From Prevotella sp. (GTDB lineage: Bacteria > Bacteroidota > Bacteroidia > Bacteroidales > Bacteroidaceae): a DNA stretch of 64,000 nt. Of the stretch, positions 1-64,000 are shown piece by piece. Position numbers and translations under genes: made by a program. The DNA lies in NCBI GenBank assembly GCA_017471245.1, contig JAFUVB010000034.1, forward strand, positions 1-64,000, given 5' to 3'. The notes under the pieces are model-generated. The model was not told the DNA's origin. It worked only from the letters and a program-made list of their open reading frames with translations, and did not search any database. How positions within the stretch are numbered: position 1 is the stretch's first letter; every line of letters starts with the position of its first letter.

Positions 1-47
1 ACCTTTGTGGCTGGGCATAGGGCTTAGTATCTTTTTGTTTGACACCT

Positions 48-80
48 CAAAGTTACTAAATTTCCGTGACATACGGAAAT
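48..80 (-). promoter_or_regulatory. Promoter-like -7 box with adjacent inverted repeat at left edge
   Basis: On the minus strand TAACTTTG (48-55) matches the Bacteroidota -7 box TAnnTTTG. Directly upstream is a perfect inverted repeat: ATTTCCGT and ACGGAAAT separated by 5 bases (60-80). It sits in the spacer position, as an operator would. The arms are AT-rich and no U-run follows, so an intrinsic terminator for the kinase gene is less likely. A minus-strand ATG at 16-18 could begin the next gene beyond the window, but only six codons are visible. No good -33 TTTG was found. Confidence 0.4.
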
Positions 81-102
81 CCCTGTGCTCTTTTTTACAC
101 CA

Positions 103-1169
103 TCATATCACCTTATTTTGAACTTGCGGAACTTGAATTAATTTAGATGTATATATATTCTTATCGCTGATCACATAGTGTTCCCACTTGTATTTGCCGG
201 GATAGAGAATGTCAAGACGCTCTTTCAGCTGCGTCATACCGATGCCGTGACCGCTGTGGTCGTGGTCATTCTTGGGAAAATTGCTGTTGCTTACTTCGCA
301 ATAGATGCTTTCTTCGGTGGCTTGGATGTAGATGCTGATGAAGCTGGGCTCAGTGGAACTCACTCCGTGCTTAAAAGCATTCTCCACCAAAGATATGATG
401 ACGAGCGGAGCAACATACAGATGGCACGGATCGGTAACGTCTGTATTGAGTTCGACTCTTACGTTATCATTGAGTCGGATGCGCATCAGGTCAACGTAAT
501 GCTGTAGGAGCGCGGTTTCTTCCTCCATGTTCGCCTCTCTTTTTTGTTGTCGTAGAGCACATGGCGAAGTAGTGCGCTGAGCGATGTAATGGCGCTTTGA
601 GCCTGCTGCTGGTCAAACATGGTGAGCGCATAGATGCCGTTCAGGGTGTTTAGGAGGAAATGCGGACCCACCTGCAAACGCAGGCTTTTCAGCTCGGCAT
701 CTTTCTTTTGCAGTTCCGCCATGTTCCTTGCTTTCTCCGCATACCACCATCTGACCGACATCTGGAGCAGTGTGGCAACGAACATTGTCATTAGTAGCGG
801 CAACACGTTTCGTGCCAAGACAGATGCCACTTTAGTACCTGCCGACAGATGGGGATACATTGTCGTGTATTGGTTATGGAAGTTGATGAACGACATGTGG
901 GTGCCAACAGTGAGGAGAATCAGTATCGGGACGTTGATGATAACGAACAGGAAATACTTCTTTCGCAGTAAGAATTTAGGCACAAGCAGCACGTAATTGA
1001 CATAGAACATGATGCACATGTTGATTGGAAGCACCGACCAGAGGAACATATATTTCACGTCCCATTGCCTGGCTTCCGGCATAAGAATGATGTGCGGGAC
1101 AATTACAAGTATCCAGCACATGACATGAAAAATGTATTCATATTTCTTATACCATTCTAATCTCTTCAT
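103..1169 (-). pseudogene. LytS/YehU-type sensor histidine kinase, frameshifted
   Basis: Membrane histidine kinase of the His_kinase (PF06580) family, which normally phosphorylates a LytTR response regulator. The upstream 227-codon frame has four predicted membrane segments (about residues 13-30, 40-62, 72-91, 120-140), a short coiled coil and the phospho-acceptor motif GPHFLLNTLN with His170. The continuation lies in the -1 frame from about 528 down to 103. It carries LMRIRL, the N box LVENAFKHG and the G box HGIGMTQLKERL. The frames separate at a run of six A on the coding strand (541-546). One additional A would fuse them into an intact kinase of about 350 residues, so a one-base deletion or a homopolymer sequencing error is likely. 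Programmed -1 slippage is a weaker alternative. The partner regulator is probably beyond the left edge. Confidence 0.8.
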
Positions 1170-1202
1170 CTACAAATTCGGGGAAAACATGTTTGAACTT
1201 TA

Positions 1203-1210
1203 CAAAGTTA
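1203..1210 (-). promoter_or_regulatory. -7 box of the histidine kinase gene
   Basis: TAACTTTG on the minus strand, about 33 bases upstream of the kinase ATG, matches TAnnTTTG. The nearest CAAA/TTTG candidate for the -33 box is 24 bases further upstream, which is longer than usual, so only the -7 box is well supported. Confidence 0.45.
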
Positions 1211-1335
1211 TGTATTATCTTCAGAATAAAAAAACAAAATAGATATTTATCACTAATCAATAGCAACAAATACCTATTTTGTCGATTATCTAATATTGCT
1301 TAAATGCAATTTAACATTTCATCTTCTGCTGCACG

Positions 1336-1941
1336 CTATGCCTGCAACTGCTGTAGCCGGGCTATGTATTTGCCGAGGATATCGAACTCAATGTTCACGA
1401 TACTTCCCTTGCTGATCTCGCAGAAATTGGTGTGCTCGAAGGTATAAGGTATGATTGCCACCTGGAATGTGTCGTCTGTCGGGTTGCATACAGTGAGCGA
1501 AACACCGTTCACAGTGACGCTTCCTTTGTCCACAGTGAAATATCCTCGACGCGCCATATCTCTGTCGAAGGCATGGTGGAAAGTAAAATAGGTGCTGCCG
1601 TTGGCATCTTCCACCTCGATACATTCTGCCGTCATGTCTACATGTCCCTGCACTATGTGGCCGTCGAGCCTGCCGTTCATCAGCATGGAACGTTCCACGT
1701 TCACTTTGTCACCTACTTTAAGCGTGCCGAGATTCGACCTTTCCAATGTTTCTTTCATCGCTGTGACGGTGTAGCAGCCGCCTTCTATCTTCACCACAGT
1801 GAGGCATACGCCATTGTGGGAGATGCTTTGGTCGATTTTCAATTCATCTACAAACGAACACTTCATGGTGAAATCGATATTCTCCATGTCGTGACGGATT
1901 GCTACAACGGTAGCATATTCTTCGATAATACCAGAAAACAT
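1336..1941 (-). CDS. ribE: Riboflavin synthase, alpha subunit
   Basis: Catalyses dismutation of two 6,7-dimethyl-8-ribityllumazine molecules to riboflavin, the last step of riboflavin synthesis, in the cytosol. The 201-residue product begins MFSGIIEE, the family N-terminus, so the ATG at 1941 was preferred over one 20 codons upstream that would add an unrelated extension. The two homologous lumazine-binding barrels are visible as an internal repeat: NGVCLTV in the first half and NGVSLTV in the second, with DGHIVQGHVD at the junction. The gene is monocistronic here, without rib neighbours. Its promoter lies about 215 bases upstream, leaving a long untranslated leader, but I do not see the conserved FMN riboswitch (RFN) motifs in it. 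Confidence 0.93.
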   Translation of the reverse strand: MFSGIIEEYATVVAIRHDMENIDFTMKCSFVDELKIDQSISHNGVCLTVVKIEGGCYTVTAMKETLERSNLGTLKVGDKVNVERSMLMNGRLDGHIVQGHVDMTAECIEVEDANGSTYFTFHHAFDRDMARRGYFTVDKGSVTVNGVSLTVCNPTDDTFQVAIIPYTFEHTNFCEISKGSIVNIEFDILGKYIARLQQLQA

Positions 1942-2156
1942 AAGCGTGATAATTAATAAAGAAGGTCGTACCGATGATGTGATGAAACTCCGAGTGTACA
2001 AGATTTGAGAGCTCTCCGTCTTTGTAATCCACCGGCTTTACAGCTTAGTCCTCACGGTTTTATGTGGCCCGCCATTAACAAGAGAAGTCTTCTCGGTTTT
2101 CGTTATTATTTTGATGAGTATCCCGATCTAACCGATACGACCTGTATTTCTATGTG
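1942..2156 (-). other. Long 5' leader of ribE, function unknown
   Basis: About 215 bases separate the putative ribE transcription start from its ATG, unusually long for this window. On the transcribed strand the leader contains GAGAAG-A-CTTCTC and a perfect GAGAGCTCTC palindrome (2007-2016). Conserved RFN-element segments are not recognisable and no convincing coding frame was found on either strand. It may hold a cis-regulatory RNA of another type or simply be spacer. Confidence 0.35.
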
Positions 2157-2187
2157 CAAAGGTAGCATATTTTTAGGTATTTCCAAA
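2157..2187 (-). promoter_or_regulatory. ribE promoter (Bacteroidota sigma-AB type)
   Basis: On the minus strand a TTTG -33 box (2184-2187) and a TACCTTTG -7 box (2157-2164) are separated by 19 bases, matching the Bacteroidota primary-sigma consensus. It is divergent from, and nearly back to back with, the promoter of the DUF1232 gene. Confidence 0.7.
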
Positions 2188-2192
2188 ATAAA

Positions 2193-2224
2193 TTTGCAAG
2201 AAAAAGAAAAAATAATTACCTTTG
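2193..2224 (+). promoter_or_regulatory. Promoter of the DUF1232 gene
   Basis: TTTG (2193-2196), a 20-base spacer, then TACCTTTG (2217-2224), 37 bases before the ATG. The -33 boxes of this and the ribE promoter are only 5 bases apart on opposite strands, so a single regulator or polymerase occupancy could affect both genes. Confidence 0.75.
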
Positions 2225-2261
2225 CGGCGAAAGATTCTAAGTCACTAAAAAATATATATAT

Positions 2262-2657
2262 ATGGAACTTCCTGATTTTATGAAATATTCTGATCGCTTC
2301 ACAAGGAGTGATTTTGTTGAGAAAATATCCAGAATAGCCAAGCGGGCAGGTGCAAAGCTCGTTTATGTGGCACTGATTCTCTATTATACACTGCAAAGCG
2401 ACAAGGTTTCTGTTAAGGACAAGGCGATCATCATCGGTGCTCTTGGCTATCTGATCAGTCCTTTAGACGTTGTTCCCGATGCCATTCCAATTGTTGGATT
2501 GGGTGACGATCTTGCCGTGCTTGTCTATGTTTTGCAGAAAGTATGGGGCGATGTGAATGAGGAAGTCAAGCAAAAAGCGAAGGAAAAACTCAGTAAATGG
2601 TTTGACGAAGACGAGATGAATGAGATTGGCGACATCTTTACTTCCGATCCATCATAA
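2262..2657 (+). CDS. DUF1232 (YkvA-like) membrane protein
   Basis: A 131-residue protein with the DUF1232 signature in its middle: GYLISPLDVVPDAIP followed by GLGDDLAVL, flanked by hydrophobic stretches at about residues 32-45 and 56-90. The family is small, membrane-associated and of unknown biochemical role. The C-terminal 35 residues are charged and probably cytoplasmic (EEVKQKAKEKLSKWF). It has its own strong promoter and converges on the MFS gene downstream. Family assignment is confident; function is unknown. Confidence 0.85.
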   Translation: MELPDFMKYSDRFTRSDFVEKISRIAKRAGAKLVYVALILYYTLQSDKVSVKDKAIIIGALGYLISPLDVVPDAIPIVGLGDDLAVLVYVLQKVWGDVNEEVKQKAKEKLSKWFDEDEMNEIGDIFTSDPS

Positions 2658-2706
2658 TCGAAATCCATCCTCGCTATCTATTTCTTTTATCCTCGGTCAA
2701 TAGCAT

Positions 2707-4128
2707 TCAAGCCGCTTCATCAGCATTTTTCTTGATGATATTGGCCTGTTCCAGACCATAGTGCTCACGGTTGTCAAGCTTTCTGAGCATGATTGCCACA
2801 ACGACAGATGCTAAGCCGAAGCCGGCAAATACCAGCATGGGTACGGTGAAGTCAGCTTTCCCGTCGGCAGAGGTATATGCTCCGATGATGTTTCCCACAA
2901 GCATTGGCACTAACATCAAGCCAATATTCTGAACAAAGTATATGATGCTGTAGGCTGTTCCCAACTGTTTCAGGGGTACTATCTTGGGTACGCTCGGCCA
3001 CATGGCACTGGGAACTAAGGAGAATGATACGCCCAAGAGAACCATCAACACCGATGCAAACCATGTGGTATTGATGATTGGCAGCATGAAACAGAAATGG
3101 CAGCAAGTGGTGATGATGCATCCGATGAGCATCAGTGTGGCTCCACGACCTATCCTGTCGTAGATGTTTCCAAACAACGGAGTGAGTATGATTGTTCCGT
3201 ATGGCAGGATTGACGTGATCCAGCCTGCGGTTACGGGTTGAATGCCGTATTTGTTGATGAGCAAGTCGGTGGTGAACTTTAAGAACGGACGAATGCTGCT
3301 GTAGAAGAAAACACACAGGATGGCCATCATCCAAAAGCCTTTGTTGTGTAATACCTTCTTGAAATCACGGAAAGAGAAACTGTCGTCGTCCGTTGAAGCT
3401 GCGGTGCATGAAGCCGTTTTCACAGCTTTTGCTGATTGTTGAGCCATAGACAGCCTGTCATCATACCGTTTGTCCATGAACGTATATACGATGAAGCATA
3501 CAAAACCTATTCCCAACAACACGGCACCCACCATTACAGGCATGGAAATGCCATACGAAAGGGCAATCACAGGGCTCAGACTGATTGCGCTGGCTGTGCC
3601 TAAACGCGCCATTGCCACCTGTATTCCCATGGCAGATGCAAGCTCATGACCGGTAAACCATTTGGTCACCACCTTGGAAACCGTGATGCCTGTGATGTCG
3701 CAGCCCACGCCGAAGAGCCCGAAACCCACTGATGCTACCAAGACTTGCCATTTGACGGGCGACGGAATCAGGCCGAACAGCGTCATGCGAAGTTCGGTGT
3801 ACGACTCCGGACTGACATATCGGATACCATAATAGCATACCAACGCACCTGCAAGCATCATGCCCGTGGCGAGCACTCCTGTGAAGCGGATGCCCATTTT
3901 GTCAAGGATGATTCCGCCCCAGAACAGCATTAGCAGGAAAATATTGAAAATGCTGTAGGAGCCAGCGAAGAATCCATATTCAGAAGATGTCCATGCCATT
4001 CCTCCTTCTTCAACAGGCAACTTGAGGGATGTGGATAATGGTGATACAATATCCCAGAAAACATAACCCATCATCATGACAAATGCCACCATGACAAGGG
4101 TAGTCCAGCGAAGCATCTTGGAAGACAT
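2707..4128 (-). CDS. MFS transporter (first of a paralogous pair)
   Basis: A 473-residue major facilitator with about 12 hydrophobic helices and a central hydrophilic loop (about residues 217-250). The cytoplasmic loop 2-3 signature is visible as GGIILDKMGIRFTG in the N-half and NIYDRIGRGATL in the C-half. The VPSAMWPSVPKIVPLKQLGTA stretch recurs almost identically in the next upstream transporter gene, so the two arose by duplication. The substrate cannot be read from sequence. It lies 100 bases downstream of its paralogue on the same strand, possibly at the end of the pyrG-yidC-peptidase transcription unit. Confidence 0.85.
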   Translation of the reverse strand: MSSKMLRWTTLVMVAFVMMMGYVFWDIVSPLSTSLKLPVEEGGMAWTSSEYGFFAGSYSIFNIFLLMLFWGGIILDKMGIRFTGVLATGMMLAGALVCYYGIRYVSPESYTELRMTLFGLIPSPVKWQVLVASVGFGLFGVGCDITGITVSKVVTKWFTGHELASAMGIQVAMARLGTASAISLSPVIALSYGISMPVMVGAVLLGIGFVCFIVYTFMDKRYDDRLSMAQQSAKAVKTASCTAASTDDDSFSFRDFKKVLHNKGFWMMAILCVFFYSSIRPFLKFTTDLLINKYGIQPVTAGWITSILPYGTIILTPLFGNIYDRIGRGATLMLIGCIITTCCHFCFMLPIINTTWFASVLMVLLGVSFSLVPSAMWPSVPKIVPLKQLGTAYSIIYFVQNIGLMLVPMLVGNIIGAYTSADGKADFTVPMLVFAGFGLASVVVAIMLRKLDNREHYGLEQANIIKKNADEAA

Positions 4129-4228
4129 GACAGTCGATATATATATAAATAAGGTGAGAAGGAGTGATGGACAGAGGGCTTAATACCGTCTCTTATCCAC
4201 ACTCCTTCACATCTTATTGCGGTTTAAC

Positions 4229-5848
4229 TTATTTGATATTGGGTTCCTCCAAACCGAGTCCCTTCTTCTTGTCCACCACTTTCAAAACCAAGCCAAGCAA
4301 TAATGCGGCAACGCCTAAGCTTGCAAGCATGACGAGAGGTGCGGTATAGTTGTATTGAGTGGGATCGGTTACACCTGGGTTCGTGTTGTCGAGCACCTTG
4401 CCAATCAGCAATGGGAACAGCCACAGACCGATGTTCTGAATCCAGAAGATAAGTGCGTAGGCAGAACCGATGATTTTTGCGTCAACCAGCTTTGGCACAC
4501 TCGGCCACAATGAGGCAGGTACCAGCGAGAAACTTGATCCCAAAACGAGGATGGTGAGGTATGCAATGATGATGCCGCCCGCAGCATTGCCTTTGAATGC
4601 AGGCAGGATGAATGCGAATGTGAGATGGCATCCGATCAGCAGAAGCGAACCAAGCACGAGCATGGAAGCAGCCTTTCCCTTATGGTCAACATAGCTGCCG
4701 AGGATAGGAGTGATCAATACGGCGAGCAATGGGAATACTGCAAAGATTGATTCGGCTGATTGGCGCATGTATCCCATGTAGCAATAGGTGATCAAAGATA
4801 CGATGGAGATGCCCAAAAGCAGGTATTGGTTGCCCTTCTTCTTCTGGAAATTGCTTGCAAAACCGGCAGCTGCTACAATCAGCATGATGATATACTGCAC
4901 GATGGTGACCGAACTGCTTGCCCAGAATGAGTCGGCCGACGGCTCGGTAAGGGTGAGGTTGCACTGCAGCATGTTAACAGCATACTTCTGGAAGGGGAAG
5001 ATGGCTGAGTAATAAAGCACGCACAACAAGGCAACGAGCCAGAAACCGCTCGACGTGAGGATCTGTCCCAGGTCGCTGATCTTGAAAGGATCGTCTTTTT
5101 CTTCGGCTTCGCCAGTCTGAGAATCCAGTTTCTTGTCCATGAAGAAGTAAACAATGAACATGATCAGGGCAATCATGAGCAACACAACACCAAAGGCAAC
5201 GGAACGGGAAACACTCACAACACCGCCTAACTTTGCGAAGAACGGCGAGAATATCATACATGTGGCAACGCCCAAGCGAGCAAGGGCCATCTCAGACCCC
5301 ATGGCAAGAGCCATCTCACGTCCCTTGAACCATTTCACAATACCACGACTGACGGTGATACCGGCCATTTCAACGCCGCAGCCGAATATCATAAAGCCAA
5401 CGGCAGCGAACTTTGCAGAGGCGGGCATGCCCTGATAGAAGGGCGAAACGCCCAGTTCGTCGAAGATGGGAATATAGTTCAGGTTGTTGTTGAACCAGGT
5501 TTCCAGTCCGCTACCGGCAAAACTGTCGGTCACGGCATAATATTTGATGATTGCTCCAATCAGCATCACGGCACCTGAAAGCACCGCCGTGAAGCGCACA
5601 CCCATCTTGTCGAGGATGATTCCTGCAAAAATCAGGAAGAACACGAACACGTTGAGGAACGTTTCAGAACCCTGCATGGTGCCGAAAGCGGTAGAATCCC
5701 AGCCGCGCTCAGAGAGCATCAGGTCTTTGATGGGTGAGAGAATGTCCATAAAGATATATGAACAGAACATGGCAAGTGCCAGAAGCAAGAGGGCTGTCCA
5801 TCGCATGGCAGCAGAGTCTCTTAGTGTTTTTTGAATTTGTTGTGTCAT
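4229..5848 (-). CDS. MFS transporter (second of a paralogous pair)
   Basis: A 539-residue major facilitator related to the neighbouring transporter. Shared features are an N-terminal MRWTALLLLALAM helix, FAGIILDKMGVRFTAV after helix 2, and LVPASLWPSVPKLVDAK before helix 11. It is about 65 residues longer than its paralogue, with extra sequence in the loop after helix 3 (about residues 85-115) and two extra hydrophobic stretches in the middle (about residues 310-345), so the helix count may exceed 12. It sits 74 bases downstream of a secreted S9 peptidase. Uptake of short peptides or other products of that enzyme is conceivable but unproven. Confidence 0.85.
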   Translation of the reverse strand: MTQQIQKTLRDSAAMRWTALLLLALAMFCSYIFMDILSPIKDLMLSERGWDSTAFGTMQGSETFLNVFVFFLIFAGIILDKMGVRFTAVLSGAVMLIGAIIKYYAVTDSFAGSGLETWFNNNLNYIPIFDELGVSPFYQGMPASAKFAAVGFMIFGCGVEMAGITVSRGIVKWFKGREMALAMGSEMALARLGVATCMIFSPFFAKLGGVVSVSRSVAFGVVLLMIALIMFIVYFFMDKKLDSQTGEAEEKDDPFKISDLGQILTSSGFWLVALLCVLYYSAIFPFQKYAVNMLQCNLTLTEPSADSFWASSSVTIVQYIIMLIVAAAGFASNFQKKKGNQYLLLGISIVSLITYCYMGYMRQSAESIFAVFPLLAVLITPILGSYVDHKGKAASMLVLGSLLLIGCHLTFAFILPAFKGNAAGGIIIAYLTILVLGSSFSLVPASLWPSVPKLVDAKIIGSAYALIFWIQNIGLWLFPLLIGKVLDNTNPGVTDPTQYNYTAPLVMLASLGVAALLLGLVLKVVDKKKGLGLEEPNIK

Positions 5849-5922
5849 TGTTATTATTGTTTATTGTTTATCTGAGTTAGGGAATAATAGTTTTCTCATT
5901 GGCGTTTTTGCCTCATTCAATG

Positions 5923-8097
5923 CTATTTGAGCCAACGGTCGAGCCAGTTGAAGAACGTGCGCTGCCAGAGAATGCCGTTCTGTGGTTTCAGCACCCAGTG
6001 GTTTTCATCGGGGAAGATCAGCAATTCTGCCTCAATACCCTTCATGCGGGCGGCATTGAACGCAGCCATTCCCTGTGTGGCATTGATGCGATAGTCTTTT
6101 TCTCCGTGGATGCAGAGAATGGGGGTGTCCCATTTGTCAATGAATTTATGCGGACTGTTGGCGTAGGTCTTCTTTGCATTGGCAGTCTGATCCTTGTTCC
6201 AATAAGCATCGTCATATTCCCAGTTGCTGAACCAGTTCTCTTCTGTCTCGGTGTACATGCCTTCCAGATTGAACGCACCGTCGTGGGCGATGAAGCATTT
6301 GAAACGTTTGTCGTGATGTCCGGCAAGATAATATACTGAGAAACCGCCAAATGAAGCACCCACGGCACCAATATGGTCTTTGTCAACGTAAGGCAGGTTG
6401 TTGGCAGCATCATCTATTGCGGCGAGATAATCATCCATGCACTGACCAGTCCAGTCACCTGAAATCTCCTCACACCACTCTGATCCGAATCCGGGAAGCC
6501 CATGTCGGTTGGGCGCAATTACCACATAGCCTTGCGAAGCCATGATCATGAAGTTCCAGCGATAGCTCCAGAACTGGCTGACAGGGCTTTGAGGACCGCC
6601 TTCGCAGAAGAGCAGGGTGGGGTATTTCTTCGTTTCATCGAAGTGGGGTGGCAGTATCACCCAATAGAGCAGCATGTTTCCGTCGGTTGTCTTTACCCAT
6701 CGCTGTTCAACCTTTCCCTTTTCCAGCTGGTCGAAGATGTGTTTGTTCTCTGCCGTGATTTGCTGCACAGTGGTCTTTTCAGGCTTTTTGAAGTTCGGAG
6801 TAACCAGATAAAGATCGGCACTTGCCATATAGTCGTGGCGCTCGGCAACAATCTGCTTGCCGTTGTTCAGCATCTGCAGGCTGCCGAAATCGGCGCAGTC
6901 GTTGGTGAGCTGCTTCAATTCTCCTTTCCAGTTGACAGCATACATGTTGATTGTTCCATGCCATACGCCGATGAAATAGAGCATTGCGTCTTTCGTATCC
7001 GACCAGCAGAAATCATCCACGTCAGAATCGAATGCCTCGGTTACATATTTCTTTTCGCCGGTTTCAAGGTTATAGACGCAAAGACGGTTCCTATCGGCCT
7101 CGTAACCGTCACGAGCCATGCTCTTCCATGCCACATATTTGCCATCCGGCGAGAACTTCGGCTCCTGATCATAGCCGGGATTGTTCTTCAGGTTCTCAGG
7201 TCTGTTCACGGCTTGTGTGCGGAGTGACTTGGTGGCATCGTAGGCTGGTTCCTTATAATCTGCGGGTTTGCACAGGTTCTTTGTGGTTTTGCTTTCCACG
7301 TCATAAAGGAAGATGTCAGAATCTGTAGAAATGGAGTAGGCACGACCGGTCTTTTTCCTGCAAGTATATGCAATACTCTTAGAGTCAATACTCCAGTCGA
7401 GCTGCTCAACGCCACCGAATGGCTCCATCGGACACTCGTAAGGCTCTCCTTCAAGTATATCCACGCCTCCCTTTATACTATTATCAATGACATCAGCCAC
7501 AAAAGGATGTTGGATGGATTCCACGTAATGGTCCCAATGGCGGTACATCAGATCGGTCACCAAGCGCCCGCTTGCCTTCGGAAGATCTTTGGGATTCTCC
7601 TTGATTATCTCGTGGAAGGGCATCGACTTGATGATAATCACCTTCTTTTTGTCAGGAGAGAACTTGTAGCCTTCCACCGAACCTTCGGTGTTTGACAATT
7701 GCTGGCGCATGGTTCCGTCGGCTTTCATCGACCAGATCTCACCGTCTGAGATGAAAGCGATGGTGTTGTTGTCGAGCCAGCTGGCATCTGTCTCATTCTT
7801 TGCATTCAGTGTGAGCAGCGTCTGACCTGTGCCGTCGGCGTTCATCATATAGAGAACGTGGTGGCTTTTGTTCTGTTTCACGCTGTAATACCCCACCTGA
7901 TATACTATTTTGCTCCCATCCGGGGCTGCCTGATAGCCGCTGATGCGCCCCATAGCCCAAAGAGCTTCAGGAGTCATTAAGTCACTTTTCAGCTTAATGT
8001 TATTTTTCAGTATTGGCTTTGCCATTTTTTGTTGTGCTTTGATGGTGCCGCAGGCAAGTGATGCCATAGCGACTGATAAGATTAAAAGTTTTTTCAT
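5923..8097 (-). CDS. Secreted S9 family prolyl-oligopeptidase-like peptidase
   Basis: A 724-residue serine peptidase with an N-terminal signal peptide (cleavage likely after IKA at about residue 21), a beta-propeller region of WD40/TolB-like repeats (for example GYQAAPDGSKIVYQ, PEFSPDGKY-like elements) over about residues 50-450, and a C-terminal alpha/beta-hydrolase domain. The catalytic triad reads as Ser582 in GASFGG, Asp668 in HGEKDYR and His700 in DENHWV. Related enzymes (DPP IV, acylaminoacyl peptidase) release di- or oligopeptides outside the inner membrane. It starts 16 bases after the yidC stop, so it is probably co-transcribed with pyrG-yidC. Exact specificity is unknown. Confidence 0.9.
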   Translation of the reverse strand: MKKLLILSVAMASLACGTIKAQQKMAKPILKNNIKLKSDLMTPEALWAMGRISGYQAAPDGSKIVYQVGYYSVKQNKSHHVLYMMNADGTGQTLLTLNAKNETDASWLDNNTIAFISDGEIWSMKADGTMRQQLSNTEGSVEGYKFSPDKKKVIIIKSMPFHEIIKENPKDLPKASGRLVTDLMYRHWDHYVESIQHPFVADVIDNSIKGGVDILEGEPYECPMEPFGGVEQLDWSIDSKSIAYTCRKKTGRAYSISTDSDIFLYDVESKTTKNLCKPADYKEPAYDATKSLRTQAVNRPENLKNNPGYDQEPKFSPDGKYVAWKSMARDGYEADRNRLCVYNLETGEKKYVTEAFDSDVDDFCWSDTKDAMLYFIGVWHGTINMYAVNWKGELKQLTNDCADFGSLQMLNNGKQIVAERHDYMASADLYLVTPNFKKPEKTTVQQITAENKHIFDQLEKGKVEQRWVKTTDGNMLLYWVILPPHFDETKKYPTLLFCEGGPQSPVSQFWSYRWNFMIMASQGYVVIAPNRHGLPGFGSEWCEEISGDWTGQCMDDYLAAIDDAANNLPYVDKDHIGAVGASFGGFSVYYLAGHHDKRFKCFIAHDGAFNLEGMYTETEENWFSNWEYDDAYWNKDQTANAKKTYANSPHKFIDKWDTPILCIHGEKDYRINATQGMAAFNAARMKGIEAELLIFPDENHWVLKPQNGILWQRTFFNWLDRWLK

Positions 8098-8113
8098 TGT
8101 GATGAATTGTTTG

Positions 8114-10012
8114 TTATCGGTTGTTCATTCTTTCGTTTTTCTGTCGCTGCAGTTCCTCTGCCTGCTTTTGCAAAGCCTCCAAACGCGATGCCAGACCGCC
8201 TGCTTTCTTGGGATTGTTTTGGTTTTCCTTGTAGCGAGCTTCCAAGATGGCGAGCAGTTTCTCGTCGTTTGTGGTCTTGCGCAGTGTCCACATGATGGCA
8301 GCACTGAAGAACAATGAAACGAAATAGTAGAAATTAAGACCTGACGAATAGTCGTTGAAGATGAAGAAGAACATCAATGGCATCAGATACATCATCCATT
8401 GCATCATTTTCATCTGCTCTGCCTGCTGACCAACCATCTGATCTTTCTGCTGCTGCATGCTAAACCATGAGTAGACCAGCTGTGCTGCGCAGAAGAGGAT
8501 ACATGTGAGCGACAGGTGATCGCCTATCAGCCAGATGTTCTTTCCCCATTCCATAATGGGGTCGTATGTGCTCAGGTCTTTCATCCACAGGAAGCTTTCG
8601 CCTCTTAATTGGATGGCATTCGGCACATAGTTGAACATGGCAATCCAGATAGGCATCTGTATCAGCATGGGCAGACAGCCGGAAAGGGGAGATACGCCAT
8701 ACTTGCTGTACATCGACATCATTGCCTGTTGCTTCTGCATCTGGTCTTCCGGTTTGTCGAACTGCTTTGTAGCCTCGTCGAGTTTGGGTTTCAGCACGCG
8801 CATCTTTGCAGACGACATGTAGCTCTTCTTTACCAATGGGAAAGTAATGCCCTTCAGCAGCAGTGTAATGAGTATCAACACGATACCCATGTTAAGACCG
8901 AACTTCGTGAGCCAGTCGAAAACATAGAGCGTAAACCATCTGTTGATGATTCTGATGAGCGGCCATCCCAGGTAAACCAATCGCTCCAGCTGCAGGTCTT
9001 TGCCGAAAAGGCTCTGCTTCTCAATGCGCTGCAGCAATCGGAAGTCATTGGGACCGAAGTAGAACTCCAGCTCCGTTGGTTTCGCGCCTGTGGGATCGAA
9101 GGCAGTTTTCACCTTTGTCGCATAGTGTTTCAGATAGTGAGTGTCTTTCTGTTGTGGCAAAGATGTCATCAGTGCATTCTGTGCAAAATTGTCTTTTGCA
9201 ATCATTACGGCAGAAAAATACTGGTTTTTGAAAGCCACCCAGTCGATAGCCTTATCAATTGCCTTGTCTGCGTATTCCTTATTCTCATTCAGATAGTCGG
9301 TGCCGCCGTCAACAAAATGGTAGGTTAGGGCAGAGCGCTGGTTTTCAAAAGTAAATCCTTTCTCCTGCTGCCTGCAACGGTCGGTCCATTCAATATCCAT
9401 TTCGCGGTAGTTGGGCGCGAACATTCCGCTCATTCCCTGAGCTTGGATGCTTGCATGGAGCAGATATTCTTTGCCGAGACGATAGCTGATGACGAGCGAT
9501 TTGCCTTCTCCGGCCTGTGCAGTGAATGTAACTGTCGAGTCGGTTTGTCCTGATGGAGTGAAAAAGAGGTCTTTCGTGATGATGTTAATGTCTTTTCCTG
9601 AAAGCATCATGTTGAGCAACTGGTCTTTCTCGTCGAACAATGTGACATCCTTGTTGTCTTCTCTGTCTTTGAAATTCTTCACGACGGCTTTGCTCACAAC
9701 AGCGCCTTTCGAGCTGAATGTCAGTTCCACGGAAGCGTTCTTCAGCACCACATCCTGGGCATTGCCGCTCAATGCACTATGAAAAGCTGCCGTTGTGTCG
9801 TTTGCGGCTGCAGCAATCGCTTCCTGTTGCTTCTGCAATGCATTCTGCTCTGCAAGTTTTGCCTTTTGCTCTGCTTTCTGTTTAGCCACCATTGCGATGG
9901 AATCTTGCTTTCGCATGGCCTCCAACTCTTCTTTCGAAGGCTGCTGCCACCAGCTGAAACCGATGAGAACAGCAGCTATAAGCACAAATCCGATTATTGT
10001 ATTCTTATCCAT
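8114..10012 (-). CDS. yidC: Membrane protein insertase YidC
   Basis: Inserts and folds inner-membrane proteins, alone or with SecYEG. The 632-residue protein starts MDKNTIIGFVLIAAVLIGFSWW, the N-terminal membrane anchor typical of Gram-negative YidC. It continues with a Gln/Ala-rich coiled-coil linker, a large periplasmic domain (about residues 90-355), and the conserved five-helix core from about residue 360 (KGITFPLVKKSYMSSAKM, then GCLPMLIQMPIWIAMF). The tail is basic with predicted coiled coil. It follows pyrG after 5 bases, an arrangement consistent with one operon. Confidence 0.95.
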   Translation of the reverse strand: MDKNTIIGFVLIAAVLIGFSWWQQPSKEELEAMRKQDSIAMVAKQKAEQKAKLAEQNALQKQQEAIAAAANDTTAAFHSALSGNAQDVVLKNASVELTFSSKGAVVSKAVVKNFKDREDNKDVTLFDEKDQLLNMMLSGKDINIITKDLFFTPSGQTDSTVTFTAQAGEGKSLVISYRLGKEYLLHASIQAQGMSGMFAPNYREMDIEWTDRCRQQEKGFTFENQRSALTYHFVDGGTDYLNENKEYADKAIDKAIDWVAFKNQYFSAVMIAKDNFAQNALMTSLPQQKDTHYLKHYATKVKTAFDPTGAKPTELEFYFGPNDFRLLQRIEKQSLFGKDLQLERLVYLGWPLIRIINRWFTLYVFDWLTKFGLNMGIVLILITLLLKGITFPLVKKSYMSSAKMRVLKPKLDEATKQFDKPEDQMQKQQAMMSMYSKYGVSPLSGCLPMLIQMPIWIAMFNYVPNAIQLRGESFLWMKDLSTYDPIMEWGKNIWLIGDHLSLTCILFCAAQLVYSWFSMQQQKDQMVGQQAEQMKMMQWMMYLMPLMFFFIFNDYSSGLNFYYFVSLFFSAAIMWTLRKTTNDEKLLAILEARYKENQNNPKKAGGLASRLEALQKQAEELQRQKNERMNNR

Positions 10013-10017
10013 TCGTA

Positions 10018-12105
<2,088 letters not shown>

Positions 12106-12171
12106 ATGCGAAAACCAACATTTTTTCGGAGGCGATAGTGTCAAAATCACCAAAACCAATTCTTGATTCCA

Positions 12172-12300
12172 TCAAAAACCTACGCTTTCATCTGTCAAAA
12201 CCTATGCTTTTAGCCTTTAAAAACATACGCTTTCATCTGTCAAAACCTATGCTTTTAGCCGTCAAAACATACGTTTTTAGCTGTTAAAACCTATGCAATC
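12172..12300 (+). repeat. 22-bp tandem array, core CCTATGCTTTT (locus 1 of 3)
   Basis: Six units of 22-23 bp, of the type TCAAAACCTATGCTTTTAGC, begin at 12172, 12195, 12218, 12240, 12262 and 12284. Copies differ by a few substitutions (for example CATACG for CCTATG), so the array is diverged rather than freshly amplified. It ends 68 bases before the promoter of the DUF3078 gene. Arrays with the same core and period occur at 38627-38714 and, inverted, at 60531-60640. Confidence 0.85.
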
Positions 12301-12344
12301 TCCTCATTTCCTAACCCCTTTTTTTGAAATTATTAATCGTTTAT

Positions 12345-12375
12345 TTTGCTATGAATTCAGATTTTTGTATCTTTG
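12345..12375 (+). promoter_or_regulatory. Promoter of the DUF3078 gene
   Basis: TTTG (12345-12348), a 19-base spacer, then TATCTTTG (12368-12375), matching the Bacteroidota consensus. The 5' untranslated region would be about 60 bases. Confidence 0.7.
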
Positions 12376-12442
12376 TACCCAAGAAGACAATCGAAACACT
12401 CAACGATTTCAATGATAATCAATAATTAAACACTTTTCAAAT

Positions 12443-13693
12443 ATGAGAAAAACATTAACATTTTTGTTCCTGCTTTTTGCTGTTTCCATACATGCAAAAC
12501 GTGATTCCGTCAGTGTGCAACAATACGAGGATATGTTGCTTGCCTACCAGTCGAAGATTGATTCCTTGAAACAGGCAAACAATCAGGCCTCTTTGAATCC
12601 TTACAATGCATACAGACTATTCTCTCCAACCACCTTTTTCCACTCAGTGGCAGGTAATAACATGTCGTTAAACGGCGATATGCAAAATTCTGAAGATGAG
12701 GAAATTGATAACACGTTGTTGAATGTTTACCTCAATCGTCCGGAATTGGTTTCAAATTCAGAGAACAACCTGCGCGAAGCAAGCGTTGTCAAAGAGAATA
12801 TCGTCAGTCCAATCAAGCATAATGTGGAGCTGGTTGAGAAGGTTGCGCCCCTGCCACAGGAGACTGAAGAGGCAAAAGTAGACGTGGTGGTGACCAAACC
12901 TAATTTCTGGAAAATCAAAGGAGATTATTATCTGCAATTTTTACAAAACTACATCAGCGGAAACTGGTATAAAGGCGGTGAAAGCAACTATGCAATGCTT
13001 GCCAGTTCTACCATCGAAGCCAATTACGACAATCAGCAAAAGCTGAAATGGGACAACAAACTGGAGATGAAACTCGGTTTCCAGACATCGCGTGCTGACT
13101 CCATCCACAGGCTGAAATCTTCTGAAGACTTGCTCCGATTGACCAGCAACCTCGGCTTGCAGGCATCAAAGAAATGGTATTACACGCTGAACGTTCTTGC
13201 CTATACGCAGTTCATGCGCGGATACAAGAGCAACAACATCATGACGTTCAGCGATTTCATGTCGCCGTTCACGCTGAACATCTCTCTCGGTATGAAATAC
13301 AACGTGGAATGGGTGAACAAAAAGCTCACCGGAAACATTCAGATCTCACCGTTCTCATATAATTTTAAATATGTGGACCGTCTCGCACTGTCAACGCGAA
13401 ATGGTATCGACGAGGGAAAACATGTGTTGAGCGACTTCGGTTCGATGTTCACAGCCGACCTCACATGGAAATTCACCGACAACATCACATGGAAGACGCG
13501 CCTGTATGGGTTCACTTCCTTCAGCCGTGCCGAGCTGGAATGGGAAAACACCATTTCTTTCAAGTTCAACAAATATATTTCCAGCAACATCTTCATCTAT
13601 CCGCGATTCGACGACTCCGTCATGCGCGATGAGCATCATGCCTATTGGCAGTTCAAGGAGTATGCTTCGCTGGGATTCAGCTACACTTTCTGA
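12443..13693 (+). CDS. DUF3078 domain protein, probable outer-membrane beta-barrel
   Basis: A 416-residue exported protein: signal peptide (residues 1-18, ending IHA), then about 125 residues of low-conservation, partly charged sequence, then the DUF3078 region (about 155 to the end). That region alternates aromatic and polar residues as in beta strands: YYLQFLQNYISGNWYKGGESNYAML, KWDNKLEMKLGF and KKWYYTLNVLAYTQF are parts of it. The last residue is phenylalanine after SFSYT, the usual C-terminal signature of outer-membrane barrels. The family is confined largely to Bacteroidota and has no established function. Single gene with its own promoter and terminator. Confidence 0.85.
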   Translation: MRKTLTFLFLLFAVSIHAKRDSVSVQQYEDMLLAYQSKIDSLKQANNQASLNPYNAYRLFSPTTFFHSVAGNNMSLNGDMQNSEDEEIDNTLLNVYLNRPELVSNSENNLREASVVKENIVSPIKHNVELVEKVAPLPQETEEAKVDVVVTKPNFWKIKGDYYLQFLQNYISGNWYKGGESNYAMLASSTIEANYDNQQKLKWDNKLEMKLGFQTSRADSIHRLKSSEDLLRLTSNLGLQASKKWYYTLNVLAYTQFMRGYKSNNIMTFSDFMSPFTLNISLGMKYNVEWVNKKLTGNIQISPFSYNFKYVDRLALSTRNGIDEGKHVLSDFGSMFTADLTWKFTDNITWKTRLYGFTSFSRAELEWENTISFKFNKYISSNIFIYPRFDDSVMRDEHHAYWQFKEYASLGFSYTF

Positions 13694-13703
13694 CAAAAGA
13701 AAA

Positions 13704-13735
13704 GAGGATATGCCGCCCGGCATATCCTCTTTTTT
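13704..13735. terminator. Bidirectional intrinsic terminator
   Basis: A perfect 11-bp stem (GAGGATATGCC and its complement) with a 4-base loop, followed by six T on the plus strand and preceded by an A-rich stretch. It can end both the DUF3078 gene and the convergent DUF1573 gene. Confidence 0.85.
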
Positions 13736-13757
13736 CAGTATGTTTGGTAAACACTCT

Positions 13758-14147
13758 TTATTTGCCTTCTTCCATGTTGCCCACCACGTAGATGCGAACC
13801 ATTTCCGTTTTTGCATTCGTCCTTACCGTGACAGTTTTCTTGAAGTAGCCGGGGAACTTGCCCTTGCCGTTGTAGGTAACAGTGATTGATCCCTTCTTAC
13901 CGGGAGCAATGGGCTCCTTTGTGTAGGTGGGCACTGTGCAGCCGCAACTTGCAACAGCCTGATTGATCACCAACGGGGCATCGCCCACATTGGTAAAGGT
14001 GAACACACACTTCTGAACGGGATTGCTCTCGGGGAATTTCCCAAGATCCTGAGTGAGTGTGTCAAACTTGATTTCTGCCTGCTTCTGAGCTGATGCGAAA
14101 GTATAGGCTCCCACAATCATCATCGTCAATATCAAGAACTTTTTCAT
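13758..14147 (-). CDS. DUF1573 domain protein, secreted
   Basis: A 129-residue periplasmic or surface protein with a signal peptide (MKKFLILTMMIVGAYTFASA) and one DUF1573 immunoglobulin-like domain. The conserved cysteine pair is in ASCGCTVP, preceded by FTNVGDAPL and followed by APGKKGSITVTYN. The function of the family is unknown; it is very common in Bacteroidota. The second ATG (14147) was chosen because the -7 box at 14182-14189 puts the transcription start almost on the first ATG (14171). Confidence 0.88.
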   Translation of the reverse strand: MKKFLILTMMIVGAYTFASAQKQAEIKFDTLTQDLGKFPESNPVQKCVFTFTNVGDAPLVINQAVASCGCTVPTYTKEPIAPGKKGSITVTYNGKGKFPGYFKKTVTVRTNAKTEMVRIYVVGNMEEGK

Positions 14148-14181
14148 TTCAATTGTGTATTTAAGTTTCACTTATTCGACG

Positions 14182-14189
14182 CAAAAGTA
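14182..14189 (-). promoter_or_regulatory. -7 box of the DUF1573 gene
   Basis: TACTTTTG on the minus strand matches TAnnTTTG. No good -33 TTTG was seen at the expected distance, so the promoter is incomplete by sequence. Confidence 0.5.
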
Positions 14190-14249
14190 GTAAAATTAAT
14201 TAATAAACGTCATAGATTTATCAAATATTAACTATTTTATGGCTAATGT

Positions 14250-14281
14250 TTTGTTTGTATGGCAAAAAATTACTACTTTTG
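14250..14281 (+). promoter_or_regulatory. aspS promoter
   Basis: TTTG (14250-14253), a 20-base spacer, then TACTTTTG (14274-14281). The predicted start of transcription falls after an upstream in-frame ATG (14259) and so supports the ATG at 14310 for aspS. Confidence 0.72.
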
Positions 14282-14309
14282 CGCTGAATTTGTAAAAACA
14301 ATACACAAT

Positions 14310-16079
14310 ATGTACAGATCTAAAACATGTGGAGAGTTGCGTCTCCAAGATAGTGGCAGCATTGTAACCATTGCCGGATGGGTTCAGCGAACAAGAAAGA
14401 TGGGAGGTATGACTTTTGTTGACGTGCGCGACCGTTATGGAATCACGCAAGTGGTGTTCAACGAATCTGTCAACTCAGACCTTTGCGCCAAGGCAAACAA
14501 GCTCGGACGTGAGTATTGCGTTCAGATTAAAGGCGTTGTCAACGAGCGCGAGAGTAAAAACGACAAGATGCCTACTGGCGAAATAGAAATAACGGCACAA
14601 GAGCTGAACGTGCTCAGCGAAAGTGTTACACCGCCGTTTACCATTGAAGACAATACCGATGGCGGAGACGACATCCGTATGAAATACAGATATCTTGACC
14701 TGAGGCGCAGTGCTGTAAGGAAGAATCTGGAACTTCGCCACCGCATGACTATATTAATAAGGTACTTCCTCGACTCAAAGGATTTCATTGAGGTGGAGAC
14801 ACCTATATTAATAGGTAGCACTCCCGAAGGAGCACGCGACTTTGTCGTGCCGTCGAGAATGAATCCGGGACAGTTCTATGCACTTCCACAGAGTCCGCAG
14901 ACACTGAAGCAACTGTTGATGGTTAGCGGATTCGACCGCTATTTCCAGATTGCCAAGTGCTTCCGCGACGAAGACCTGAGAGCCGACCGCCAGCCTGAGT
15001 TCACACAGATAGACTGTGAGATGTCGTTTGTTGAGCAAGATGATGTCATTGACTTGTTTGAGGATATGGCTCGCCATCTTTTCAAAGAGGTGAGAGGCGT
15101 GGAATTGCCTGCCAAACTTCAGCAGATGACTTGGCATGAGGCGATGCGCAGGTTCGGTTCCGACAAACCCGACTTGCGTTTCGGCATGGAATTCGTTGAG
15201 CTGATGGATGTGCTGAAAGGAACAGGCACGTTCAGCGTCTTCGACAGCGCAGAATACATCGGTGGAATCTGCGTGCCGGGATGCGCCTCCTATACGCGCA
15301 AGCAGCTCGACCAGCTGACCGATTTCGTGAAACGTCCGCAGATAGGAGCAAAAGGACTGGTATATGTCAAGTTTAATGAAGACGGCACGGTGAAGTCGAG
15401 CATCGACAAGTTCTACACACCTGATGTATGGCAGAAGCTGAAAGAGAAGATGCACGCCAACGATGGCGACCTGGTGCTGATTCTCAGTGGCGACGACGCC
15501 AACAAGACACGTGTGCAGCTTTGTTCTCTGCGACTTGAAATGGGCGACCGACTGGGACTTCGCGACAAGAACAAGTTCGTGTGCCTGTGGATCATCGATT
15601 TCCCACTCTTTGAATGGAGCGATGAAGAGCAGCGGTTGATGGCAACCCATCATCCTTTCACCATGCCGAATCCAGATGACATCCCATTGTTCGACGAGCA
15701 TCCTGAGAAGGTGAGGGCAAAGGCATACGACTTTGTGTGCAACGGCATAGAGCTTGGAGGCGGTTCACTGCGTATCCATGACGGCAAACTGCAGGCAAAG
15801 ATGTTCGACATCCTCGGTTTCACCCCTGAACGCGCCATGGCTCAGTTCGGATTCTTGATCAATGCATTCAAATTTGGGGCACCTCCCCATGCCGGTTTGG
15901 CATTCGGTCTTGACCGTTTTGTCAGCGTTATGGCTGGTTTAGACAGTATTCGCGACTGCATCGCATTCCCCAAAAACAACAGCGGAAGGGATGTCATGCT
16001 CGATGCCCCCGGCGAATTAGACCAGAAACAGCTTGATGAATTGCAACTAAAAGTTGACTTACATCAAGAAAACGCCTAA
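14310..16079 (+). CDS. aspS: Aspartyl-tRNA synthetase
   Basis: Charges tRNA-Asp. The product is 589 residues, the usual size of a bacterial-type enzyme with the GAD insertion. In order it shows an N-terminal OB-fold anticodon-binding domain (RTCGEL-like start, [15 protein letters not shown]), class II motif 2 ([18 protein letters not shown]), the GAD insert region in the middle, and motif 3 near the end ([15 protein letters not shown]). An open frame begins 17 codons earlier, but the promoter position excludes that start. Single gene. Confidence 0.96.
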
Positions 16080-16193
16080 TATACTGAATTTCTGCTGATT
16101 ATGATGAATCACATCCTGAATAATTCTTAACTTTGCATCGTGTTAGAAAAAAAGATTGAATTTATTACAATCAGGATTTAAATTTACAAACAA

Positions 16194-16499
16194 ATGGCAG
16201 AAAAGAAAGCAACAAAGGCAACTGCAACAAAGAAAGCAGTAGCTGAAAAGAAAGAAACTGTAAAGAAAGCCGCAGCTCCTAAGGCAGCAAAGAAAAGCGC
16301 TCTTGTGATTGATGCAACAAATGCCGGCTACAAGGCAGGTGATGTTTACAATGCACTTTATGCAGCCGCCAAGGCTCTGAGCGTAGCAGAAATCGCTAAG
16401 GCAGCCAATATCAGCAACGAAGAAGTGATTCTTGGCGCTGGCTGGTTGCTCAAAGAGGGAAAGATCAAGGATGCTGAAGGCAAGATTGTTTTAGCATAA
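16194..16499 (+). CDS. Histone-H1-like small protein: Lys/Ala-rich tail plus winged helix (DUF2582-like)
   Basis: A 101-residue protein in two parts. Residues 1-35 are almost purely Lys, Ala, Thr and Glu (for example KKAAAPKAAKK), like the tails of histone H1 or bacterial HU/Hc1 proteins. Residues 38-101 form a compact domain resembling the winged-helix DUF2582 family (AGDVYNALYAAAKALSVAEIAKAANI, then LLKEGKI). The combination suggests nonspecific DNA binding and a nucleoid role (inference). Lysine codons are mostly AAG/AAA in a very A-rich 5' end, consistent with high expression. A strong terminator follows at once. Confidence 0.75.
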   Translation: MAEKKATKATATKKAVAEKKETVKKAAAPKAAKKSALVIDATNAGYKAGDVYNALYAAAKALSVAEIAKAANISNEEVILGAGWLLKEGKIKDAEGKIVLA

Positions 16500-16518
16500 T
16501 CACTTACGCAAGAATAGA

Positions 16519-16555
16519 AGAGAGCCGGATGCTTGGTGCATGCCGGCTCTCTTTT
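16519..16555 (+). terminator. Intrinsic terminator after the H1-like gene
   Basis: Stem AGAGAGCCGG paired with CCGGCTCTCT, continued by ATGC/GCAT with a single bulged G, 5-base loop, then TTTT. It covers the first in-frame ATG (16529) of the next gene. Confidence 0.8.
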
Positions 16556-16576
16556 GTAACTTTTTTGAATATACTA

Positions 16577-16900
16577 TTGACCTACGACAAAACAATACTG
16601 CAGACACTGAAGGAAGCAGGCGATGAAGGACTGAGCGTGCAGAAGATAGCACGACATGTATATAATGCTTCCAACAACTTCTTCGAGACAATCAGTTTCG
16701 AGGAAGTGCATCGATATGTGCAGTATTATCTCTTGAAAAACTCAAAAAGTTCTGATTCCCTGATTGAGAATACCGGACAGCGCGGTGTCTACCGGCTGAA
16801 CAAGAATTCAGCCGAACTGCAGCAGCTGACGTTCCTGTTCGTTGATGATGAAGAGGAATCGCCCACACAATGCGTCGACCAGTCGCTGTCTTTGTTTTAA
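16577..16900 (+). CDS. Small conserved protein with winged-helix-like core
   Basis: About 108 residues from a TTG start, the codon before TYDKTILQTLKEAG. An in-frame ATG 16 codons upstream (16529) lies inside the terminator hairpin and would add an unlikely hydrophobic extension, so the TTG start is preferred, without certainty. The sequence LKEAGDEGLSVQKIARHVYNASN, then YVQYYLLKNSKS and GVYRLN, fits a helix-turn-helix plus wing arrangement similar to HARE-HTH domains. The C-terminus is acidic (DDEEES). I do not recognise a named family. It follows another winged-helix protein, so both may act on the chromosome. Confidence 0.6.
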   Translation: MTYDKTILQTLKEAGDEGLSVQKIARHVYNASNNFFETISFEEVHRYVQYYLLKNSKSSDSLIENTGQRGVYRLNKNSAELQQLTFLFVDDEEESPTQCVDQSLSLF

Positions 16901-17030
16901 ATAACATTTATATATACAAATTAATTAGGGGAATTTTTATCACAATCGTATTATATTTAGCGTAAAGATAAAAATGCAATCAATATCGATTCGCAATATA
17001 TTCAGCATCAGATAAAAACACTTTATATAA

Positions 17031-18521
17031 ATGAGTAGACAGTATTTATTAGGATTCGATGTAGGCAGTTCATCTGTAAAGGCATCGTTGGTAGACGTAG
17101 AGTCAGGCTCTTGCGTGGCATCTGCATTCTATCCAGAGAAGGAAGCCCAGATTATTGCGGTGAAAACCGGATGGGCAGAACAAGACCCTCAGACATGGTG
17201 GGAATATGCAAAGTTGTCATTGAAGAAGATAATGGCAGAATCCGGTGCTACCGGTGATGACATCAAGGCCATCGGTATATCCTATCAGATGCACGGTTTG
17301 GTATGTGTTGACAAGGATCAGCAAGTTCTCAGGAACTCCATCATCTGGTGCGACTCAAGGGCAGTTCCGTATGGTGACGATGCATTCAACAGTTTGGGAT
17401 CTGAAAAGTGCCTCAGTCATCTGCTCAATTCTCCGGGTAACTTCACGGCAGCCAAGCTTGCATGGGTGAAAGATAACGAACCAGAGCTGTTTGAGAAGAT
17501 CGACAAGATCATGCTCCCTGGTGATTATCTCGCAATGCGCCTCAGTGGCACTGTCAACACTACGATTAGCGGCTTGTCGGAAGGCATGATGTGGGACTTC
17601 AAGGACAAGCGCCCCGCCAAATTCCTGCTTGATTACTATGGATTTGATGAGAGCTTGATTGCCGACATCGTTCCCACTTTCAGCATTCAAAGCGAAGTGA
17701 GCGCCTCGGCAGCAGCTGAACTCGGTCTGAAAGCAGGCACGCCCATCTCATATCGTGGCGGTGACCAGCCCAACAATGCACTTTCGCTGAATGTTTTCAA
17801 TCCTGGAGAAATCGCATCTACGGCAGGAACGTCAGGCGTGGTTTACGGAGTTCTTGGAGAAGTGAACTATGACAAGAAGAGCAGAGTGAACACCTTTGCC
17901 CACGTCAACTATGCTGAGGACCTCACCCGGTTAGGTGTTCTCTTGTGTATCAACGGTACTGGAATCCTGAATGCATGGATTCGTCGCAATGTAGCTCCGG
18001 AAGGCATTTCGTATGCTGACATGAACACGTTCATGGAGAATGTTCCCATTGGCAGCGACGGTGTTACGATCATCCCATTCGGCAACGGTGCAGAGCGCGT
18101 GCTTGAGAATCGCGAAGTGGGATGTTCCATCAGCGGCATCAATTTCAACAAGCATTCAAAGGCTCATCTGATGCGTGCCGCCCAGGAGGGCATTGTTTTC
18201 AGTTTCTGCTACGGTATGGAGATCATGCAGCAGATGGGTATGGACATCAAGAAGATACATGCCGGAAAGGCAAACATGTTCCTCAGCGACATATTCCGCA
18301 ATACGCTTGCAGGCGTAAGCGGTGCAACCATCGAGCTTTATGAGACCGACGGCAGTGTTGGTGCTGCCAAGGGTGCAGGTATGGGCTGCGGTATCTATAA
18401 ATATAATGTTGAGGCATTCTCTACATTGAAGAAGCTGGCAGTGATAGAACCTGACGAAAAGCAGCGTGCCGCCTATCTCAATGCGTATGCTGTTTGGAAA
18501 GAGCGACTTGCAAAAATCTGA
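17031..18521 (+). CDS. xylB: Xylulokinase
   Basis: Phosphorylates D-xylulose to D-xylulose 5-phosphate with ATP. A 496-residue FGGY-family kinase: N-terminal phosphate loop LLGFDVGSSSVKASLVD, substrate-site motif ISYQMHGLV, hinge and adenosine motifs GTSGVVYGVLG and GAAKGAGMGCG. It lies 53 bases upstream of xylose isomerase, so the pair converts xylose to xylulose 5-phosphate. No transporter or XylR-type regulator is adjacent, and the 130-base upstream region shows only a weak -7 match (16952-16959). Confidence 0.92.
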   Translation: MSRQYLLGFDVGSSSVKASLVDVESGSCVASAFYPEKEAQIIAVKTGWAEQDPQTWWEYAKLSLKKIMAESGATGDDIKAIGISYQMHGLVCVDKDQQVLRNSIIWCDSRAVPYGDDAFNSLGSEKCLSHLLNSPGNFTAAKLAWVKDNEPELFEKIDKIMLPGDYLAMRLSGTVNTTISGLSEGMMWDFKDKRPAKFLLDYYGFDESLIADIVPTFSIQSEVSASAAAELGLKAGTPISYRGGDQPNNALSLNVFNPGEIASTAGTSGVVYGVLGEVNYDKKSRVNTFAHVNYAEDLTRLGVLLCINGTGILNAWIRRNVAPEGISYADMNTFMENVPIGSDGVTIIPFGNGAERVLENREVGCSISGINFNKHSKAHLMRAAQEGIVFSFCYGMEIMQQMGMDIKKIHAGKANMFLSDIFRNTLAGVSGATIELYETDGSVGAAKGAGMGCGIYKYNVEAFSTLKKLAVIEPDEKQRAAYLNAYAVWKERLAKI

Positions 18522-18574
18522 ATTATAAATTAGAAATCATATTATTAATCATTTAAAAAAATCAACAAGCAACT

Positions 18575-19894
18575 ATGGCAAAAGAGTATTTTCCGTTTAC
18601 AGGTAAGATTCCTTTCGAAGGAAAAGACAGTAAGAATGTAATGGCATTCCACTATTATGATCCCGAAAAGGTGGTTAAAGGCAAGAAAATGAAAGATTGG
18701 CTGAAGTTTGCCATGGCATGGTGGCACACACTTGGTGGTGCAAGTGCCGACCAATTCGGTGGTCAGACCCGCAGTTATGAATGGGACAAGGCCGAAGATG
18801 CCGTTCAGCGTGCAAAAGACAAGATGGATGCCGGCTTCGAAATTATGGACAAGCTGGGAATTGAGTACTTCTGCTTCCACGATGTAGACCTCGTTGACGA
18901 AGGTGAGACCATCGCAGAGTATGAGGCACGTATGAAAGCCATCACCGACTATGCGCAGGAGAAGATGAAGCAGTTCCCAAATATCAAGCTGCTCTGGGGT
19001 ACTGCCAATGTGTTCGGCAACAAGCGCTATGCAAATGGTGCTTCCACCAATCCCGACTTTGATGTAGTGGCACGCGCTATCGTGCAGATCAAGAACGCTA
19101 TCGACGCTACCATCAAATTAGGTGGTACGAACTACGTGTTCTGGGGCGGACGTGAAGGCTATATGAGTCTGCTGAATACCGACCAGAAACGTGAGAAAGA
19201 GCACATGGCAACCATGCTTACCATGGCTCGCGACTATGCACGTGCAAATGGTTTCAAGGGCACATTCCTGATTGAACCGAAACCAATGGAGCCTTCAAAG
19301 CACCAGTATGATGTTGACACAGAGACCGTTATCGGCTTCCTCCGCGCACACAATCTGGACAAGGACTTCAAAGTTAACATCGAGGTAAACCATGCAACTC
19401 TTGCCGGTCATACATTCGAGCATGAGCTGGCTTGCGCTGTTGATGCAGGCATGCTCGGTTCTATCGACGCCAACCGTGGTGATGCACAAAACGGATGGGA
19501 TACAGACCAGTTCCCAATCGACAACTATGAACTGACACAGGCCATGATGGAGATCATCCGCAACGGTGGTCTTGGAAACGGCGGTACCAACTTCGATGCC
19601 AAGATTCGCCGCAACTCAACAGATCTTGAGGATCTCTTCATCGCCCACATCAGTGGTATGGATGCCATGGCACGTGCTCTTGAGAATGCTGCTGCTATTC
19701 TCGACGAAAGCGAACTGCCTGCAATGAAGAAGGAGCGCTATGCAAGCTTCGATGCCGGAATCGGTAAGGACTTCGAAGATGGCAAGCTCACACTGGAGCA
19801 GGTTTATGAATACGGAAAGAAAGTGGAAGAACCCAAGCAGACTTCTGGCAAGCAGGAGAAGTATGAAACCATCGTTGCTCTCTATGCCAAGTAA
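18575..19894 (+). CDS. xylA: Xylose isomerase
   Basis: Interconverts D-xylose and D-xylulose. The 439-residue protein is of the class II (long) type: FAMAWWHTLGGASADQFGG near the N-terminus, the metal-binding and catalytic regions FCFHDVDLVDEGET, FWGGREGYMSLLNTD, EPKPMEPSKHQYD and HATLAGHTFEHEL, and SIDANRGDAQNGWDTDQFP with metal-ligand Asp residues. It forms an operon with xylB and is followed by a terminator. Confidence 0.96.
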   Translation: MAKEYFPFTGKIPFEGKDSKNVMAFHYYDPEKVVKGKKMKDWLKFAMAWWHTLGGASADQFGGQTRSYEWDKAEDAVQRAKDKMDAGFEIMDKLGIEYFCFHDVDLVDEGETIAEYEARMKAITDYAQEKMKQFPNIKLLWGTANVFGNKRYANGASTNPDFDVVARAIVQIKNAIDATIKLGGTNYVFWGGREGYMSLLNTDQKREKEHMATMLTMARDYARANGFKGTFLIEPKPMEPSKHQYDVDTETVIGFLRAHNLDKDFKVNIEVNHATLAGHTFEHELACAVDAGMLGSIDANRGDAQNGWDTDQFPIDNYELTQAMMEIIRNGGLGNGGTNFDAKIRRNSTDLEDLFIAHISGMDAMARALENAAAILDESELPAMKKERYASFDAGIGKDFEDGKLTLEQVYEYGKKVEEPKQTSGKQEKYETIVALYAK

Positions 19895-19930
19895 TCAAAC
19901 TTGATACTTCAACTAAAAAGTTTTATGAGT

Positions 19931-19970
19931 AAAGTCCACTGACCAACGGTGTCGGTGGGCTTTCTTTGTT
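19931..19970 (+). terminator. Intrinsic terminator of the xylBA operon
   Basis: A stem of about 9 bp with one G-U pair (AAAGTCCAC / GTGGGCTTT), an internally structured loop and a T-rich tail, starting 36 bases after the xylA stop. Confidence 0.65.
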
Positions 19971-20091
19971 CATCGAAAAATACTGATTTCAATCTTATAT
20001 TGTATTAAGGTGAATGCAAGACTGTGTAAATCCCCCTCATTTTATGAAATCACCATGAATCACGACGAATCAATTATTTTTTGAATGATTT

Positions 20092-20123
20092 ATTGGCGGT
20101 TCAAGAAAAAATGATTACCTTTG
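20092..20123 (+). promoter_or_regulatory. Promoter of the GDP-fucose operon
   Basis: TACCTTTG (20116-20123) is a perfect -7 box. ATTG (20092-20095), 20 bases upstream, matches three of four -33 bases. About 100 bases separate it from the manC ATG. Confidence 0.6.
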
Positions 20124-20225
20124 CAAAAATGATACATCATGATTCCTCGTTGAGGGATTTTCTCATTTTTTAAGTTGCATGATTAGATTGCTCGTTTTAA
20201 ATAAAGCACTTAATATCAATTATTT

Positions 20226-21293
20226 ATGGCTCAAATCAATAATCATTTAGTGATCATGGCTGGTGGTGTTGGAAGTAGGTTTTGGCCAATGAGTACCACA
20301 GAAAGACCAAAGCAGTTTATCGATGTACTTGGTGTTGGTCGGTCATTATTGCAACTCACCTTCGACCGGTTCGAAAGTATTTGTCAGCCAGAAAACATCT
20401 GGGTGGTAACAAACAAGAAGTATGCCGACATTGTGAAAGAACAGCTGCCGCAGGTTCCAGCAGAGAATGTGCTTTGTGAACCATGCAGAAGGAACACCGC
20501 ACCGTGCATTTGCTATGTCAGCTGGCGCATCAAAGCAAAGGATCCAAAAGCAAATATCGTTGTAACACCAAGCGATCACATTGTTACGAACACATCTGAA
20601 TTTCGCCGTGTTATCACGACATGCCTGAAGTTTACAGGCGAAACAGATGCCATTGTCACGCTCGGCATGAAGCCAACTCGCCCTGAGACGGGTTATGGAT
20701 ATATTCAGGCTGACTTGACTTCTAACAGCGCACGCAACAAAGAGATATTCCGTGTAGACAGTTTCAGGGAAAAGCCCGACCTGCCTACGGCGCTCCAATA
20801 TATCCGCAACAAGAGTTACTTCTGGAATGCCGGAATATTCATTTGGAATGTCAATACAATTGTAAATGCATATCGCATATACAGTCCTTCCATCAACAAG
20901 ATATTCGAAAAGCTGATGCCTGTCTATGGTACGCCAAATGAGCAAGAAGAAATCGACAGATGGTTCCCTGAATGCGAGAGTATCTCGGTAGACTATGCCA
21001 TTATGGAGAAGGCCGAGGAGATTTTCGTATGTCCAGCCGACTTCGGGTGGAGCGATCTGGGAACGTGGGGCGCGCTTCTTGCCCAGACCAAGCATGATCT
21101 TTACGGCAACAGTGTGATAGGCGAGAATGTGAAACTGTTCGACAGTCACAACTGCATCATACATACATTGGGACAGAAAAAAGTAGTTGTGCAGGGATTG
21201 GATGGGTATATCGTTGCCGAAGAGGATGGTCGGCTGCTCATTTGCAAGCTTGCCGAAGAGCAACGAATCAAGCAATTCTCCGAAGAAGGATAG
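20226..21293 (+). CDS. manC: Mannose-1-phosphate guanylyltransferase
   Basis: Makes GDP-mannose from mannose 1-phosphate and GTP. A 355-residue nucleotidyltransferase without the C-terminal phosphomannose isomerase domain of the bifunctional form. The signature [21 protein letters not shown] is at residues 11-31, followed by TPSDHIV and [10 protein letters not shown], with WNAGIFIW in the centre. It starts the operon whose next two genes turn GDP-mannose into GDP-L-fucose. Confidence 0.94.
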
Positions 21294-21333
21294 CAAATGT
21301 CTGAAAATAAATAAAATAATAGCAGTTAGTAAA

Positions 21334-22416
21334 ATGGAAAAAGTAGCATTAATAACGGGAATCACAGGTCAGGACGGTAGTTATCTGGCAGAGTTTCTCA
21401 TTGAAAAAGGATACGAGGTTCATGGTTTGTTGCGCCGTTCCTCATCATTCAACACCGGACGCATTGAGCATTTATATTTGGATGAGTGGGTTCGCGACAT
21501 GAAGAAAGCACGCCTCGTGAACCTGCATTGGGCAGATATGACCGACTCATCGTCGCTCATCAGAATCATCGGCGAGACAAGACCCACCGAAATATACAAT
21601 CTTGCAGCTCAGAGCCATGTGAAAGTGAGCTTTGATGTGCCTGAATACACAGCTGATACCGATGCTATTGGTGTGCTCAGGCTCTTAGAGGCTGTGCGCA
21701 TTTGTGGCCTTGAGAAGACGTGCAGGATATACCAGGCAAGCACAAGCGAGCTTTACGGCAAAGTTCAGGAGGTTCCACAAAGCGAAACCACACCGTTCTA
21801 TCCCCGTTCTCCATATTCCGTTGCCAAGCTGTATGGTTTCTGGATCATGAAAAACTATCGCGAGTCATACCAGATGTACTGTTGCAACGGCATTCTCTTC
21901 AATCATGAGAGCGAAAGACGAGGAGAGAACTTCGTAACAAGAAAGATTACGCTGGCAGCAGCGCGAATTGCGCAGGGCATGCAAGACAAATTGTATCTCG
22001 GAAACTTGAATTCCCTTCGCGACTGGGGATATGCGAAAGACTACGTTGAGTGTATGTGGCTGATCATGCAGCAGCCCGAACCCGACGATTTTGTGATTGC
22101 CACAGGCGAATACCATACCGTAAGGGAGTTCGCAACATTGGCATTCCGTCATGTAGGAATAGAACTGGAATGGAGAGGCGAAGGTGTTGATGAGCAAGGA
22201 GTTGAAAAAGGCACGGGCAGAGTATTGGTTGAGGTGGATCCCAAGTATTTCCGTCCGGCTGAAGTCGACCAACTTCTTGGCAATCCAGCCAAGGCAAAGA
22301 GAGTCTTAGGGTGGAATCCGTGCAAGACTTCTTTTGAAAACCTGATCAAGATTATGGTTGACCATGACATGAAATTTGTGAGGAAGTTGTATCTTAAAGC
22401 GCAGTTATCAGAATAG
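21334..22416 (+). CDS. gmd: GDP-mannose 4,6-dehydratase
   Basis: Converts GDP-D-mannose to GDP-4-keto-6-deoxy-mannose. The extended short-chain dehydrogenase begins [14 protein letters not shown] (NADP-binding GxxGxxG), with the catalytic Ser-Tyr-Lys set in [11 protein letters not shown] and [15 protein letters not shown], and [17 protein letters not shown] as the GDP-mannose binding segment. The 360-residue start MEKVALITG was chosen because an open frame upstream runs back into manC. It lies 40 bases after manC and 1 base before fcl. Confidence 0.95.
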
Positions 22417-22417
22417 G

Positions 22418-23518
22418 ATGTTAAACAAGGATGCTAAGATATATGTGGCAGGACACAACGGGCTTGTGGGTTCTGCCATCTGGAACAACCTGAAAAGCAG
22501 GGGATATACGAATCTTGTGGGAAAGAGTCACCGAGAATTAGACTTGCTCGATCCCATTGCCGTGAAGGCGTTTTTTGATGAAGAGAAACCCGATGCTGTG
22601 GTGCTGGCAGCCGCTCACGTAGGCGGTATCATGGCAAATCTCAAGTATCGGGCAGACTTCATCTATGAGAATCTTCAGATTCAGCAGAATGTGATCGGCG
22701 AGAGCTTCCGTCATCAAGTCAAGAAACTGCTCTTCCTCGGATCAACTTGCATCTATCCTCGTGTCGCACAGCAGCCTATGAAGGAGACGGCATTGTTGAT
22801 GAGCGAACTGGAATACACCAACGAGCCATACGCCATTGCCAAGATTGCCGGTTTGAAAATGTGTGAGAGCTTCAGTTTGCAGTATGGTTGCAACTATATA
22901 GCTGTGATGCCGACAAATCTTTACGGACCTAACGACAATTTCCATCTTGAAAACAGTCATGTGCTTCCTGCCATGATACGAAAGATTCACCTTGCAAAAT
23001 GCCTGAATGAAGGTGACTGGAAGGCTGTGAGAGATGACTTGAACCTCCGTCCGGTAAACGGTGTTGACGGCAATTGCACTGAAAAAGCTATTCTGGATGT
23101 GCTTGCCGGTTATGGAATACGGCGAGATAGTGTGACATTATGGGGAACCGGCACGCCCATGCGGGAGTTCCTGTGGAGTGAAGAGATGGCTGATGCCAGT
23201 GTACACGTGCTCTTAAATGTTGATTTCAAGGATACATACTCCCCTGACGATAAGGAAATCCGCAATTGTCACATCAATGTAGGTACGGGAAAAGAGATTT
23301 CGATACGTGATGTGGCTGAGCTGGTGATGAAGGAGATCGGTTTCAAGGGATTGCTGAAATGGGATTCCACGAAGCCGGACGGCACTCCAAGGAAGCTGAC
23401 AGATGTCACCAAACTGCACAATCTCGGATGGCATCATCAGGTTGAGATAGATGAAGGCGTTCACCGACTGTATCAATGGTATCGAAAAGGTATTTGCATA
23501 AACCACAAACCGGCGTAA
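22418..23518 (+). CDS. fcl: GDP-L-fucose synthase
   Basis: Epimerises and reduces GDP-4-keto-6-deoxy-mannose to GDP-L-fucose, the donor for fucosylated surface glycans. SDR fold with YVAGHNGLVGSAIW at the N-terminus, LGSTCIYPR, and the catalytic YAIAKIAGLKMCES. At 366 residues it is about 45 longer than the E. coli enzyme; the extra sequence is an insert at about 190-235 (LNEGDWKAVRDDLN through VLAGYGIRRDSV). It starts 1 base after gmd, so translation is probably coupled. No terminator was found after it. Confidence 0.94.
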   Translation: MLNKDAKIYVAGHNGLVGSAIWNNLKSRGYTNLVGKSHRELDLLDPIAVKAFFDEEKPDAVVLAAAHVGGIMANLKYRADFIYENLQIQQNVIGESFRHQVKKLLFLGSTCIYPRVAQQPMKETALLMSELEYTNEPYAIAKIAGLKMCESFSLQYGCNYIAVMPTNLYGPNDNFHLENSHVLPAMIRKIHLAKCLNEGDWKAVRDDLNLRPVNGVDGNCTEKAILDVLAGYGIRRDSVTLWGTGTPMREFLWSEEMADASVHVLLNVDFKDTYSPDDKEIRNCHINVGTGKEISIRDVAELVMKEIGFKGLLKWDSTKPDGTPRKLTDVTKLHNLGWHHQVEIDEGVHRLYQWYRKGICINHKPA

Positions 23519-23669
23519 AAAATGGTTACAAAATATGTTCTTCTACGTCCAATTTAGTGGTAATAATGTGACATTTCAATGAATCTTGAAGAACAAACAT
23601 AACCCTTGACATGCAGCAATACAATGAATATAACTTATAATAACTAATAACAATTTAAAACAAATTAAA

Positions 23670-25490
23670 ATGAAGATTTATCCTAAAATTGGTATTCGCC
23701 CAACGATTGATGGTCGTCAAGGTGGCGTACGTGAGAGCCTCGAAGAGAAAACCATGTTGTTGGCAAAGGCTGTCAAGGAGTTGATTGAAGGAAACCTTCG
23801 CAATGGTGACGGTTCTCCCGTAGAGTGTGTTATTGCAGACACAACCATCGGTCGTGTGGCAGAGAGTGCAGCTTGTGCAGAAAAGTTCGAGCGCGAGGGC
23901 GTCGGCTCTACTATCACCGTTACATCATGTTGGTGCTATGGGTCGGAAACAATGGATATGAATCCATTCTATCCGAAAGCTGTCTGGGGGTTCAACGGAA
24001 CAGAGCGCCCCGGAGCAGTTTATCTCGCCGCAGTGCTTGCTGCCCATGCTCAGAAAGGTTTACCCGCATTCGGCATTTACGGTCACGACGTGCAAGATAT
24101 TCAGGATAATACCATCCCTGAAGACGTTGCTGAAAAGATATTGCGCTTTGCTCGTGCAGCACAAGCTGTGGCAACAATGCGCGGGAAGTCGTACCTCTCG
24201 CTCGGAAACACATGTATGGGTATTGCCGGCAGTATCGTTGATGCAGATTTCTTCCAGGATTATCTTGGCATGCGAACAGAATATGCCGACTTGGTAGAAG
24301 TACTCCGTCGCGTTGACTTTGGCATTTACGACCACGAAGAGTTTGAACGTGCAATGGAGTGGGTAAAGAAATACGCTATTCCACATGAGGGACACGACTA
24401 CAACGAGGATCGTCCGCTCTTCCCCGGCACACCTATGACAACGTTCAACGGTAAAGGCAAGGGTAAGAATCGTGAAGAAAAGGATGCCGACTGGGAGTTT
24501 ACTGTAAAGAACATGATGATCATCCGCGACCTGATGCATGGCAATCCCAAGCTTCTTGAGATGGGATATAAGGAAGAATCAAAGGGACACAATGCCATTC
24601 TTGGTGGTGTTCAGGGACAGCGTCAGTGGACTGACTATAAGCCAAACTTTGATTTCCCGGAGTCAATGTTGTGCACAAGCTTCGACTGGAACGGCATTCG
24701 CGAGGCTGATGTGCTCGCCACCGAGAATGATTCACTGAATGGAATTTCCATGCTCTTTGGTCATCTGCTCACGAATAGGGGAGTGATGTTCTCCGATATC
24801 CGTACCTATTGGAGTCCCGAAGCAGTGAAGCGCGTTACCGGAAAGGATGTTGAAGGTCTCGGAAAGGGTGGATTCATTCATCTGATAAATAGCGGTGCAA
24901 CAACGCTTGACGCAACTGGTGCCATGAAAGATGCCGATGGCAATCCTACGATGAAGGAGCATTGGAACATGACTCAGGCAGATGTTGATGCATGTATTGA
25001 GGCTACCAGCTGGATGCCAGCCGACCGTGACTATTTCCGCGGCGGTGGTTATTCTTCACATTTCCTTTCCAAAGGCGGCATGCCGATGACGATGATGCGT
25101 GTGAATATTGTGAAAGGGCTTGGTCCCGTGCTGCAATTAGCAGAAGGATGGACGGTGGACCTCGACACGGAAGTGAACGATATTCTCGACAAGCGAACTG
25201 ACCCGACATGGCCCACAACATGGTTTGCCCCGCGTCTCGACCCGACAAAAGATGCATTCAAGGATGTGTATTCAGTAATGAACAACTGGGGTGCCAATCA
25301 TGGAGCCATAGCATACGGTCATATCGGTGCAGACATAATCACGCTCTGTTCTATCCTGCGAATCCCTGTATGCATGCATAATGTGGCTGACAAAGACATT
25401 TTCCGCCCTGCAGCATGGAACGCATTTGGCATGGACAAGGAAGGCGCAGACTATCGCGCATGTGCAAATTTCGGTCCTATCTATAAATAA
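23670..25490 (+). CDS. fucI: L-fucose isomerase
   Basis: Interconverts L-fucose and L-fuculose. A 606-residue protein beginning [25 protein letters not shown], followed by [13 protein letters not shown], and with the metal ligands expected in the C-terminal half ([30 protein letters not shown]). It lies 150 bases after fcl and 17 bases before the fucose transporter, an operon for fucose entry and isomerisation. No fuculokinase or fuculose-phosphate aldolase is in the window. The 150-base leader has no clear TAnnTTTG box. Confidence 0.95.
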
Positions 25491-25507
25491 TTGTATATAG
25501 AACGAAT

Positions 25508-26824
25508 ATGCAAAATAAGAATTCATTAATCTCCAAGGACGGGGTGAGCTATCTCATCCCGTTCATCCTTGTTACCTTCTGCTTTGCGTTATGGGGATTT
25601 GCCAACGACATTACCAATCCTATGGTGAAGGCATTCTCTAAGATTTTTCGCATGAGCGTAAGCGAAGGAACACTCGTTCAGGTGGCATTCTATGGCGGAT
25701 ATTTTGCCATGGCTTTTCCTGCAGCTATGTTTATCCGCAAGTATTCTTACAAGGCTGGTGTGCTGATGGGGCTCGGACTCTATGCTACAGGTGCACTCTT
25801 GTTCTTCCCCGCAAAAGGAATTGGTGTCTATGGCTGTTTCCTTGTGGCATATTTCATCATGACATGCGGATTGTCATTCCTGGAAACAAGCTGCAATCCA
25901 TATATTCTCACGATGGGAAGCGAGGAAACGGCAACGAGACGCCTCAATATGGCTCAGTGTTTCAACCCTTGCGGCTCCATCATTGGTATGTATGTCGCAA
26001 TGAATTTCATCCAGGCAAAGCTGAATCCGATGAGCAGTGACGAGCGCGCATTGCTGAATGACACGGAATTCGATGCTCTCAAAAACGCCGATCTCTCCGT
26101 TCTTATTTCTCCATATCTGGCAATCGGCATCGTGATTGCTGTGATGTTCGTAATCATCCTGTTGACCAAGATGCCCAAGAACGGCGATCAGAACAAGGAT
26201 ATCAATTTCCTTCCAACACTTAAGCGTATCTTCGGCTTGAAGTATTATCGTGAAGGAGTGATTGCCCAGTTCTTCTATGTGGGTGCGCAGATCATGTGCT
26301 GGACGTTCATCATTCAGTATGGTACTCGCATTTTCATGGCAGAAGGCATGGACGAGCAGTCGGCTGAAGTGCTGTCTCAGCGTTTTAATATTTACGCCAT
26401 GCTGTTTTTCATCTGTTCACGATTCATTGCCACCTATCTGATGAAGTATCTGAAGCCTGCCAAATTGTTGGCCATCTTTGCCATATTAGCCATGTTGTTC
26501 ACGGCAGGAGTGATCTTCTTCCAGAATCGTTATGGCGTTTATTGCCTGGTTTGTGTCAGTGGATGCATGTCATTAATGTTCCCCACCATCTATGGTATTG
26601 CCTTGAATGGTCTTGGAGACGATGCTAAATTCGGTGCAGCAGGTTTGATTATGGCTATTCTCGGAGGGTCTGTTCTGCCTCCATTGCAAGCTGCCATTAT
26701 CGACAAGGGTACTGTGTTCGGTTCATATCCTGCAACCAACGCATCGTTTATCCTCCCATTCATTTGCTTCGTTGTAGTATGTGCTTACGGCTTCAGGATG
26801 CATCGGGCAAAAGAACAGGCATAG
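25508..26824 (+). CDS. fucP: L-fucose:proton symporter
   Basis: MFS sugar permease of the FHS family, inner membrane, 438 residues and 12 predicted helices. Family hallmarks are FCFALWGFANDITNPM in helix 1, VAFYGGYFAMAFPA in helix 2, LETSCNPYILTMG in helix 4 and the NMAQCFNPCGSIIGMYV segment in helix 5. It is co-oriented with and close to fucI, which supports fucose as substrate, though related permeases also carry glucose or galactose. Confidence 0.92.
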   Translation: MQNKNSLISKDGVSYLIPFILVTFCFALWGFANDITNPMVKAFSKIFRMSVSEGTLVQVAFYGGYFAMAFPAAMFIRKYSYKAGVLMGLGLYATGALLFFPAKGIGVYGCFLVAYFIMTCGLSFLETSCNPYILTMGSEETATRRLNMAQCFNPCGSIIGMYVAMNFIQAKLNPMSSDERALLNDTEFDALKNADLSVLISPYLAIGIVIAVMFVIILLTKMPKNGDQNKDINFLPTLKRIFGLKYYREGVIAQFFYVGAQIMCWTFIIQYGTRIFMAEGMDEQSAEVLSQRFNIYAMLFFICSRFIATYLMKYLKPAKLLAIFAILAMLFTAGVIFFQNRYGVYCLVCVSGCMSLMFPTIYGIALNGLGDDAKFGAAGLIMAILGGSVLPPLQAAIIDKGTVFGSYPATNASFILPFICFVVVCAYGFRMHRAKEQA

Positions 26825-26869
26825 TGAATATTGAGGACATCAAACAGCAGTGTTTATTGTATAACAAGA

Positions 26870-26906
26870 AAGACGAGAGCGACCGCATGTTGGTCGCTCT
26901 CGTCTT
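26870..26906. terminator. Hairpin terminator between fucP and the C11 peptidase gene
   Basis: A perfect 15-bp stem (26870-26884 with 26892-26906) and a 7-base loop, between two convergent genes. The U-run is poor on both strands, but the stem is strong enough to act bidirectionally. Confidence 0.75.
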
Positions 26907-26932
26907 ATCATCATCAAGTGGGGAAGGGACTG

Positions 26933-28150
26933 TTAGTGAGTAGCCTTCCACCAGTTGGTTTCTTCTTTCACATGATAAAGTGAGGAATAACGTGTGGGAT
27001 CGGAAATGGTGATGCCACAGAATGTGTTGATAACACCTTCTTTATCATTCGACCAATATAGGTTCGTGCATGTTTTATACGGCACGAGCTTGTCCATTGC
27101 GGACAGGAACTCATTGTAGAGACCTTCGTCGCTGCTATTGCAAAGGGCTTTCACATAATCGGTCATGTCAAAGAAAATGGTATAGCGCCAATTGTCTGCC
27201 GGTTGAATAGCATTCACATTCACCGATTCGCTGTCGTATTTTGCATTGATTCTCTTCATCAATGCAGCCACAGCATCCACTTCGCTTAGTTTAATGACTG
27301 CCAAAGTGCCGTAATGATCTTTATATTCTGTCGAATAATAGGTATGAAACTTATCGCAGACATTCTGATAATTCCCATTGATCAAATCCATGCCAAGCGT
27401 GCGATAGGGCAGACCTGCAATCATCATTTCTGATGTTGAAGCGATGTAATAATCTGCCAGGTCCTTCAAGTCGTATGCTATCTCAATGTTCGACATATAG
27501 CAGTCATCCACGACAAGCATCTTTATTTTCCCGAAAGAATTCTTAATGGCGGTGCAAAGATCAGATACTTCGGTCTGATAGCTCTCCAACGAGGCATGGC
27601 CTAAGTATCGTGTCTCAATATGATTGCTACCTTTTGCCCCATTGAAAACTTCCTCATCAAACAGCGACTTCTTGGCTGAAGACGGTCCCATGCCTACAGG
27701 AAGCCACCCCATGCCATGGCATCCCATAATGATGGAATACGACTTAGAACCCTGAGATGCCTGTTTCATGTCACTGAAAAACGAAGAAATGCCTGCGGCT
27801 GTTGAATAATTCCTCCCGTTGAGGTTGGTATATCGCTTCAGTGTGTCCTCAATGCATTGCCCATTCTTATATACGATGTCGATCAACGCACCTTTCGTGG
27901 CACTCTGAGCTAAATAAACCAGGAGTTTTCTCTGCCCGATTCCCCTGTTCATTTCCACTGCCATCTTCATGGCACTGATGTTGTTCAGGAAATTCTGATA
28001 GATATGATCATCCCCTTGAGACCATGGGAAATACATCAAGATGGTCTCTTCGGGTATCATCTCTATCTCTGGCTCATCAGCATGGTCATGGCACGACACG
28101 AATGTGAGCAGTGAGACAACAGCAAACAATATGGCTTTCCTCATCTTCAT
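26933..28150 (-). CDS. Clostripain-like (C11) cysteine peptidase lipoprotein
   Basis: A 405-residue protein with a lipoprotein signal (LLTFVSC, Cys at about residue 20) and the C11 peptidase fold. The catalytic dyad is His145 in GCHGMGW and Cys217 in VVDDCYMSNIE, each after a hydrophobic beta strand as expected for clan CD. C11 enzymes cleave after Arg or Lys. The likely location is the outer face of a membrane. It follows valS by only 2 bases, so it probably shares its transcript; no functional link between the two is evident. Confidence 0.85.
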   Translation of the reverse strand: MKMRKAILFAVVSLLTFVSCHDHADEPEIEMIPEETILMYFPWSQGDDHIYQNFLNNISAMKMAVEMNRGIGQRKLLVYLAQSATKGALIDIVYKNGQCIEDTLKRYTNLNGRNYSTAAGISSFFSDMKQASQGSKSYSIIMGCHGMGWLPVGMGPSSAKKSLFDEEVFNGAKGSNHIETRYLGHASLESYQTEVSDLCTAIKNSFGKIKMLVVDDCYMSNIEIAYDLKDLADYYIASTSEMMIAGLPYRTLGMDLINGNYQNVCDKFHTYYSTEYKDHYGTLAVIKLSEVDAVAALMKRINAKYDSESVNVNAIQPADNWRYTIFFDMTDYVKALCNSSDEGLYNEFLSAMDKLVPYKTCTNLYWSNDKEGVINTFCGITISDPTRYSSLYHVKEETNWWKATH

Positions 28151-28152
28151 GA

Positions 28153-30864
28153 TCAGCCTTTCTTCCTCAGTTCGGCAATCAGCTCTTTCAGCGAGGCAAT
28201 TTTCTCCTCAGAATCGCTTTGCTTCTTACGCTCTAAAGCTACGACAGCCTCTGGTGCATTGGCAACAAACTTTTCGTTAGAAAGCTTTTTCATCACGCCC
28301 ATCAGGAATCCTTCCAGATGCTTGAGTTGGGTTTCTGCCTTTTCAATCTCAGCTTCTATGTCGATCATGTTGCCAAGGGGTACGGCAAATTCATCGGTTC
28401 CAACCATAAACGAACTGGAATCGGCACTCTTTTCAGCAACAATCTCAATGCTTTTCAGGGTAGCCATCTTCATGATAGCTGCATTGTAAGCATCAAATTT
28501 GTTTGCATTCAGGGCATAAAGCTGTAAAAGCTCCTTCTGCGCAATGTTCTTCTGGTTGCGTATCATGCGCACTCCCGAAACAACTTGCTTCACGAGTTCA
28601 AAGCGTTCTGCAAGTTCTGTTTCTTCAGATGTAGCTGGAGAAATAGCCAGACAGTCGCGCATGATGCTCTCACCATCCCTGCGGTCGTAGAGATGCTGCC
28701 AGAGTTCTTCGGTGATGAATGGCATAAACGGATGCAACATCTTAAGAAGATTATTGAAGAAGTCAAGTGTGGCTTCGTATGTCTTGATGTCGATGGGTTG
28801 CGGCTGACCGTTAACGTATGCCGGTTTCACCATTTCAAGATACCAGCTTGAGAATTCATCCCAGAAGAGCTTGTAAACCGCCATCAGTGCCTCTGAAATA
28901 CGATACTTGGAGAACAGGTCTTGTATTTCCACATTCACAATCTTCATCTTGGCTTCAAACCATTGTGTTGCGATGCGGCATGCTTCCGGTTGTTCTATGT
29001 TGGCGGTTTTCCATCCTTTCACCAGTCGGAATGCATTCCATATCTTATTGTTGAAGTTTCTGCCTTGTTCGCAAAGAGCCTCGTCGAAGAGGATATCGTT
29101 GCCAGCGGGAGCAGAGAGCATCATGCCCATTCTGACTCCATCGGCACCGAATTTATCGATGAGTTCAATGGGGTCGGGTGAATTACCAAGAGATTTTGAC
29201 ATCTTGCGACCGAGCTTATCACGCACTATACCTGTAAAATATACGTTCTTGAACGGTATCTTTCCCATATATTCTTCTCCGGCCATGATCATGCGTGCCA
29301 CCCAGAAGAAGATAATGTCGGGCGCTGTAACCAGATCACTGGTGGGGTAGTAGTAGTTGATTTCCTCATTACCGGGATTATTGATGCCGTCAAAGAGAGA
29401 GATCGGCCAGAGCCACGATGAGAACCAAGTGTCGAGGGCATCTTCATCTTGTCTCAAATCACTCATCTGAAGATTGTTGTTGCCACTCTTCTCGCGTGCC
29501 AGCTCAAGTGCCTTCTCTGCATTTTCTGCTACAACGAACTCTTCTCCGTCGTAATAGTATGCCGGAATGCGATGTCCCCACCACAACTGGCGACTAATAC
29601 ACCAGTCTTGAATATTCTCTAACCAGTTTTTATACGTATTCTTGTATTTTGTGGGATAGAATTTCAGTTCGTCACTCATCACCGGCGGCAGGGCGATATC
29701 GGCAAAATGCTGCATCTTAAGGAACCATTGCAGGGAGAGTCTTGGCTCAATGGCAGTGTCGGGGTTTCTTTCAGAATAGCCCACCTTGTTGGTATAGTCT
29801 TCCACTTTCTCCATCAGCGCGGCATCCTGCAGGTCTTTTACAATCTGTTTGCGACAGTCGAATCGGTCCATACCTACATAGAGCGGACTTTGTTCAGAGA
29901 TTGTTCCGTCAGCATTGAAGATATCGATTGTTTCCAGATTGTGGGTTTTGCCCAGCATGTAGTCGTTTGTGTCATGTGCTGGCGTAACTTTCAGACAGCC
30001 AGTGCCAAATTCTATATCCACATAGCGGTCTTCAATGACAGGAATCACTCTCCCCACTAAAGGAACAATCACCTTTCTGCCCTTAAGCCATTGATTCTTC
30101 GGGTCTTTCGGATTTACGCACATGGCGGTATCTCCCATGATTGTCTCGGGGCGTGTCGTGGCTACTACGGCGTAGAAACCGTTCTCGTCGTGATGAATCA
30201 CATTGCCTTCTTCTGCCAGCTTCTCCTGGTTGTCGAGCTCTTTCAGCCCGTCAACATAATATTTCAGGTGATACAATTTACTCTGTTCTTCCTTGTAGAC
30301 CACCTCTTCGGTAGACAGCGCCGTGAGAGCCTTGGGATCCCAGTTCACCATGCGCATGCCGCGGTATATCAGTCCTTTGTTATACAAGTCGACAAACACT
30401 TTGATAACGCTTTCAGAACGTTTCTCATCCATGGTGAAAGCCGTGCGGTCCCAGTCGCAAGACGCACCTAATCGGCGAAGCTGCTTTAATATAATGCCTC
30501 CATGTTCGTGGGTCCAGTCCCATGCATGCTCAAGAAACTGTTCACGCGTAAGGTCATGCTTCTTGATGCCTTCTGCTGCGAGCTTCTTCACAACCTTCGC
30601 TTCGGTGGCTATGGAAGCATGGTCTGTGCCCGGTACCCAGCATGCATTTTTACCTTCCATGCGTGCACGGCGCACCAGAATATCCTGTATCGTATTGTTC
30701 AGCATGTGTCCCATGTGCAGCACGCCAGTAACATTTGGCGGTGGGATTACGATTGTATAAGGCTCCCTGCCATCTGGTTTAGAACTGAACAACTTATTGT
30801 CAACCCAATACTGATACCATTTTGACTCCACTTCACGTGGATCATACTTGCTTGCTAATTCCAT
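28153..30864 (-). CDS. valS: Valyl-tRNA synthetase
   Basis: Charges tRNA-Val; class I enzyme of 903 residues. The HIGH motif is HMGH in [14 protein letters not shown], the editing domain includes [12 protein letters not shown], and the KMSKS loop is present as RKMSKSLGN. The last 65 residues form the basic, Leu-rich coiled-coil arm ([19 protein letters not shown]) that contacts tRNA. It leads an apparent two-gene operon with a secreted peptidase. Confidence 0.96.
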
Positions 30865-30932
30865 TTTCTAAATTATGTCGTGTTTATTCTATCGATAAAA
30901 CTTATTGATAATGAATTTATATATAATGGATG

Positions 30933-30940
30933 CAAAGGTA
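30933..30940 (-). promoter_or_regulatory. -7 box of valS
   Basis: TACCTTTG on the minus strand, about 70 bases before the ATG. The -33 region is AT-rich with no exact TTTG. Confidence 0.55.
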
Positions 30941-31166
30941 AGACTTTAAATTAAAATAAAAAAATAATGCATAAATAATTAGGATTACTTAATAATTCTC
31001 TTGAACAAATGATTGCTTTTCGTTTTATAATCTGCATAGAATTTGCGTATCTCTGATGCATTCGAATGCCTTCGGATAAGCTATTGGTTACATCAAAACG
31101 ATTATTAATCAAAGACAAAATGTTATTTTTCTTCATCCACTTGGCTATTTATTCGGGAATTTTGAC

Positions 31167-31174
31167 TAATTTTG
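31167..31174 (+). promoter_or_regulatory. -7 box of mazG
   Basis: TAATTTTG, 30 bases before the mazG ATG. No TTTG at the ideal distance; TTGG at 31141 is too far. Confidence 0.5.
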
Positions 31175-31204
31175 CAACATAATTAAGTAAACAATATAAT
31201 TGTA

Positions 31205-32080
31205 ATGCATACAAGGGAAGAAAAATTAGAAGCATTTGGAAGGTTGCTCGACGTTCTTGACCAGCTTAGGGAGAAATGTCCGTGGGACAAGAAGCAGACA
31301 AACGAGAGTTTAAGGCCGAACACGATAGAAGAAACCTTCGAACTGTGCGATGCGCTTATCAAGAACGACGTTCACAATATATGCAAAGAGTTGGGAGATG
31401 TTCTCATGCATGTGGTGTTCTATTCGAGAATCGGATCGGAAACGAATGATTTCGACATCGCCGATGTGTGCAACATGCAGGCAGATAAGCTCATCTTCCG
31501 GCATCCGCATATCTATCATTCGTCGCAAGTAGGGCAGAAGGAGCCGTTGCCATTGGATGATCCGCGGTTCGATTTGGCAGGTTTGAGCGAATCGGAGTTT
31601 CAGAATGCGGAGACCAGTGATCAGGTTCTACAGAATTGGGAACAGATAAAACTGCGTGAAAAAGACGGAAACAAGAGCGTTCTCTCAGGTGTTCCTAATT
31701 CACTTCCAAGTCTGATCAAGGCATACCGTATTCAGGACAAGGCACGAAATGTGGGTTTCGACTGGGAAAACAAAGAAGATGTTTGGGCAAAGGTGCATGA
31801 GGAACTGAAAGAACTTGAAGACGAATTGAAAAAAGAGGACAAAGAAAAGTCCACAAAAGAGTTGGGCGACTTCCTGTTTTCTGTGATCAATGCCGCCCGT
31901 CTCTACAAGCTCAATCCCGACAATGCACTGGAACATACAAACCAAAAGTTCATCCGCCGTTTCAACTATGTGGAAGAGCACTCCATCAAGATTGGTAAAC
32001 CGCTGACAGAAATGACGTTAAGCGAAATGGATGAATTATGGAATGAAGCGAAGAAACTGGAAAACGACATACAAGAATAA
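31205..32080 (+). CDS. mazG: Nucleoside triphosphate pyrophosphohydrolase MazG
   Basis: Hydrolyses nucleoside triphosphates to monophosphates, a housecleaning activity. The 291-residue protein has the two tandem MazG domains: CPWDKKQTNESLRPNTIEETFEL with CKELGDVLMHVVF in the first, and VHEELKELEDELKKEDKEK with TKELGDFLFSVINAAR in the second. The EExxE and ExxD metal-binding patterns are intact in both. It is followed after 16 bases by a lipoprotein gene and then rnz, all on the same strand. Confidence 0.93.
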   Translation: MHTREEKLEAFGRLLDVLDQLREKCPWDKKQTNESLRPNTIEETFELCDALIKNDVHNICKELGDVLMHVVFYSRIGSETNDFDIADVCNMQADKLIFRHPHIYHSSQVGQKEPLPLDDPRFDLAGLSESEFQNAETSDQVLQNWEQIKLREKDGNKSVLSGVPNSLPSLIKAYRIQDKARNVGFDWENKEDVWAKVHEELKELEDELKKEDKEKSTKELGDFLFSVINAARLYKLNPDNALEHTNQKFIRRFNYVEEHSIKIGKPLTEMTLSEMDELWNEAKKLENDIQE

Positions 32081-32096
32081 TGCAACTGAAAAGATT

Positions 32097-32663
32097 ATGA
32101 GGAACTATAGATTTTACATGTTGTGCCTGTTGGTCGGCATATTCTTCTGCGGATGCAAGGAGAATAAGAAAGTTGATGAAAAATCAAGACAAGATGTAGT
32201 CTTTGATATTGTGGAAAACGATGTCGATGAAACCATCTATGGGCGATGCGGAGAAGGCACTGCCATGCACACACTTGAGCTTATCACCGACAACGGAGAC
32301 ACTCTTGCCTTTTCAATCAACAACGACTCCATCTCAAACGTGAAGGGCGGTCTCGGCATTGGTGACCGATTGGCCGTGATGGTCGACGGTTCAGTGAAAG
32401 ACACAGATATCCCTTGTGCCGCAGAAGTGATCAACCTCACGACCTTAATCGGCAAATGGATAAGTCTCGACAAATCTTTCGAACTGCAGGAAGGAGGCGT
32501 TATCATTTCAAACATCAAGGAACCGAAGCCATACGTTGAATGGAAAATCCTGAACGGGCAGTTGGTTCTTTCCGCAGACACCTTCAACATCTATGAATTG
32601 GGTGCAGACAGCCTGCTGTTAGAGAACGACCGGGGCATCTATGCCTACAAGCGACTCAGATAA
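32097..32663 (+). CDS. Lipocalin-like lipoprotein
   Basis: A 188-residue protein with a lipoprotein-type signal (LCLLVGIFFCGC, Cys at about 18) and a beta-rich remainder. The C-terminal half, LIGKWISLDKSFELQEGGV through VEWKILNGQLVLS and GIYAYKR, resembles the lipocalin-like domain common in Bacteroidota lipoproteins, where it may bind small hydrophobic ligands. The start at 32097 was chosen because it opens the signal peptide; an upstream ATG would overlap mazG. Function unknown. Confidence 0.75.
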   Translation: MRNYRFYMLCLLVGIFFCGCKENKKVDEKSRQDVVFDIVENDVDETIYGRCGEGTAMHTLELITDNGDTLAFSINNDSISNVKGGLGIGDRLAVMVDGSVKDTDIPCAAEVINLTTLIGKWISLDKSFELQEGGVIISNIKEPKPYVEWKILNGQLVLSADTFNIYELGADSLLLENDRGIYAYKRLR

Positions 32664-32674
32664 AAGCTCACGTT

Positions 32675-33589
32675 ATGCAGCCATTCAGAGTATATATTAT
32701 GGGATGCGGCAGTGCTCTGCCCACTCCAAAGCATGGTGCTTCAGCGCAGGTAATTGAAATCCGCGACAAGATGTTCCTCGTTGATTGCGGAGAAGGTACG
32801 CAGATACAGCTGCGACGCTCACATATCAATTTCATGCGCATACAAGCTGTGTTCATTTCCCATCTGCATGGTGACCATTGTTTTGGGCTTATCGGCATGA
32901 TAAGCACATTCGGCATGCTTGGCCGCACAGCTCCTCTTCATGTGTATGCACCCCGAGAGTTGGAGCCAATGCTGACATCACAGATTGAAATGTTTTGCAA
33001 TGGCTTGGAATATGAGGTGGTTTTCCATGCCATAGAGACCACCCAATCACAGATTATCTATGAAGACAGGAGCCTGACCGTAACCACAATACCGCTGAAT
33101 CACCGTATTTCTTGTTGTGGGTTCCTGTTCCGCGAGAAGCAGGGACTACCTCATATCCGCCGGGATATGATTGATTTCCTTCAAATACCCATCAGTCAAA
33201 TCAACAATATCAAAGCGGGTGACGGCTGGACGACAGAAGACGGCACCCATTATCCCCATGAACGGTTGGTGACACCGCCCGACCGTGCTCGTTCCTATGC
33301 ATATTGCAGCGACACCAAATACATGCCTCACTTGCATGAACTGCTTGTGGATGTAGACATGCTGTATCATGAAAGCACCTATTGCGAAGACAATGCCGAC
33401 CGCGCAAGGCTCTATTATCACTCCACAGCGCACCAGGCTGCTATGGTTGCAAGAGATGCAGGCGTGAAAAAACTGCTGCTCGGCCACTATTCAGCACGCT
33501 ATAATGATGAGGAAATGATAGTCAAGGAAGCACGCGAAATATTCCCTGAAAGCTATCTGACCAAAGAAAATGACGTGTTTAATGTGTAA
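32675..33589 (+). CDS. rnz: Ribonuclease Z
   Basis: Endonuclease that trims the 3' ends of tRNA precursors. The 304-residue metallo-beta-lactamase-fold protein has the zinc motif SHLHGDHCFG, the following Asp in DCGEGTQIQLRR-type context, and the later ligands in AYCSDTKYM, YHESTY and HSTAHQAA, as in RNase Z/ElaC. It begins 11 bases after the lipoprotein stop. Confidence 0.95.
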   Translation: MQPFRVYIMGCGSALPTPKHGASAQVIEIRDKMFLVDCGEGTQIQLRRSHINFMRIQAVFISHLHGDHCFGLIGMISTFGMLGRTAPLHVYAPRELEPMLTSQIEMFCNGLEYEVVFHAIETTQSQIIYEDRSLTVTTIPLNHRISCCGFLFREKQGLPHIRRDMIDFLQIPISQINNIKAGDGWTTEDGTHYPHERLVTPPDRARSYAYCSDTKYMPHLHELLVDVDMLYHESTYCEDNADRARLYYHSTAHQAAMVARDAGVKKLLLGHYSARYNDEEMIVKEAREIFPESYLTKENDVFNV

Positions 33590-33603
33590 AAATGCGAAAA
33601 AAG

Positions 33604-33635
33604 TTTGGCGAATTGAAATAATAGTCGTATTTTTG
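33604..33635 (+). promoter_or_regulatory. Promoter of the sorting-domain-like gene
   Basis: TTTG (33604-33607), a 20-base spacer, then TATTTTTG (33628-33635), 22 bases before the ATG. It may also serve the downstream transpeptidase-sigma operon, since no terminator intervenes. Confidence 0.7.
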
Positions 33636-33657
33636 CAAAAATTTAAAATGGGTTATT

Positions 33658-33966
33658 ATGAGCAAATTTTTACGCAACATATTTTTGGCATTAATGTTCT
33701 TGGCATCAGTACCTGCGGTTACATACGCTTCTGAGGCTGTTGAGATAATCGAGCAGGATAATCAGGGCATCACGATTACCGTGCAGGACAATGTTCTCCA
33801 TGTGACTAATGCCAACGGTCAGATGCTCTTTATATACAACGTTACCGGTGTCAGGGTGATGAGCATCAAGATTGAGGGTGCCGATAAGCGTGTGGAGCTT
33901 AACCTTCCAAAGGGTTGCTACATCGTAAAAGTTGGAAACACCGTGCGTAAAATATCCTTGAAATAG
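33658..33966 (+). CDS. Small secreted protein resembling a free-standing type IX C-terminal sorting domain
   Basis: A 102-residue protein: a signal peptide to about residue 25 (PAVTYA), then a single 75-residue beta-sandwich-like unit. VTNANGQMLFIYNVTGVRVMS, then VELNLPKGCYIVKVGN and a basic last strand VRKISLK, match the layout of Por-secretion C-terminal (T9SS type A) domains. Such domains normally end long exported proteins, whereas here the domain stands alone. It could be a truncated remnant, or a small secreted protein using that fold. It precedes an L,D-transpeptidase gene by 18 bases in the same frame. Confidence 0.65.
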   Translation: MSKFLRNIFLALMFLASVPAVTYASEAVEIIEQDNQGITITVQDNVLHVTNANGQMLFIYNVTGVRVMSIKIEGADKRVELNLPKGCYIVKVGNTVRKISLK

Positions 33967-33984
33967 TATTCTTACCGGAACGTT

Positions 33985-35529
33985 TTGTGCAGATTTTCTT
34001 TTTTCACGCTTCTCTTCATCAGCCTTTTATGCAGTTGTCATGAAGAGACTTCCAATCCGAACAAGCATCTACAGATAGCTGATTTTAATGATATGTCTAT
34101 GAACGAATTCCGTTTAGACGCTCATAAAATCAGAAAACACATCATGAAGATTGCCGACATGGATAAAGACAACAGACTCGCCGACCGGCATGTGAAGCAA
34201 TACTATCAGAGCAGAAAGCCCTTTCTTTGGATCAGCCGCGCAGGAATCGACCGCCGTGCCGATTCTCTTTTGTCGTATTTGCAGCATGTTGAGAACGCAG
34301 GACTGAATCCCAACCGCTTCCGCCTCTCCCAGATTGAGCGTGACATTGACCGCATCAGACAATTGAATCTTGGCAAAGACGAAGTCTCGAACATCAATAT
34401 GGTGTATGCCCGACTGGAATATAATCTCACAAAAGCATTTCTGAAATACACCAACGGACAGTATTTCGGATTTGTAAACCCCAACAGCCTGTATAACAAA
34501 TTGTGCGTAAAGGACTCCGATTCATTGCATGTCAACTATTTCCATCTGTATGATGTGGCAATGAAACATCCCAACGAAGATTTCAATGAGCGGGCAATCA
34601 AGAAGATCCACAACGACAGCGTAGACATATTCCTCCGGGAAGTGCAGCCTGTTTCCAAGTTATACCAGCGGCTGTGCAACCGACTGAAAGAGCCGTCGCT
34701 GACAAAAACACAACAAATCACTACGCTCTGCAATATCGAGCGTTGCCGCTGGAGACTCAACGACTATCCTGAAAACCACAAGAAGCACATCGTGGTGAAC
34801 ATCCCATCGTATAGCCTGTATGCCGTAGACAAAGACAGCGTGCTCACAATGAGGGTAGGGTGCGGCACGAACAATACCAAGACGCCGCTGCTTACCAGCA
34901 AGATCAACCGCATGGAACTGAATCCCGTGTGGATTGTTCCCCAAAGCATTGCCAAGGGAATTGTATATAAACAGGGCTATCTGCGCAAGGAACACATGTA
35001 TATCCTTGACAAAAAGCAAGGAAAACTTGATGTGGAGTATGCTTCCTACGACAAGATCATGTCAGGACAGCAACATATCGTCCAAGAAGGAGGGGCTGGC
35101 AATTCATTGGGAAGGATCATTTTCCGTTTCCCCAACAACCATGCCGTCTATCTGCACGACACTTCTTCGCCGTGGCTTTTCGATCGCGACCATCGGGCAG
35201 TGAGCCATGGATGCGTGAGAGTGCAGAAACCATTCGAGCTGGCAGTGTTTCTCCTCGACAAGAAAGACGAAGACACCATAGAGAAAATACGTTACAGCAT
35301 GACCGCCGATGTGAACAACTACAACGAAAACGACGGTATTGACAAGTCGCAGATTGACCGTGGAAAGCTTATCCACCGTATTGATGTGACACCAGAAGTA
35401 CCTGTGTTTATCACATACTACACGCTCTATCCCGACAAAAGCGGGAATCTCGTGGAATACAAGGACGTTTACGGGTACGACAAAGCATTGTTCAACGAAT
35501 TAAAGGTATATGTCGGAGACATTCAATGA
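33985..35529 (+). CDS. L,D-transpeptidase (YcbB-like) lipoprotein, TTG start
   Basis: Probable peptidoglycan 3-3 cross-linking enzyme of 514 residues. It has a lipoprotein signal (FISLLCSC), a long N-terminal region with the scaffold found in YcbB/LdtD proteins (ADSLLSYLQHVENAGLNP), and a YkuD catalytic domain at about 265-430. The active-site motif is VSHGCVRVQ with Cys410, preceded by His in VYLHDTSSPW. The only plausible start after the previous stop is TTG at 33985; it gives the complete signal peptide. It overlaps or abuts the sigma factor gene downstream, suggesting that the enzyme and the stress regulators are made together. Confidence 0.85.
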   Translation: MCRFSFFTLLFISLLCSCHEETSNPNKHLQIADFNDMSMNEFRLDAHKIRKHIMKIADMDKDNRLADRHVKQYYQSRKPFLWISRAGIDRRADSLLSYLQHVENAGLNPNRFRLSQIERDIDRIRQLNLGKDEVSNINMVYARLEYNLTKAFLKYTNGQYFGFVNPNSLYNKLCVKDSDSLHVNYFHLYDVAMKHPNEDFNERAIKKIHNDSVDIFLREVQPVSKLYQRLCNRLKEPSLTKTQQITTLCNIERCRWRLNDYPENHKKHIVVNIPSYSLYAVDKDSVLTMRVGCGTNNTKTPLLTSKINRMELNPVWIVPQSIAKGIVYKQGYLRKEHMYILDKKQGKLDVEYASYDKIMSGQQHIVQEGGAGNSLGRIIFRFPNNHAVYLHDTSSPWLFDRDHRAVSHGCVRVQKPFELAVFLLDKKDEDTIEKIRYSMTADVNNYNENDGIDKSQIDRGKLIHRIDVTPEVPVFITYYTLYPDKSGNLVEYKDVYGYDKALFNELKVYVGDIQ

Positions 35530-35530
35530 T

Positions 35531-36061
35531 ATGATTACACCCGAGATGCTCGCTGATCCCAAGGAGCGGAGAAAGGCATTCAGCATCGTGGTGAAGAAGT
35601 ATAGCGAGCCGCTATACTGGAAGATTCGTCGTATCGTTATTTACCACGACGATGCCAATGACGTGCTCCAAAATGTGTTCATGAAGGCTTGGAACAGTCT
35701 GGATGATTTCCAAAACAAATCGCAAATATCCACTTGGCTCTATCGGATAGCCATCAATGAGAGCCTCGATTTCGTGAGAAGACAGAAGAACAAGATAAGT
35801 GCCGATGCCGACCTGAGTATGGCAAACCGCCTGATGGCAGACGATTATTTCGACGGCGACCGCACGCATGCACTTCTGCAAGAGGCCATCGCGACGTTGC
35901 CCGACGTGCAGCGCACGGTGTTCACCCTACGCTATTTCGAAGAAATGAAATACAATGAGATCTCCCAATTGCTCGGTACTTCTGAAGGAGCACTAAAAGC
36001 ATCCTACCATATTGCTGTGAAGAAAATCACGGAATATGTCACGAAGCACAATGACACATAA
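35531..36061 (+). CDS. ECF-type RNA polymerase sigma factor
   Basis: A 176-residue extracytoplasmic-function sigma-70 protein. Region 2 includes HDDANDVLQNVFMKAWNSL and STWLYRIAINESLDFVRRQ; region 4 includes TLPDVQRTVFTLRYFEEMKYNEISQLLG with the recognition helix EGALKASYHIAVKKI. An alternative ATG at 35510 overlaps the transpeptidase stop. Next to it are a single-pass membrane protein and a Spy-like secreted protein, the usual partners that hold such a factor inactive and sense the envelope. Confidence 0.88.
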   Translation: MITPEMLADPKERRKAFSIVVKKYSEPLYWKIRRIVIYHDDANDVLQNVFMKAWNSLDDFQNKSQISTWLYRIAINESLDFVRRQKNKISADADLSMANRLMADDYFDGDRTHALLQEAIATLPDVQRTVFTLRYFEEMKYNEISQLLGTSEGALKASYHIAVKKITEYVTKHNDT

Positions 36062-36151
36062 ACTCTTGAATGCGAAGAAAGAAATCAAAAATAGCAGAAC
36101 CTGGTTAAACTTTATACAAAATATAACGTCAAATAACAAAAATAATATATC

Positions 36152-36529
36152 ATGACTGAAGAAGAACTACTGAAACAGACATTTGGTAACGCAAATCATT
36201 TCCAGGTTCCCGATGGATTTTTCGATCGTTTTGCTGATGAGATGATGGCAAAAATAGAGGAAAGTCCCATAGAGGAACAACCAAAGACTATTGCCAAAGG
36301 CAGGAATGCAATAATCAGAAGATTCGTTCCTTATCTGGCAGTGGCATCTGTCGTGGGCTTGCTATTCGGTGTTGCGGTATTCCATTCACCGACAGACGAA
36401 GGCCAAAACGGCAACATGCAAGTGCAGACACTGGCATCTGCTCCATCGGGAGACGCGCTCGACCAGATGGCCGACTATGTGATGCTCGACAATCAAGACC
36501 TCTATAGTTACATGTCAAATGAGTATTAA
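36152..36529 (+). CDS. Putative membrane anti-sigma factor
   Basis: A 125-residue protein with an acidic N-terminal cytoplasmic part (EEELLKQTFGNANHFQVPDGFFDRFADEMM), one membrane segment at about residues 56-76 (FVPYLAVASVVGLLFGVAVF) and a short external tail rich in Asp. Size, topology and its position right after an ECF sigma gene suggest an anti-sigma factor, but the sequence is not a family I can name and no zinc-binding HxxxCxxC motif is present. Confidence 0.6.
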   Translation: MTEEELLKQTFGNANHFQVPDGFFDRFADEMMAKIEESPIEEQPKTIAKGRNAIIRRFVPYLAVASVVGLLFGVAVFHSPTDEGQNGNMQVQTLASAPSGDALDQMADYVMLDNQDLYSYMSNEY

Positions 36530-36530
36530 T

Positions 36531-36968
36531 ATGAAAAGACATATTATAATTATATTACTATTCCTTGTCTGCATGGGTGCAAAAGCGCAGCAAAACAAGT
36601 TCGACCCGCAGAAATTCCAGGCTGCCTTGGAGCAATTCATCACCCGGGAAGCGAAGCTCACGCAGAAAGAAGCTGCCGATTTCTTCCCCATTTACAAGGA
36701 ATTGCAGGCAAAACAGCGCGCTCTGTTCCAGCAGGCAGGCAAGTCGCGTTGGGTGAAACCTGCTTCTGAAGCCGAATGCCGCACTGCTATTGAGAAGCAA
36801 GATGCCATCGACATACAGATAAAGAAACTTCAGAAGCAGTATCATCAGAAATACCTTCAGGTGATTTCTGCCAGCAAGCTGTATGACGTGATACGAGCCG
36901 AAGACAGGTTCCACCGGCAATCCATCCGAAAATTCACGGAACGGCAGGCTCCCCCCAAACGAAAATAG
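36531..36968 (+). CDS. Spy/CpxP-like periplasmic protein
   Basis: A 145-residue exported protein: signal peptide to about residue 19 (CMGAKA), then an all-helical, strongly charged region (FQAALEQFITREAKLTQKEAADFFPIYKELQAKQRALF). The LTQKEA segment resembles the LTxxQ repeat of Spy/CpxP chaperone-sensors, and Bacteroidota relatives are annotated as sensors of ECF sigma factors. The start at 36531, 1 base after the anti-sigma stop, gives the clean signal peptide; an ATG at 36519 would overlap. It is last in the operon and followed by a strong terminator. Confidence 0.7.
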   Translation: MKRHIIIILLFLVCMGAKAQQNKFDPQKFQAALEQFITREAKLTQKEAADFFPIYKELQAKQRALFQQAGKSRWVKPASEAECRTAIEKQDAIDIQIKKLQKQYHQKYLQVISASKLYDVIRAEDRFHRQSIRKFTERQAPPKRK

Positions 36969-36972
36969 AGTT

Positions 36973-37008
36973 AAAGTGTGCAATATAAAAGCTGCACACT
37001 TTATTTTT
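36973..37008 (+). terminator. Intrinsic terminator of the sigma operon
   Basis: A perfect 10-bp stem (AAAGTGTGCA / TGCACACTTT) with a 10-base loop and a T-rich tail, 5 bases after the Spy-like gene. Confidence 0.85.
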
Positions 37009-37089
37009 CGTTATCCTGCAGGCAATTGCCTGACGATCAATCAATCACTTTTGCATAACAACCCAATCAATAAACGAAAAACCAAAAAA

Positions 37090-38241
37090 ATGAAAAACCG
37101 AGTCTTTTTATCCGTACTGATGATTGTTTTTGTTGCCATGAAAGCGCAATCACAAACAAATCCGCAACGTGGAAGTATCATAACCAATCATCATGAGACC
37201 CTTAAAGGATACATCGATTACCTATCCGACGAGAAAAATGCCTACGAATGCCATTTCAAAGCTGACGGAGAGTCTTCGTATAAATTGTATAAACCCGGTG
37301 AAATCGCAGAATATAAGCTCGACAATGGCGGTGCTTATTATGTGTCGAGAACATTTCCGGTGGGCAATCAGCAGAAAACAGTTTTCGCATCTTATCTGCT
37401 AAAAGGCGAAATCAGCCTTTTCCACCTTGTGGAAGGGAATACCGACTATTATTATTTCGTTGATGCCAACGGGAGAGTTGCCGTAATGAAAGATGAAAAC
37501 AAGAGTTATCGTAGCGCAGAAGAAGCAATGAAGGTGCGGCGGGATAATGTTCGCGAAGTAAGTCAGCTGTTTTCCAAGAGCACTGCGACCGTCAACAAAT
37601 TGAGCAACCTTGATTTGTCGCCTCGTTCTTTAACCCGCATCACCCGTGAATATGTAGAAAACTACTGCACCAGCAATGAAGACTGTGTGCAATACCTCGT
37701 CGATGAAAAATCGGCTTCTACCGTAAAGGCTAAAATGCGGATAGCTGTCGGCGGCGGTTTGGGGTCTTTCAAGGTGAAACCTCTGTCAGGAATAAAGGCA
37801 GATGACCTGTCTCTGAGCGGCTTTGTCCCAGAATTTGGTGCTGGAATTGACCTGCATTTCCCCCGAATGTCGCGCTATTTGTTTTTCCAGGGTATGGTTC
37901 TTGCCAGCTTATGGGACATGAGCAAGGATTCCTACAATGTGAAATTCACGAATGTGGACGTTCAATTGGGAGCTGCATTGCGCTCTAATGGAGATCAGGT
38001 GGTTAGTCCTCTGTTTCGTGCAGGTGTCATTTTAGGACAGACAGCAGGCATGAAGACCACCGACATGGGCGATTATATCAACGGACACGGCACAACGAAA
38101 GGCCTTTACATCGGTGCAGGCGTTGACATACCTATTGGCAAGCCCATGCTGGCCATCACTGCCGACCTGCAATATCGTCACGACAACAAGGCGGATGCCA
38201 ATCTTTTGCAAGTCGGCCTGAATGCTTCTGTGTCTTTTTAA
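37090..38241 (+). CDS. Outer-membrane beta-barrel protein of unknown function
   Basis: A 383-residue exported protein with a signal peptide (MKNRVFLSVLMIVFVAMKAQSQ). A middle region (about 25-130) resembles a small beta domain with GYIDYLSDEKNAYECHF and YYYFVDANGRVAVM. The C-terminal region of about 160 residues has alternating amphipathic strands and ends NASVSF, the terminal Phe expected of outer-membrane barrels. The first ATG upstream (36976) is inside the preceding terminator, so the ATG at 37090 was chosen. A single CysX5Cys pair (CTSNEDC) is present. Similar proteins are widespread in Bacteroidota without a known role. Confidence 0.75.
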   Translation: MKNRVFLSVLMIVFVAMKAQSQTNPQRGSIITNHHETLKGYIDYLSDEKNAYECHFKADGESSYKLYKPGEIAEYKLDNGGAYYVSRTFPVGNQQKTVFASYLLKGEISLFHLVEGNTDYYYFVDANGRVAVMKDENKSYRSAEEAMKVRRDNVREVSQLFSKSTATVNKLSNLDLSPRSLTRITREYVENYCTSNEDCVQYLVDEKSASTVKAKMRIAVGGGLGSFKVKPLSGIKADDLSLSGFVPEFGAGIDLHFPRMSRYLFFQGMVLASLWDMSKDSYNVKFTNVDVQLGAALRSNGDQVVSPLFRAGVILGQTAGMKTTDMGDYINGHGTTKGLYIGAGVDIPIGKPMLAITADLQYRHDNKADANLLQVGLNASVSF

Positions 38242-38315
38242 AAGACCTATAGGAAAAAGACAAATATAGTGTCGCTGCGCGTAAATCATTGATTGAAAGC
38301 AGACTATGAGATTTT

Positions 38316-38513
38316 ATGTGTCATCTGCTGCGTTACCTGCTGCGTCATCTGCTGCGTTTTTTCATTGACTATTGACCATTGACCGTTGAGAATTGACCAT
38401 TGACCGTTGAGGATTGACCATTGACCGTTGAGGATTGACCATTGACCATTGAGCATTGAACATTGGGAAATGCTCAGCAGGTAACGCAGCAGGTAACGCA
38501 GCGGGTAACACAT
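38316..38513. repeat. Inverted-repeat element with 12-bp arm units (copy 1)
   Basis: The left arm 38316-38356 is ATGTG plus three 12-mers (TCATCTGCTGCG, TTACCTGCTGCG, TCATCTGCTGCG). The right arm 38473-38513 is its inverted counterpart (TTACC[C/T]GCTG[C/A]G units in reverse, ending CACAT). Between the arms lies an array of 7-bp repeats. The same arms flank a different core at 59973-60329. Size, palindromic ends and lack of genes resemble a MITE or REPIN-like element, but no target-site duplication is obvious. Confidence 0.85.
38364..38468. repeat. Heptamer array, consensus ATTGACC, 15 units
   Basis: Fifteen 7-bp units run without a break. The order is ATTGACT, ATTGACC, ATTGACC, GTTGAGA, then two cycles of ATTGACC-ATTGACC-GTTGAGG, then a run of variants ending ATTGGGA. 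The higher-order period is 21 bp, two helical turns, placing each GTTGAG unit on the same face of the helix. It fills the interior of the inverted-repeat element. Confidence 0.9.
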
Positions 38514-38626
38514 GGATTAAGGAAAGTAGTTGACAATCAGCGGTTTATGCGCAGCGACATTTGTTTTCCATTTTTTGTGTTTGGAGAAGTTTTTGAAGCA
38601 CTTGTCAAGACCTTCTTTTTTCCATT

Positions 38627-38714
38627 TTAATACCTATGTTTTTGATGGTCAAAACCTATGCTTTTGATGGCTGAAACCTATGCTTTTGAAGGCTGAAACC
38701 TTAGTTTTCGCATT
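38627..38714 (+). repeat. 22-bp tandem array, core CCTATGCTTTT (locus 2 of 3)
   Basis: Four units with an exact 22-bp period begin at 38627, 38649, 38671 and 38693, of the type TCAAAACCTATGCTTTTGATGG. The array stops 6 bases from the nudix stop codon. Same core and period as the arrays at 12172 and 60531. Confidence 0.85.
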
Positions 38715-38720
38715 AATTGT

Positions 38721-39224
38721 TCATTGTTTCCCGAAGAATTTCATGAATTCATCCTCGAAATTTGGGGTGAAAACATCCTTTCCGATGTACTCCATGATCT
38801 CTTTTCTCGACCAGAATCTGCCACCGGCAAGTTCGTCTCTGCTCGGTTGAATGGTGCCGTCGTAGACGGTTTTGTGCACATAAACCAACTCGCGTTCCCG
38901 CTTTCCTTCGAAGACATACATGCCAATTCTTTCCGGCAAATAGTCGGTAATGCCCAGCTCTTCCTTCACTTCCCGGTGCAAAGCCTGCTCAATGGTTTCG
39001 TTCAAATCCACATGACCGCCGCACGCAGTGTCCCATTTGCCGGGCTGAATGTCCTTCCATAGCGGGCGCTGCTGCAGGTAGAGGTCGCCGTTTGAATTGA
39101 ACACGTGGAGATGAACCACAGGATGCAGCACTTTGCAGCCGTTGTGAGCCTCGCCTCTTGATATGCTTCCAACAACGTTTCCTTGCTCGTCAACCACCGG
39201 AAACAGTTCTTTTTGATTGTCCAT
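38721..39224 (-). CDS. NUDIX hydrolase
   Basis: A 167-residue nudix-fold protein. The complete Nudix box is GHVDLNETIEQALHREVKEELGI, giving the metal-binding REVKEE helix. The flanks (LHPVVHLHVFNSNGDLYLQQRP before, and the YVHKTVYDG strand after) resemble the YfcD/isopentenyl-diphosphate-isomerase-like branch. It begins 24 bases after ispE, so it is probably in one operon with it. A link to isoprenoid precursors is attractive, but the substrate cannot be inferred safely. Confidence 0.85.
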   Translation of the reverse strand: MDNQKELFPVVDEQGNVVGSISRGEAHNGCKVLHPVVHLHVFNSNGDLYLQQRPLWKDIQPGKWDTACGGHVDLNETIEQALHREVKEELGITDYLPERIGMYVFEGKRERELVYVHKTVYDGTIQPSRDELAGGRFWSRKEIMEYIGKDVFTPNFEDEFMKFFGKQ

Positions 39225-39248
39225 TTTGCAATAATCGTTGGGTTGTTT

Positions 39249-40067
39249 CTATCCTTTAACTACATGTACATAGCAGTCTGGGAATAAGGATTTTAAGGAT
39301 TCTGGATTTTGTTCATATATTCCGAATACGGCACTTCCGCTTCCACTCATCGCCGCATAGAGTGCACCTTCGTCGTAAAGCGCCTTTTTGATGTCGGCAA
39401 TGACGGGATATTGCGGAATGATGCTCTCTTCGAAATCGTTGAAAAGCAGGTGTTTCCATTGCCCGACGGGAAGCTGCACGATGTCGCGGCAACACTTCTG
39501 CGGACGCTTCACCTTGATTCCGGCAAAGGCTTCTCGCGTGGAAATGGCCACAGGAGGCTTGACTATGGCGATGAAATAGCGGCTCAGGTCAAGGTCAACG
39601 GGCGAAAGCAATTCCCCGATACCCTCTGCGTAGGATGGTTTTGCGGTGATGAAGAAGGGGCAGTCGGCACCTAAGCGCGTTGCATATCCCTCCATTTCAG
39701 CCACAGAGATGCCAAGATGGAACATATCGTTCAGCAAACGGATGGTGAAAGCGCAATCTGCTGAGCCGCCACCCATGCCTGCCTGCATGGGAATCTGCTT
39801 GTTGAGCGTGATATGTACGGGCGGAAGGGGATGAATACCTGACAACAGGCGGTAGGCTTTCACAACAAGATTCTTCTCAACATCACCTTCAATCTCTTGT
39901 CCGGTTATTTCCAACGAACAGCCATTGTCGCTATCCGTCTCATTTATCTCGATTTCATCGTAGATTCCCACAGGATAGAAAACGGTTTCAAGGTCATGAT
40001 AGCCGTCGGCACGTTTGCTCACGATGTTCAATCCCAGATTGATCTTGGCACATGGTCGTATCTTCAT
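39249..40067 (-). CDS. ispE: 4-diphosphocytidyl-2-C-methyl-D-erythritol kinase
   Basis: Phosphorylates CDP-methylerythritol in the MEP route to isoprenoids. A 272-residue GHMP kinase starting MKIRPCAKINLGLNIVSKRADGYHDLETVF, with the ATP-binding glycine-rich loop IPMQAGMGGGSADCAF and the C-terminal AAMSGSGSAVFGIY. Its promoter is divergent from that of ileS. First gene of the ispE-nudix pair. Confidence 0.95.
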   Translation of the reverse strand: MKIRPCAKINLGLNIVSKRADGYHDLETVFYPVGIYDEIEINETDSDNGCSLEITGQEIEGDVEKNLVVKAYRLLSGIHPLPPVHITLNKQIPMQAGMGGGSADCAFTIRLLNDMFHLGISVAEMEGYATRLGADCPFFITAKPSYAEGIGELLSPVDLDLSRYFIAIVKPPVAISTREAFAGIKVKRPQKCCRDIVQLPVGQWKHLLFNDFEESIIPQYPVIADIKKALYDEGALYAAMSGSGSAVFGIYEQNPESLKSLFPDCYVHVVKG

Positions 40068-40088
40068 ATCATTCTTAATTTATGGTCG

Positions 40089-40120
40089 CAAAGGTAATAT
40101 TTCTTTCCGTTCCACCCAAA
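40089..40120 (-). promoter_or_regulatory. ispE promoter
   Basis: On the minus strand TTTG (40117-40120), a 20-base spacer, and TACCTTTG (40089-40096), 22 bases before the ispE ATG. Confidence 0.75.
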
Positions 40121-40147
40121 TATTTCTTGAATTAATCCAAAAACTTC

Positions 40148-40178
40148 TTTGCTATAAGGATTTTTTTAGTTACCTTTG
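40148..40178 (+). promoter_or_regulatory. ileS promoter
   Basis: TTTG (40148-40151), a 19-base spacer, TACCTTTG (40171-40178). Transcription would begin after the upstream in-frame ATG at 40015, supporting the ATG at 40228 for ileS. Confidence 0.75.
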
Positions 40179-40227
40179 CGCCCTATATAGAAACAATGTT
40201 ATAAAAAATAGAAAATATTCTGTAATT

Positions 40228-43200
40228 ATGGCAAAGATGTTTGCTGAGCATAGCGGTCTCGACTTGACAGAGACCAACAATAGAGTTCTCGAAGAGTGGG
40301 AAAAGAATGACATCTTCCACCGTTCCATTACCGAGCGTGAAGGAAATCCTCAGTTCGTTTTCTATGAAGGACCGCCTTCTGCCAACGGTCATCCGGGTAT
40401 ACACCACGTTCTTGGGCGTGCTCTTAAGGATACTTTCAACCGTTATAAGACAATGAAGGGCTTCCAAGTGCACCGCAAGGCGGGTTGGGACACACATGGA
40501 CTGCCCGTGGAACTTGGTGTTGAGAAGGAAAAAGGCATAACGAAGGCCGACATTGACAATCCTGCATCTCCCCGATATATCTCAATCGAAGACTATAACG
40601 CAGCTTGCCGCCACAACGTGATGATGTTTACGCAAGAATGGCGTGACCTGACGGAGAAGATGGGATACTTTGTGGATCTCGATAATCCCTATATCACATA
40701 CGACAACAAGTATATCGAGACGCTCTGGTGGCTGCTCAAGCAGTTCTATAACAAAGGATTGCTCTATAAAGGCTATACCATTCAGCCGTATTCACCTGCG
40801 GCAGGAACGGGTCTTTCGAGCCATGAGCTGAACCAGCCGGGGTGCTATCGCGACGTGAAAGATACCACAGTGACGGCTCAGTTCAAGATTCTCGACCCGC
40901 GACCGGAGATGAAAGAGTGGGGTATACCTGTCTTCCTGGCATGGACCACGACACCTTGGACACTTCCATCAAATACGGCATTGTGCGTGGGACCGAAGAT
41001 TGACTATGTTTGCGTGCAGACTTTCAATCCGTATAGCGGCGAGAAAATCAGCGCCGTGATGGCAGGAACACGCATCGATGCCTATCTGAAGCCCGAAGGA
41101 GAATTCGCTTCCATGGACGAATACAAGCCCGGCGACAAGGTGATTCCTTACCGTATCGTTGCCACATACAAGGGATCGGATCTCGTGGGAATGAGATATG
41201 CGCAGCTGATGCCATGGGTGAAACCGTGCGAGAAGGTCGACGACTTGTCGGCAAAGTTCGTTAAGGAATATGCAGATGTGCATGCCGACAAGGTTTTCCA
41301 TACCGGAAACGACTCATTCATCGAGATGGAAGACGTGGCATTCCGCGTGATTCCCGGCGACTATGTGACTACTGAAGATGGTACTGGTATCGTTCATATT
41401 GCTCCAACCTTCGGTGCCGATGATGCCAAGGTTGCCAAAGATGCCGGAATCCCGTCGCTGTTCCTCATCAATAAGGCTGGCGAGACACGTCCGATGGTTG
41501 ACTTGCAAGGCAAGTATTATGTGATGGATGAGCTCTCCGACGAGTTTATCGCCGCTTGTGTCAATGCTGATGCCTACGGCCGTCATGCCGGTGACTACGT
41601 GAAGAATGCCTATGATCCGAAGTATAATGTGAACGGATATGATGAGAAGGCTGCATCTAAGGATGAAGATCTCAACATCGTGCTCTGCATGGAGATGAAG
41701 CAGGAGGGCTGTGCCTACAAGATTGGAAAGCACATCCACAACTATCCCCACTGCTGGCGTACCGACAAGCCGGTGCTTTACTATCCGCTCGACTCTTGGT
41801 TCATTCGTTCCACTGCCTGCAAAGAGCGCATGGTGGAATTGAACAAGACCATCAACTGGAAGCCGGAAAGCACTGGTACTGGGCGTTTTGGCAACTGGCT
41901 TGAGAACCTGAACGACTGGAATCTGTCGCGTTCTCGTTTCTGGGGAACGCCGCTTCCTATATGGCGCAACAAAGATACGCGCGAAGAAATCTGCATCGGC
42001 TCACTTGAAGAACTCTACAATGAGATTGAAAAGGCTGTCAAAGCCGGTGTTATGGCGGTGAATCCGCTCAAGGAGAAAGGGTTCGTTCCTGGTGATTATT
42101 CTCAGGAGAACTACGACAAGATTGATGTTCACCGTCCGTATGTTGACGATATTGTGCTGGTTGGCGAGAGCGGAAAGCCGATGCATCGTGAGAGCGACCT
42201 TATTGATGTGTGGTTCGATTCCGGTTCCATGCCTTATGCACAGGTGCATTATCCATTCGAAAACAAAGATGCCATCGACAAATACCTGGCTTATCCTGCC
42301 GACTTTATCAACGAGGGAGTAGACCAGACCCGTGGATGGTTCTTCACATTGCATGCCATTGCCACGATGGTATTCGACAGCGTTGCATTCAAGAACGTGA
42401 TTTCAACGGGCTTGGTGCTCGATGCCAAGGGAATCAAGATGTCAAAGCATCTTGGCAACGTGGTGAACCCGTTCTCTGAAATCAAGAGAAACGGTGCCGA
42501 TGCGGTACGTTTCTACATGCTTACCAACACTCAGCCATGGGATAACCTGAAATATGATCCCGCCGGAGTGGATGAGGTGCGCCGCAAGTTCTTCGGAACG
42601 CTCTACAACACCTATAGTTTCCTCGCACTCTATGCCAATGTTGACGGTTTTAAACCGACCGACAAGAAGGTTGACATGGCTGATATGCCTGAGATCGACC
42701 GTTGGATTCTCTCGAAGGTAAACTCGCTGATCAAGGGCGTGGATGAAGCTCTTGCTGATTTCGAACCTACCAAGGCAGGCCGCATGATCGACAGTTTCGT
42801 GAATGATGACCTGAGCAATTGGTATGTCAGACTGAACCGCAAGCGTTTCTGGGGAAAGGAAATGAGCACCGACAAACTGAGTGCCTATCACACATTATAT
42901 ACATGTCTGATGACGGTTGCCAAGCTTTTGGCTCCATTCTCACCATTCTATGCCGATGAATTATACCATGACCTGGGAGGTGAATTAGACAGTGTGCATC
43001 TCGACAGATTCCCTGATGTTGACGAGTCGGTGATTGACTCCGACCTTGAAGCACGCATGGATATGGCTCAGAAGATCACTTCCATGGTTCTCGCCCTGCG
43101 CCGCAAGGTGAACATTAAGGTGCGCCAGCCGCTGCAGAGCATTATGATTCCGGCTGTGGATGACACGCAGAAGAGTCACATTGAGGCTGTGAAAGACCTG

Positions 43201-43773
43201 ATTATGAATGAGGTGAACGTCAAAGAACTGAAATTCGTTGAGGGATCTGGCATCCTGGTGAAGAAAGTAAGGTGCAATTTCCGCGTCATGGGTAAGAAAT
43301 TCGGCAAGCTGATGAAGGGTATTGCCGCTCAGATGGCAGCATTGTCGCAGGAAGAAATATCCTTGCTCGAAGAGAAAGGTGCTATCACGCTCAACGTTGA
43401 AGGCAATGAGGCTGTGGTTGAAGCAGCAGATGTTGAGATAATCAGCGAAGATATACCCGGATGGCTTGTCTCCAACGAGGGAAATCTTACCGTTGCACTT
43501 GAAATTGAGCTCACTGACGAACTGAGAAAGGAAGGTATGGCGCGTGAATTGATCAATCGTATACAGAATATGCGCAAGGATCATGGACTCGACATTACCG
43601 ACCATATCCGCGTTACCGTATCATCTGACGAGCAGTCGGATGCTGCCATCAATTCATTTGCCGACTATATCAAGTCTCAAGTGCTTGCCGATAGTATCCA
43701 AATTGCCGCCAATGACGGTGAAGAGGTGGCTTTTGATGATTTCGCACTTAATATCAGCATTTCGAAAAACTGA
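40228..43773 (+). CDS. ileS: Isoleucyl-tRNA synthetase, type 2, with GxHH signature
   Basis: Charges tRNA-Ile; 1181 residues, the long eukaryote-like (IleRS2) form. The class I signature that is normally HxGH reads Gly57-Ile58-His59-His60 in PPSANGHPGIHHVLGRALKD, that is, GxHH. The KMSKS loop is KMSKH in GIKMSKHLGN. The editing domain (TTTPWTLPSNTALCVG) and a long C-terminal tRNA-binding region without an evident zinc-binding Cys cluster are present. The start MAKMFAEHSGLDL was fixed by the promoter. The GxHH form is known in a subset of IleRS2 enzymes with extreme tolerance to mupirocin. Confidence 0.95.
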   Translation: MAKMFAEHSGLDLTETNNRVLEEWEKNDIFHRSITEREGNPQFVFYEGPPSANGHPGIHHVLGRALKDTFNRYKTMKGFQVHRKAGWDTHGLPVELGVEKEKGITKADIDNPASPRYISIEDYNAACRHNVMMFTQEWRDLTEKMGYFVDLDNPYITYDNKYIETLWWLLKQFYNKGLLYKGYTIQPYSPAAGTGLSSHELNQPGCYRDVKDTTVTAQFKILDPRPEMKEWGIPVFLAWTTTPWTLPSNTALCVGPKIDYVCVQTFNPYSGEKISAVMAGTRIDAYLKPEGEFASMDEYKPGDKVIPYRIVATYKGSDLVGMRYAQLMPWVKPCEKVDDLSAKFVKEYADVHADKVFHTGNDSFIEMEDVAFRVIPGDYVTTEDGTGIVHIAPTFGADDAKVAKDAGIPSLFLINKAGETRPMVDLQGKYYVMDELSDEFIAACVNADAYGRHAGDYVKNAYDPKYNVNGYDEKAASKDEDLNIVLCMEMKQEGCAYKIGKHIHNYPHCWRTDKPVLYYPLDSWFIRSTACKERMVELNKTINWKPESTGTGRFGNWLENLNDWNLSRSRFWGTPLPIWRNKDTREEICIGSLEELYNEIEKAVKAGVMAVNPLKEKGFVPGDYSQENYDKIDVHRPYVDDIVLVGESGKPMHRESDLIDVWFDSGSMPYAQVHYPFENKDAIDKYLAYPADFINEGVDQTRGWFFTLHAIATMVFDSVAFKNVISTGLVLDAKGIKMSKHLGNVVNPFSEIKRNGADAVRFYMLTNTQPWDNLKYDPAGVDEVRRKFFGTLYNTYSFLALYANVDGFKPTDKKVDMADMPEIDRWILSKVNSLIKGVDEALADFEPTKAGRMIDSFVNDDLSNWYVRLNRKRFWGKEMSTDKLSAYHTLYTCLMTVAKLLAPFSPFYADELYHDLGGELDSVHLDRFPDVDESVIDSDLEARMDMAQKITSMVLALRRKVNIKVRQPLQSIMIPAVDDTQKSHIEAVKDLIMNEVNVKELKFVEGSGILVKKVRCNFRVMGKKFGKLMKGIAAQMAALSQEEISLLEEKGAITLNVEGNEAVVEAADVEIISEDIPGWLVSNEGNLTVALEIELTDELRKEGMARELINRIQNMRKDHGLDITDHIRVTVSSDEQSDAAINSFADYIKSQVLADSIQIAANDGEEVAFDDFALNISISKN

Positions 43774-43826
43774 AAGAAAGAGATAAAACAGAATAATTAA
43801 CAAGCAAACTATACACTACTATTATT

Positions 43827-44207
43827 ATGGCAGAGAAAGTACGTTATAGTGATGAAGAACTTGAAGAGTTCAAGGGAATCATCAATGAAAAACTGGCAAC
43901 AGCACGTCAAGACTACAATCAGATGATGCGACAGTTGATGAATGCAGACGGTAATGATGTTGACGACACATCACCGACATACAAGATTCTTGAAGAAGGC
44001 AGTGCCACACAGACCAAGGAAGAGCTGATGCAGCAGGCTGCGCGCATGCAAAAGTTCATTCAAGGTCTTGAGGCTGCTTTGGTCCGGGTTCAGAACAAGA
44101 CATACGGCATCGACAGGATGACAGGTGAACTCATTCCGAAGGAACGTCTTCGCATAGTTCCCCATGCTACGCTCAGCGTGCAAAGCAAGGAAGGAAGAAA
44201 GCACTGA
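43827..44207 (+). CDS. TraR/DksA-like protein lacking the zinc cysteines
   Basis: A 126-residue protein with an N-terminal coiled coil (about 8-80) and a C-terminal segment colinear with the DksA zinc finger: TYGIDRMTGELIPKERLRIVPHATLS. The four cysteines of the canonical CxxC...CxxC finger are absent (no Cys in the protein), as in Cys-less DksA paralogues. DksA proteins insert into the RNA polymerase secondary channel to modulate initiation. Its stop overlaps the lspA ATG. Confidence 0.85.
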   Translation: MAEKVRYSDEELEEFKGIINEKLATARQDYNQMMRQLMNADGNDVDDTSPTYKILEEGSATQTKEELMQQAARMQKFIQGLEAALVRVQNKTYGIDRMTGELIPKERLRIVPHATLSVQSKEGRKH

Positions 44208-44863
44208 TGAAGAAAATTAGCAGCGGCCACATAGCCATCATCATCATTATCTGCATATTGGTCATCGATCAGGTTATCAAAATCATGGTCAAGACCAATA
44301 TGTGCCTGCACGAAAGCATACAAGTGACGAATTGGTTCTATATCAATTTCATTGAAAACAATGGAATGGCATACGGCATGACATTCGTCAACAAGTTCGT
44401 GCTCAGTCTGTTCCGCATCGTTGCTGTATGCGTTCTTGGATATTACATCTGGATAGAAGTAAGGAAAAAGGCGCGCACCGGCTACATTGTCTGTGTGTCG
44501 ATGGTCTTGGCGGGAGCAGCCGGGAATATTTTCGATTCCATGTTCTACGGACTGATATTTAGTGCTTCCTCACCGTTCTACGTATCTTACTTCGTTCCGT
44601 TCGGTGAAGGCTACGCTCCATTCCTCATGGGTAAGGTAGTGGATATGTTTTATTTCCCGCTGATAGAAACCACTTTGCCTGATTGGTTGCCCATTTGGGG
44701 CGGTCAGCCATACGTGTTTTTCAGTCCGGTATTTAATTTTGCAGATGCAAGTATCACAACTGGAGTGGCACTTCTGCTGCTGTTCTACCGTAAGGAACTG
44801 TCAACAATATCATTCAAAAAAGTCAGTAGTCAGTCAGTAAAATCAGATGAAGATCCGTCATAA
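44207..44863 (+). CDS. lspA: Lipoprotein signal peptidase
   Basis: Aspartic peptidase that removes signal peptides from prolipoproteins in the inner membrane. 218 residues with four membrane helices. The catalytic aspartates are Asp110 in GAAGNIFDSMFYG and Asp180 in FNFADASITTG. It is longer than E. coli LspA because of the external loop between the last helices (PFYVSYFVPFGEGYAPF), typical of Bacteroidota. Translation is coupled to the DksA-like gene by an ATGA overlap, and it overlaps the next gene by 17 bases. Confidence 0.95.
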   Translation: MKKISSGHIAIIIIICILVIDQVIKIMVKTNMCLHESIQVTNWFYINFIENNGMAYGMTFVNKFVLSLFRIVAVCVLGYYIWIEVRKKARTGYIVCVSMVLAGAAGNIFDSMFYGLIFSASSPFYVSYFVPFGEGYAPFLMGKVVDMFYFPLIETTLPDWLPIWGGQPYVFFSPVFNFADASITTGVALLLLFYRKELSTISFKKVSSQSVKSDEDPS

Positions 44864-45764
44864 CATCTTTTTCATCGCCATGATATGGGTATTGATGGCA
44901 TCGTGCAAGCCTTCCGTACCTTCAGAATATATCCAGCCGTCTGACATGGAGGACATTCTCTATGATTATCATCTGGCTGGGGGAATGGCTTTGAATACTG
45001 ATTATCCGGAGCGCAATTACGATGACAGGCTCTATAGGCTCGCTGTGCTCAAGAAATACCACGTTACTGAAGCCGATTTTGACTCTTCAATGGTTTACTA
45101 CATGCGTCACACGGAACGTATGCATGATATTATGAAACGCGTTGAAGACAGAATGAACAACGAGGCAAGGGCTGTTGGAGCTGATGTATACGACAATAGT
45201 GAATCAGAAGTGATGGTGGGAGATACGGCAAGCATCTGGCATGGAGAATCAAACGTGGTGCTTATTCCCAACGAACCGTATAATCACCACTCGTTCATCA
45301 TCACTCCTGACACTACGTTCCACAACGGAGACCGGATCATTTTCAAATTCAATGCCCAGTTCTTGTATCAAGACGGAATGCGTGATGGCATTGCCATGCT
45401 CGCAGTACGCTTCAAGAACGACAGCGTTGGCACTCGAATGATGCACATGTCATCAGCTAACCGTTACACACTCGAAGTTGCCGACACGCAAGAAAAGGGT
45501 ATCAAGGAAATCAGGGGATTCTTCTTCCTGTCGAGAGATGCCAATTCTTCCTCTACAACCCTGAAGGTGATGGTCATCAACAACATCAGCATGCTGCGTT
45601 TCCATGAGAAGAAAAAAGAGCAAGAAGCTGCTCCAAAAGACAGCATAAGCATGAAACAGCCGATTGATTCAGCAAGAAACTTGCCTGTTCTTCCTCCTGA
45701 TCCGAGTGCCGTAGCTGTGCCTGCGCCCGAAGCTATGCCTGATCCCTCGTTGCGAAAGAACTGA
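44847..45764 (+). CDS. DUF4296 lipoprotein
   Basis: A 305-residue protein with a lipobox (VLMASC, Cys at about 20), a DUF4296 helical domain (MEDILYDYHLAGGMAL through YYMRHTERMHDIMKRVEDRM), a beta-rich middle part and a proline-rich C-terminus (PVLPPDPSAVAVPAPEA). It overlaps lspA, the enzyme that would process it. The domain is frequent in Bacteroidota; function unknown. Confidence 0.82.
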   Translation: MKIRHNIFFIAMIWVLMASCKPSVPSEYIQPSDMEDILYDYHLAGGMALNTDYPERNYDDRLYRLAVLKKYHVTEADFDSSMVYYMRHTERMHDIMKRVEDRMNNEARAVGADVYDNSESEVMVGDTASIWHGESNVVLIPNEPYNHHSFIITPDTTFHNGDRIIFKFNAQFLYQDGMRDGIAMLAVRFKNDSVGTRMMHMSSANRYTLEVADTQEKGIKEIRGFFFLSRDANSSSTTLKVMVINNISMLRFHEKKKEQEAAPKDSISMKQPIDSARNLPVLPPDPSAVAVPAPEAMPDPSLRKN

Positions 45765-45779
45765 TAAGACTTATAATAT

Positions 45780-45995
45780 ATGAAAACGCGGCAGGTTGCA
45801 GCACACTTCGTTAACTTCAACGGAAAGATTCTACCTATGCATGTCGTTGTCATTTGCAACGGTAAAGTGACTGAGTGTTTTCCTCTTAAAGAAGAAATTG
45901 CAATGACGGAATGGCTCAGTGGAACAATTGAAATCCGCAATATGGAAGATGGAGCATATCAATCGGCATTCTGGAAAGGCAAGTTGCTGAAATGA
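45780..45995 (+). CDS. Small conserved hypothetical protein
   Basis: A 71-residue protein starting 15 bases after the DUF4296 gene, hence in the same transcript. Mostly beta by pattern (GKILPMHVVVICNGKVTECFP, then GTIEIRNM). No signal peptide, no known motif. It could be a stand-alone small domain or the N-terminal fragment of a larger family. I do not recognise it. Confidence 0.55.
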   Translation: MKTRQVAAHFVNFNGKILPMHVVVICNGKVTECFPLKEEIAMTEWLSGTIEIRNMEDGAYQSAFWKGKLLK

Positions 45996-46090
45996 AATGC
46001 ACATAGATTATAGAACACCAAAGGCCATAATTGAAATGAAATACCTATGTATTAAAAGGCAGCAAAGATAAAGAATTGAGTTAATAATAA

Positions 46091-46131
46091 AGGGGAGGCA
46101 TCGGATGATTATTCAATCCTTTGCCTCCCCT
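46091..46131. terminator. Bidirectional terminator between the lspA operon and gdhA
   Basis: The stem AGGGGAGGCA pairs with TGCCTCCCCT (one base offset) and a second inner stem GGAT/ATCC follows. Convergent genes on both sides; T-rich flank after 46135. Confidence 0.75.
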
Positions 46132-46161
46132 CGACGTTTTATAGGGTTAATTGTATTTCTA

Positions 46162-47499
46162 TTATACGATGCCCTGTCCCATCATACCCTTGGCAACCTT
46201 CATGAAACCGGCCACATTGGCACCTTTCACATAGTTAATGTAGCCGTCTTTCTCTGTTCCATACTTGATACAGTTCTCATGAATGTCATTCATGATTCGC
46301 TTCAGATAATCGTCTACTTCCTTAGCAGTCCATGACAAACGCTCAGAATTCTGACTCATCTCAAGTCCAGATACAGAAACGCCACCGGCATTACTTGCTT
46401 TTCCGGGTGCATAAAGTATCTTTGCTCCCTGGAAAATCTTGATGGCATCGGGAAGGGTAGGCATATTGGCACCCTCAGCCACAGCTATCACGCCATTGTC
46501 AACAAGTGCCTGTGCCTCATCAGCATTGATTTCGTTCTGAGTAGCGCACGGCAGGGCAATGTCAGCCTTCTCATACCATGGTCGTTTGCCTTCATGATAT
46601 ACGGCATTCGGGTATTCTTCAATGTATTCCTTAATGCGTCCGCGCTCAATATTCTTCAATTCCATAATATAATCGAGCTTTTCGCGGTCGATACCTTCGG
46701 CATCGTAGATATATCCATCAGAATCAGACATGGTGAGAACGGTAGCTCCCAACTGGATGCATTTCTCTGCAGCATACTGGGCTACGTTTCCAGCACCAGA
46801 AATCAAGACTTTCTTTCCCTTGATGTCAATATTACGAGTAGCAAGCATCGACTCCAAGAAATAAACACATCCATATCCTGTTGCTTCAGGACGGATCAGC
46901 GAACCGCCAAATGGTATTCCCTTGCCAGTAAGAACACCGCTCCACTCATGAGTAAGCTTCTTGTATTGGCCAAACATATATCCTACTTCACGGCCGCCAA
47001 CACCGATATCGCCTGCCGGAACATCTTCATCTGGTCCGATGTAACGATACAGTTCGTTCATAAATGCCTGACAGAAGCGCATCACTTCTGCATCGCTCTT
47101 GCCACGTGGAGAGAAATCAGATCCACCTTTGGCACCTCCCATCGGCAAAGTGGTGAGAGAGTTCTTGAAAGTCTGTTCAAAAGCAAGGAATTTCAGAATA
47201 CCGAGATTCACACTTTTATGGAAACGGATACCGCCTTTATATGGTCCAATCACATTGTTGTGCTGGATGCGGTATCCCATATTTGTCTGAACAACACCCT
47301 TATCGTCAACCCATGTCACCCGAAACTGGATGATCCTGTCAGGAATGCACAGGCGTTCAATCAGATTTGTCTTTTCAAACTCTGGGTGTTTGTTATACTC
47401 CTCTTCAATTGTTGGAAGAACTTGTGAAACAGCCTGGATGTATTCAGGCTCATTTGGGAATCTCTGTTTGAGATCTTCTACTACTTTCGCTGCATTCAT
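46162..47499 (-). CDS. gdhA: NADP-type glutamate dehydrogenase
   Basis: Fixes ammonium into 2-oxoglutarate. The 445-residue hexameric-type enzyme has the substrate lysine region GPYKGGIRFHKSVN and LPMGGAKGGSDFSPRGKSD, the dinucleotide fold VLISGAGNVAQYAAEKC, and SNAGGVSVSGLEMSQNS in the C-terminal part. Single gene with its own promoter. Confidence 0.96.
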   Translation of the reverse strand: MNAAKVVEDLKQRFPNEPEYIQAVSQVLPTIEEEYNKHPEFEKTNLIERLCIPDRIIQFRVTWVDDKGVVQTNMGYRIQHNNVIGPYKGGIRFHKSVNLGILKFLAFEQTFKNSLTTLPMGGAKGGSDFSPRGKSDAEVMRFCQAFMNELYRYIGPDEDVPAGDIGVGGREVGYMFGQYKKLTHEWSGVLTGKGIPFGGSLIRPEATGYGCVYFLESMLATRNIDIKGKKVLISGAGNVAQYAAEKCIQLGATVLTMSDSDGYIYDAEGIDREKLDYIMELKNIERGRIKEYIEEYPNAVYHEGKRPWYEKADIALPCATQNEINADEAQALVDNGVIAVAEGANMPTLPDAIKIFQGAKILYAPGKASNAGGVSVSGLEMSQNSERLSWTAKEVDDYLKRIMNDIHENCIKYGTEKDGYINYVKGANVAGFMKVAKGMMGQGIV

Positions 47500-47567
47500 A
47501 ATAATGAGTTTTTAATGTGTTTTGTAATTTTCAATATCTTTTTACCTCTTTATTCTTAATTCGTTTG

Positions 47568-47598
47568 CAAATTTACACATTTTTATTTATATAACAAA
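47568..47598 (-). promoter_or_regulatory. gdhA promoter
   Basis: On the minus strand TTTG (47595-47598), a 19-base spacer, TAAATTTG (47568-47575), about 70 bases before the ATG. Confidence 0.7.
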
Positions 47599-47758
47599 CA
47601 AAATGAAAGATATTTTTCAAAAAATATATAAAAAAGTTATGAAATTGTGGTTTTTGCCTACTTTTTGTAGATATACACTTGATTTAAATCAATTTTATAT
47701 GCAAATCTGCTTTCACAGGCTCAATTTGTGAAAACTCTCGGAAGATTAGAAATAGCGT

Positions 47759-48982
47759 TTAGAATATGTCTCCCCATTGATAACTGCCGGGTTTCAATGT
47801 AATATGTACATCATTTGTGGGCTGATGGTATAATAATGTAACAACGCCTGGTGCCTTTTGCTGCTCAATCTCAAATTGTTGCCAACCCAGTGCGTTCAAA
47901 ATTGAAAACGCCGTTGCACCTCCCTCGATTATCAGCGATTGCGGATAATGTAAAGTGATTAGGTTTTTTACGGCAATTGCCATGCTTTCACGAAGGCGAA
48001 CCGCATATTCCTTTCCGCCATGAGCTTTCCTTCCTATGGTAAGAATAATAGAACCGGTCTGACGATATGTGTCTGTCAGCATGGGTAACCATTGAAGAGG
48101 TGATTGCTTTCCGTGGAAAACTTCTTCAGGCATCTGTGATACAGGAATGCCAATATCTAATGGTTTGCTTTGTGTGCTTCCGCAGACAATGATGGTTGAT
48201 TTACGTGTTTGATTGTAATTACCAACAAGTTCGGAAGAATTACCATGCTGATTACTGTTGTCACTTATCGCCTTGTTTGTGTTGGCTACGGTAGTTGATT
48301 GTAATTCCAACAGCATTTCGAACAAATCTGCTCCTCCTGCTATGATCGTATGATTATCTGTCTTCGACAATTGATGCATGATGTCATCCTTCGTAGCAGC
48401 ATCTGCAATGGCAATGCCACTCGTTAGAGTTGGCTGTTTTACAGGAATGGAATAAACAGGATAGCTACAATTGAAGTCATTGTGGCATACAATCTTTTCC
48501 ACTTGTGATGATTTTGCAGGAAACTCTGGATCATGGCGGAAATCGGTATCGCATAGAGGGATTCCATTAATAGAATAATAGCCATTGCTGACTATACGTT
48601 TCTTTGACGGGTTTTGTGCTAATAACAGTGTTTTTTCCATTTGAAGACACTGCATCATGGTGCTCAGTTCAGCGATGATGTTACCTCGGAGTGCTGAATC
48701 TGTTTTCTTATAGAATAAAATATGTGATTTCTCGCACGAAGAGAATCGCGAGAGAATCGCTTCGATTGTAGTTCTTGCCTCTGTAACCGACAAAGAACGC
48801 GTATCAGTTGCAATAACCAAGACCTGATTCTCACGTTCTGGTTTCACAAGAGAGTGGCAGATAGAAACAGGAGTGTATTCATTCGAATTGAATAATGAAA
48901 AACTTACATGCAGTCCATGACTCCATGCAATGCCACCCATTTCTGCAGCACCTGTCAGATCGTCAGCAATAACTACAATCAT
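47759..48982 (-). CDS. Four-carbon acid sugar kinase family protein (DUF1537)
   Basis: A 407-residue kinase of the DUF1537 family, whose characterised members phosphorylate D-threonate, L-threonate or D-erythronate at O4. The N-terminal domain begins MIVVIADDLTGAAEMGG and contains KKTDSALRGN; the C-terminal nucleotide-binding domain has IIVCGSTQ, GRKAHGGKEY and LIIEGGATAFSILNALG. The start at 48982 was chosen because the family always begins at this VIADDLTGA; the longer frame overlaps pdxA. It is the last gene of the five-gene cluster, right after a PdxA2-like gene, the pairing known for acid-sugar catabolism. Confidence 0.85.
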   Translation of the reverse strand: MIVVIADDLTGAAEMGGIAWSHGLHVSFSLFNSNEYTPVSICHSLVKPERENQVLVIATDTRSLSVTEARTTIEAILSRFSSCEKSHILFYKKTDSALRGNIIAELSTMMQCLQMEKTLLLAQNPSKKRIVSNGYYSINGIPLCDTDFRHDPEFPAKSSQVEKIVCHNDFNCSYPVYSIPVKQPTLTSGIAIADAATKDDIMHQLSKTDNHTIIAGGADLFEMLLELQSTTVANTNKAISDNSNQHGNSSELVGNYNQTRKSTIIVCGSTQSKPLDIGIPVSQMPEEVFHGKQSPLQWLPMLTDTYRQTGSIILTIGRKAHGGKEYAVRLRESMAIAVKNLITLHYPQSLIIEGGATAFSILNALGWQQFEIEQQKAPGVVTLLYHQPTNDVHITLKPGSYQWGDIF

Positions 48983-48987
48983 ACAAG

Positions 48988-50016
48988 CTAAACCGTTCTG
49001 TTTACAGCCATCTTCGATGCATAGTCGATGGCAAGCAGCAGTCCTTCGGCACTTGCTATGCCCTGACCAGCCACGTCGAAGGCAGTACCATGATCCACAC
49101 TCACGCGGATAATGGGCAATCCGAGTGTGATATTCACACCCTTTGAAGCTTCCATGCGTCCTGTTTCTTTGTTCCATTGGAAGCCAACAACCTTGAATGG
49201 AATGTGTCCTTGATCGTGATACATAGCCACAACACCATCAAATTTCCCACATCTTGCCTTGGCGAAGAGTGAATCTGGAGAAACCGGACCCTCCACATTG
49301 AAGCCTCTCGACTTGAGTTCCTCAACGGCAGGAGTGATTTCTTTCTCTTCCTCCCATCCGAACAGTCCGCCGTCACTGGCATGAGGGTTCAGTCCTGCAA
49401 TACCAATATGCGGCTGTGGGATGCCAAACTGATGGCAGGCATCGTTGATAAGTTCAGTCACTTCGATGATTCTTGCCTTCTTAACACGGTCGCATGCCTC
49501 ACGCAGAGACACGTGTGTGGAAACATGAATCACTCGAAGAAACTCATCAGCCAATAGCATTGCGTATTTCTTGGTGTTGGTATAGTGCGCATAAATCTCT
49601 GTATGCCCGTCGAAGTTATGCCCTGCTTTGTGTAGCGCTTCTTTGTTTAGCGGTGCCGTAACCGTTCCATCCACTTCGCCAGACATGGCAAGTTCTATCG
49701 CTTTCACCACACTGATGAATGCTGCATGACCACATTGCGGTTGAACAACGCCCTGATGGAAGGTTTCCATGTCAACGCACTTCATGTCATAAACATCAAT
49801 GGTTCCTGGCTCAAATACGGCTTTCTCCACCTTGTCCACTGCATTAACAGTCAGATCGGCACACATCTGAGAAACCGCCATCTTCATGATTTCTGCGTCG
49901 CCGACAACAATCGGATGACACTTCTGGTAAGTTTCAGGCTTGCTCAAAGCCTTAACGATGATCTCTGGGCCGATACCGGCAGGATCGCCCATGGTTATTG
50001 CTAATTTCGGTATCAT
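48988..50016 (-). CDS. PdxA/PdxA2-like 4-phospho-acid-sugar dehydrogenase
   Basis: A 342-residue protein of the PdxA family: MGDPAGIGPEIIVKAL at the N-terminus, metal-binding histidines in FDGHTEIYAHYT, HVSTHVSLR and MYHDQGHIPFK, and NITLGLPIIRVSVDHGTAFDVAG. Its genomic partner is a DUF1537 kinase rather than vitamin B6 genes. The likely role is therefore PdxA2-type oxidative decarboxylation of 4-phosphothreonate or 4-phosphoerythronate to dihydroxyacetone phosphate (inference from known clusters). 4-hydroxythreonine-4-phosphate dehydrogenase for pyridoxal phosphate remains possible. Five bases separate it from the kinase gene. Confidence 0.85.
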   Translation of the reverse strand: MIPKLAITMGDPAGIGPEIIVKALSKPETYQKCHPIVVGDAEIMKMAVSQMCADLTVNAVDKVEKAVFEPGTIDVYDMKCVDMETFHQGVVQPQCGHAAFISVVKAIELAMSGEVDGTVTAPLNKEALHKAGHNFDGHTEIYAHYTNTKKYAMLLADEFLRVIHVSTHVSLREACDRVKKARIIEVTELINDACHQFGIPQPHIGIAGLNPHASDGGLFGWEEEKEITPAVEELKSRGFNVEGPVSPDSLFAKARCGKFDGVVAMYHDQGHIPFKVVGFQWNKETGRMEASKGVNITLGLPIIRVSVDHGTAFDVAGQGIASAEGLLLAIDYASKMAVNRTV

Positions 50017-50022
50017 GTTCTT

Positions 50023-51168
50023 TCAATACAAGCTGTTATAAATGTCATGTGCATCTGATTCAGTAACTGTACGCGGATTGTTTTTCAGCAGGCGCTGAAC
50101 ATTCATGGCTGCCTTTGCCATGCCATCAACGGCCGACTGTGGAATGCCAATTTCTGAGAGTTTGGTTGGTATTCCACAATCCATACTTAGTCTTGTGATG
50201 AATTCAACTCCACGTTGCGCGGTTTCTTCCGCATCTTTTCCTTGTTCAACGCCGCAGGCAATGGCAACATCTGCGTATCTTTCTATGCATGCAACGCTGT
50301 TGAACTTCATCACAGAAGGCAGCAATATTGCATTGCTCAGCCCGTGTGATATGTGGAATTCTCCGCCAAGCGGGTAGGAGAGTGCATGAACGGCTGCCGT
50401 GTTTACGGGACCGAGGCACATGCCGCCATACATGCTGCCTAACGACAAAGCCTCTCTTGCCTCCACATCCCTGCCGTTTTTCACTGCACGCAAGAGGTTA
50501 GAAGCAATCAGGCGTATGCCTTGCAGGGCGTATACATCAACCAGCGGATGCGCAAACTTATTGGTATATGCCTCAATGCAATGGGTTAGGGCATCCATAC
50601 CTGTCTCAGCAGTAATCTTTGGCGGCACTGTCCATGTCAGTTGCGGATCGATATAGGCAGCATCGGCCATCAAGTGAGGACTGACGACACCCTTTTTCAA
50701 TGCATCCCGCTCATCCAGGAGAATCGCATTTGGTGACACTTCGCTTCCCGTTCCCGATGTTGTCGGCATGCATGCAAACCATACCCCTCGGCGATTAACA
50801 AAGCCTATGCCGAACAAATCCTCTATCTGTTGGTCGCTGTAGATAAGTGTTGCCACGAGTTTGCTCAAATCGAGTACGCTGCCTCCGCCAACACCAATCA
50901 CGCTATCTGCTTTAAAAGCACGAGCTTCTTCGAGTATGCGCTTGAAATCTGTAACAGTCGGCTCGGCAGTAATGTCATCAAAATATGCAATTTCCACGCC
51001 GCCGTTGTGCAAAACGCCTTCCATCTGCGCCAGCATTGGGCGAATGACGGGTGCTGTCAGCACAAATAGCCGTTGTTTGCCCATGGCAAGATAGTCTTTA
51101 CAGAACTGTTCCATACAACCAGTTCCAAACTGAATCTTACCTGGTTGCAATAATGTGATTGCTTTCAT
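50023..51168 (-). CDS. Iron-containing alcohol dehydrogenase
   Basis: A 381-residue group III dehydrogenase. NAD(P)-binding GVGGGSVLDLSK, the MPTTSGTGSEVSPNA segment, and the metal-binding region GMDALTHCIEAY, followed by HALSYPLGGEFHISHGLSNAILLP, are all intact. It lies 6 bases upstream of the PdxA2-like gene and 1 base after the symporter gene. In this context it probably oxidises a hydroxy acid, or reduces a semialdehyde, derived from the acid sugar; substrate unknown. Confidence 0.85.
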   Translation of the reverse strand: MKAITLLQPGKIQFGTGCMEQFCKDYLAMGKQRLFVLTAPVIRPMLAQMEGVLHNGGVEIAYFDDITAEPTVTDFKRILEEARAFKADSVIGVGGGSVLDLSKLVATLIYSDQQIEDLFGIGFVNRRGVWFACMPTTSGTGSEVSPNAILLDERDALKKGVVSPHLMADAAYIDPQLTWTVPPKITAETGMDALTHCIEAYTNKFAHPLVDVYALQGIRLIASNLLRAVKNGRDVEAREALSLGSMYGGMCLGPVNTAAVHALSYPLGGEFHISHGLSNAILLPSVMKFNSVACIERYADVAIACGVEQGKDAEETAQRGVEFITRLSMDCGIPTKLSEIGIPQSAVDGMAKAAMNVQRLLKNNPRTVTESDAHDIYNSLY

Positions 51169-51169
51169 A

Positions 51170-52735
51170 TCAATTCTTCTCCTTTTTTCTTTCTTCCAAA
51201 TAACCGTAAACAGTCAGTTCCTTGTCGGCAGGCGGCGTTTTGAAGAACAAACTTGCCACATAACCGACGATCAACACTATGAGGTGACTGTAGACACCTA
51301 ACATATACTTGTGGTGAGTGAAATTCCAACTACCCAGATCAAGTAACAATTGTTTCTCGCCTCCTGCAGTTTCAAACTTGCTGGAAGTAAGCACGGCATA
51401 GGCAGTGAACAACACCGCAGCAGCAATTCCGATATACAACCCCTGCCAATTGGCACGACGGGAGAACAGACCTAACAGGAATATACCGACAATACCAGCA
51501 GAAACGATGGCATACAGACCGAACAGTGTTCCAAGAACACCTTCTCCGCCCCATGAAACATAGATTAATGCTATGAGAATACTCAATATGCCAATGACAA
51601 GGACAGAGATTCGGCCTACACGCAGTTTCTGTTTGTCGGTGACATTCTTCTTGAAACGCCCGTAGTAATCCTCCACGATAATGGCTGAAATGCAGTTCAC
51701 GTCGCTGTCAATGCTTGATATGGCACCGGCTGCAAGCGCTGCGATAATCAGTCCGGTGATACCTATCGGCAGTTCTGTTGCAATAAAGAACGGGAATACT
51801 TCATCGCTCTTGATGCCTTCGGGCAGTGCTCCACTATTAATATGGTAGTAGACAAAAAGACAAGTACCCACAAACATGAACAATGCCCATGCTGGAACGC
51901 TCATCAGAACACCCATATACGAGGCTTTCTTTGCGCTCTTGTCATCTTTGGCTGTGAGATAACGCTGCACAATGCTCTGGTCTGTGCCGTATTTCTGCAC
52001 TGCATAGAAGATGCCATTGAGAACCAACACGATGAAAGTCATCTGTGTGAGATCCCAATCATACGGTCCGAAGTCAATCTTGTTGTACTCTTTGGCAACA
52101 CTGAAGATGGTTGAAGCACCGCCATCGGTGAGATAGAACAGCATGCCGACAGTCAGCACACCGCCCAATATCAGCAAGAATCCCTGAACGACATCCATCC
52201 AGATAATGGCTTCCATACCTCCCAGATAGGTAAGTATGATAACGATGATGCCTATAAATATAATAATGTATACAATATCGATGCCCGTGAATGTTGCCAT
52301 GGCGATACCCATCAGATAAAGAATCGTTCCCATCTTTGAGAAATGCTCCAAGACGAAAGCCAAAGAACTGTATAAACGGGCAAAAGGACCGAAACGGCGC
52401 TCAAAATATTCGTATGTGCTCAGACGGATCACCTTTCGGAAAAGCGGAACAATGAACCAAATCATACCAACAAGTACGATGGGTACCATTAGCCCCTGCA
52501 CAAGAAGAATCCAGTTGCCGGCATACGACGCACCGGGATAGGCAAGAAATGTTACGCTGCTGATAATGGTGGCAAACATCGACATGCCTACCGCCCATGC
52601 AGGGACATTACCGTTGGCGGCATAATATGCCTCTGTAGAGTTTTGCTTTCGGGAAAAATAGACACCAACGCCAACTGCCAGCAACAGCGACAAGATGACT
52701 ATGGTCATGTCAATCCAATGAATTGAAGTTTCCAT
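51170..52735 (-). CDS. Sodium:solute symporter (SSS family)
   Basis: A 521-residue inner-membrane transporter with about 13-14 helices, beginning WIDMTIVILSLLLAVGVGVYFSRKQN. SSS features include FATIISSVTFLAYPGASYAGNW, the GGMEAIIWMDVVQGFLL segment, and AALAAGAISSIDSDVNCISAI in the helix 8 region. Members import sugars, sialic acid or carboxylates. Its position within the acid-sugar cluster suggests it imports that pathway's substrate. Confidence 0.85.
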   Translation of the reverse strand: METSIHWIDMTIVILSLLLAVGVGVYFSRKQNSTEAYYAANGNVPAWAVGMSMFATIISSVTFLAYPGASYAGNWILLVQGLMVPIVLVGMIWFIVPLFRKVIRLSTYEYFERRFGPFARLYSSLAFVLEHFSKMGTILYLMGIAMATFTGIDIVYIIIFIGIIVIILTYLGGMEAIIWMDVVQGFLLILGGVLTVGMLFYLTDGGASTIFSVAKEYNKIDFGPYDWDLTQMTFIVLVLNGIFYAVQKYGTDQSIVQRYLTAKDDKSAKKASYMGVLMSVPAWALFMFVGTCLFVYYHINSGALPEGIKSDEVFPFFIATELPIGITGLIIAALAAGAISSIDSDVNCISAIIVEDYYGRFKKNVTDKQKLRVGRISVLVIGILSILIALIYVSWGGEGVLGTLFGLYAIVSAGIVGIFLLGLFSRRANWQGLYIGIAAAVLFTAYAVLTSSKFETAGGEKQLLLDLGSWNFTHHKYMLGVYSHLIVLIVGYVASLFFKTPPADKELTVYGYLEERKKEKN

Positions 52736-52770
52736 GCTTATTTGTTTTTAGAAATAAACGTTTTTTGAGT

Positions 52771-53682
52771 TTATTGATATGACTTCAATACTGACTCAGC
52801 CTCTTTGCGTATGCGCTCTGCCGTCTCGCTATTCAACTCCGTGAGCGGCGGAAGCATGTACTCTTCACACAGACCTGCCATTTTCATAATCACTTTCAGA
52901 CCGGCAAGCGACTCGCCCAAAGTCAGCCCGGCTGTATTTATCTTGCCAATCTGAATACTCTCTTGTTGCAGGCGTTCTGCTTCAGCATCGTTGCCGGCCT
53001 TGCCTGCTTCATAGATATCCTGATATATTTTCGGAAGATAATTGCCTACACTCGGCACAATACCATCGGCACCGTTTTTCATGGCTACGGCCGAATTGGC
53101 GGCGCAACCGCAGAAATAACTGAAATCCTCGCGGTCAGCAAACAGTTTCAATGCTTCTTCCAAACGTGGGATGTTGTTCTCAGAGTCTTTCAGACCAACT
53201 ATGTTTGGGTGGTGGCTCAGTCTTTCTATCACATCCAATGGGATGCTCATGTGGGTTGTGATGGTAATGTTATACAGCATCAAGGGTACTGTCAGGAATT
53301 CTGCCAGGTTGAGGTAATACGACTCCATCTGCTCAGGAGTCAGTGTATAATAACTGGGCAGGGTAGCTGCAATCACATCGGCACCAGCTTCAATAAATCT
53401 CTCGGCAGCTGCATATTGCTCGCTGATACAAGTGCCGCCAAGACCTGCATATATCGTAACTCTTCCCATGCTTGCACGCTTGGCTGCAGATATCATCTCT
53501 ACTCCTTGAGAGCAACTCACCGAATTACCTTCGCCTGTAGTACCCATAATGAGCGGACTGACACCATATTGTGCAAAGTTATTTACAATTCTCTCAACAG
53601 CCGCAACATCAATATCACCATCCTTTGTAACAGGAGTCACCATGGGAACCACAACGCCATGGTATTTCTTTTCAATTTTCAT
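52771..53682 (-). CDS. DHDPS/NAL superfamily lyase
   Basis: A 303-residue TIM-barrel protein of the dihydrodipicolinate synthase/N-acetylneuraminate lyase superfamily. The carboxylate-binding GTTGEGNSVS, the tyrosine in LMLYNIT and the Schiff-base lysine in NIVGLKDSENN are present. The arrangement (first gene, upstream of an SSS symporter, Fe-ADH, PdxA2-like and DUF1537 genes) argues for an aldolase or dehydratase acting on a 2-keto-3-deoxy acid sugar, rather than lysine biosynthesis. Sialic-acid lyase is an alternative, but no other nan genes are near. Confidence 0.85.
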   Translation of the reverse strand: MKIEKKYHGVVVPMVTPVTKDGDIDVAAVERIVNNFAQYGVSPLIMGTTGEGNSVSCSQGVEMISAAKRASMGRVTIYAGLGGTCISEQYAAAERFIEAGADVIAATLPSYYTLTPEQMESYYLNLAEFLTVPLMLYNITITTHMSIPLDVIERLSHHPNIVGLKDSENNIPRLEEALKLFADREDFSYFCGCAANSAVAMKNGADGIVPSVGNYLPKIYQDIYEAGKAGNDAEAERLQQESIQIGKINTAGLTLGESLAGLKVIMKMAGLCEEYMLPPLTELNSETAERIRKEAESVLKSYQ

Positions 53683-53763
53683 TCTATGATTTGTTTTAAT
53701 AATTATATTTTAAGTATAACGCATTTGTTGTTGATTTGTAACGTGTTTATTGGTTAAATCGCA

Positions 53764-55038
53764 TCATTCAGTATAGAATTTGATGAGCTTGCGCAATGCT
53801 TGTTGGCAGACAGGACAGAAAACGGGATACTCATTGGTTCGCATACGGCAGTCTTGCATGCCCCTGTAGACACCATTCAGACTGTAGCCAGCTCCTTCGT
53901 ATACTCCCACCGTGTTAGAATATTGGCTTGTGGCAGGGGTAGGAACGGGGACATTCTTGCCGATCAGGTTTCCCCATTTCCCTGCAAAGTCTTTCATTGT
54001 GGTAAGGTTCGGTTCCCATGGTTCAACGTCGTGAGGGTACATGGGTATTGCTTCATTCTCGTAAGCATATTCATCTCCCAATCCGCAGAAGCTGTGACCG
54101 AACTCGTGAACCACCACCGGTCGATATTTCGGGTGATGTGTCATCGACAGGTTATATGAATTCAGAATGCCGCCGCCGCCATATTTGTCGGTGTTTACTA
54201 ATACAATGATGTGTTCGTATGGCGTTCCAGCCAGCCAATCATGTAATTCTTTGAGGTTCAGGGTGGTTAGATACCTGTCGCTATAGAAAGTGTCGAAGTG
54301 AGAATGTAGTGCTGTGTTTTTCCAAATTCCCTTAGACGGTTCGCTGGTTCCACTTTCCTTGGATGGCGACATAACGGCAATCAGGTTGAATCTGTCGCGC
54401 ATCTGTTTGAACGGTTCGTGTTCGAACAGCGCATCAACGGCAATCTTCGCATCTTCTATGAATGTGGGCATCTCTTCTTGCGTGTAACCTTCTGCGAGAT
54501 AGGCGATATGTATGCAGTTTAGCGTATCTTTTGCCTGTTGGAGGGTGATGTATGGAGTGACATTGCGTTCACCAATATGCCGTATGAGAATATCTTTCGG
54601 ATCAACGAGATGCGTGAGAGAAGTCATAATCTGCCTTCGGTTGTTATACAACTCAACAGTTATATCTACACTATCTTTGGGCATTGGAACCAAAAACACA
54701 TTCTCAAACGATTTCTTTGCTGTTTTTGCTTCGTCGTAGGAAAGCCATTCCTGAAAAAGAGTGGAGAATGAGTTTCTGTAAATCACACTCTGTGAGCGAT
54801 GGTCTCTTACGATTACCTGTCCGTTGCCTTCCACGGGTACTTCAGACAAGTGCTTTTTCTTGCCGTACCATTGAGGTATCACATTCAGTTTGTCTACATA
54901 TACATCCTGACGGTTGGCATTTCCTGAAAAGGTATAGTCGATCCGCAAGGTGTTATTGGTGAAATACTCTTCAAATTGCTGAGCATTCGCTGCCATCGTC
55001 AGCATGAATGCTACGATGAGCAATGCTGTTTTCTTCAT
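53764..55038 (-). CDS. Secreted M64 family zinc metallopeptidase
   Basis: A 424-residue secreted peptidase: signal peptide to about residue 19 (TMAANA), an N-terminal beta-rich domain (about 20-150) and the M64 (IgA peptidase type) catalytic domain from about 160. The zinc motif is VHEFGHSFCGLGDEY (HExxHxxxGLxDEY). A Cys-rich C-terminus (CRMRTNEYPVFCPVCQQALRK) probably forms a disulfide or a metal site. Its first 68 bases overlap the end of the folK-like gene upstream, in a different frame, so the start is set by the signal peptide. Confidence 0.88.
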   Translation of the reverse strand: MKKTALLIVAFMLTMAANAQQFEEYFTNNTLRIDYTFSGNANRQDVYVDKLNVIPQWYGKKKHLSEVPVEGNGQVIVRDHRSQSVIYRNSFSTLFQEWLSYDEAKTAKKSFENVFLVPMPKDSVDITVELYNNRRQIMTSLTHLVDPKDILIRHIGERNVTPYITLQQAKDTLNCIHIAYLAEGYTQEEMPTFIEDAKIAVDALFEHEPFKQMRDRFNLIAVMSPSKESGTSEPSKGIWKNTALHSHFDTFYSDRYLTTLNLKELHDWLAGTPYEHIIVLVNTDKYGGGGILNSYNLSMTHHPKYRPVVVHEFGHSFCGLGDEYAYENEAIPMYPHDVEPWEPNLTTMKDFAGKWGNLIGKNVPVPTPATSQYSNTVGVYEGAGYSLNGVYRGMQDCRMRTNEYPVFCPVCQQALRKLIKFYTE

Positions 55039-55411
55039 TATTCAGTTCCTTGTATAGTTTAACAATATATTCTCTTTGCCAGTCTTTCTCATGATAGCGA
55101 TCACCTGCATACTCCAAAATGTCCAAATCCATCTCGATGAGTCCTTCTTGTCGCTTCTCTGCCGTGTTTCCACATTGCCTTTCTATATCTTTCAACCAGT
55201 CATTTACCTCTTCGAAGGAGTCAGTTGTCGTTCCTGATGCAAGACAATTCAAGAAGTCTTTGGCATGGATTCCGATAGCTTCAGTGTTCATCGACTTCGT
55301 AAATCGGATATCTTTGATGTGTCCGTCAAGCAGCATTCTTGCTTTTTTCATGTTCTTGCTGCGATGGGCGTTGGTGCCGATAGCTATCAGAATAGTTTTT
55401 TCATTCATCAT
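54971..55411 (-). CDS. FolK-like (HPPK family) protein
   Basis: A 146-residue protein resembling 6-hydroxymethyl-7,8-dihydropterin pyrophosphokinase: ILIAIGTNAHRSKNMKKA at the N-terminus and RQEGLIEMDLDILEY in the position of the catalytic R...DLDIL motif. The usual Pro-Arg before the aspartates is replaced, and the family motif FLN is seen as DFLNCLAS. It is shorter than classical FolK and may be a divergent paralogue, so the folate function is tentative. It lies 23 bases after the rRNA methyltransferase gene, and its last 68 bases overlap the secreted peptidase gene. Confidence 0.7.
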   Translation of the reverse strand: MMNEKTILIAIGTNAHRSKNMKKARMLLDGHIKDIRFTKSMNTEAIGIHAKDFLNCLASGTTTDSFEEVNDWLKDIERQCGNTAEKRQEGLIEMDLDILEYAGDRYHEKDWQREYIVKLYKELNNEENSIAHRSIHADDGSECSAI

Positions 55412-55434
55412 TTTCAGGTAGCAAACAATGGTGA

Positions 55435-56901
55435 TTATTCCGCCTCCGAGAGTCTTTTCTCTAATAGCACCACATTTTCGACATGCGGCGTATGGGGAAA
55501 CATATCAACAGGTTGAACAGCAAGCACTTGATACTGAGAATCCAACATCTGTAAATCGCGGGCTTGGGTGGCAGGATTGCAGCTTACATAGACCACGCGA
55601 CGGGGAGCCGCTCTGAGTATTGTGCTGATCACATCGGGGTGCATTCCAGCTCTGGGAGGATCGGTGATGATCACATCTGGTCTGCCATGCATGGAAATGA
55701 ATTCGTCATTCAGCACATCTTTCATATCACCGGCAAAGAACAGTGTGTTATCTATCTTGTTGATTTGTGAATTAACCTTTGCATCTTCGATGGCATCCTC
55801 CACATATTCAATACCAATCACTCTTTCGGCTTTCCCTGCAACGAAGTTCGCTATTGTACCCGTGCCAGTATACAAATCATATACCAATGGCTTGCTTTCG
55901 TCAGAATCGGAATCAGAAAAGGCAAACTCACGCACAACGGAATATAGATGATACGCCTGTTCCGTGTTTGTTTGATAGAAGCTCTTCGGCCCCACCTTGA
56001 ACATCAGTCCCTCCATTCTCTCAAAAATATGATCTTTTCCTTTATATACCCATATCTCTTGATCTCCGATAGTGTCGTTGCATTTCTGATTATCCACGTA
56101 TAATAGTGAGCTGACTTGCTGGAATTTATCTGAAATATATGAGAGTAATGCTTCAACTTTGTTTTTTTCTCCTTCTTCTATCATTCCATTCTCATCTCTG
56201 TTGTAGTGGAATACCACAATAACCATCCACTCGCCAGTATTTGAATTACGGATAATCACATCACGAAGCAGCCCAGTCTGTGCTCGAAGGTCGAAGAAAC
56301 TGATGCCATTGGCAACACAAAAGCTGAAGATTTCATTGCGTATTTCGTTTTGCAAATGATTCATCAGATGACATTTCGTAATGGGGAGTATCTTGTCGAA
56401 TGCACCGGTGATGTGAAAACCGAGGGCATCACGCTGGAATTCTTTGCCACTCTGGATTTCTTCTTTTGTGAGATACCGGCGATTGGATGCACCAAAATCC
56501 AATTTGTTGCGGTATTCCCACTGGTGAACAGAGCCGAGAATAGGACGGAATTGTGGCAAATCAACCTTGCCGATACGGGTGAGCTGGTCGTAGACCTGTT
56601 GCTGTTTCATCTTCAACTGCTCTTCGTAAGGCAGGTTCTGCCACTTGCATCCGCCGCAAATGCCAAAATGCTCACAGCGTGGAGTCGCGCGTACTTTACT
56701 ATATTCATTGATTCTGACCACCTCTCCCTCTGCAAAACTGTGCTTCTTGCGCCGTAACTGCACATCAACCACATCGCCGGGGACGCAGTAAGGTACAAAA
56801 ACGACAAGGTCGTTCCAGTGGAAAAGCGATTTCCCCTCGGCGGCACAAGCTTCTATCACAACATTTTCCAATAATGGTAAAGGTTTCTTTTTTCTGCTCA
56901 T
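55435..56901 (-). CDS. 23S rRNA (uracil-5-)-methyltransferase, RlmCD/RumA-like
   Basis: A 488-residue enzyme that forms 5-methyluridine in 23S rRNA. In order: a TRAM domain (about 8-70: VVIEACAAEGKSLFHWNDLVVFVP), the iron-sulfur cysteines CEHFGICGGCKWQ, the SAM-binding VYDLYTGTGTIANFVA, the DPPRAGMHPDV motif and the catalytic cysteine in YVSCNPATQARDL. The C-terminus DMFPHTPHVENVVLLEKR is typical. First gene of the operon with the folK-like and M64 genes. Confidence 0.93.
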   Translation of the reverse strand: MSRKKKPLPLLENVVIEACAAEGKSLFHWNDLVVFVPYCVPGDVVDVQLRRKKHSFAEGEVVRINEYSKVRATPRCEHFGICGGCKWQNLPYEEQLKMKQQQVYDQLTRIGKVDLPQFRPILGSVHQWEYRNKLDFGASNRRYLTKEEIQSGKEFQRDALGFHITGAFDKILPITKCHLMNHLQNEIRNEIFSFCVANGISFFDLRAQTGLLRDVIIRNSNTGEWMVIVVFHYNRDENGMIEEGEKNKVEALLSYISDKFQQVSSLLYVDNQKCNDTIGDQEIWVYKGKDHIFERMEGLMFKVGPKSFYQTNTEQAYHLYSVVREFAFSDSDSDESKPLVYDLYTGTGTIANFVAGKAERVIGIEYVEDAIEDAKVNSQINKIDNTLFFAGDMKDVLNDEFISMHGRPDVIITDPPRAGMHPDVISTILRAAPRRVVYVSCNPATQARDLQMLDSQYQVLAVQPVDMFPHTPHVENVVLLEKRLSEAE

Positions 56902-56923
56902 TCTTCAAAATCTAATTAGAGTG

Positions 56924-56931
56924 CAAAGTTA
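56924..56931 (-). promoter_or_regulatory. -7 box of the rlmCD-like operon
   Basis: TAACTTTG on the minus strand, 23 bases before the start codon. No matching -33 TTTG. Confidence 0.5.
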
Positions 56932-57032
56932 CGAATAATATTCGTTATTCTACAGATTAAGCGGTTAAAAAATAAAAATCACCTGCTATTTGCAAAAATG
57001 CTATCTCTACATTGCAAATTAATGTTTAATAA

Positions 57033-57094
57033 TTTGGATAGTTCAAGTTTTTTCTATATATTTGCAAATCATTTGAAACTAACTTATATTTTTG
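57033..57094 (+). promoter_or_regulatory. ppdK promoter region (two possible -7 boxes)
   Basis: TTTG (57033-57036) with a 20-base spacer to TATATTTG (57057-57064), and a second TATTTTTG (57087-57094) 16 bases from the ATG, with TTTG at 57061-57064 as its -33 (22-base spacer). The first pair fits the consensus better. Confidence 0.6.
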
Positions 57095-57109
57095 TAAATC
57101 AAATACACA

Positions 57110-59830
57110 ATGAACGAAAAAAGAGTTTATCTTTTCGGCAACGGAAAAGCCGAAGGAAATGCAAAAATGAGAGAAGCACTGGGCGGCAAGGGAGCAAACC
57201 TTGCAGAAATGAACTTAATTGGAGTTCCAGTTCCTCCCGGTTTTACAATCACAACCGATTGCTGCAACGAGTATTATCAAGTGGGTCAGGCCAAGATCAT
57301 GGAGATCTTGAACGACGACGTGATGAAAGCCGTGAAGCACATCGAAGTGTTAATGAACAGCAAGTTTGGCGACAAGGAGAATCCGCTGCTGGTTTCTGTA
57401 CGTTCAGGTGCTCGCGCATCCATGCCTGGCATGATGGACACCATCCTGAACCTGGGTTTGAACGATGAGGTAGCAGAAGGAATGGTGAAGAAGACCAACA
57501 ATCCTCACTTCGTTTACGACTCTTACCGTCGTTTCGTGCAGATGTATGGCGACGTGGTTCTTGAAATGAAGCCGGTGAACAAAGAAGATATCGACCCGTT
57601 TGAGGAAATCATTGAGAAGGTGAAGGCTGAGCGCGGCGTGAAACTCGACAAAGATTTGTCAGTTGATGAGCTGAAGAAACTGGTGAAGTTGTTCAAGGAA
57701 GCCATCAAGGAGCGCACAGGCAAGGACTTCCCCGACGATCCAATCGTGCAGCTTTGGGGTGCGATCTGCGCCGTGTTCCGTTCATGGATGAACGAGCGTG
57801 CCATCCTCTATCGCAAGATGGAAGGTATACCCGATGAATGGGGAACAGCCGTATCAGTGATGGCCATGGTGTTCGGTAACATGGGCGACACCAGTGCCAC
57901 TGGCGTTTGCTTCAGCCGTGACGCTGCAAATGGTGAGAACGTGTTCAATGGTGAGTATCTTGTAAACGCACAAGGAGAAGACGTTGTGGCTGGTATTCGC
58001 ACTCCGCAGCAGATTACCAAGCTCGGTTCTCAGCGTTGGGCAGAGCGTGCTGGCATCTCAGAAGAGGAGCGCGTTGAGAAGTATCCTTCAATGGAAGAGG
58101 CAATGCCCGAGATTTATGCTCAGCTGAATGGTATTCAGGAAAAACTGGAAGAGCACTATCACGACATGCAGGATATGGAGTTCACCGTTCAGGAAGGTAA
58201 GCTCTGGTTCTTGCAGACACGTAACGGCAAGCGCACAGGTGCTGCCATGGTGAAGATAGCCATCGACCTGCTTCACGAAGGAAAGATCGACGAGAAGACA
58301 GCCATCATGCGCTGCGAGCCGCAGAAACTTGACGAACTGCTCCACCCGGTATTCGACAAGAAAGCACTTTCCACAGCCAAGGTGATTGCGCAGGGTCTGC
58401 CTGCTTCTCCGGGTGCTGCTTGCGGACAGATTGTTTTCCATGCCGACGATGCACAAGTATGGCATGAAGACGGTCACAAAGTGGTTCTCGTGCGTATCGA
58501 AACATCTCCTGAAGACCTCGCCGGTATGTCTGCAGCAGAAGGAATCCTCACCGCTCGCGGTGGTATGACTTCCCATGCAGCCGTTGTTGCCCGCGGTATG
58601 GGTAAGTGCTGTGTGTCAGGTGTCGGAGCATTGAATGTGGACTACAAGACCAAGACCGTGGAAATCGACGGTGTTGTATATAAAGAAGGTGACTATATCT
58701 CATTGAACGGATCCACTGGACAGGTATATGCAGGCGAAGTTCCCACTAAGGCTGCTGAACTCAGCGGTGACTTCAAAGAGTTGATGGATCTCTGCGACAA
58801 GTACACCAAACTACAGGTTCGCACCAACGCAGACACGCCGCACGATGCACAGGTGGCACGAGCTTTCGGTGCAAAGGGTATCGGTTTGACTCGTACAGAG
58901 CACATGTTCTTCGAGGATAAGAAGATCATCGCCATGCGCGAAATGATTCTTGCCGACAGCGTTGCCGGTCGCGAGAAGGCACTTGCCAAGTTGCTGCCTT
59001 ACCAGAAGGCCGACTTCAAGGGTATTCTTGAGGCTATGGACGGACTGCCAGTGAACATCCGCTTGCTCGATCCGCCACTCCATGAGTTCGTTCCGCACGA
59101 TCTCGCCGGTCAGCAGACCATGGCTGATGAGATGGGCGTATCTCTTGAAACCATCAAGCGCCGTGTAGACTCTCTGGCAGAGAACAACCCGATGCTCGGT
59201 CACCGTGGTTGCCGCTTGGGTATCACATTCCCAGAAATCACTGCCATGCAGACAAAGGCCATCCTGGGTGCCGCATGCGAACTGAAGAAGGAAGGAAAGA
59301 ATCCTATTCCAGAAATCATGGTTCCGCTGATTGGTACGCTTTATGAGCTGAAACAGCAGAAGGACATCATCCAGTATGCTGCCAAGGAAGTGTTTGCAGC
59401 GGAGGGAATCGAAGTGGAATTCGAGATTGGAACAATGATTGAGATTCCGCGCGCTGCCCTGACCGCCGACCGTATCGCGACAGAAGCACAGTACTTCTCA
59501 TTCGGTACTAACGACTTGACGCAGATGACCTTCGGTTACAGCCGCGACGACATTGCTTCGTTCCTGCCTGTATACCTCGACAAGAAGATCCTGAAGGTAG
59601 ACCCGTTCCAGGTGCTCGACCAGAAGGGTGTCGGCAAACTCATCAAGTATGCCGTCAAGGAAGGTCGCTCAGTACGCCCAGAGCTACGTTGCGGCATTTG
59701 CGGTGAGCATGGTGGCGAGCCAAGTTCCGTGAAGTTCTGTGCCAAGATTGGCATGAATTATGCTTCTTGCTCTCCGTTCCGTGTGCCAATCGCACGTCTC
59801 GCTGCCGCCCAGGCTGCTGTAGAGGAGTAA
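57110..59830 (+). CDS. ppdK: Pyruvate, phosphate dikinase
   Basis: Interconverts pyruvate, ATP and phosphate with PEP, AMP and pyrophosphate, a reversible pyruvate-PEP node in anaerobic glycolysis. The 906-residue protein has the N-terminal ATP-grasp domain (VYLFGNGKAEGNAKMREALGGKGANLAEM; SGARASMPGMMDTILNLG), the phosphohistidine domain GGMTSHAAVVARGMGKCCVSG with the catalytic His, and the C-terminal TIM barrel ending in LRCGICGEHGGEPSSV with the catalytic Cys. Single gene with a strong terminator. Confidence 0.96.
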   Translation: MNEKRVYLFGNGKAEGNAKMREALGGKGANLAEMNLIGVPVPPGFTITTDCCNEYYQVGQAKIMEILNDDVMKAVKHIEVLMNSKFGDKENPLLVSVRSGARASMPGMMDTILNLGLNDEVAEGMVKKTNNPHFVYDSYRRFVQMYGDVVLEMKPVNKEDIDPFEEIIEKVKAERGVKLDKDLSVDELKKLVKLFKEAIKERTGKDFPDDPIVQLWGAICAVFRSWMNERAILYRKMEGIPDEWGTAVSVMAMVFGNMGDTSATGVCFSRDAANGENVFNGEYLVNAQGEDVVAGIRTPQQITKLGSQRWAERAGISEEERVEKYPSMEEAMPEIYAQLNGIQEKLEEHYHDMQDMEFTVQEGKLWFLQTRNGKRTGAAMVKIAIDLLHEGKIDEKTAIMRCEPQKLDELLHPVFDKKALSTAKVIAQGLPASPGAACGQIVFHADDAQVWHEDGHKVVLVRIETSPEDLAGMSAAEGILTARGGMTSHAAVVARGMGKCCVSGVGALNVDYKTKTVEIDGVVYKEGDYISLNGSTGQVYAGEVPTKAAELSGDFKELMDLCDKYTKLQVRTNADTPHDAQVARAFGAKGIGLTRTEHMFFEDKKIIAMREMILADSVAGREKALAKLLPYQKADFKGILEAMDGLPVNIRLLDPPLHEFVPHDLAGQQTMADEMGVSLETIKRRVDSLAENNPMLGHRGCRLGITFPEITAMQTKAILGAACELKKEGKNPIPEIMVPLIGTLYELKQQKDIIQYAAKEVFAAEGIEVEFEIGTMIEIPRAALTADRIATEAQYFSFGTNDLTQMTFGYSRDDIASFLPVYLDKKILKVDPFQVLDQKGVGKLIKYAVKEGRSVRPELRCGICGEHGGEPSSVKFCAKIGMNYASCSPFRVPIARLAAAQAAVEE

Positions 59831-59861
59831 TCGTTTTTTACAAAAAGAGATATTAATATTT

Positions 59862-59895
59862 AGGATGCGTCTGCTCGTCAGGCGCATCCTTTATT
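59862..59895 (+). terminator. Intrinsic terminator of ppdK
   Basis: A 12-bp stem (AGGATGCGTCTG / CAGGCGCATCCT, one G-U pair) with a 5-base loop, followed by TTATTAT. Confidence 0.85.
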
Positions 59896-59972
59896 ATATA
59901 TTCCTACATCAAAAAGCGAATTTTGATGTATTTCTGCATAACCACTTGATTTTTAAGTTCTTATATAGAATC

Positions 59973-60329
59973 ATGTGTTACCCGCTGCGTAATCTGCTGC
60001 GTTACCTGCTGCGTATTTTCCTTGATCCATTTTTCCCCGAGTTGAAGGCGATAATTCAGTTTTTTTGATGGATTCAGGGTTTCGTAAAACTTGAAAAGTT
60101 CAGAGGTTGTTTTCAATGGGCATGCTTAATAGGCGAGGGAAGGTTGGCAATTGCCAAAGGAAAACGATCTATAGATTATGAAAGAAAACTCATTGGATTA
60201 TGGAAAAACACTCATTAGATAGTGGAAATACATTCATTTGATAATGGAAAACACTCATTAGATAATGGAAAAACGCAAAAGAAAAATACGCAGCAGGTAA
60301 CGCAGCAGATTACGCAGCAGGTAACACAT
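59973..60329. repeat. Inverted-repeat element with 12-bp arm units (copy 2)
   Basis: Arms of 44 bp at 59973-60016 and 60286-60329 are inverted copies differing at one base; with a short extension inside they reach about 50 bp. Each arm is ATGTG plus three 12-mers of type TTACCTGCTGCG. The core is 270 bases with an unrelated tandem repeat (60161-60269). The outside ends match the element at 38316-38513, but the core does not, so arms and cores have been recombined. Confidence 0.9.
60161..60269. repeat. About 22-bp tandem array, unit AAAACACTCATTAGATAATGGA
   Basis: Five units of 20-24 bp (60161, 60185, 60205, 60227, 60249), the inner three closest to consensus. It is inside the inverted-repeat element and unrelated in sequence to the CCTATGCTTTT arrays, though similar in period. 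Confidence 0.75.
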
Positions 60330-60413
60330 GGTTTCTTTCAACTCTCTGTAAACCAAATGATTATGCAAAGATGCTTTAACGTTTCTTTTTTTCGTTGGAA
60401 GTGTTTGGAGAAC

Positions 60414-60524
60414 AATGACCGTTTACCATTGACCGTTTACCATTGAACATTGACCGTTTACCATTGAACATTGACCGCTTACCATTGACTATTGACCATT
60501 GAGCATGTTCATTGACCATTATTT
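60414..60524. repeat. Heptamer array, ATTGACC/GTTTACC units
   Basis: Sixteen near-contiguous 7-bp units (one has 6 bases). ATTGACC and GTTTACC alternate, with ATTGAAC, GCTTACC and ATTGACT variants. The same unit family is at 38364-38468, but here the array lies outside the inverted-repeat element, 84 bases after it. Confidence 0.85.
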
Positions 60525-60530
60525 AGTGTT

Positions 60531-60640
60531 AAAGCATAGGTTTTAAGGCTCAAAAACATAGATTTTGAGTAACGAGAGCATAGGTTTTGAGCAACGAGAG
60601 CATAGGTTTTGCGCGTTAAAAGTGTAGGTTTGAGCAGGAA
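60531..60640 (-). repeat. 22-bp tandem array, core CCTATGCTTTT, inverted (locus 3 of 3)
   Basis: Five units with an exact 22-bp period (60531, 60553, 60575, 60597, 60619), reading AGAGCATAGGTTTTGAGCAACG on the plus strand, the reverse complement of the core found at 12172 and 38627. It begins 6 bases after the heptamer array and ends about 80 bases before the promoter of the glucosaminidase gene. Confidence 0.87.
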
Positions 60641-60718
60641 GTGTATGTAGATTGAAAAATTAAAGCATCGGTATTGTGAAAAACTTCCTAATGCTGCATT
60701 TGTCTCGCCTTTATTTCG

Positions 60719-60726
60719 TAACTTTG
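60719..60726 (+). promoter_or_regulatory. -7 box of the glucosaminidase gene
   Basis: TAACTTTG, 24 bases before the ATG. A TTTG at 60699-60702 is only 16 bases upstream, shorter than the usual spacer. Confidence 0.5.
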
Positions 60727-60749
60727 CAACCGACAAAAATAAAATCGCA

Positions 60750-61670
60750 ATGAAGAAACTGTTCAACCTCTTGATGTTCCTCGCCATAGCTGAATCAGCC
60801 ATGGCGCAGCAGATGAAATGGAGCGTCACTTTTCAGACATACATCGATCAATACAAGGATCTTGCCATTGAAGAAATGCTGAAATATAAGATTCCAGCCA
60901 GCATCACATTGGCACAAGGACTCTTTGAAAGTGGGGCGGGCAAGAGCGAACTTGCCATCAAGGGCAACAATCACTTTGGTATTAAGTGCCACGGATGGAC
61001 GGGGCGCACCGTCCATTTCGACGATGATGCCAGTCAGGAGTGCTTCCGCGCATACGACAATGCGCTGCAAAGCTATGAAGACCACAGCAAGTTTCTTTAC
61101 GGCAACCAGCGATATAAGAAACTGTTCTCGCTCTCGGTGAAAGACTATAAGGGATGGGCTCACGGACTGAAAGAGTGCGGATATGCCACGAATCCCACCT
61201 ACGCGCAGCGGCTCATCAACCTGATTGAGCTGTATAAGCTGTATCAGTATGATGATGCCAAGAGTTTCGACAAGTTCATGGCAGCCAATTCGGGCAAGAG
61301 AACATCCACTCCCGACGGCACGTTGCTGCACCCCATACACATCTATAACAAGAATTATTTCCTGCAGGCACGGCGTGGCGACACGTTCAAAATGATTGGA
61401 AAGGAGATCGGAATCAGTGCCAAGAAGATTGCTAAGTATAACGAGCGGAACGTGAACGATCAGCTGACCGAGAACGAAGTGATATGGCTGAAGAAGAAAC
61501 AGAAGAAAGCCGACAAGGCATATCAAGGCCGTCTGCACCGCGTGAAGGCAGGAGAGAGCATGTATTCCATCGCACAATACTATGGCATTCGGCTGAAGAG
61601 TCTTTACAAAATGAACCGTCTGAGCCCGGACTACCAGCTTCGCATTGGTGACCAGCTAAGGGTAAGATAG
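60750..61670 (+). CDS. Secreted glucosaminidase (GH73-like) with LysM domains
   Basis: A 306-residue cell-wall hydrolase. Signal peptide to about residue 19 (ESAMA), a glucosaminidase domain at about 25-165 (ITLAQGLFESGAGKSELAIKGNNHFGIKC with the catalytic Glu, then YDNALQSYEDHSKFL and YATNPTYAQRL), and two C-terminal LysM-like units: ARRGDTFKMIGKEIGISAKKIAKYN and VKAGESMYSIAQYYGIRLKSLYKMN. It cleaves the glycan backbone of peptidoglycan and binds it through LysM. The first 30 codons have a strong Ala/Met bias, as usual for exported proteins. Confidence 0.88.
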   Translation: MKKLFNLLMFLAIAESAMAQQMKWSVTFQTYIDQYKDLAIEEMLKYKIPASITLAQGLFESGAGKSELAIKGNNHFGIKCHGWTGRTVHFDDDASQECFRAYDNALQSYEDHSKFLYGNQRYKKLFSLSVKDYKGWAHGLKECGYATNPTYAQRLINLIELYKLYQYDDAKSFDKFMAANSGKRTSTPDGTLLHPIHIYNKNYFLQARRGDTFKMIGKEIGISAKKIAKYNERNVNDQLTENEVIWLKKKQKKADKAYQGRLHRVKAGESMYSIAQYYGIRLKSLYKMNRLSPDYQLRIGDQLRVR

Positions 61671-61761
61671 GCAGTCGGTCAGGATTGGCCATCGGCAAGT
61701 TGTCTATGCGAAAATGCTTGCCGAAGAAGCAACGGCGCGAAATCACATTCATTCAGGTCGG

Positions 61762-63501
61762 TTATTTGCCGGCCTGAAGTTTTTTCAGCCTGCGCAAAGC
61801 CTCGGGAGCAGTAGGGTATAGCTGCAGCGCCTTGTTGTAGTTGGCGATGGCAGCTTCTTTCATGTGCTCCTTTTCGCATTCTTTTCCGAGCATGATATAC
61901 TCCACGGCGAGTCGCTTCAGCATGTCGTCGATGCGGTTGCGCTCAGCTATTAGCGCGTCTTTTTCCTGTTTCAGCAGATTGATTGAATTGAGTTTCCGGC
62001 GAATGAGGCGCTTTGCGGCAGGCTTCTCAATGTCGTATCGGCTATGGATGGCAGCGAAGAAATGATTGAGGAACTGGTCGAAATCTCCCGCATCAAATGC
62101 CAATGCAGCGTCGTGATAGTCCTTGTCGGCTTTGCTTTCCGCCAATGCAGCCGTGATAACGCGGTCGTTGTTGTATTGACGAGCGAACTGTTTCACCTCT
62201 GGTCTCACAAAAACATGCTCGCGCCGGATGGGTTCTGTGAGCGACATACCGCCGAGCGACGTGCAGCGCGACAGTGCCACGTAGGTCTGTCCGCCCGCAA
62301 AAATGCCGCCCGAAAAGTCGATAACCACCTGGCGGAACGTCAGTCCCTGGCTCTTGTGAATGGTCATTGCCCATGCCAGACGGATGGGGAACTGAATGAA
62401 AACTCCGATTTCCTCTTCCTCGATCTTCTGTTCCTTTTCGTTGAAAGTATACCTCACGTTGCTCCAGTGTTCCGGTTCCACCTCGTATTCGTTACCGTCT
62501 TCCGTGATCACATATATCACTCCCAGTTCTTCGTCGATGGCTTCCACCACACCGAGCGTGCCGTTCACCCATCGTTTGTCCATGTCGTTCTTGATGAAGA
62601 CTATCTGTGCGCCCGGTTTGATGAACAGCTCCATCTGCGTGGGCAGGCTGCTTTCGGGGAACTCGCCCTTGATGATACCCTTGAAACACGTGGGTTCTCC
62701 GGGCAGTTCCTGCAAATGTTTCTCGTTGATATAGTCCACCTGGTCGCGCCGTGAAGACAGTGTGATGGCGAGCTGGCTACCGTTGGCGTCGCCCTTCAGA
62801 GGCTTTCCCACCTGCGCATTCAGCATCTGCAGGTCGGGCTGTGTCACCTCGCTCATCCTGATATGGTCGAGAATGGAAAGGAAGAGCGGGTCTTTCTGCC
62901 GGTATACCTTCTTCAGTTCCACACATACAAGCTGAAAATTGCGGAACACATGGGCATCGAAGAAGAACGCGCTGGGATAGAACGGCGAGAGAAACTGCCG
63001 GTCTTCTTCTTTCACAACGGGCTCCAACTGGTATACATCGCCCACTAACAGTAACTGTTTTCCGCCGAATGGTTCGCGCATATTCCTGTTGTAGATGCGC
63101 AACACCTTGTCAATGAAATCCAGAATGTCGGCTCTCACCATGCTGATCTCGTCGATAATGATCAGCTCTAACTCCTGCAATATCTTGCGTTTCTCACCGT
63201 TATAGCGCAGCGTGTCGCGGATGTTGCGTGCATTATAGCGAGTGTCGTTGGGCAATAGGGGATGAAACGGCAGTTTGAAGAAACTGTGCAGCGTGCTGCC
63301 ACCCACGTTGATGGCGGCAATGCCGGTAGGAGCCAGCACCACGTGTTTCTTTTTCGTATGCTTGCAAATGTATCTGAGAAAAGTGGATTTACCCGTCCCT
63401 GCCTTTCCGGTGAGGAAAAGCGAGCGACGGGTATATTGGATAATCTGCAGTGCCTGCTGTAATTCTTTGTTGTCTAAATCAATGCTCTCGATGTCGTTCA
63501 C
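61762..63501 (-). CDS. PIF1/RecD-like helicase with C-terminal TPR-like repeat
   Basis: A 579-residue superfamily 1B helicase. Walker A FLTGKAGTGKSTF, Walker B LIIIDEISMVRADILDF, motif III LLVGDVYQLEPV, and the late GQTYVALSRCTSL are visible, so the ATPase is complete. Beyond about residue 490 there is a basic coiled-coil segment (KRLIRRKLNSINLLKQEKDAL) and a single TPR-like repeat (AAIANYNKALQLYPTAPEALRRLKKL). PIF1-type enzymes unwind G-quadruplexes or D-loops. Convergent with the glucosaminidase gene; no terminator between them was recognised. Confidence 0.85.
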   Translation of the reverse strand: MNDIESIDLDNKELQQALQIIQYTRRSLFLTGKAGTGKSTFLRYICKHTKKKHVVLAPTGIAAINVGGSTLHSFFKLPFHPLLPNDTRYNARNIRDTLRYNGEKRKILQELELIIIDEISMVRADILDFIDKVLRIYNRNMREPFGGKQLLLVGDVYQLEPVVKEEDRQFLSPFYPSAFFFDAHVFRNFQLVCVELKKVYRQKDPLFLSILDHIRMSEVTQPDLQMLNAQVGKPLKGDANGSQLAITLSSRRDQVDYINEKHLQELPGEPTCFKGIIKGEFPESSLPTQMELFIKPGAQIVFIKNDMDKRWVNGTLGVVEAIDEELGVIYVITEDGNEYEVEPEHWSNVRYTFNEKEQKIEEEEIGVFIQFPIRLAWAMTIHKSQGLTFRQVVIDFSGGIFAGGQTYVALSRCTSLGGMSLTEPIRREHVFVRPEVKQFARQYNNDRVITAALAESKADKDYHDAALAFDAGDFDQFLNHFFAAIHSRYDIEKPAAKRLIRRKLNSINLLKQEKDALIAERNRIDDMLKRLAVEYIMLGKECEKEHMKEAAIANYNKALQLYPTAPEALRRLKKLQAGK

Positions 63502-63504
63502 GAA

Positions 63505-64000
63505 CTACAAGTCTTCAAATTTAACGGGTTGTTCTTTCGGAATCTGCGCCGGTTGCTGCGAATTGCCTTGCGACGGATCCTGATTGCCTGAATTGTTGTC
63601 GTTCTCGTCCATGATTATGGGATTGCCGTCTTCATCCAAAAGAATCTCATCATCCATCTCAATGGCGAGCGTATCGGCATCAACGGTGTCGCGCACCTGT
63701 CCGTAATAGCTTGAGCAATTGTACAGATCGTTGGTGATATTGGCATCTGCCGGTTTCTTGAAATGGCCGTGATACTTCTTGAAAGCAGGGTCGTTCATCA
63801 CCGATTCCAGGAAATATCCGCAGATGGGAAGTGCCGTTTTGCTTCCCTGTCCGAGTGCTCCCGTGCGGAAATGAATAGACCTGTATTCACCGCCAACCCA
63901 TGCACCGCAAACCAAATTCGGACTCACGCACATGAACCAGGCATCTGAATGGTTGTTCGAAGTGCCGGTCTTGCCGCCGAAATCGGTATCCAAAGCACCC
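63505..64000 (-). CDS. Class A penicillin-binding protein, C-terminal part (partial)
   Basis: The coding region enters from the right edge. The visible 165 or so residues hold the end of a transpeptidase domain: the KTGTSNNHSDAWFMCVSP motif (KTG triad) and VCGAWVGGEYRSIHFRTGALGQGSKTALPI, as in PBP1A. After that comes a non-catalytic tail, acidic (MDDEILLDEDGNPIIMDE) and then Asn/Gln/Pro-rich. Class A enzymes polymerise and cross-link peptidoglycan. Only 3 bases separate its stop from the helicase start, so the two genes may be co-transcribed. Confidence 0.85.
   Translation of the reverse strand, partial: GALDTDFGGKTGTSNNHSDAWFMCVSPNLVCGAWVGGEYRSIHFRTGALGQGSKTALPICGYFLESVMNDPAFKKYHGHFKKPADANITNDLYNCSSYYGQVRDTVDADTLAIEMDDEILLDEDGNPIIMDENDNNSGNQDPSQGNSQQPAQIPKEQPVKFEDL

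What the first reader, a model, noticed from the sequence alone, without database searches (positions are those of the whole stretch)
60531..60640. Dispersed 22-bp arrays with the same CCTATGCTTTT core at three loci, one inverted
Seen: arrays at 12172-12300, 38627-38714 and here share the core and an almost exact 22-bp period. All are intergenic; two end 70-80 bases before a gene promoter and one abuts a gene's 3' end. Inference: a genome-wide repeat family, possibly binding sites for a nucleoid or regulatory protein arranged on one helical face, or sites for an unknown mobile mechanism.
Basis: partly seen in the sequence, partly recalled or inferred. Interest (0 to 1): 0.8.

Follow-up and report, generated by a model that had tools for sequence, protein, structure and literature searches.

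The report
Phased 22-bp dyad arrays in Prevotella
The repeats are real and belong to a large, little-noticed family of intergenic DNA elements in Prevotella and relatives, each a short row of near-palindromic sites set almost always 22 bases apart, most likely landing sites for an unknown DNA-binding protein.

Summary
Confirmed: three window arrays of a 13-bp quasi-palindrome, AAASC-TAY-GSTTT, at a 22-bp pitch. The genome holds 467 core hits (up to 2 mismatches) against 13 for the reversed pattern. In a 454-kb sample, 27 of 27 arrays lie outside called genes. Units may be inverted, yet all 10 inversions keep centre-to-centre 22 or 44 bp. Spacer ends are pyrimidine-purine steps in 95% and 98% of 114 spacers. 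At two orthologous arrays, cores differ at 1 of 91 positions, spacers at 15 of 45. Unit number is species-typical: four in P. falsenii, often six here. The generic architecture occurs in 119 of 299 genomes of the genus, 7 of 30 genera of the family and one genome of another family, with differing core interiors. The closest known thing is PINSR, a 188-bp P. intermedia-group repeat: it very probably contains such an array, but its paper reported neither 22-bp units nor other clades. Most likely these are dispersed intergenic elements carrying a phased operator array for an unidentified symmetric DNA-binding protein. No protein was found. Predicted DNA curvature is strong; hairpin pairing is not favoured in this genome.

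The parts
12153..12299 (+). Array 1: about six 22-bp units (one 23-bp step) between CTP synthase (-) and a DUF3078 gene (+)
38630..38708 (+). Array 2: four units, 13 bp from the 3' end of a NUDIX gene, between convergent genes
60531..60631 (-). Array 3: five units; a further degenerate unit near 60661-60674; between a pyruvate phosphate dikinase-like gene and a glucosaminidase/LysM gene
38325..38509 (.). Companion module beside array 2: inverted triplets of a 12-mer (GTTACCTGCTGC / GCAGCAGGTAAC) enclosing a 7-bp/21-bp repeat array
59980..60325 (.). Companion module beside array 3: the same inverted 12-mer triplets enclosing another 22-bp repeat (TAGATAATGGAAAACACTCAT)
60416..60520 (+). Heptamer (CATTGAC-type) repeat array next to array 3

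Best explanation
Each array is the core of a dispersed, non-coding intergenic element (a PINSR-like superfamily). It is a row of four to six dyad sites, YR-AAA-S-N5-S-TTT-YR, whose centres sit 22 bp apart, close to two helical turns, so the sites face nearly one side of a strongly curved stretch. I think each site binds a symmetric dimer of an unidentified protein, and that neighbouring dimers touch and coat or wrap 90-130 bp of DNA, mainly behind genes and between convergent genes, as a nucleoid or topological boundary element. Shown: dyad, pitch, YR steps, core constraint at two loci, position bias here, array-level two-fold bias, genus-wide spread. Inferred: the protein, its cooperation and the role. 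Elements spread and homogenise within lineages, which would explain the lineage-specific core interiors.
For: Pitch kept through unit inversions: 10 of 10. Spacer ends YR in 95%/98% of 114 spacers here and 100%/98% of 44 in Cattle_2_mag_37, using all four YR steps, so a shape or class rule rather than a fixed sequence. Between-array spacer identity is low (3.80 of 9) while cores stay near-consensus. Orthologous arrays: core 1/91, spacer 15/45, p=1e-7 (two locus pairs only, seven of their eight units counted). Left spacers pyrimidine-rich and right spacers purine-rich: Wilcoxon p=0.005 here (n=22), 0.011 in Cattle_2_mag_37 (n=14). Mean predicted bend 78-95 degrees against 33-34 for shuffles. 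All 27 sampled arrays intergenic. Architecture in 119/299 genomes of the genus.
Against: No protein found; neighbours of arrays in genomes with few arrays are varied. At the window's NUDIX locus an array was seen in 1 of 30 loci, the window genome's own (30 best matches, from 113 genomes with a match), so positions turn over, though some are shared. Core interiors differ widely between lineages and, in P. intermedia-like G107, within one genome, which is odd for one binding protein. In PINSR-type arrays the interior changes as fast as the spacer (28/105 against 19/99). The bend model peaks at a 21-bp pitch, not 22. The YR rule is weaker in the pooled other species (56%/57% of 138), and the two-fold bias is not significant there (p=0.06).
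Confidence: 0.45

Rival explanations
1. Purely selfish or neutral dispersed repeat: a non-autonomous element amplified per lineage, with no host function; the structure reflects what its unknown copying enzyme needs.
For: 28 of 31 P. falsenii arrays could be aligned as copies, nearly all sharing roughly 190-200 bp; lineage-specific cores; patchy distribution; 3'-end and convergent bias fits tolerance by the host; a flank motif lies 23 bp from the edge of 9 arrays in 4 species, pointing at the array.
Against: In the window genome spacers are randomised while cores and YR steps persist, so old copies look constrained. Y1 transposase was not found in 13 of 21 array-rich genomes, some of them incomplete. 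No empty site or target duplication was shown; none was searched for systematically.
Confidence: 0.27
2. Intrinsically curved DNA: phased A-tracts about every 11 bp bend the DNA for HU, gyrase or polymerase; the exact core matters little.
For: Predicted bend far above shuffles in all four species groups; AAA/TTT phase with its flanking S is what recurs across genera, by construction of the pattern, while interiors vary; YR steps are flexible (recalled).
Against: The bend model prefers 21 bp; most core-interior positions are about as conserved as the A-tracts in this genome.
Confidence: 0.15
3. RNA or cruciform hairpins: units pair with each other in transcripts or single strands, like 3'-end stem-loops.
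For: Some of 24 arrays fold far better than shuffles; in G107 units 1 and 3 are complementary beyond permutation (0 of 2000), and P. falsenii shows weaker excesses (p=0.003 and 0.024).
Against: In the window genome unit-unit complementarity is not above expectation (p=0.998). Pairing combinations at spacer ends are avoided here (C..G 0 of 109, A..T 2 of 111) and A..T in P. falsenii, though not significantly in Cattle_2_mag_37. Several arrays do not fold better than shuffles. Arrays sit in every gene context. The G107 pattern may be element subfamilies by descent.
Confidence: 0.08
4. Ordinary minisatellite grown by slippage.
For: Some arrays here hold near-identical spacers (12% of within-array pairs at 8/9 or more, against 1.4% between arrays).
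Against: In Cattle_2_mag_37/G062 no within-array spacer pair is that alike (0.000 against 0.013), yet 20 of 23 arrays have four units.
Confidence: 0.05

Closest known systems
[quoted passage not shown]
   Same: Intergenic, 177-184 copies, judged non-coding; P. falsenii JCM 15124 is PINSR-positive in that paper and most of its arrays here sit in a shared element of roughly 190-200 bp; a G107 array lies downstream of a tryptophanase-like gene, where the paper places PINSR in P. intermedia.
   Different: The paper's text reports no 22-bp units and found no PINSR in other clades by PCR. Window arrays lack the PINSR flanks by eye, and arrays of this genome often have six units; the architecture is genus- and family-wide.
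REP/BIME elements of Enterobacteria (recalled)
   Same: Palindromic units, clusters, intergenic, 3'-end and convergent bias, mosaic neighbours.
   Different: Strict 22-bp pitch, 13-bp core, no link to a Y1/RAYT transposase; gyrase binding untested.
Iteron or parC-type centromere arrays (recalled)
   Same: Phased repeated sites for a dimeric protein.
   Different: Hundreds of sites scattered over the genome, not one locus.
ERIC, BOX, NEMIS/Correia repeats (recalled)
   Same: Short dispersed intergenic repeats.
   Different: Those are described by hairpins or terminal inverted repeats; here hairpins are not favoured in the window genome.

Membership tests
PINSR | Found in P. falsenii JCM 15124 as a roughly 188-bp intergenic element | tested here: met
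   28 of 31 P. falsenii arrays aligned on their fourth unit; nearly all share conserved sequence over roughly 190-200 bp, one is truncated
PINSR | Copy downstream of tnaA in P. intermedia | tested here: met
   Four units about 280 bp downstream of the tryptophanase-like gene of G107; the P. falsenii homologue (L186) showed none downstream. G107 is unnamed, its identity is inferred from two replicons of 1.97 and 0.71 Mb
PINSR | Match to the published 188-bp consensus | not testable with these tools
   Consensus is only in a figure; supplements not available
PINSR | PINSR flanking sequence around the window arrays | tested here: not met
   Window and other G000 arrays lack it by eye; relatives by architecture, not PINSR copies
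REP/RAYT system | Cognate Y1 transposase present | tested here: not met
   PF01797 in 8 of 21 array-rich genomes and 9 of 20 comparison genomes, 0 in G562; 9 of those 20 carry at least one generic array match
REP/RAYT system | Conserved foot tetranucleotide (recalled) | not tested
   No scan made
MITE | Terminal inverted repeats and target-site duplication | tested here: inconclusive
   Companion 12-mer modules beside 7 sampled arrays mostly have inverted ends; no target duplication or empty site was searched for systematically
Hairpin RNA element | Complementary pairing between units beyond expectation | tested here: not met
   p=0.998 in the window genome; also not in H. saccharolytica (p=0.77) or P. 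illustrans (p=0.36); in Cattle_2_mag_37/G062 mean pairing p=0.26 but exact pairs p=0.042; excess in G107 and, weaker, P. falsenii

The most novel reading that the evidence does not exclude
Bacteroidaceae carry an unrecognised chromosome-wide DNA-binding system: a symmetric protein reads half-sites by shape (YR step plus A-tract) and assembles a two-fold symmetric complex on 4-6 sites per element at gene 3' ends, its specificity diverging with the lineage-specific core interior.
Probability: 0.3. Interest if true: 0.85.

Novelty: new variant of a known kind. Interest (0 to 1): 0.6.

Why it matters
Prevotella and relatives are major members of rumen and gut communities, yet their chromosome organisation is little studied (my knowledge). 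A family of tens to nearly two hundred elements per genome, with precise 22-bp geometry and lineage-specific cores, gives a direct handle for finding a nucleoid or transcription-boundary protein, and re-reads PINSR as one branch of a much wider class.

Tried and rejected
RAYT/Y1 transposase as the spreading enzyme: no association; the comparison set proved unclean, since 9 of 20 genomes carry arrays with other cores. Finding the binding protein next to arrays in genomes with few arrays: neighbours are varied. Recurrent orthologous neighbours: 12 of 86 reciprocal-best pairs were array-adjacent in both species (no formal test); a wider listing gave 34 cross-species pairs from 480 neighbour records, some of them the same locus twice (no null). 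Strand polarity of PINSR along the G107 chromosome looked striking in a listing but was a listing artefact: evenly spaced stretches show both strands. Array-level hairpins: not supported in this genome; a first test mixed orientations and is superseded. Orthologues of the ruminicola locus by DNA search: matches elsewhere, none that I recognised as the orthologous array. A looser AAA/TTT-only pattern over the order matched 47 of 295 genomes, mostly AT-rich noise with similar control counts. Rfam at gathering threshold: only a 6S-like RNA elsewhere in the window. Papers: searches listed nothing that I recognised as describing the 22-bp units. PMC5771137 was seen by passages only; apart from PMC4755523 the other listed papers were seen as listings only.

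The reversed-pattern control is not a pure null: arrays with AAAA/TTTT also match it (G000: 9 against 111), and a few genomes match the control alone (G007, G318, G069, G214).

Full report
Observation. The unit is a 13-bp quasi-palindrome, AAACCTATGCTTT, whose generalised form is AAASC-TAY-GSTTT. The window lies in a 3.73-Mb, 114-contig genome with 467 core hits at up to two mismatches, against 13 for the reversed pattern, and 239 paired hits at 22 bp (up to three mismatches) against none.

Anatomy. In 454 kb of this genome (the window plus 20 stretches chosen on contigs with core hits), same-strand neighbours within 200 bp were 22 bp apart in 79 of 88 cases. Ten neighbours were in opposite orientation and every one kept a centre-to-centre distance of 22 or 44 bp. 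Dyad centre spacing is therefore the constant. An inversion about the dyad axis by template switching would also keep the centre, so this is not by itself proof of selection. Of 27 arrays, none overlapped a called gene by more than 20 bp; of 91 arrays from named relatives, two did (where chaining at 21-23 bp was imposed). Gene calls come from my own hexamer caller.

The 22-bp logo. A-tracts and most of the core interior are near-invariant; the S positions vary. The spacer middle carries little information here, but its ends are pyrimidine-purine steps in 95% and 98% of 114 spacers, 100% and 98% of 44 in Cattle_2_mag_37, 91% and 94% of 88 in P. falsenii, and 56% and 57% of 138 in the other species pooled. 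All four YR steps occur. Across a spacer the pairing combinations C..G (0 of 109) and A..T (2 of 111) are avoided here, A..T also in P. falsenii, neither significantly in Cattle_2_mag_37. Small sets from further genomes show the same tendency (47 spacers from other Prevotella, 74% and 81%; 33 from other genera or families, 39% and 39%, or 91% and 88% if a YR step directly at the A-tract is allowed, where I reckon chance at about 50%).

Array level. Unit number is species-typical: four in 24 of 31 P. falsenii arrays and 14 of 15 of Cattle_2_mag_37; six in 20 of 43 distinct arrays here. Spacers left of centre are pyrimidine-rich and those right of centre purine-rich, an orientation-free sign of a two-fold axis (Wilcoxon p=0.005 here, 0.011 in Cattle_2_mag_37; 24 to 0 in P. 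falsenii, whose copies are not independent; p=0.06 in others). A wedge model predicts a mean bend of 78-95 degrees over about 92 bp against 33-34 for shuffles; the model's optimum is 21 bp, not 22.

Constraint. Two orthologous array pairs (P. ruminicola with bin.77, four units; RUG14568 with UBA2809, three of four units counted) have 1 change in 91 core positions and 15 in 45 spacer positions, p=1e-7. Against this, four P. falsenii/G107 pairs show the core interior changing as fast as spacers (28/105 against 19/99) while A-tracts are untouched (0/90): interiors look swapped as blocks. In 36 G107 copies with four in-register units (of 40 found in the sampled loci), units 2 and 3 always differ in interior type, and unit 1 pairs with one of them at 11 or more of 13 positions in 35 (type read from its listing). 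I cannot explain this; a few subfamilies by descent would suffice.

Spread. The Prevotella-type core pair (up to two mismatches) is in 90 of 398 genomes of the genus. The generic three-unit form AAAS-N5-STTT, exact, is in 119 of 299 (68 of 131 of good quality), in 23 of 251 genomes and 7 of 30 genera of the family, and in 3 of 295 across the order, one of them in another family. Core interiors differ between lineages in the listed matches.

Position. Arrays here sit nearer 3' ends than starts, and convergent gaps are enriched (10/25 against 10/89, p=0.002; pooled other species 11/42 against 10/101, p=0.019; P. falsenii 3 of 19, no excess). In G107, 14 of 37 unit hits lie between convergent genes and 36 of 37 outside called genes. 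The array beside the window's NUDIX gene was seen at none of 29 other loci of that gene. Some positions are shared: an array lies on the same side of a homologue (87%) of array 1's neighbour in G107, and 12 of 86 reciprocal-best pairs are array-adjacent in both species. Positions turn over but not wholly.

Relation to PINSR. Naito et al. (PMC4755523, section 3.4 read) describe a 188-bp intergenic repeat with 177-184 copies, PCR-positive in P. falsenii and present downstream of tnaA in P. intermedia. Of 31 P. falsenii arrays, 28 align as copies, nearly all sharing roughly 190-200 bp. G107, whose two-replicon layout suggests P. intermedia, has an array downstream of its tryptophanase-like gene; the P. 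falsenii homologue showed none. PINSR is thus very probably one lineage's amplified form of this class. The paper calls PINSR distinct from MITEs and leaves its function open.

Companions. In the 454-kb sample all 13 GCAGCAGGTAAC clusters lie within 600 bp of an array, mostly as inverted triplets enclosing other repeats; 6 of 11 CATTGAC clusters do too. A TGAWNATCAGYNNNTTA motif (up to two mismatches) is 3.2 times denser in non-coding DNA near arrays than elsewhere, and lies 23 bp from the edge of 9 arrays in 4 species, pointing at the array. The arrays are part of a mosaic.

Mechanism. I favour a phased operator array for a symmetric protein. Selfish repeat, curvature alone and hairpins are rivals. 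The identity of the protein, binding and role are inference.

Noticed in passing
window 38325-38509 and 59980-60325; L042, L043, L046, L049, L052: Inverted triplets of a 12-mer (GTTACCTGCTGC / GCAGCAGGTAAC) enclose heptamer arrays or other repeats; all 13 exact 12-mer clusters in the sample lie within 600 bp of a 22-bp array, so the two may be modules of one mosaic element.
   Followed up: partly
window 38363-38465, 60416-60520: Heptamer arrays (CATTGAC-type) near two of the three arrays; 6 of 11 clusters in the sample are within 600 bp of an array.
   Followed up: partly
window 60172-60272: A different 22-bp repeat (TAGATAATGGAAAACACTCAT) inside a 12-mer-bounded module.
   Followed up: no
window 1958-2142: 6S-like Bacteroidales-1 RNA (Rfam RF01693).
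   Followed up: no
L248-L263, L185, L189, L192 (G107 PINSR copies): In 36 copies units 2 and 3 always differ in interior type while unit 1 largely complements one of them; interiors look swapped as blocks relative to P. falsenii.
   Followed up: partly
L260 +17138 and L145 -3703: Units 1-3 of a PINSR copy appear inverted in place between complementary units, with flanks kept.
   Followed up: no
G007, G318, G069, G214: These genomes match only the reversed control pattern (AAA-N9-TTT form), perhaps another variant of the 22-bp architecture.
   Followed up: no
L057 4896-5041 and L058 2316-2394: Two arrays share both flanks but have different unit numbers, suggesting that unit number can change after duplication.
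   Followed up: no
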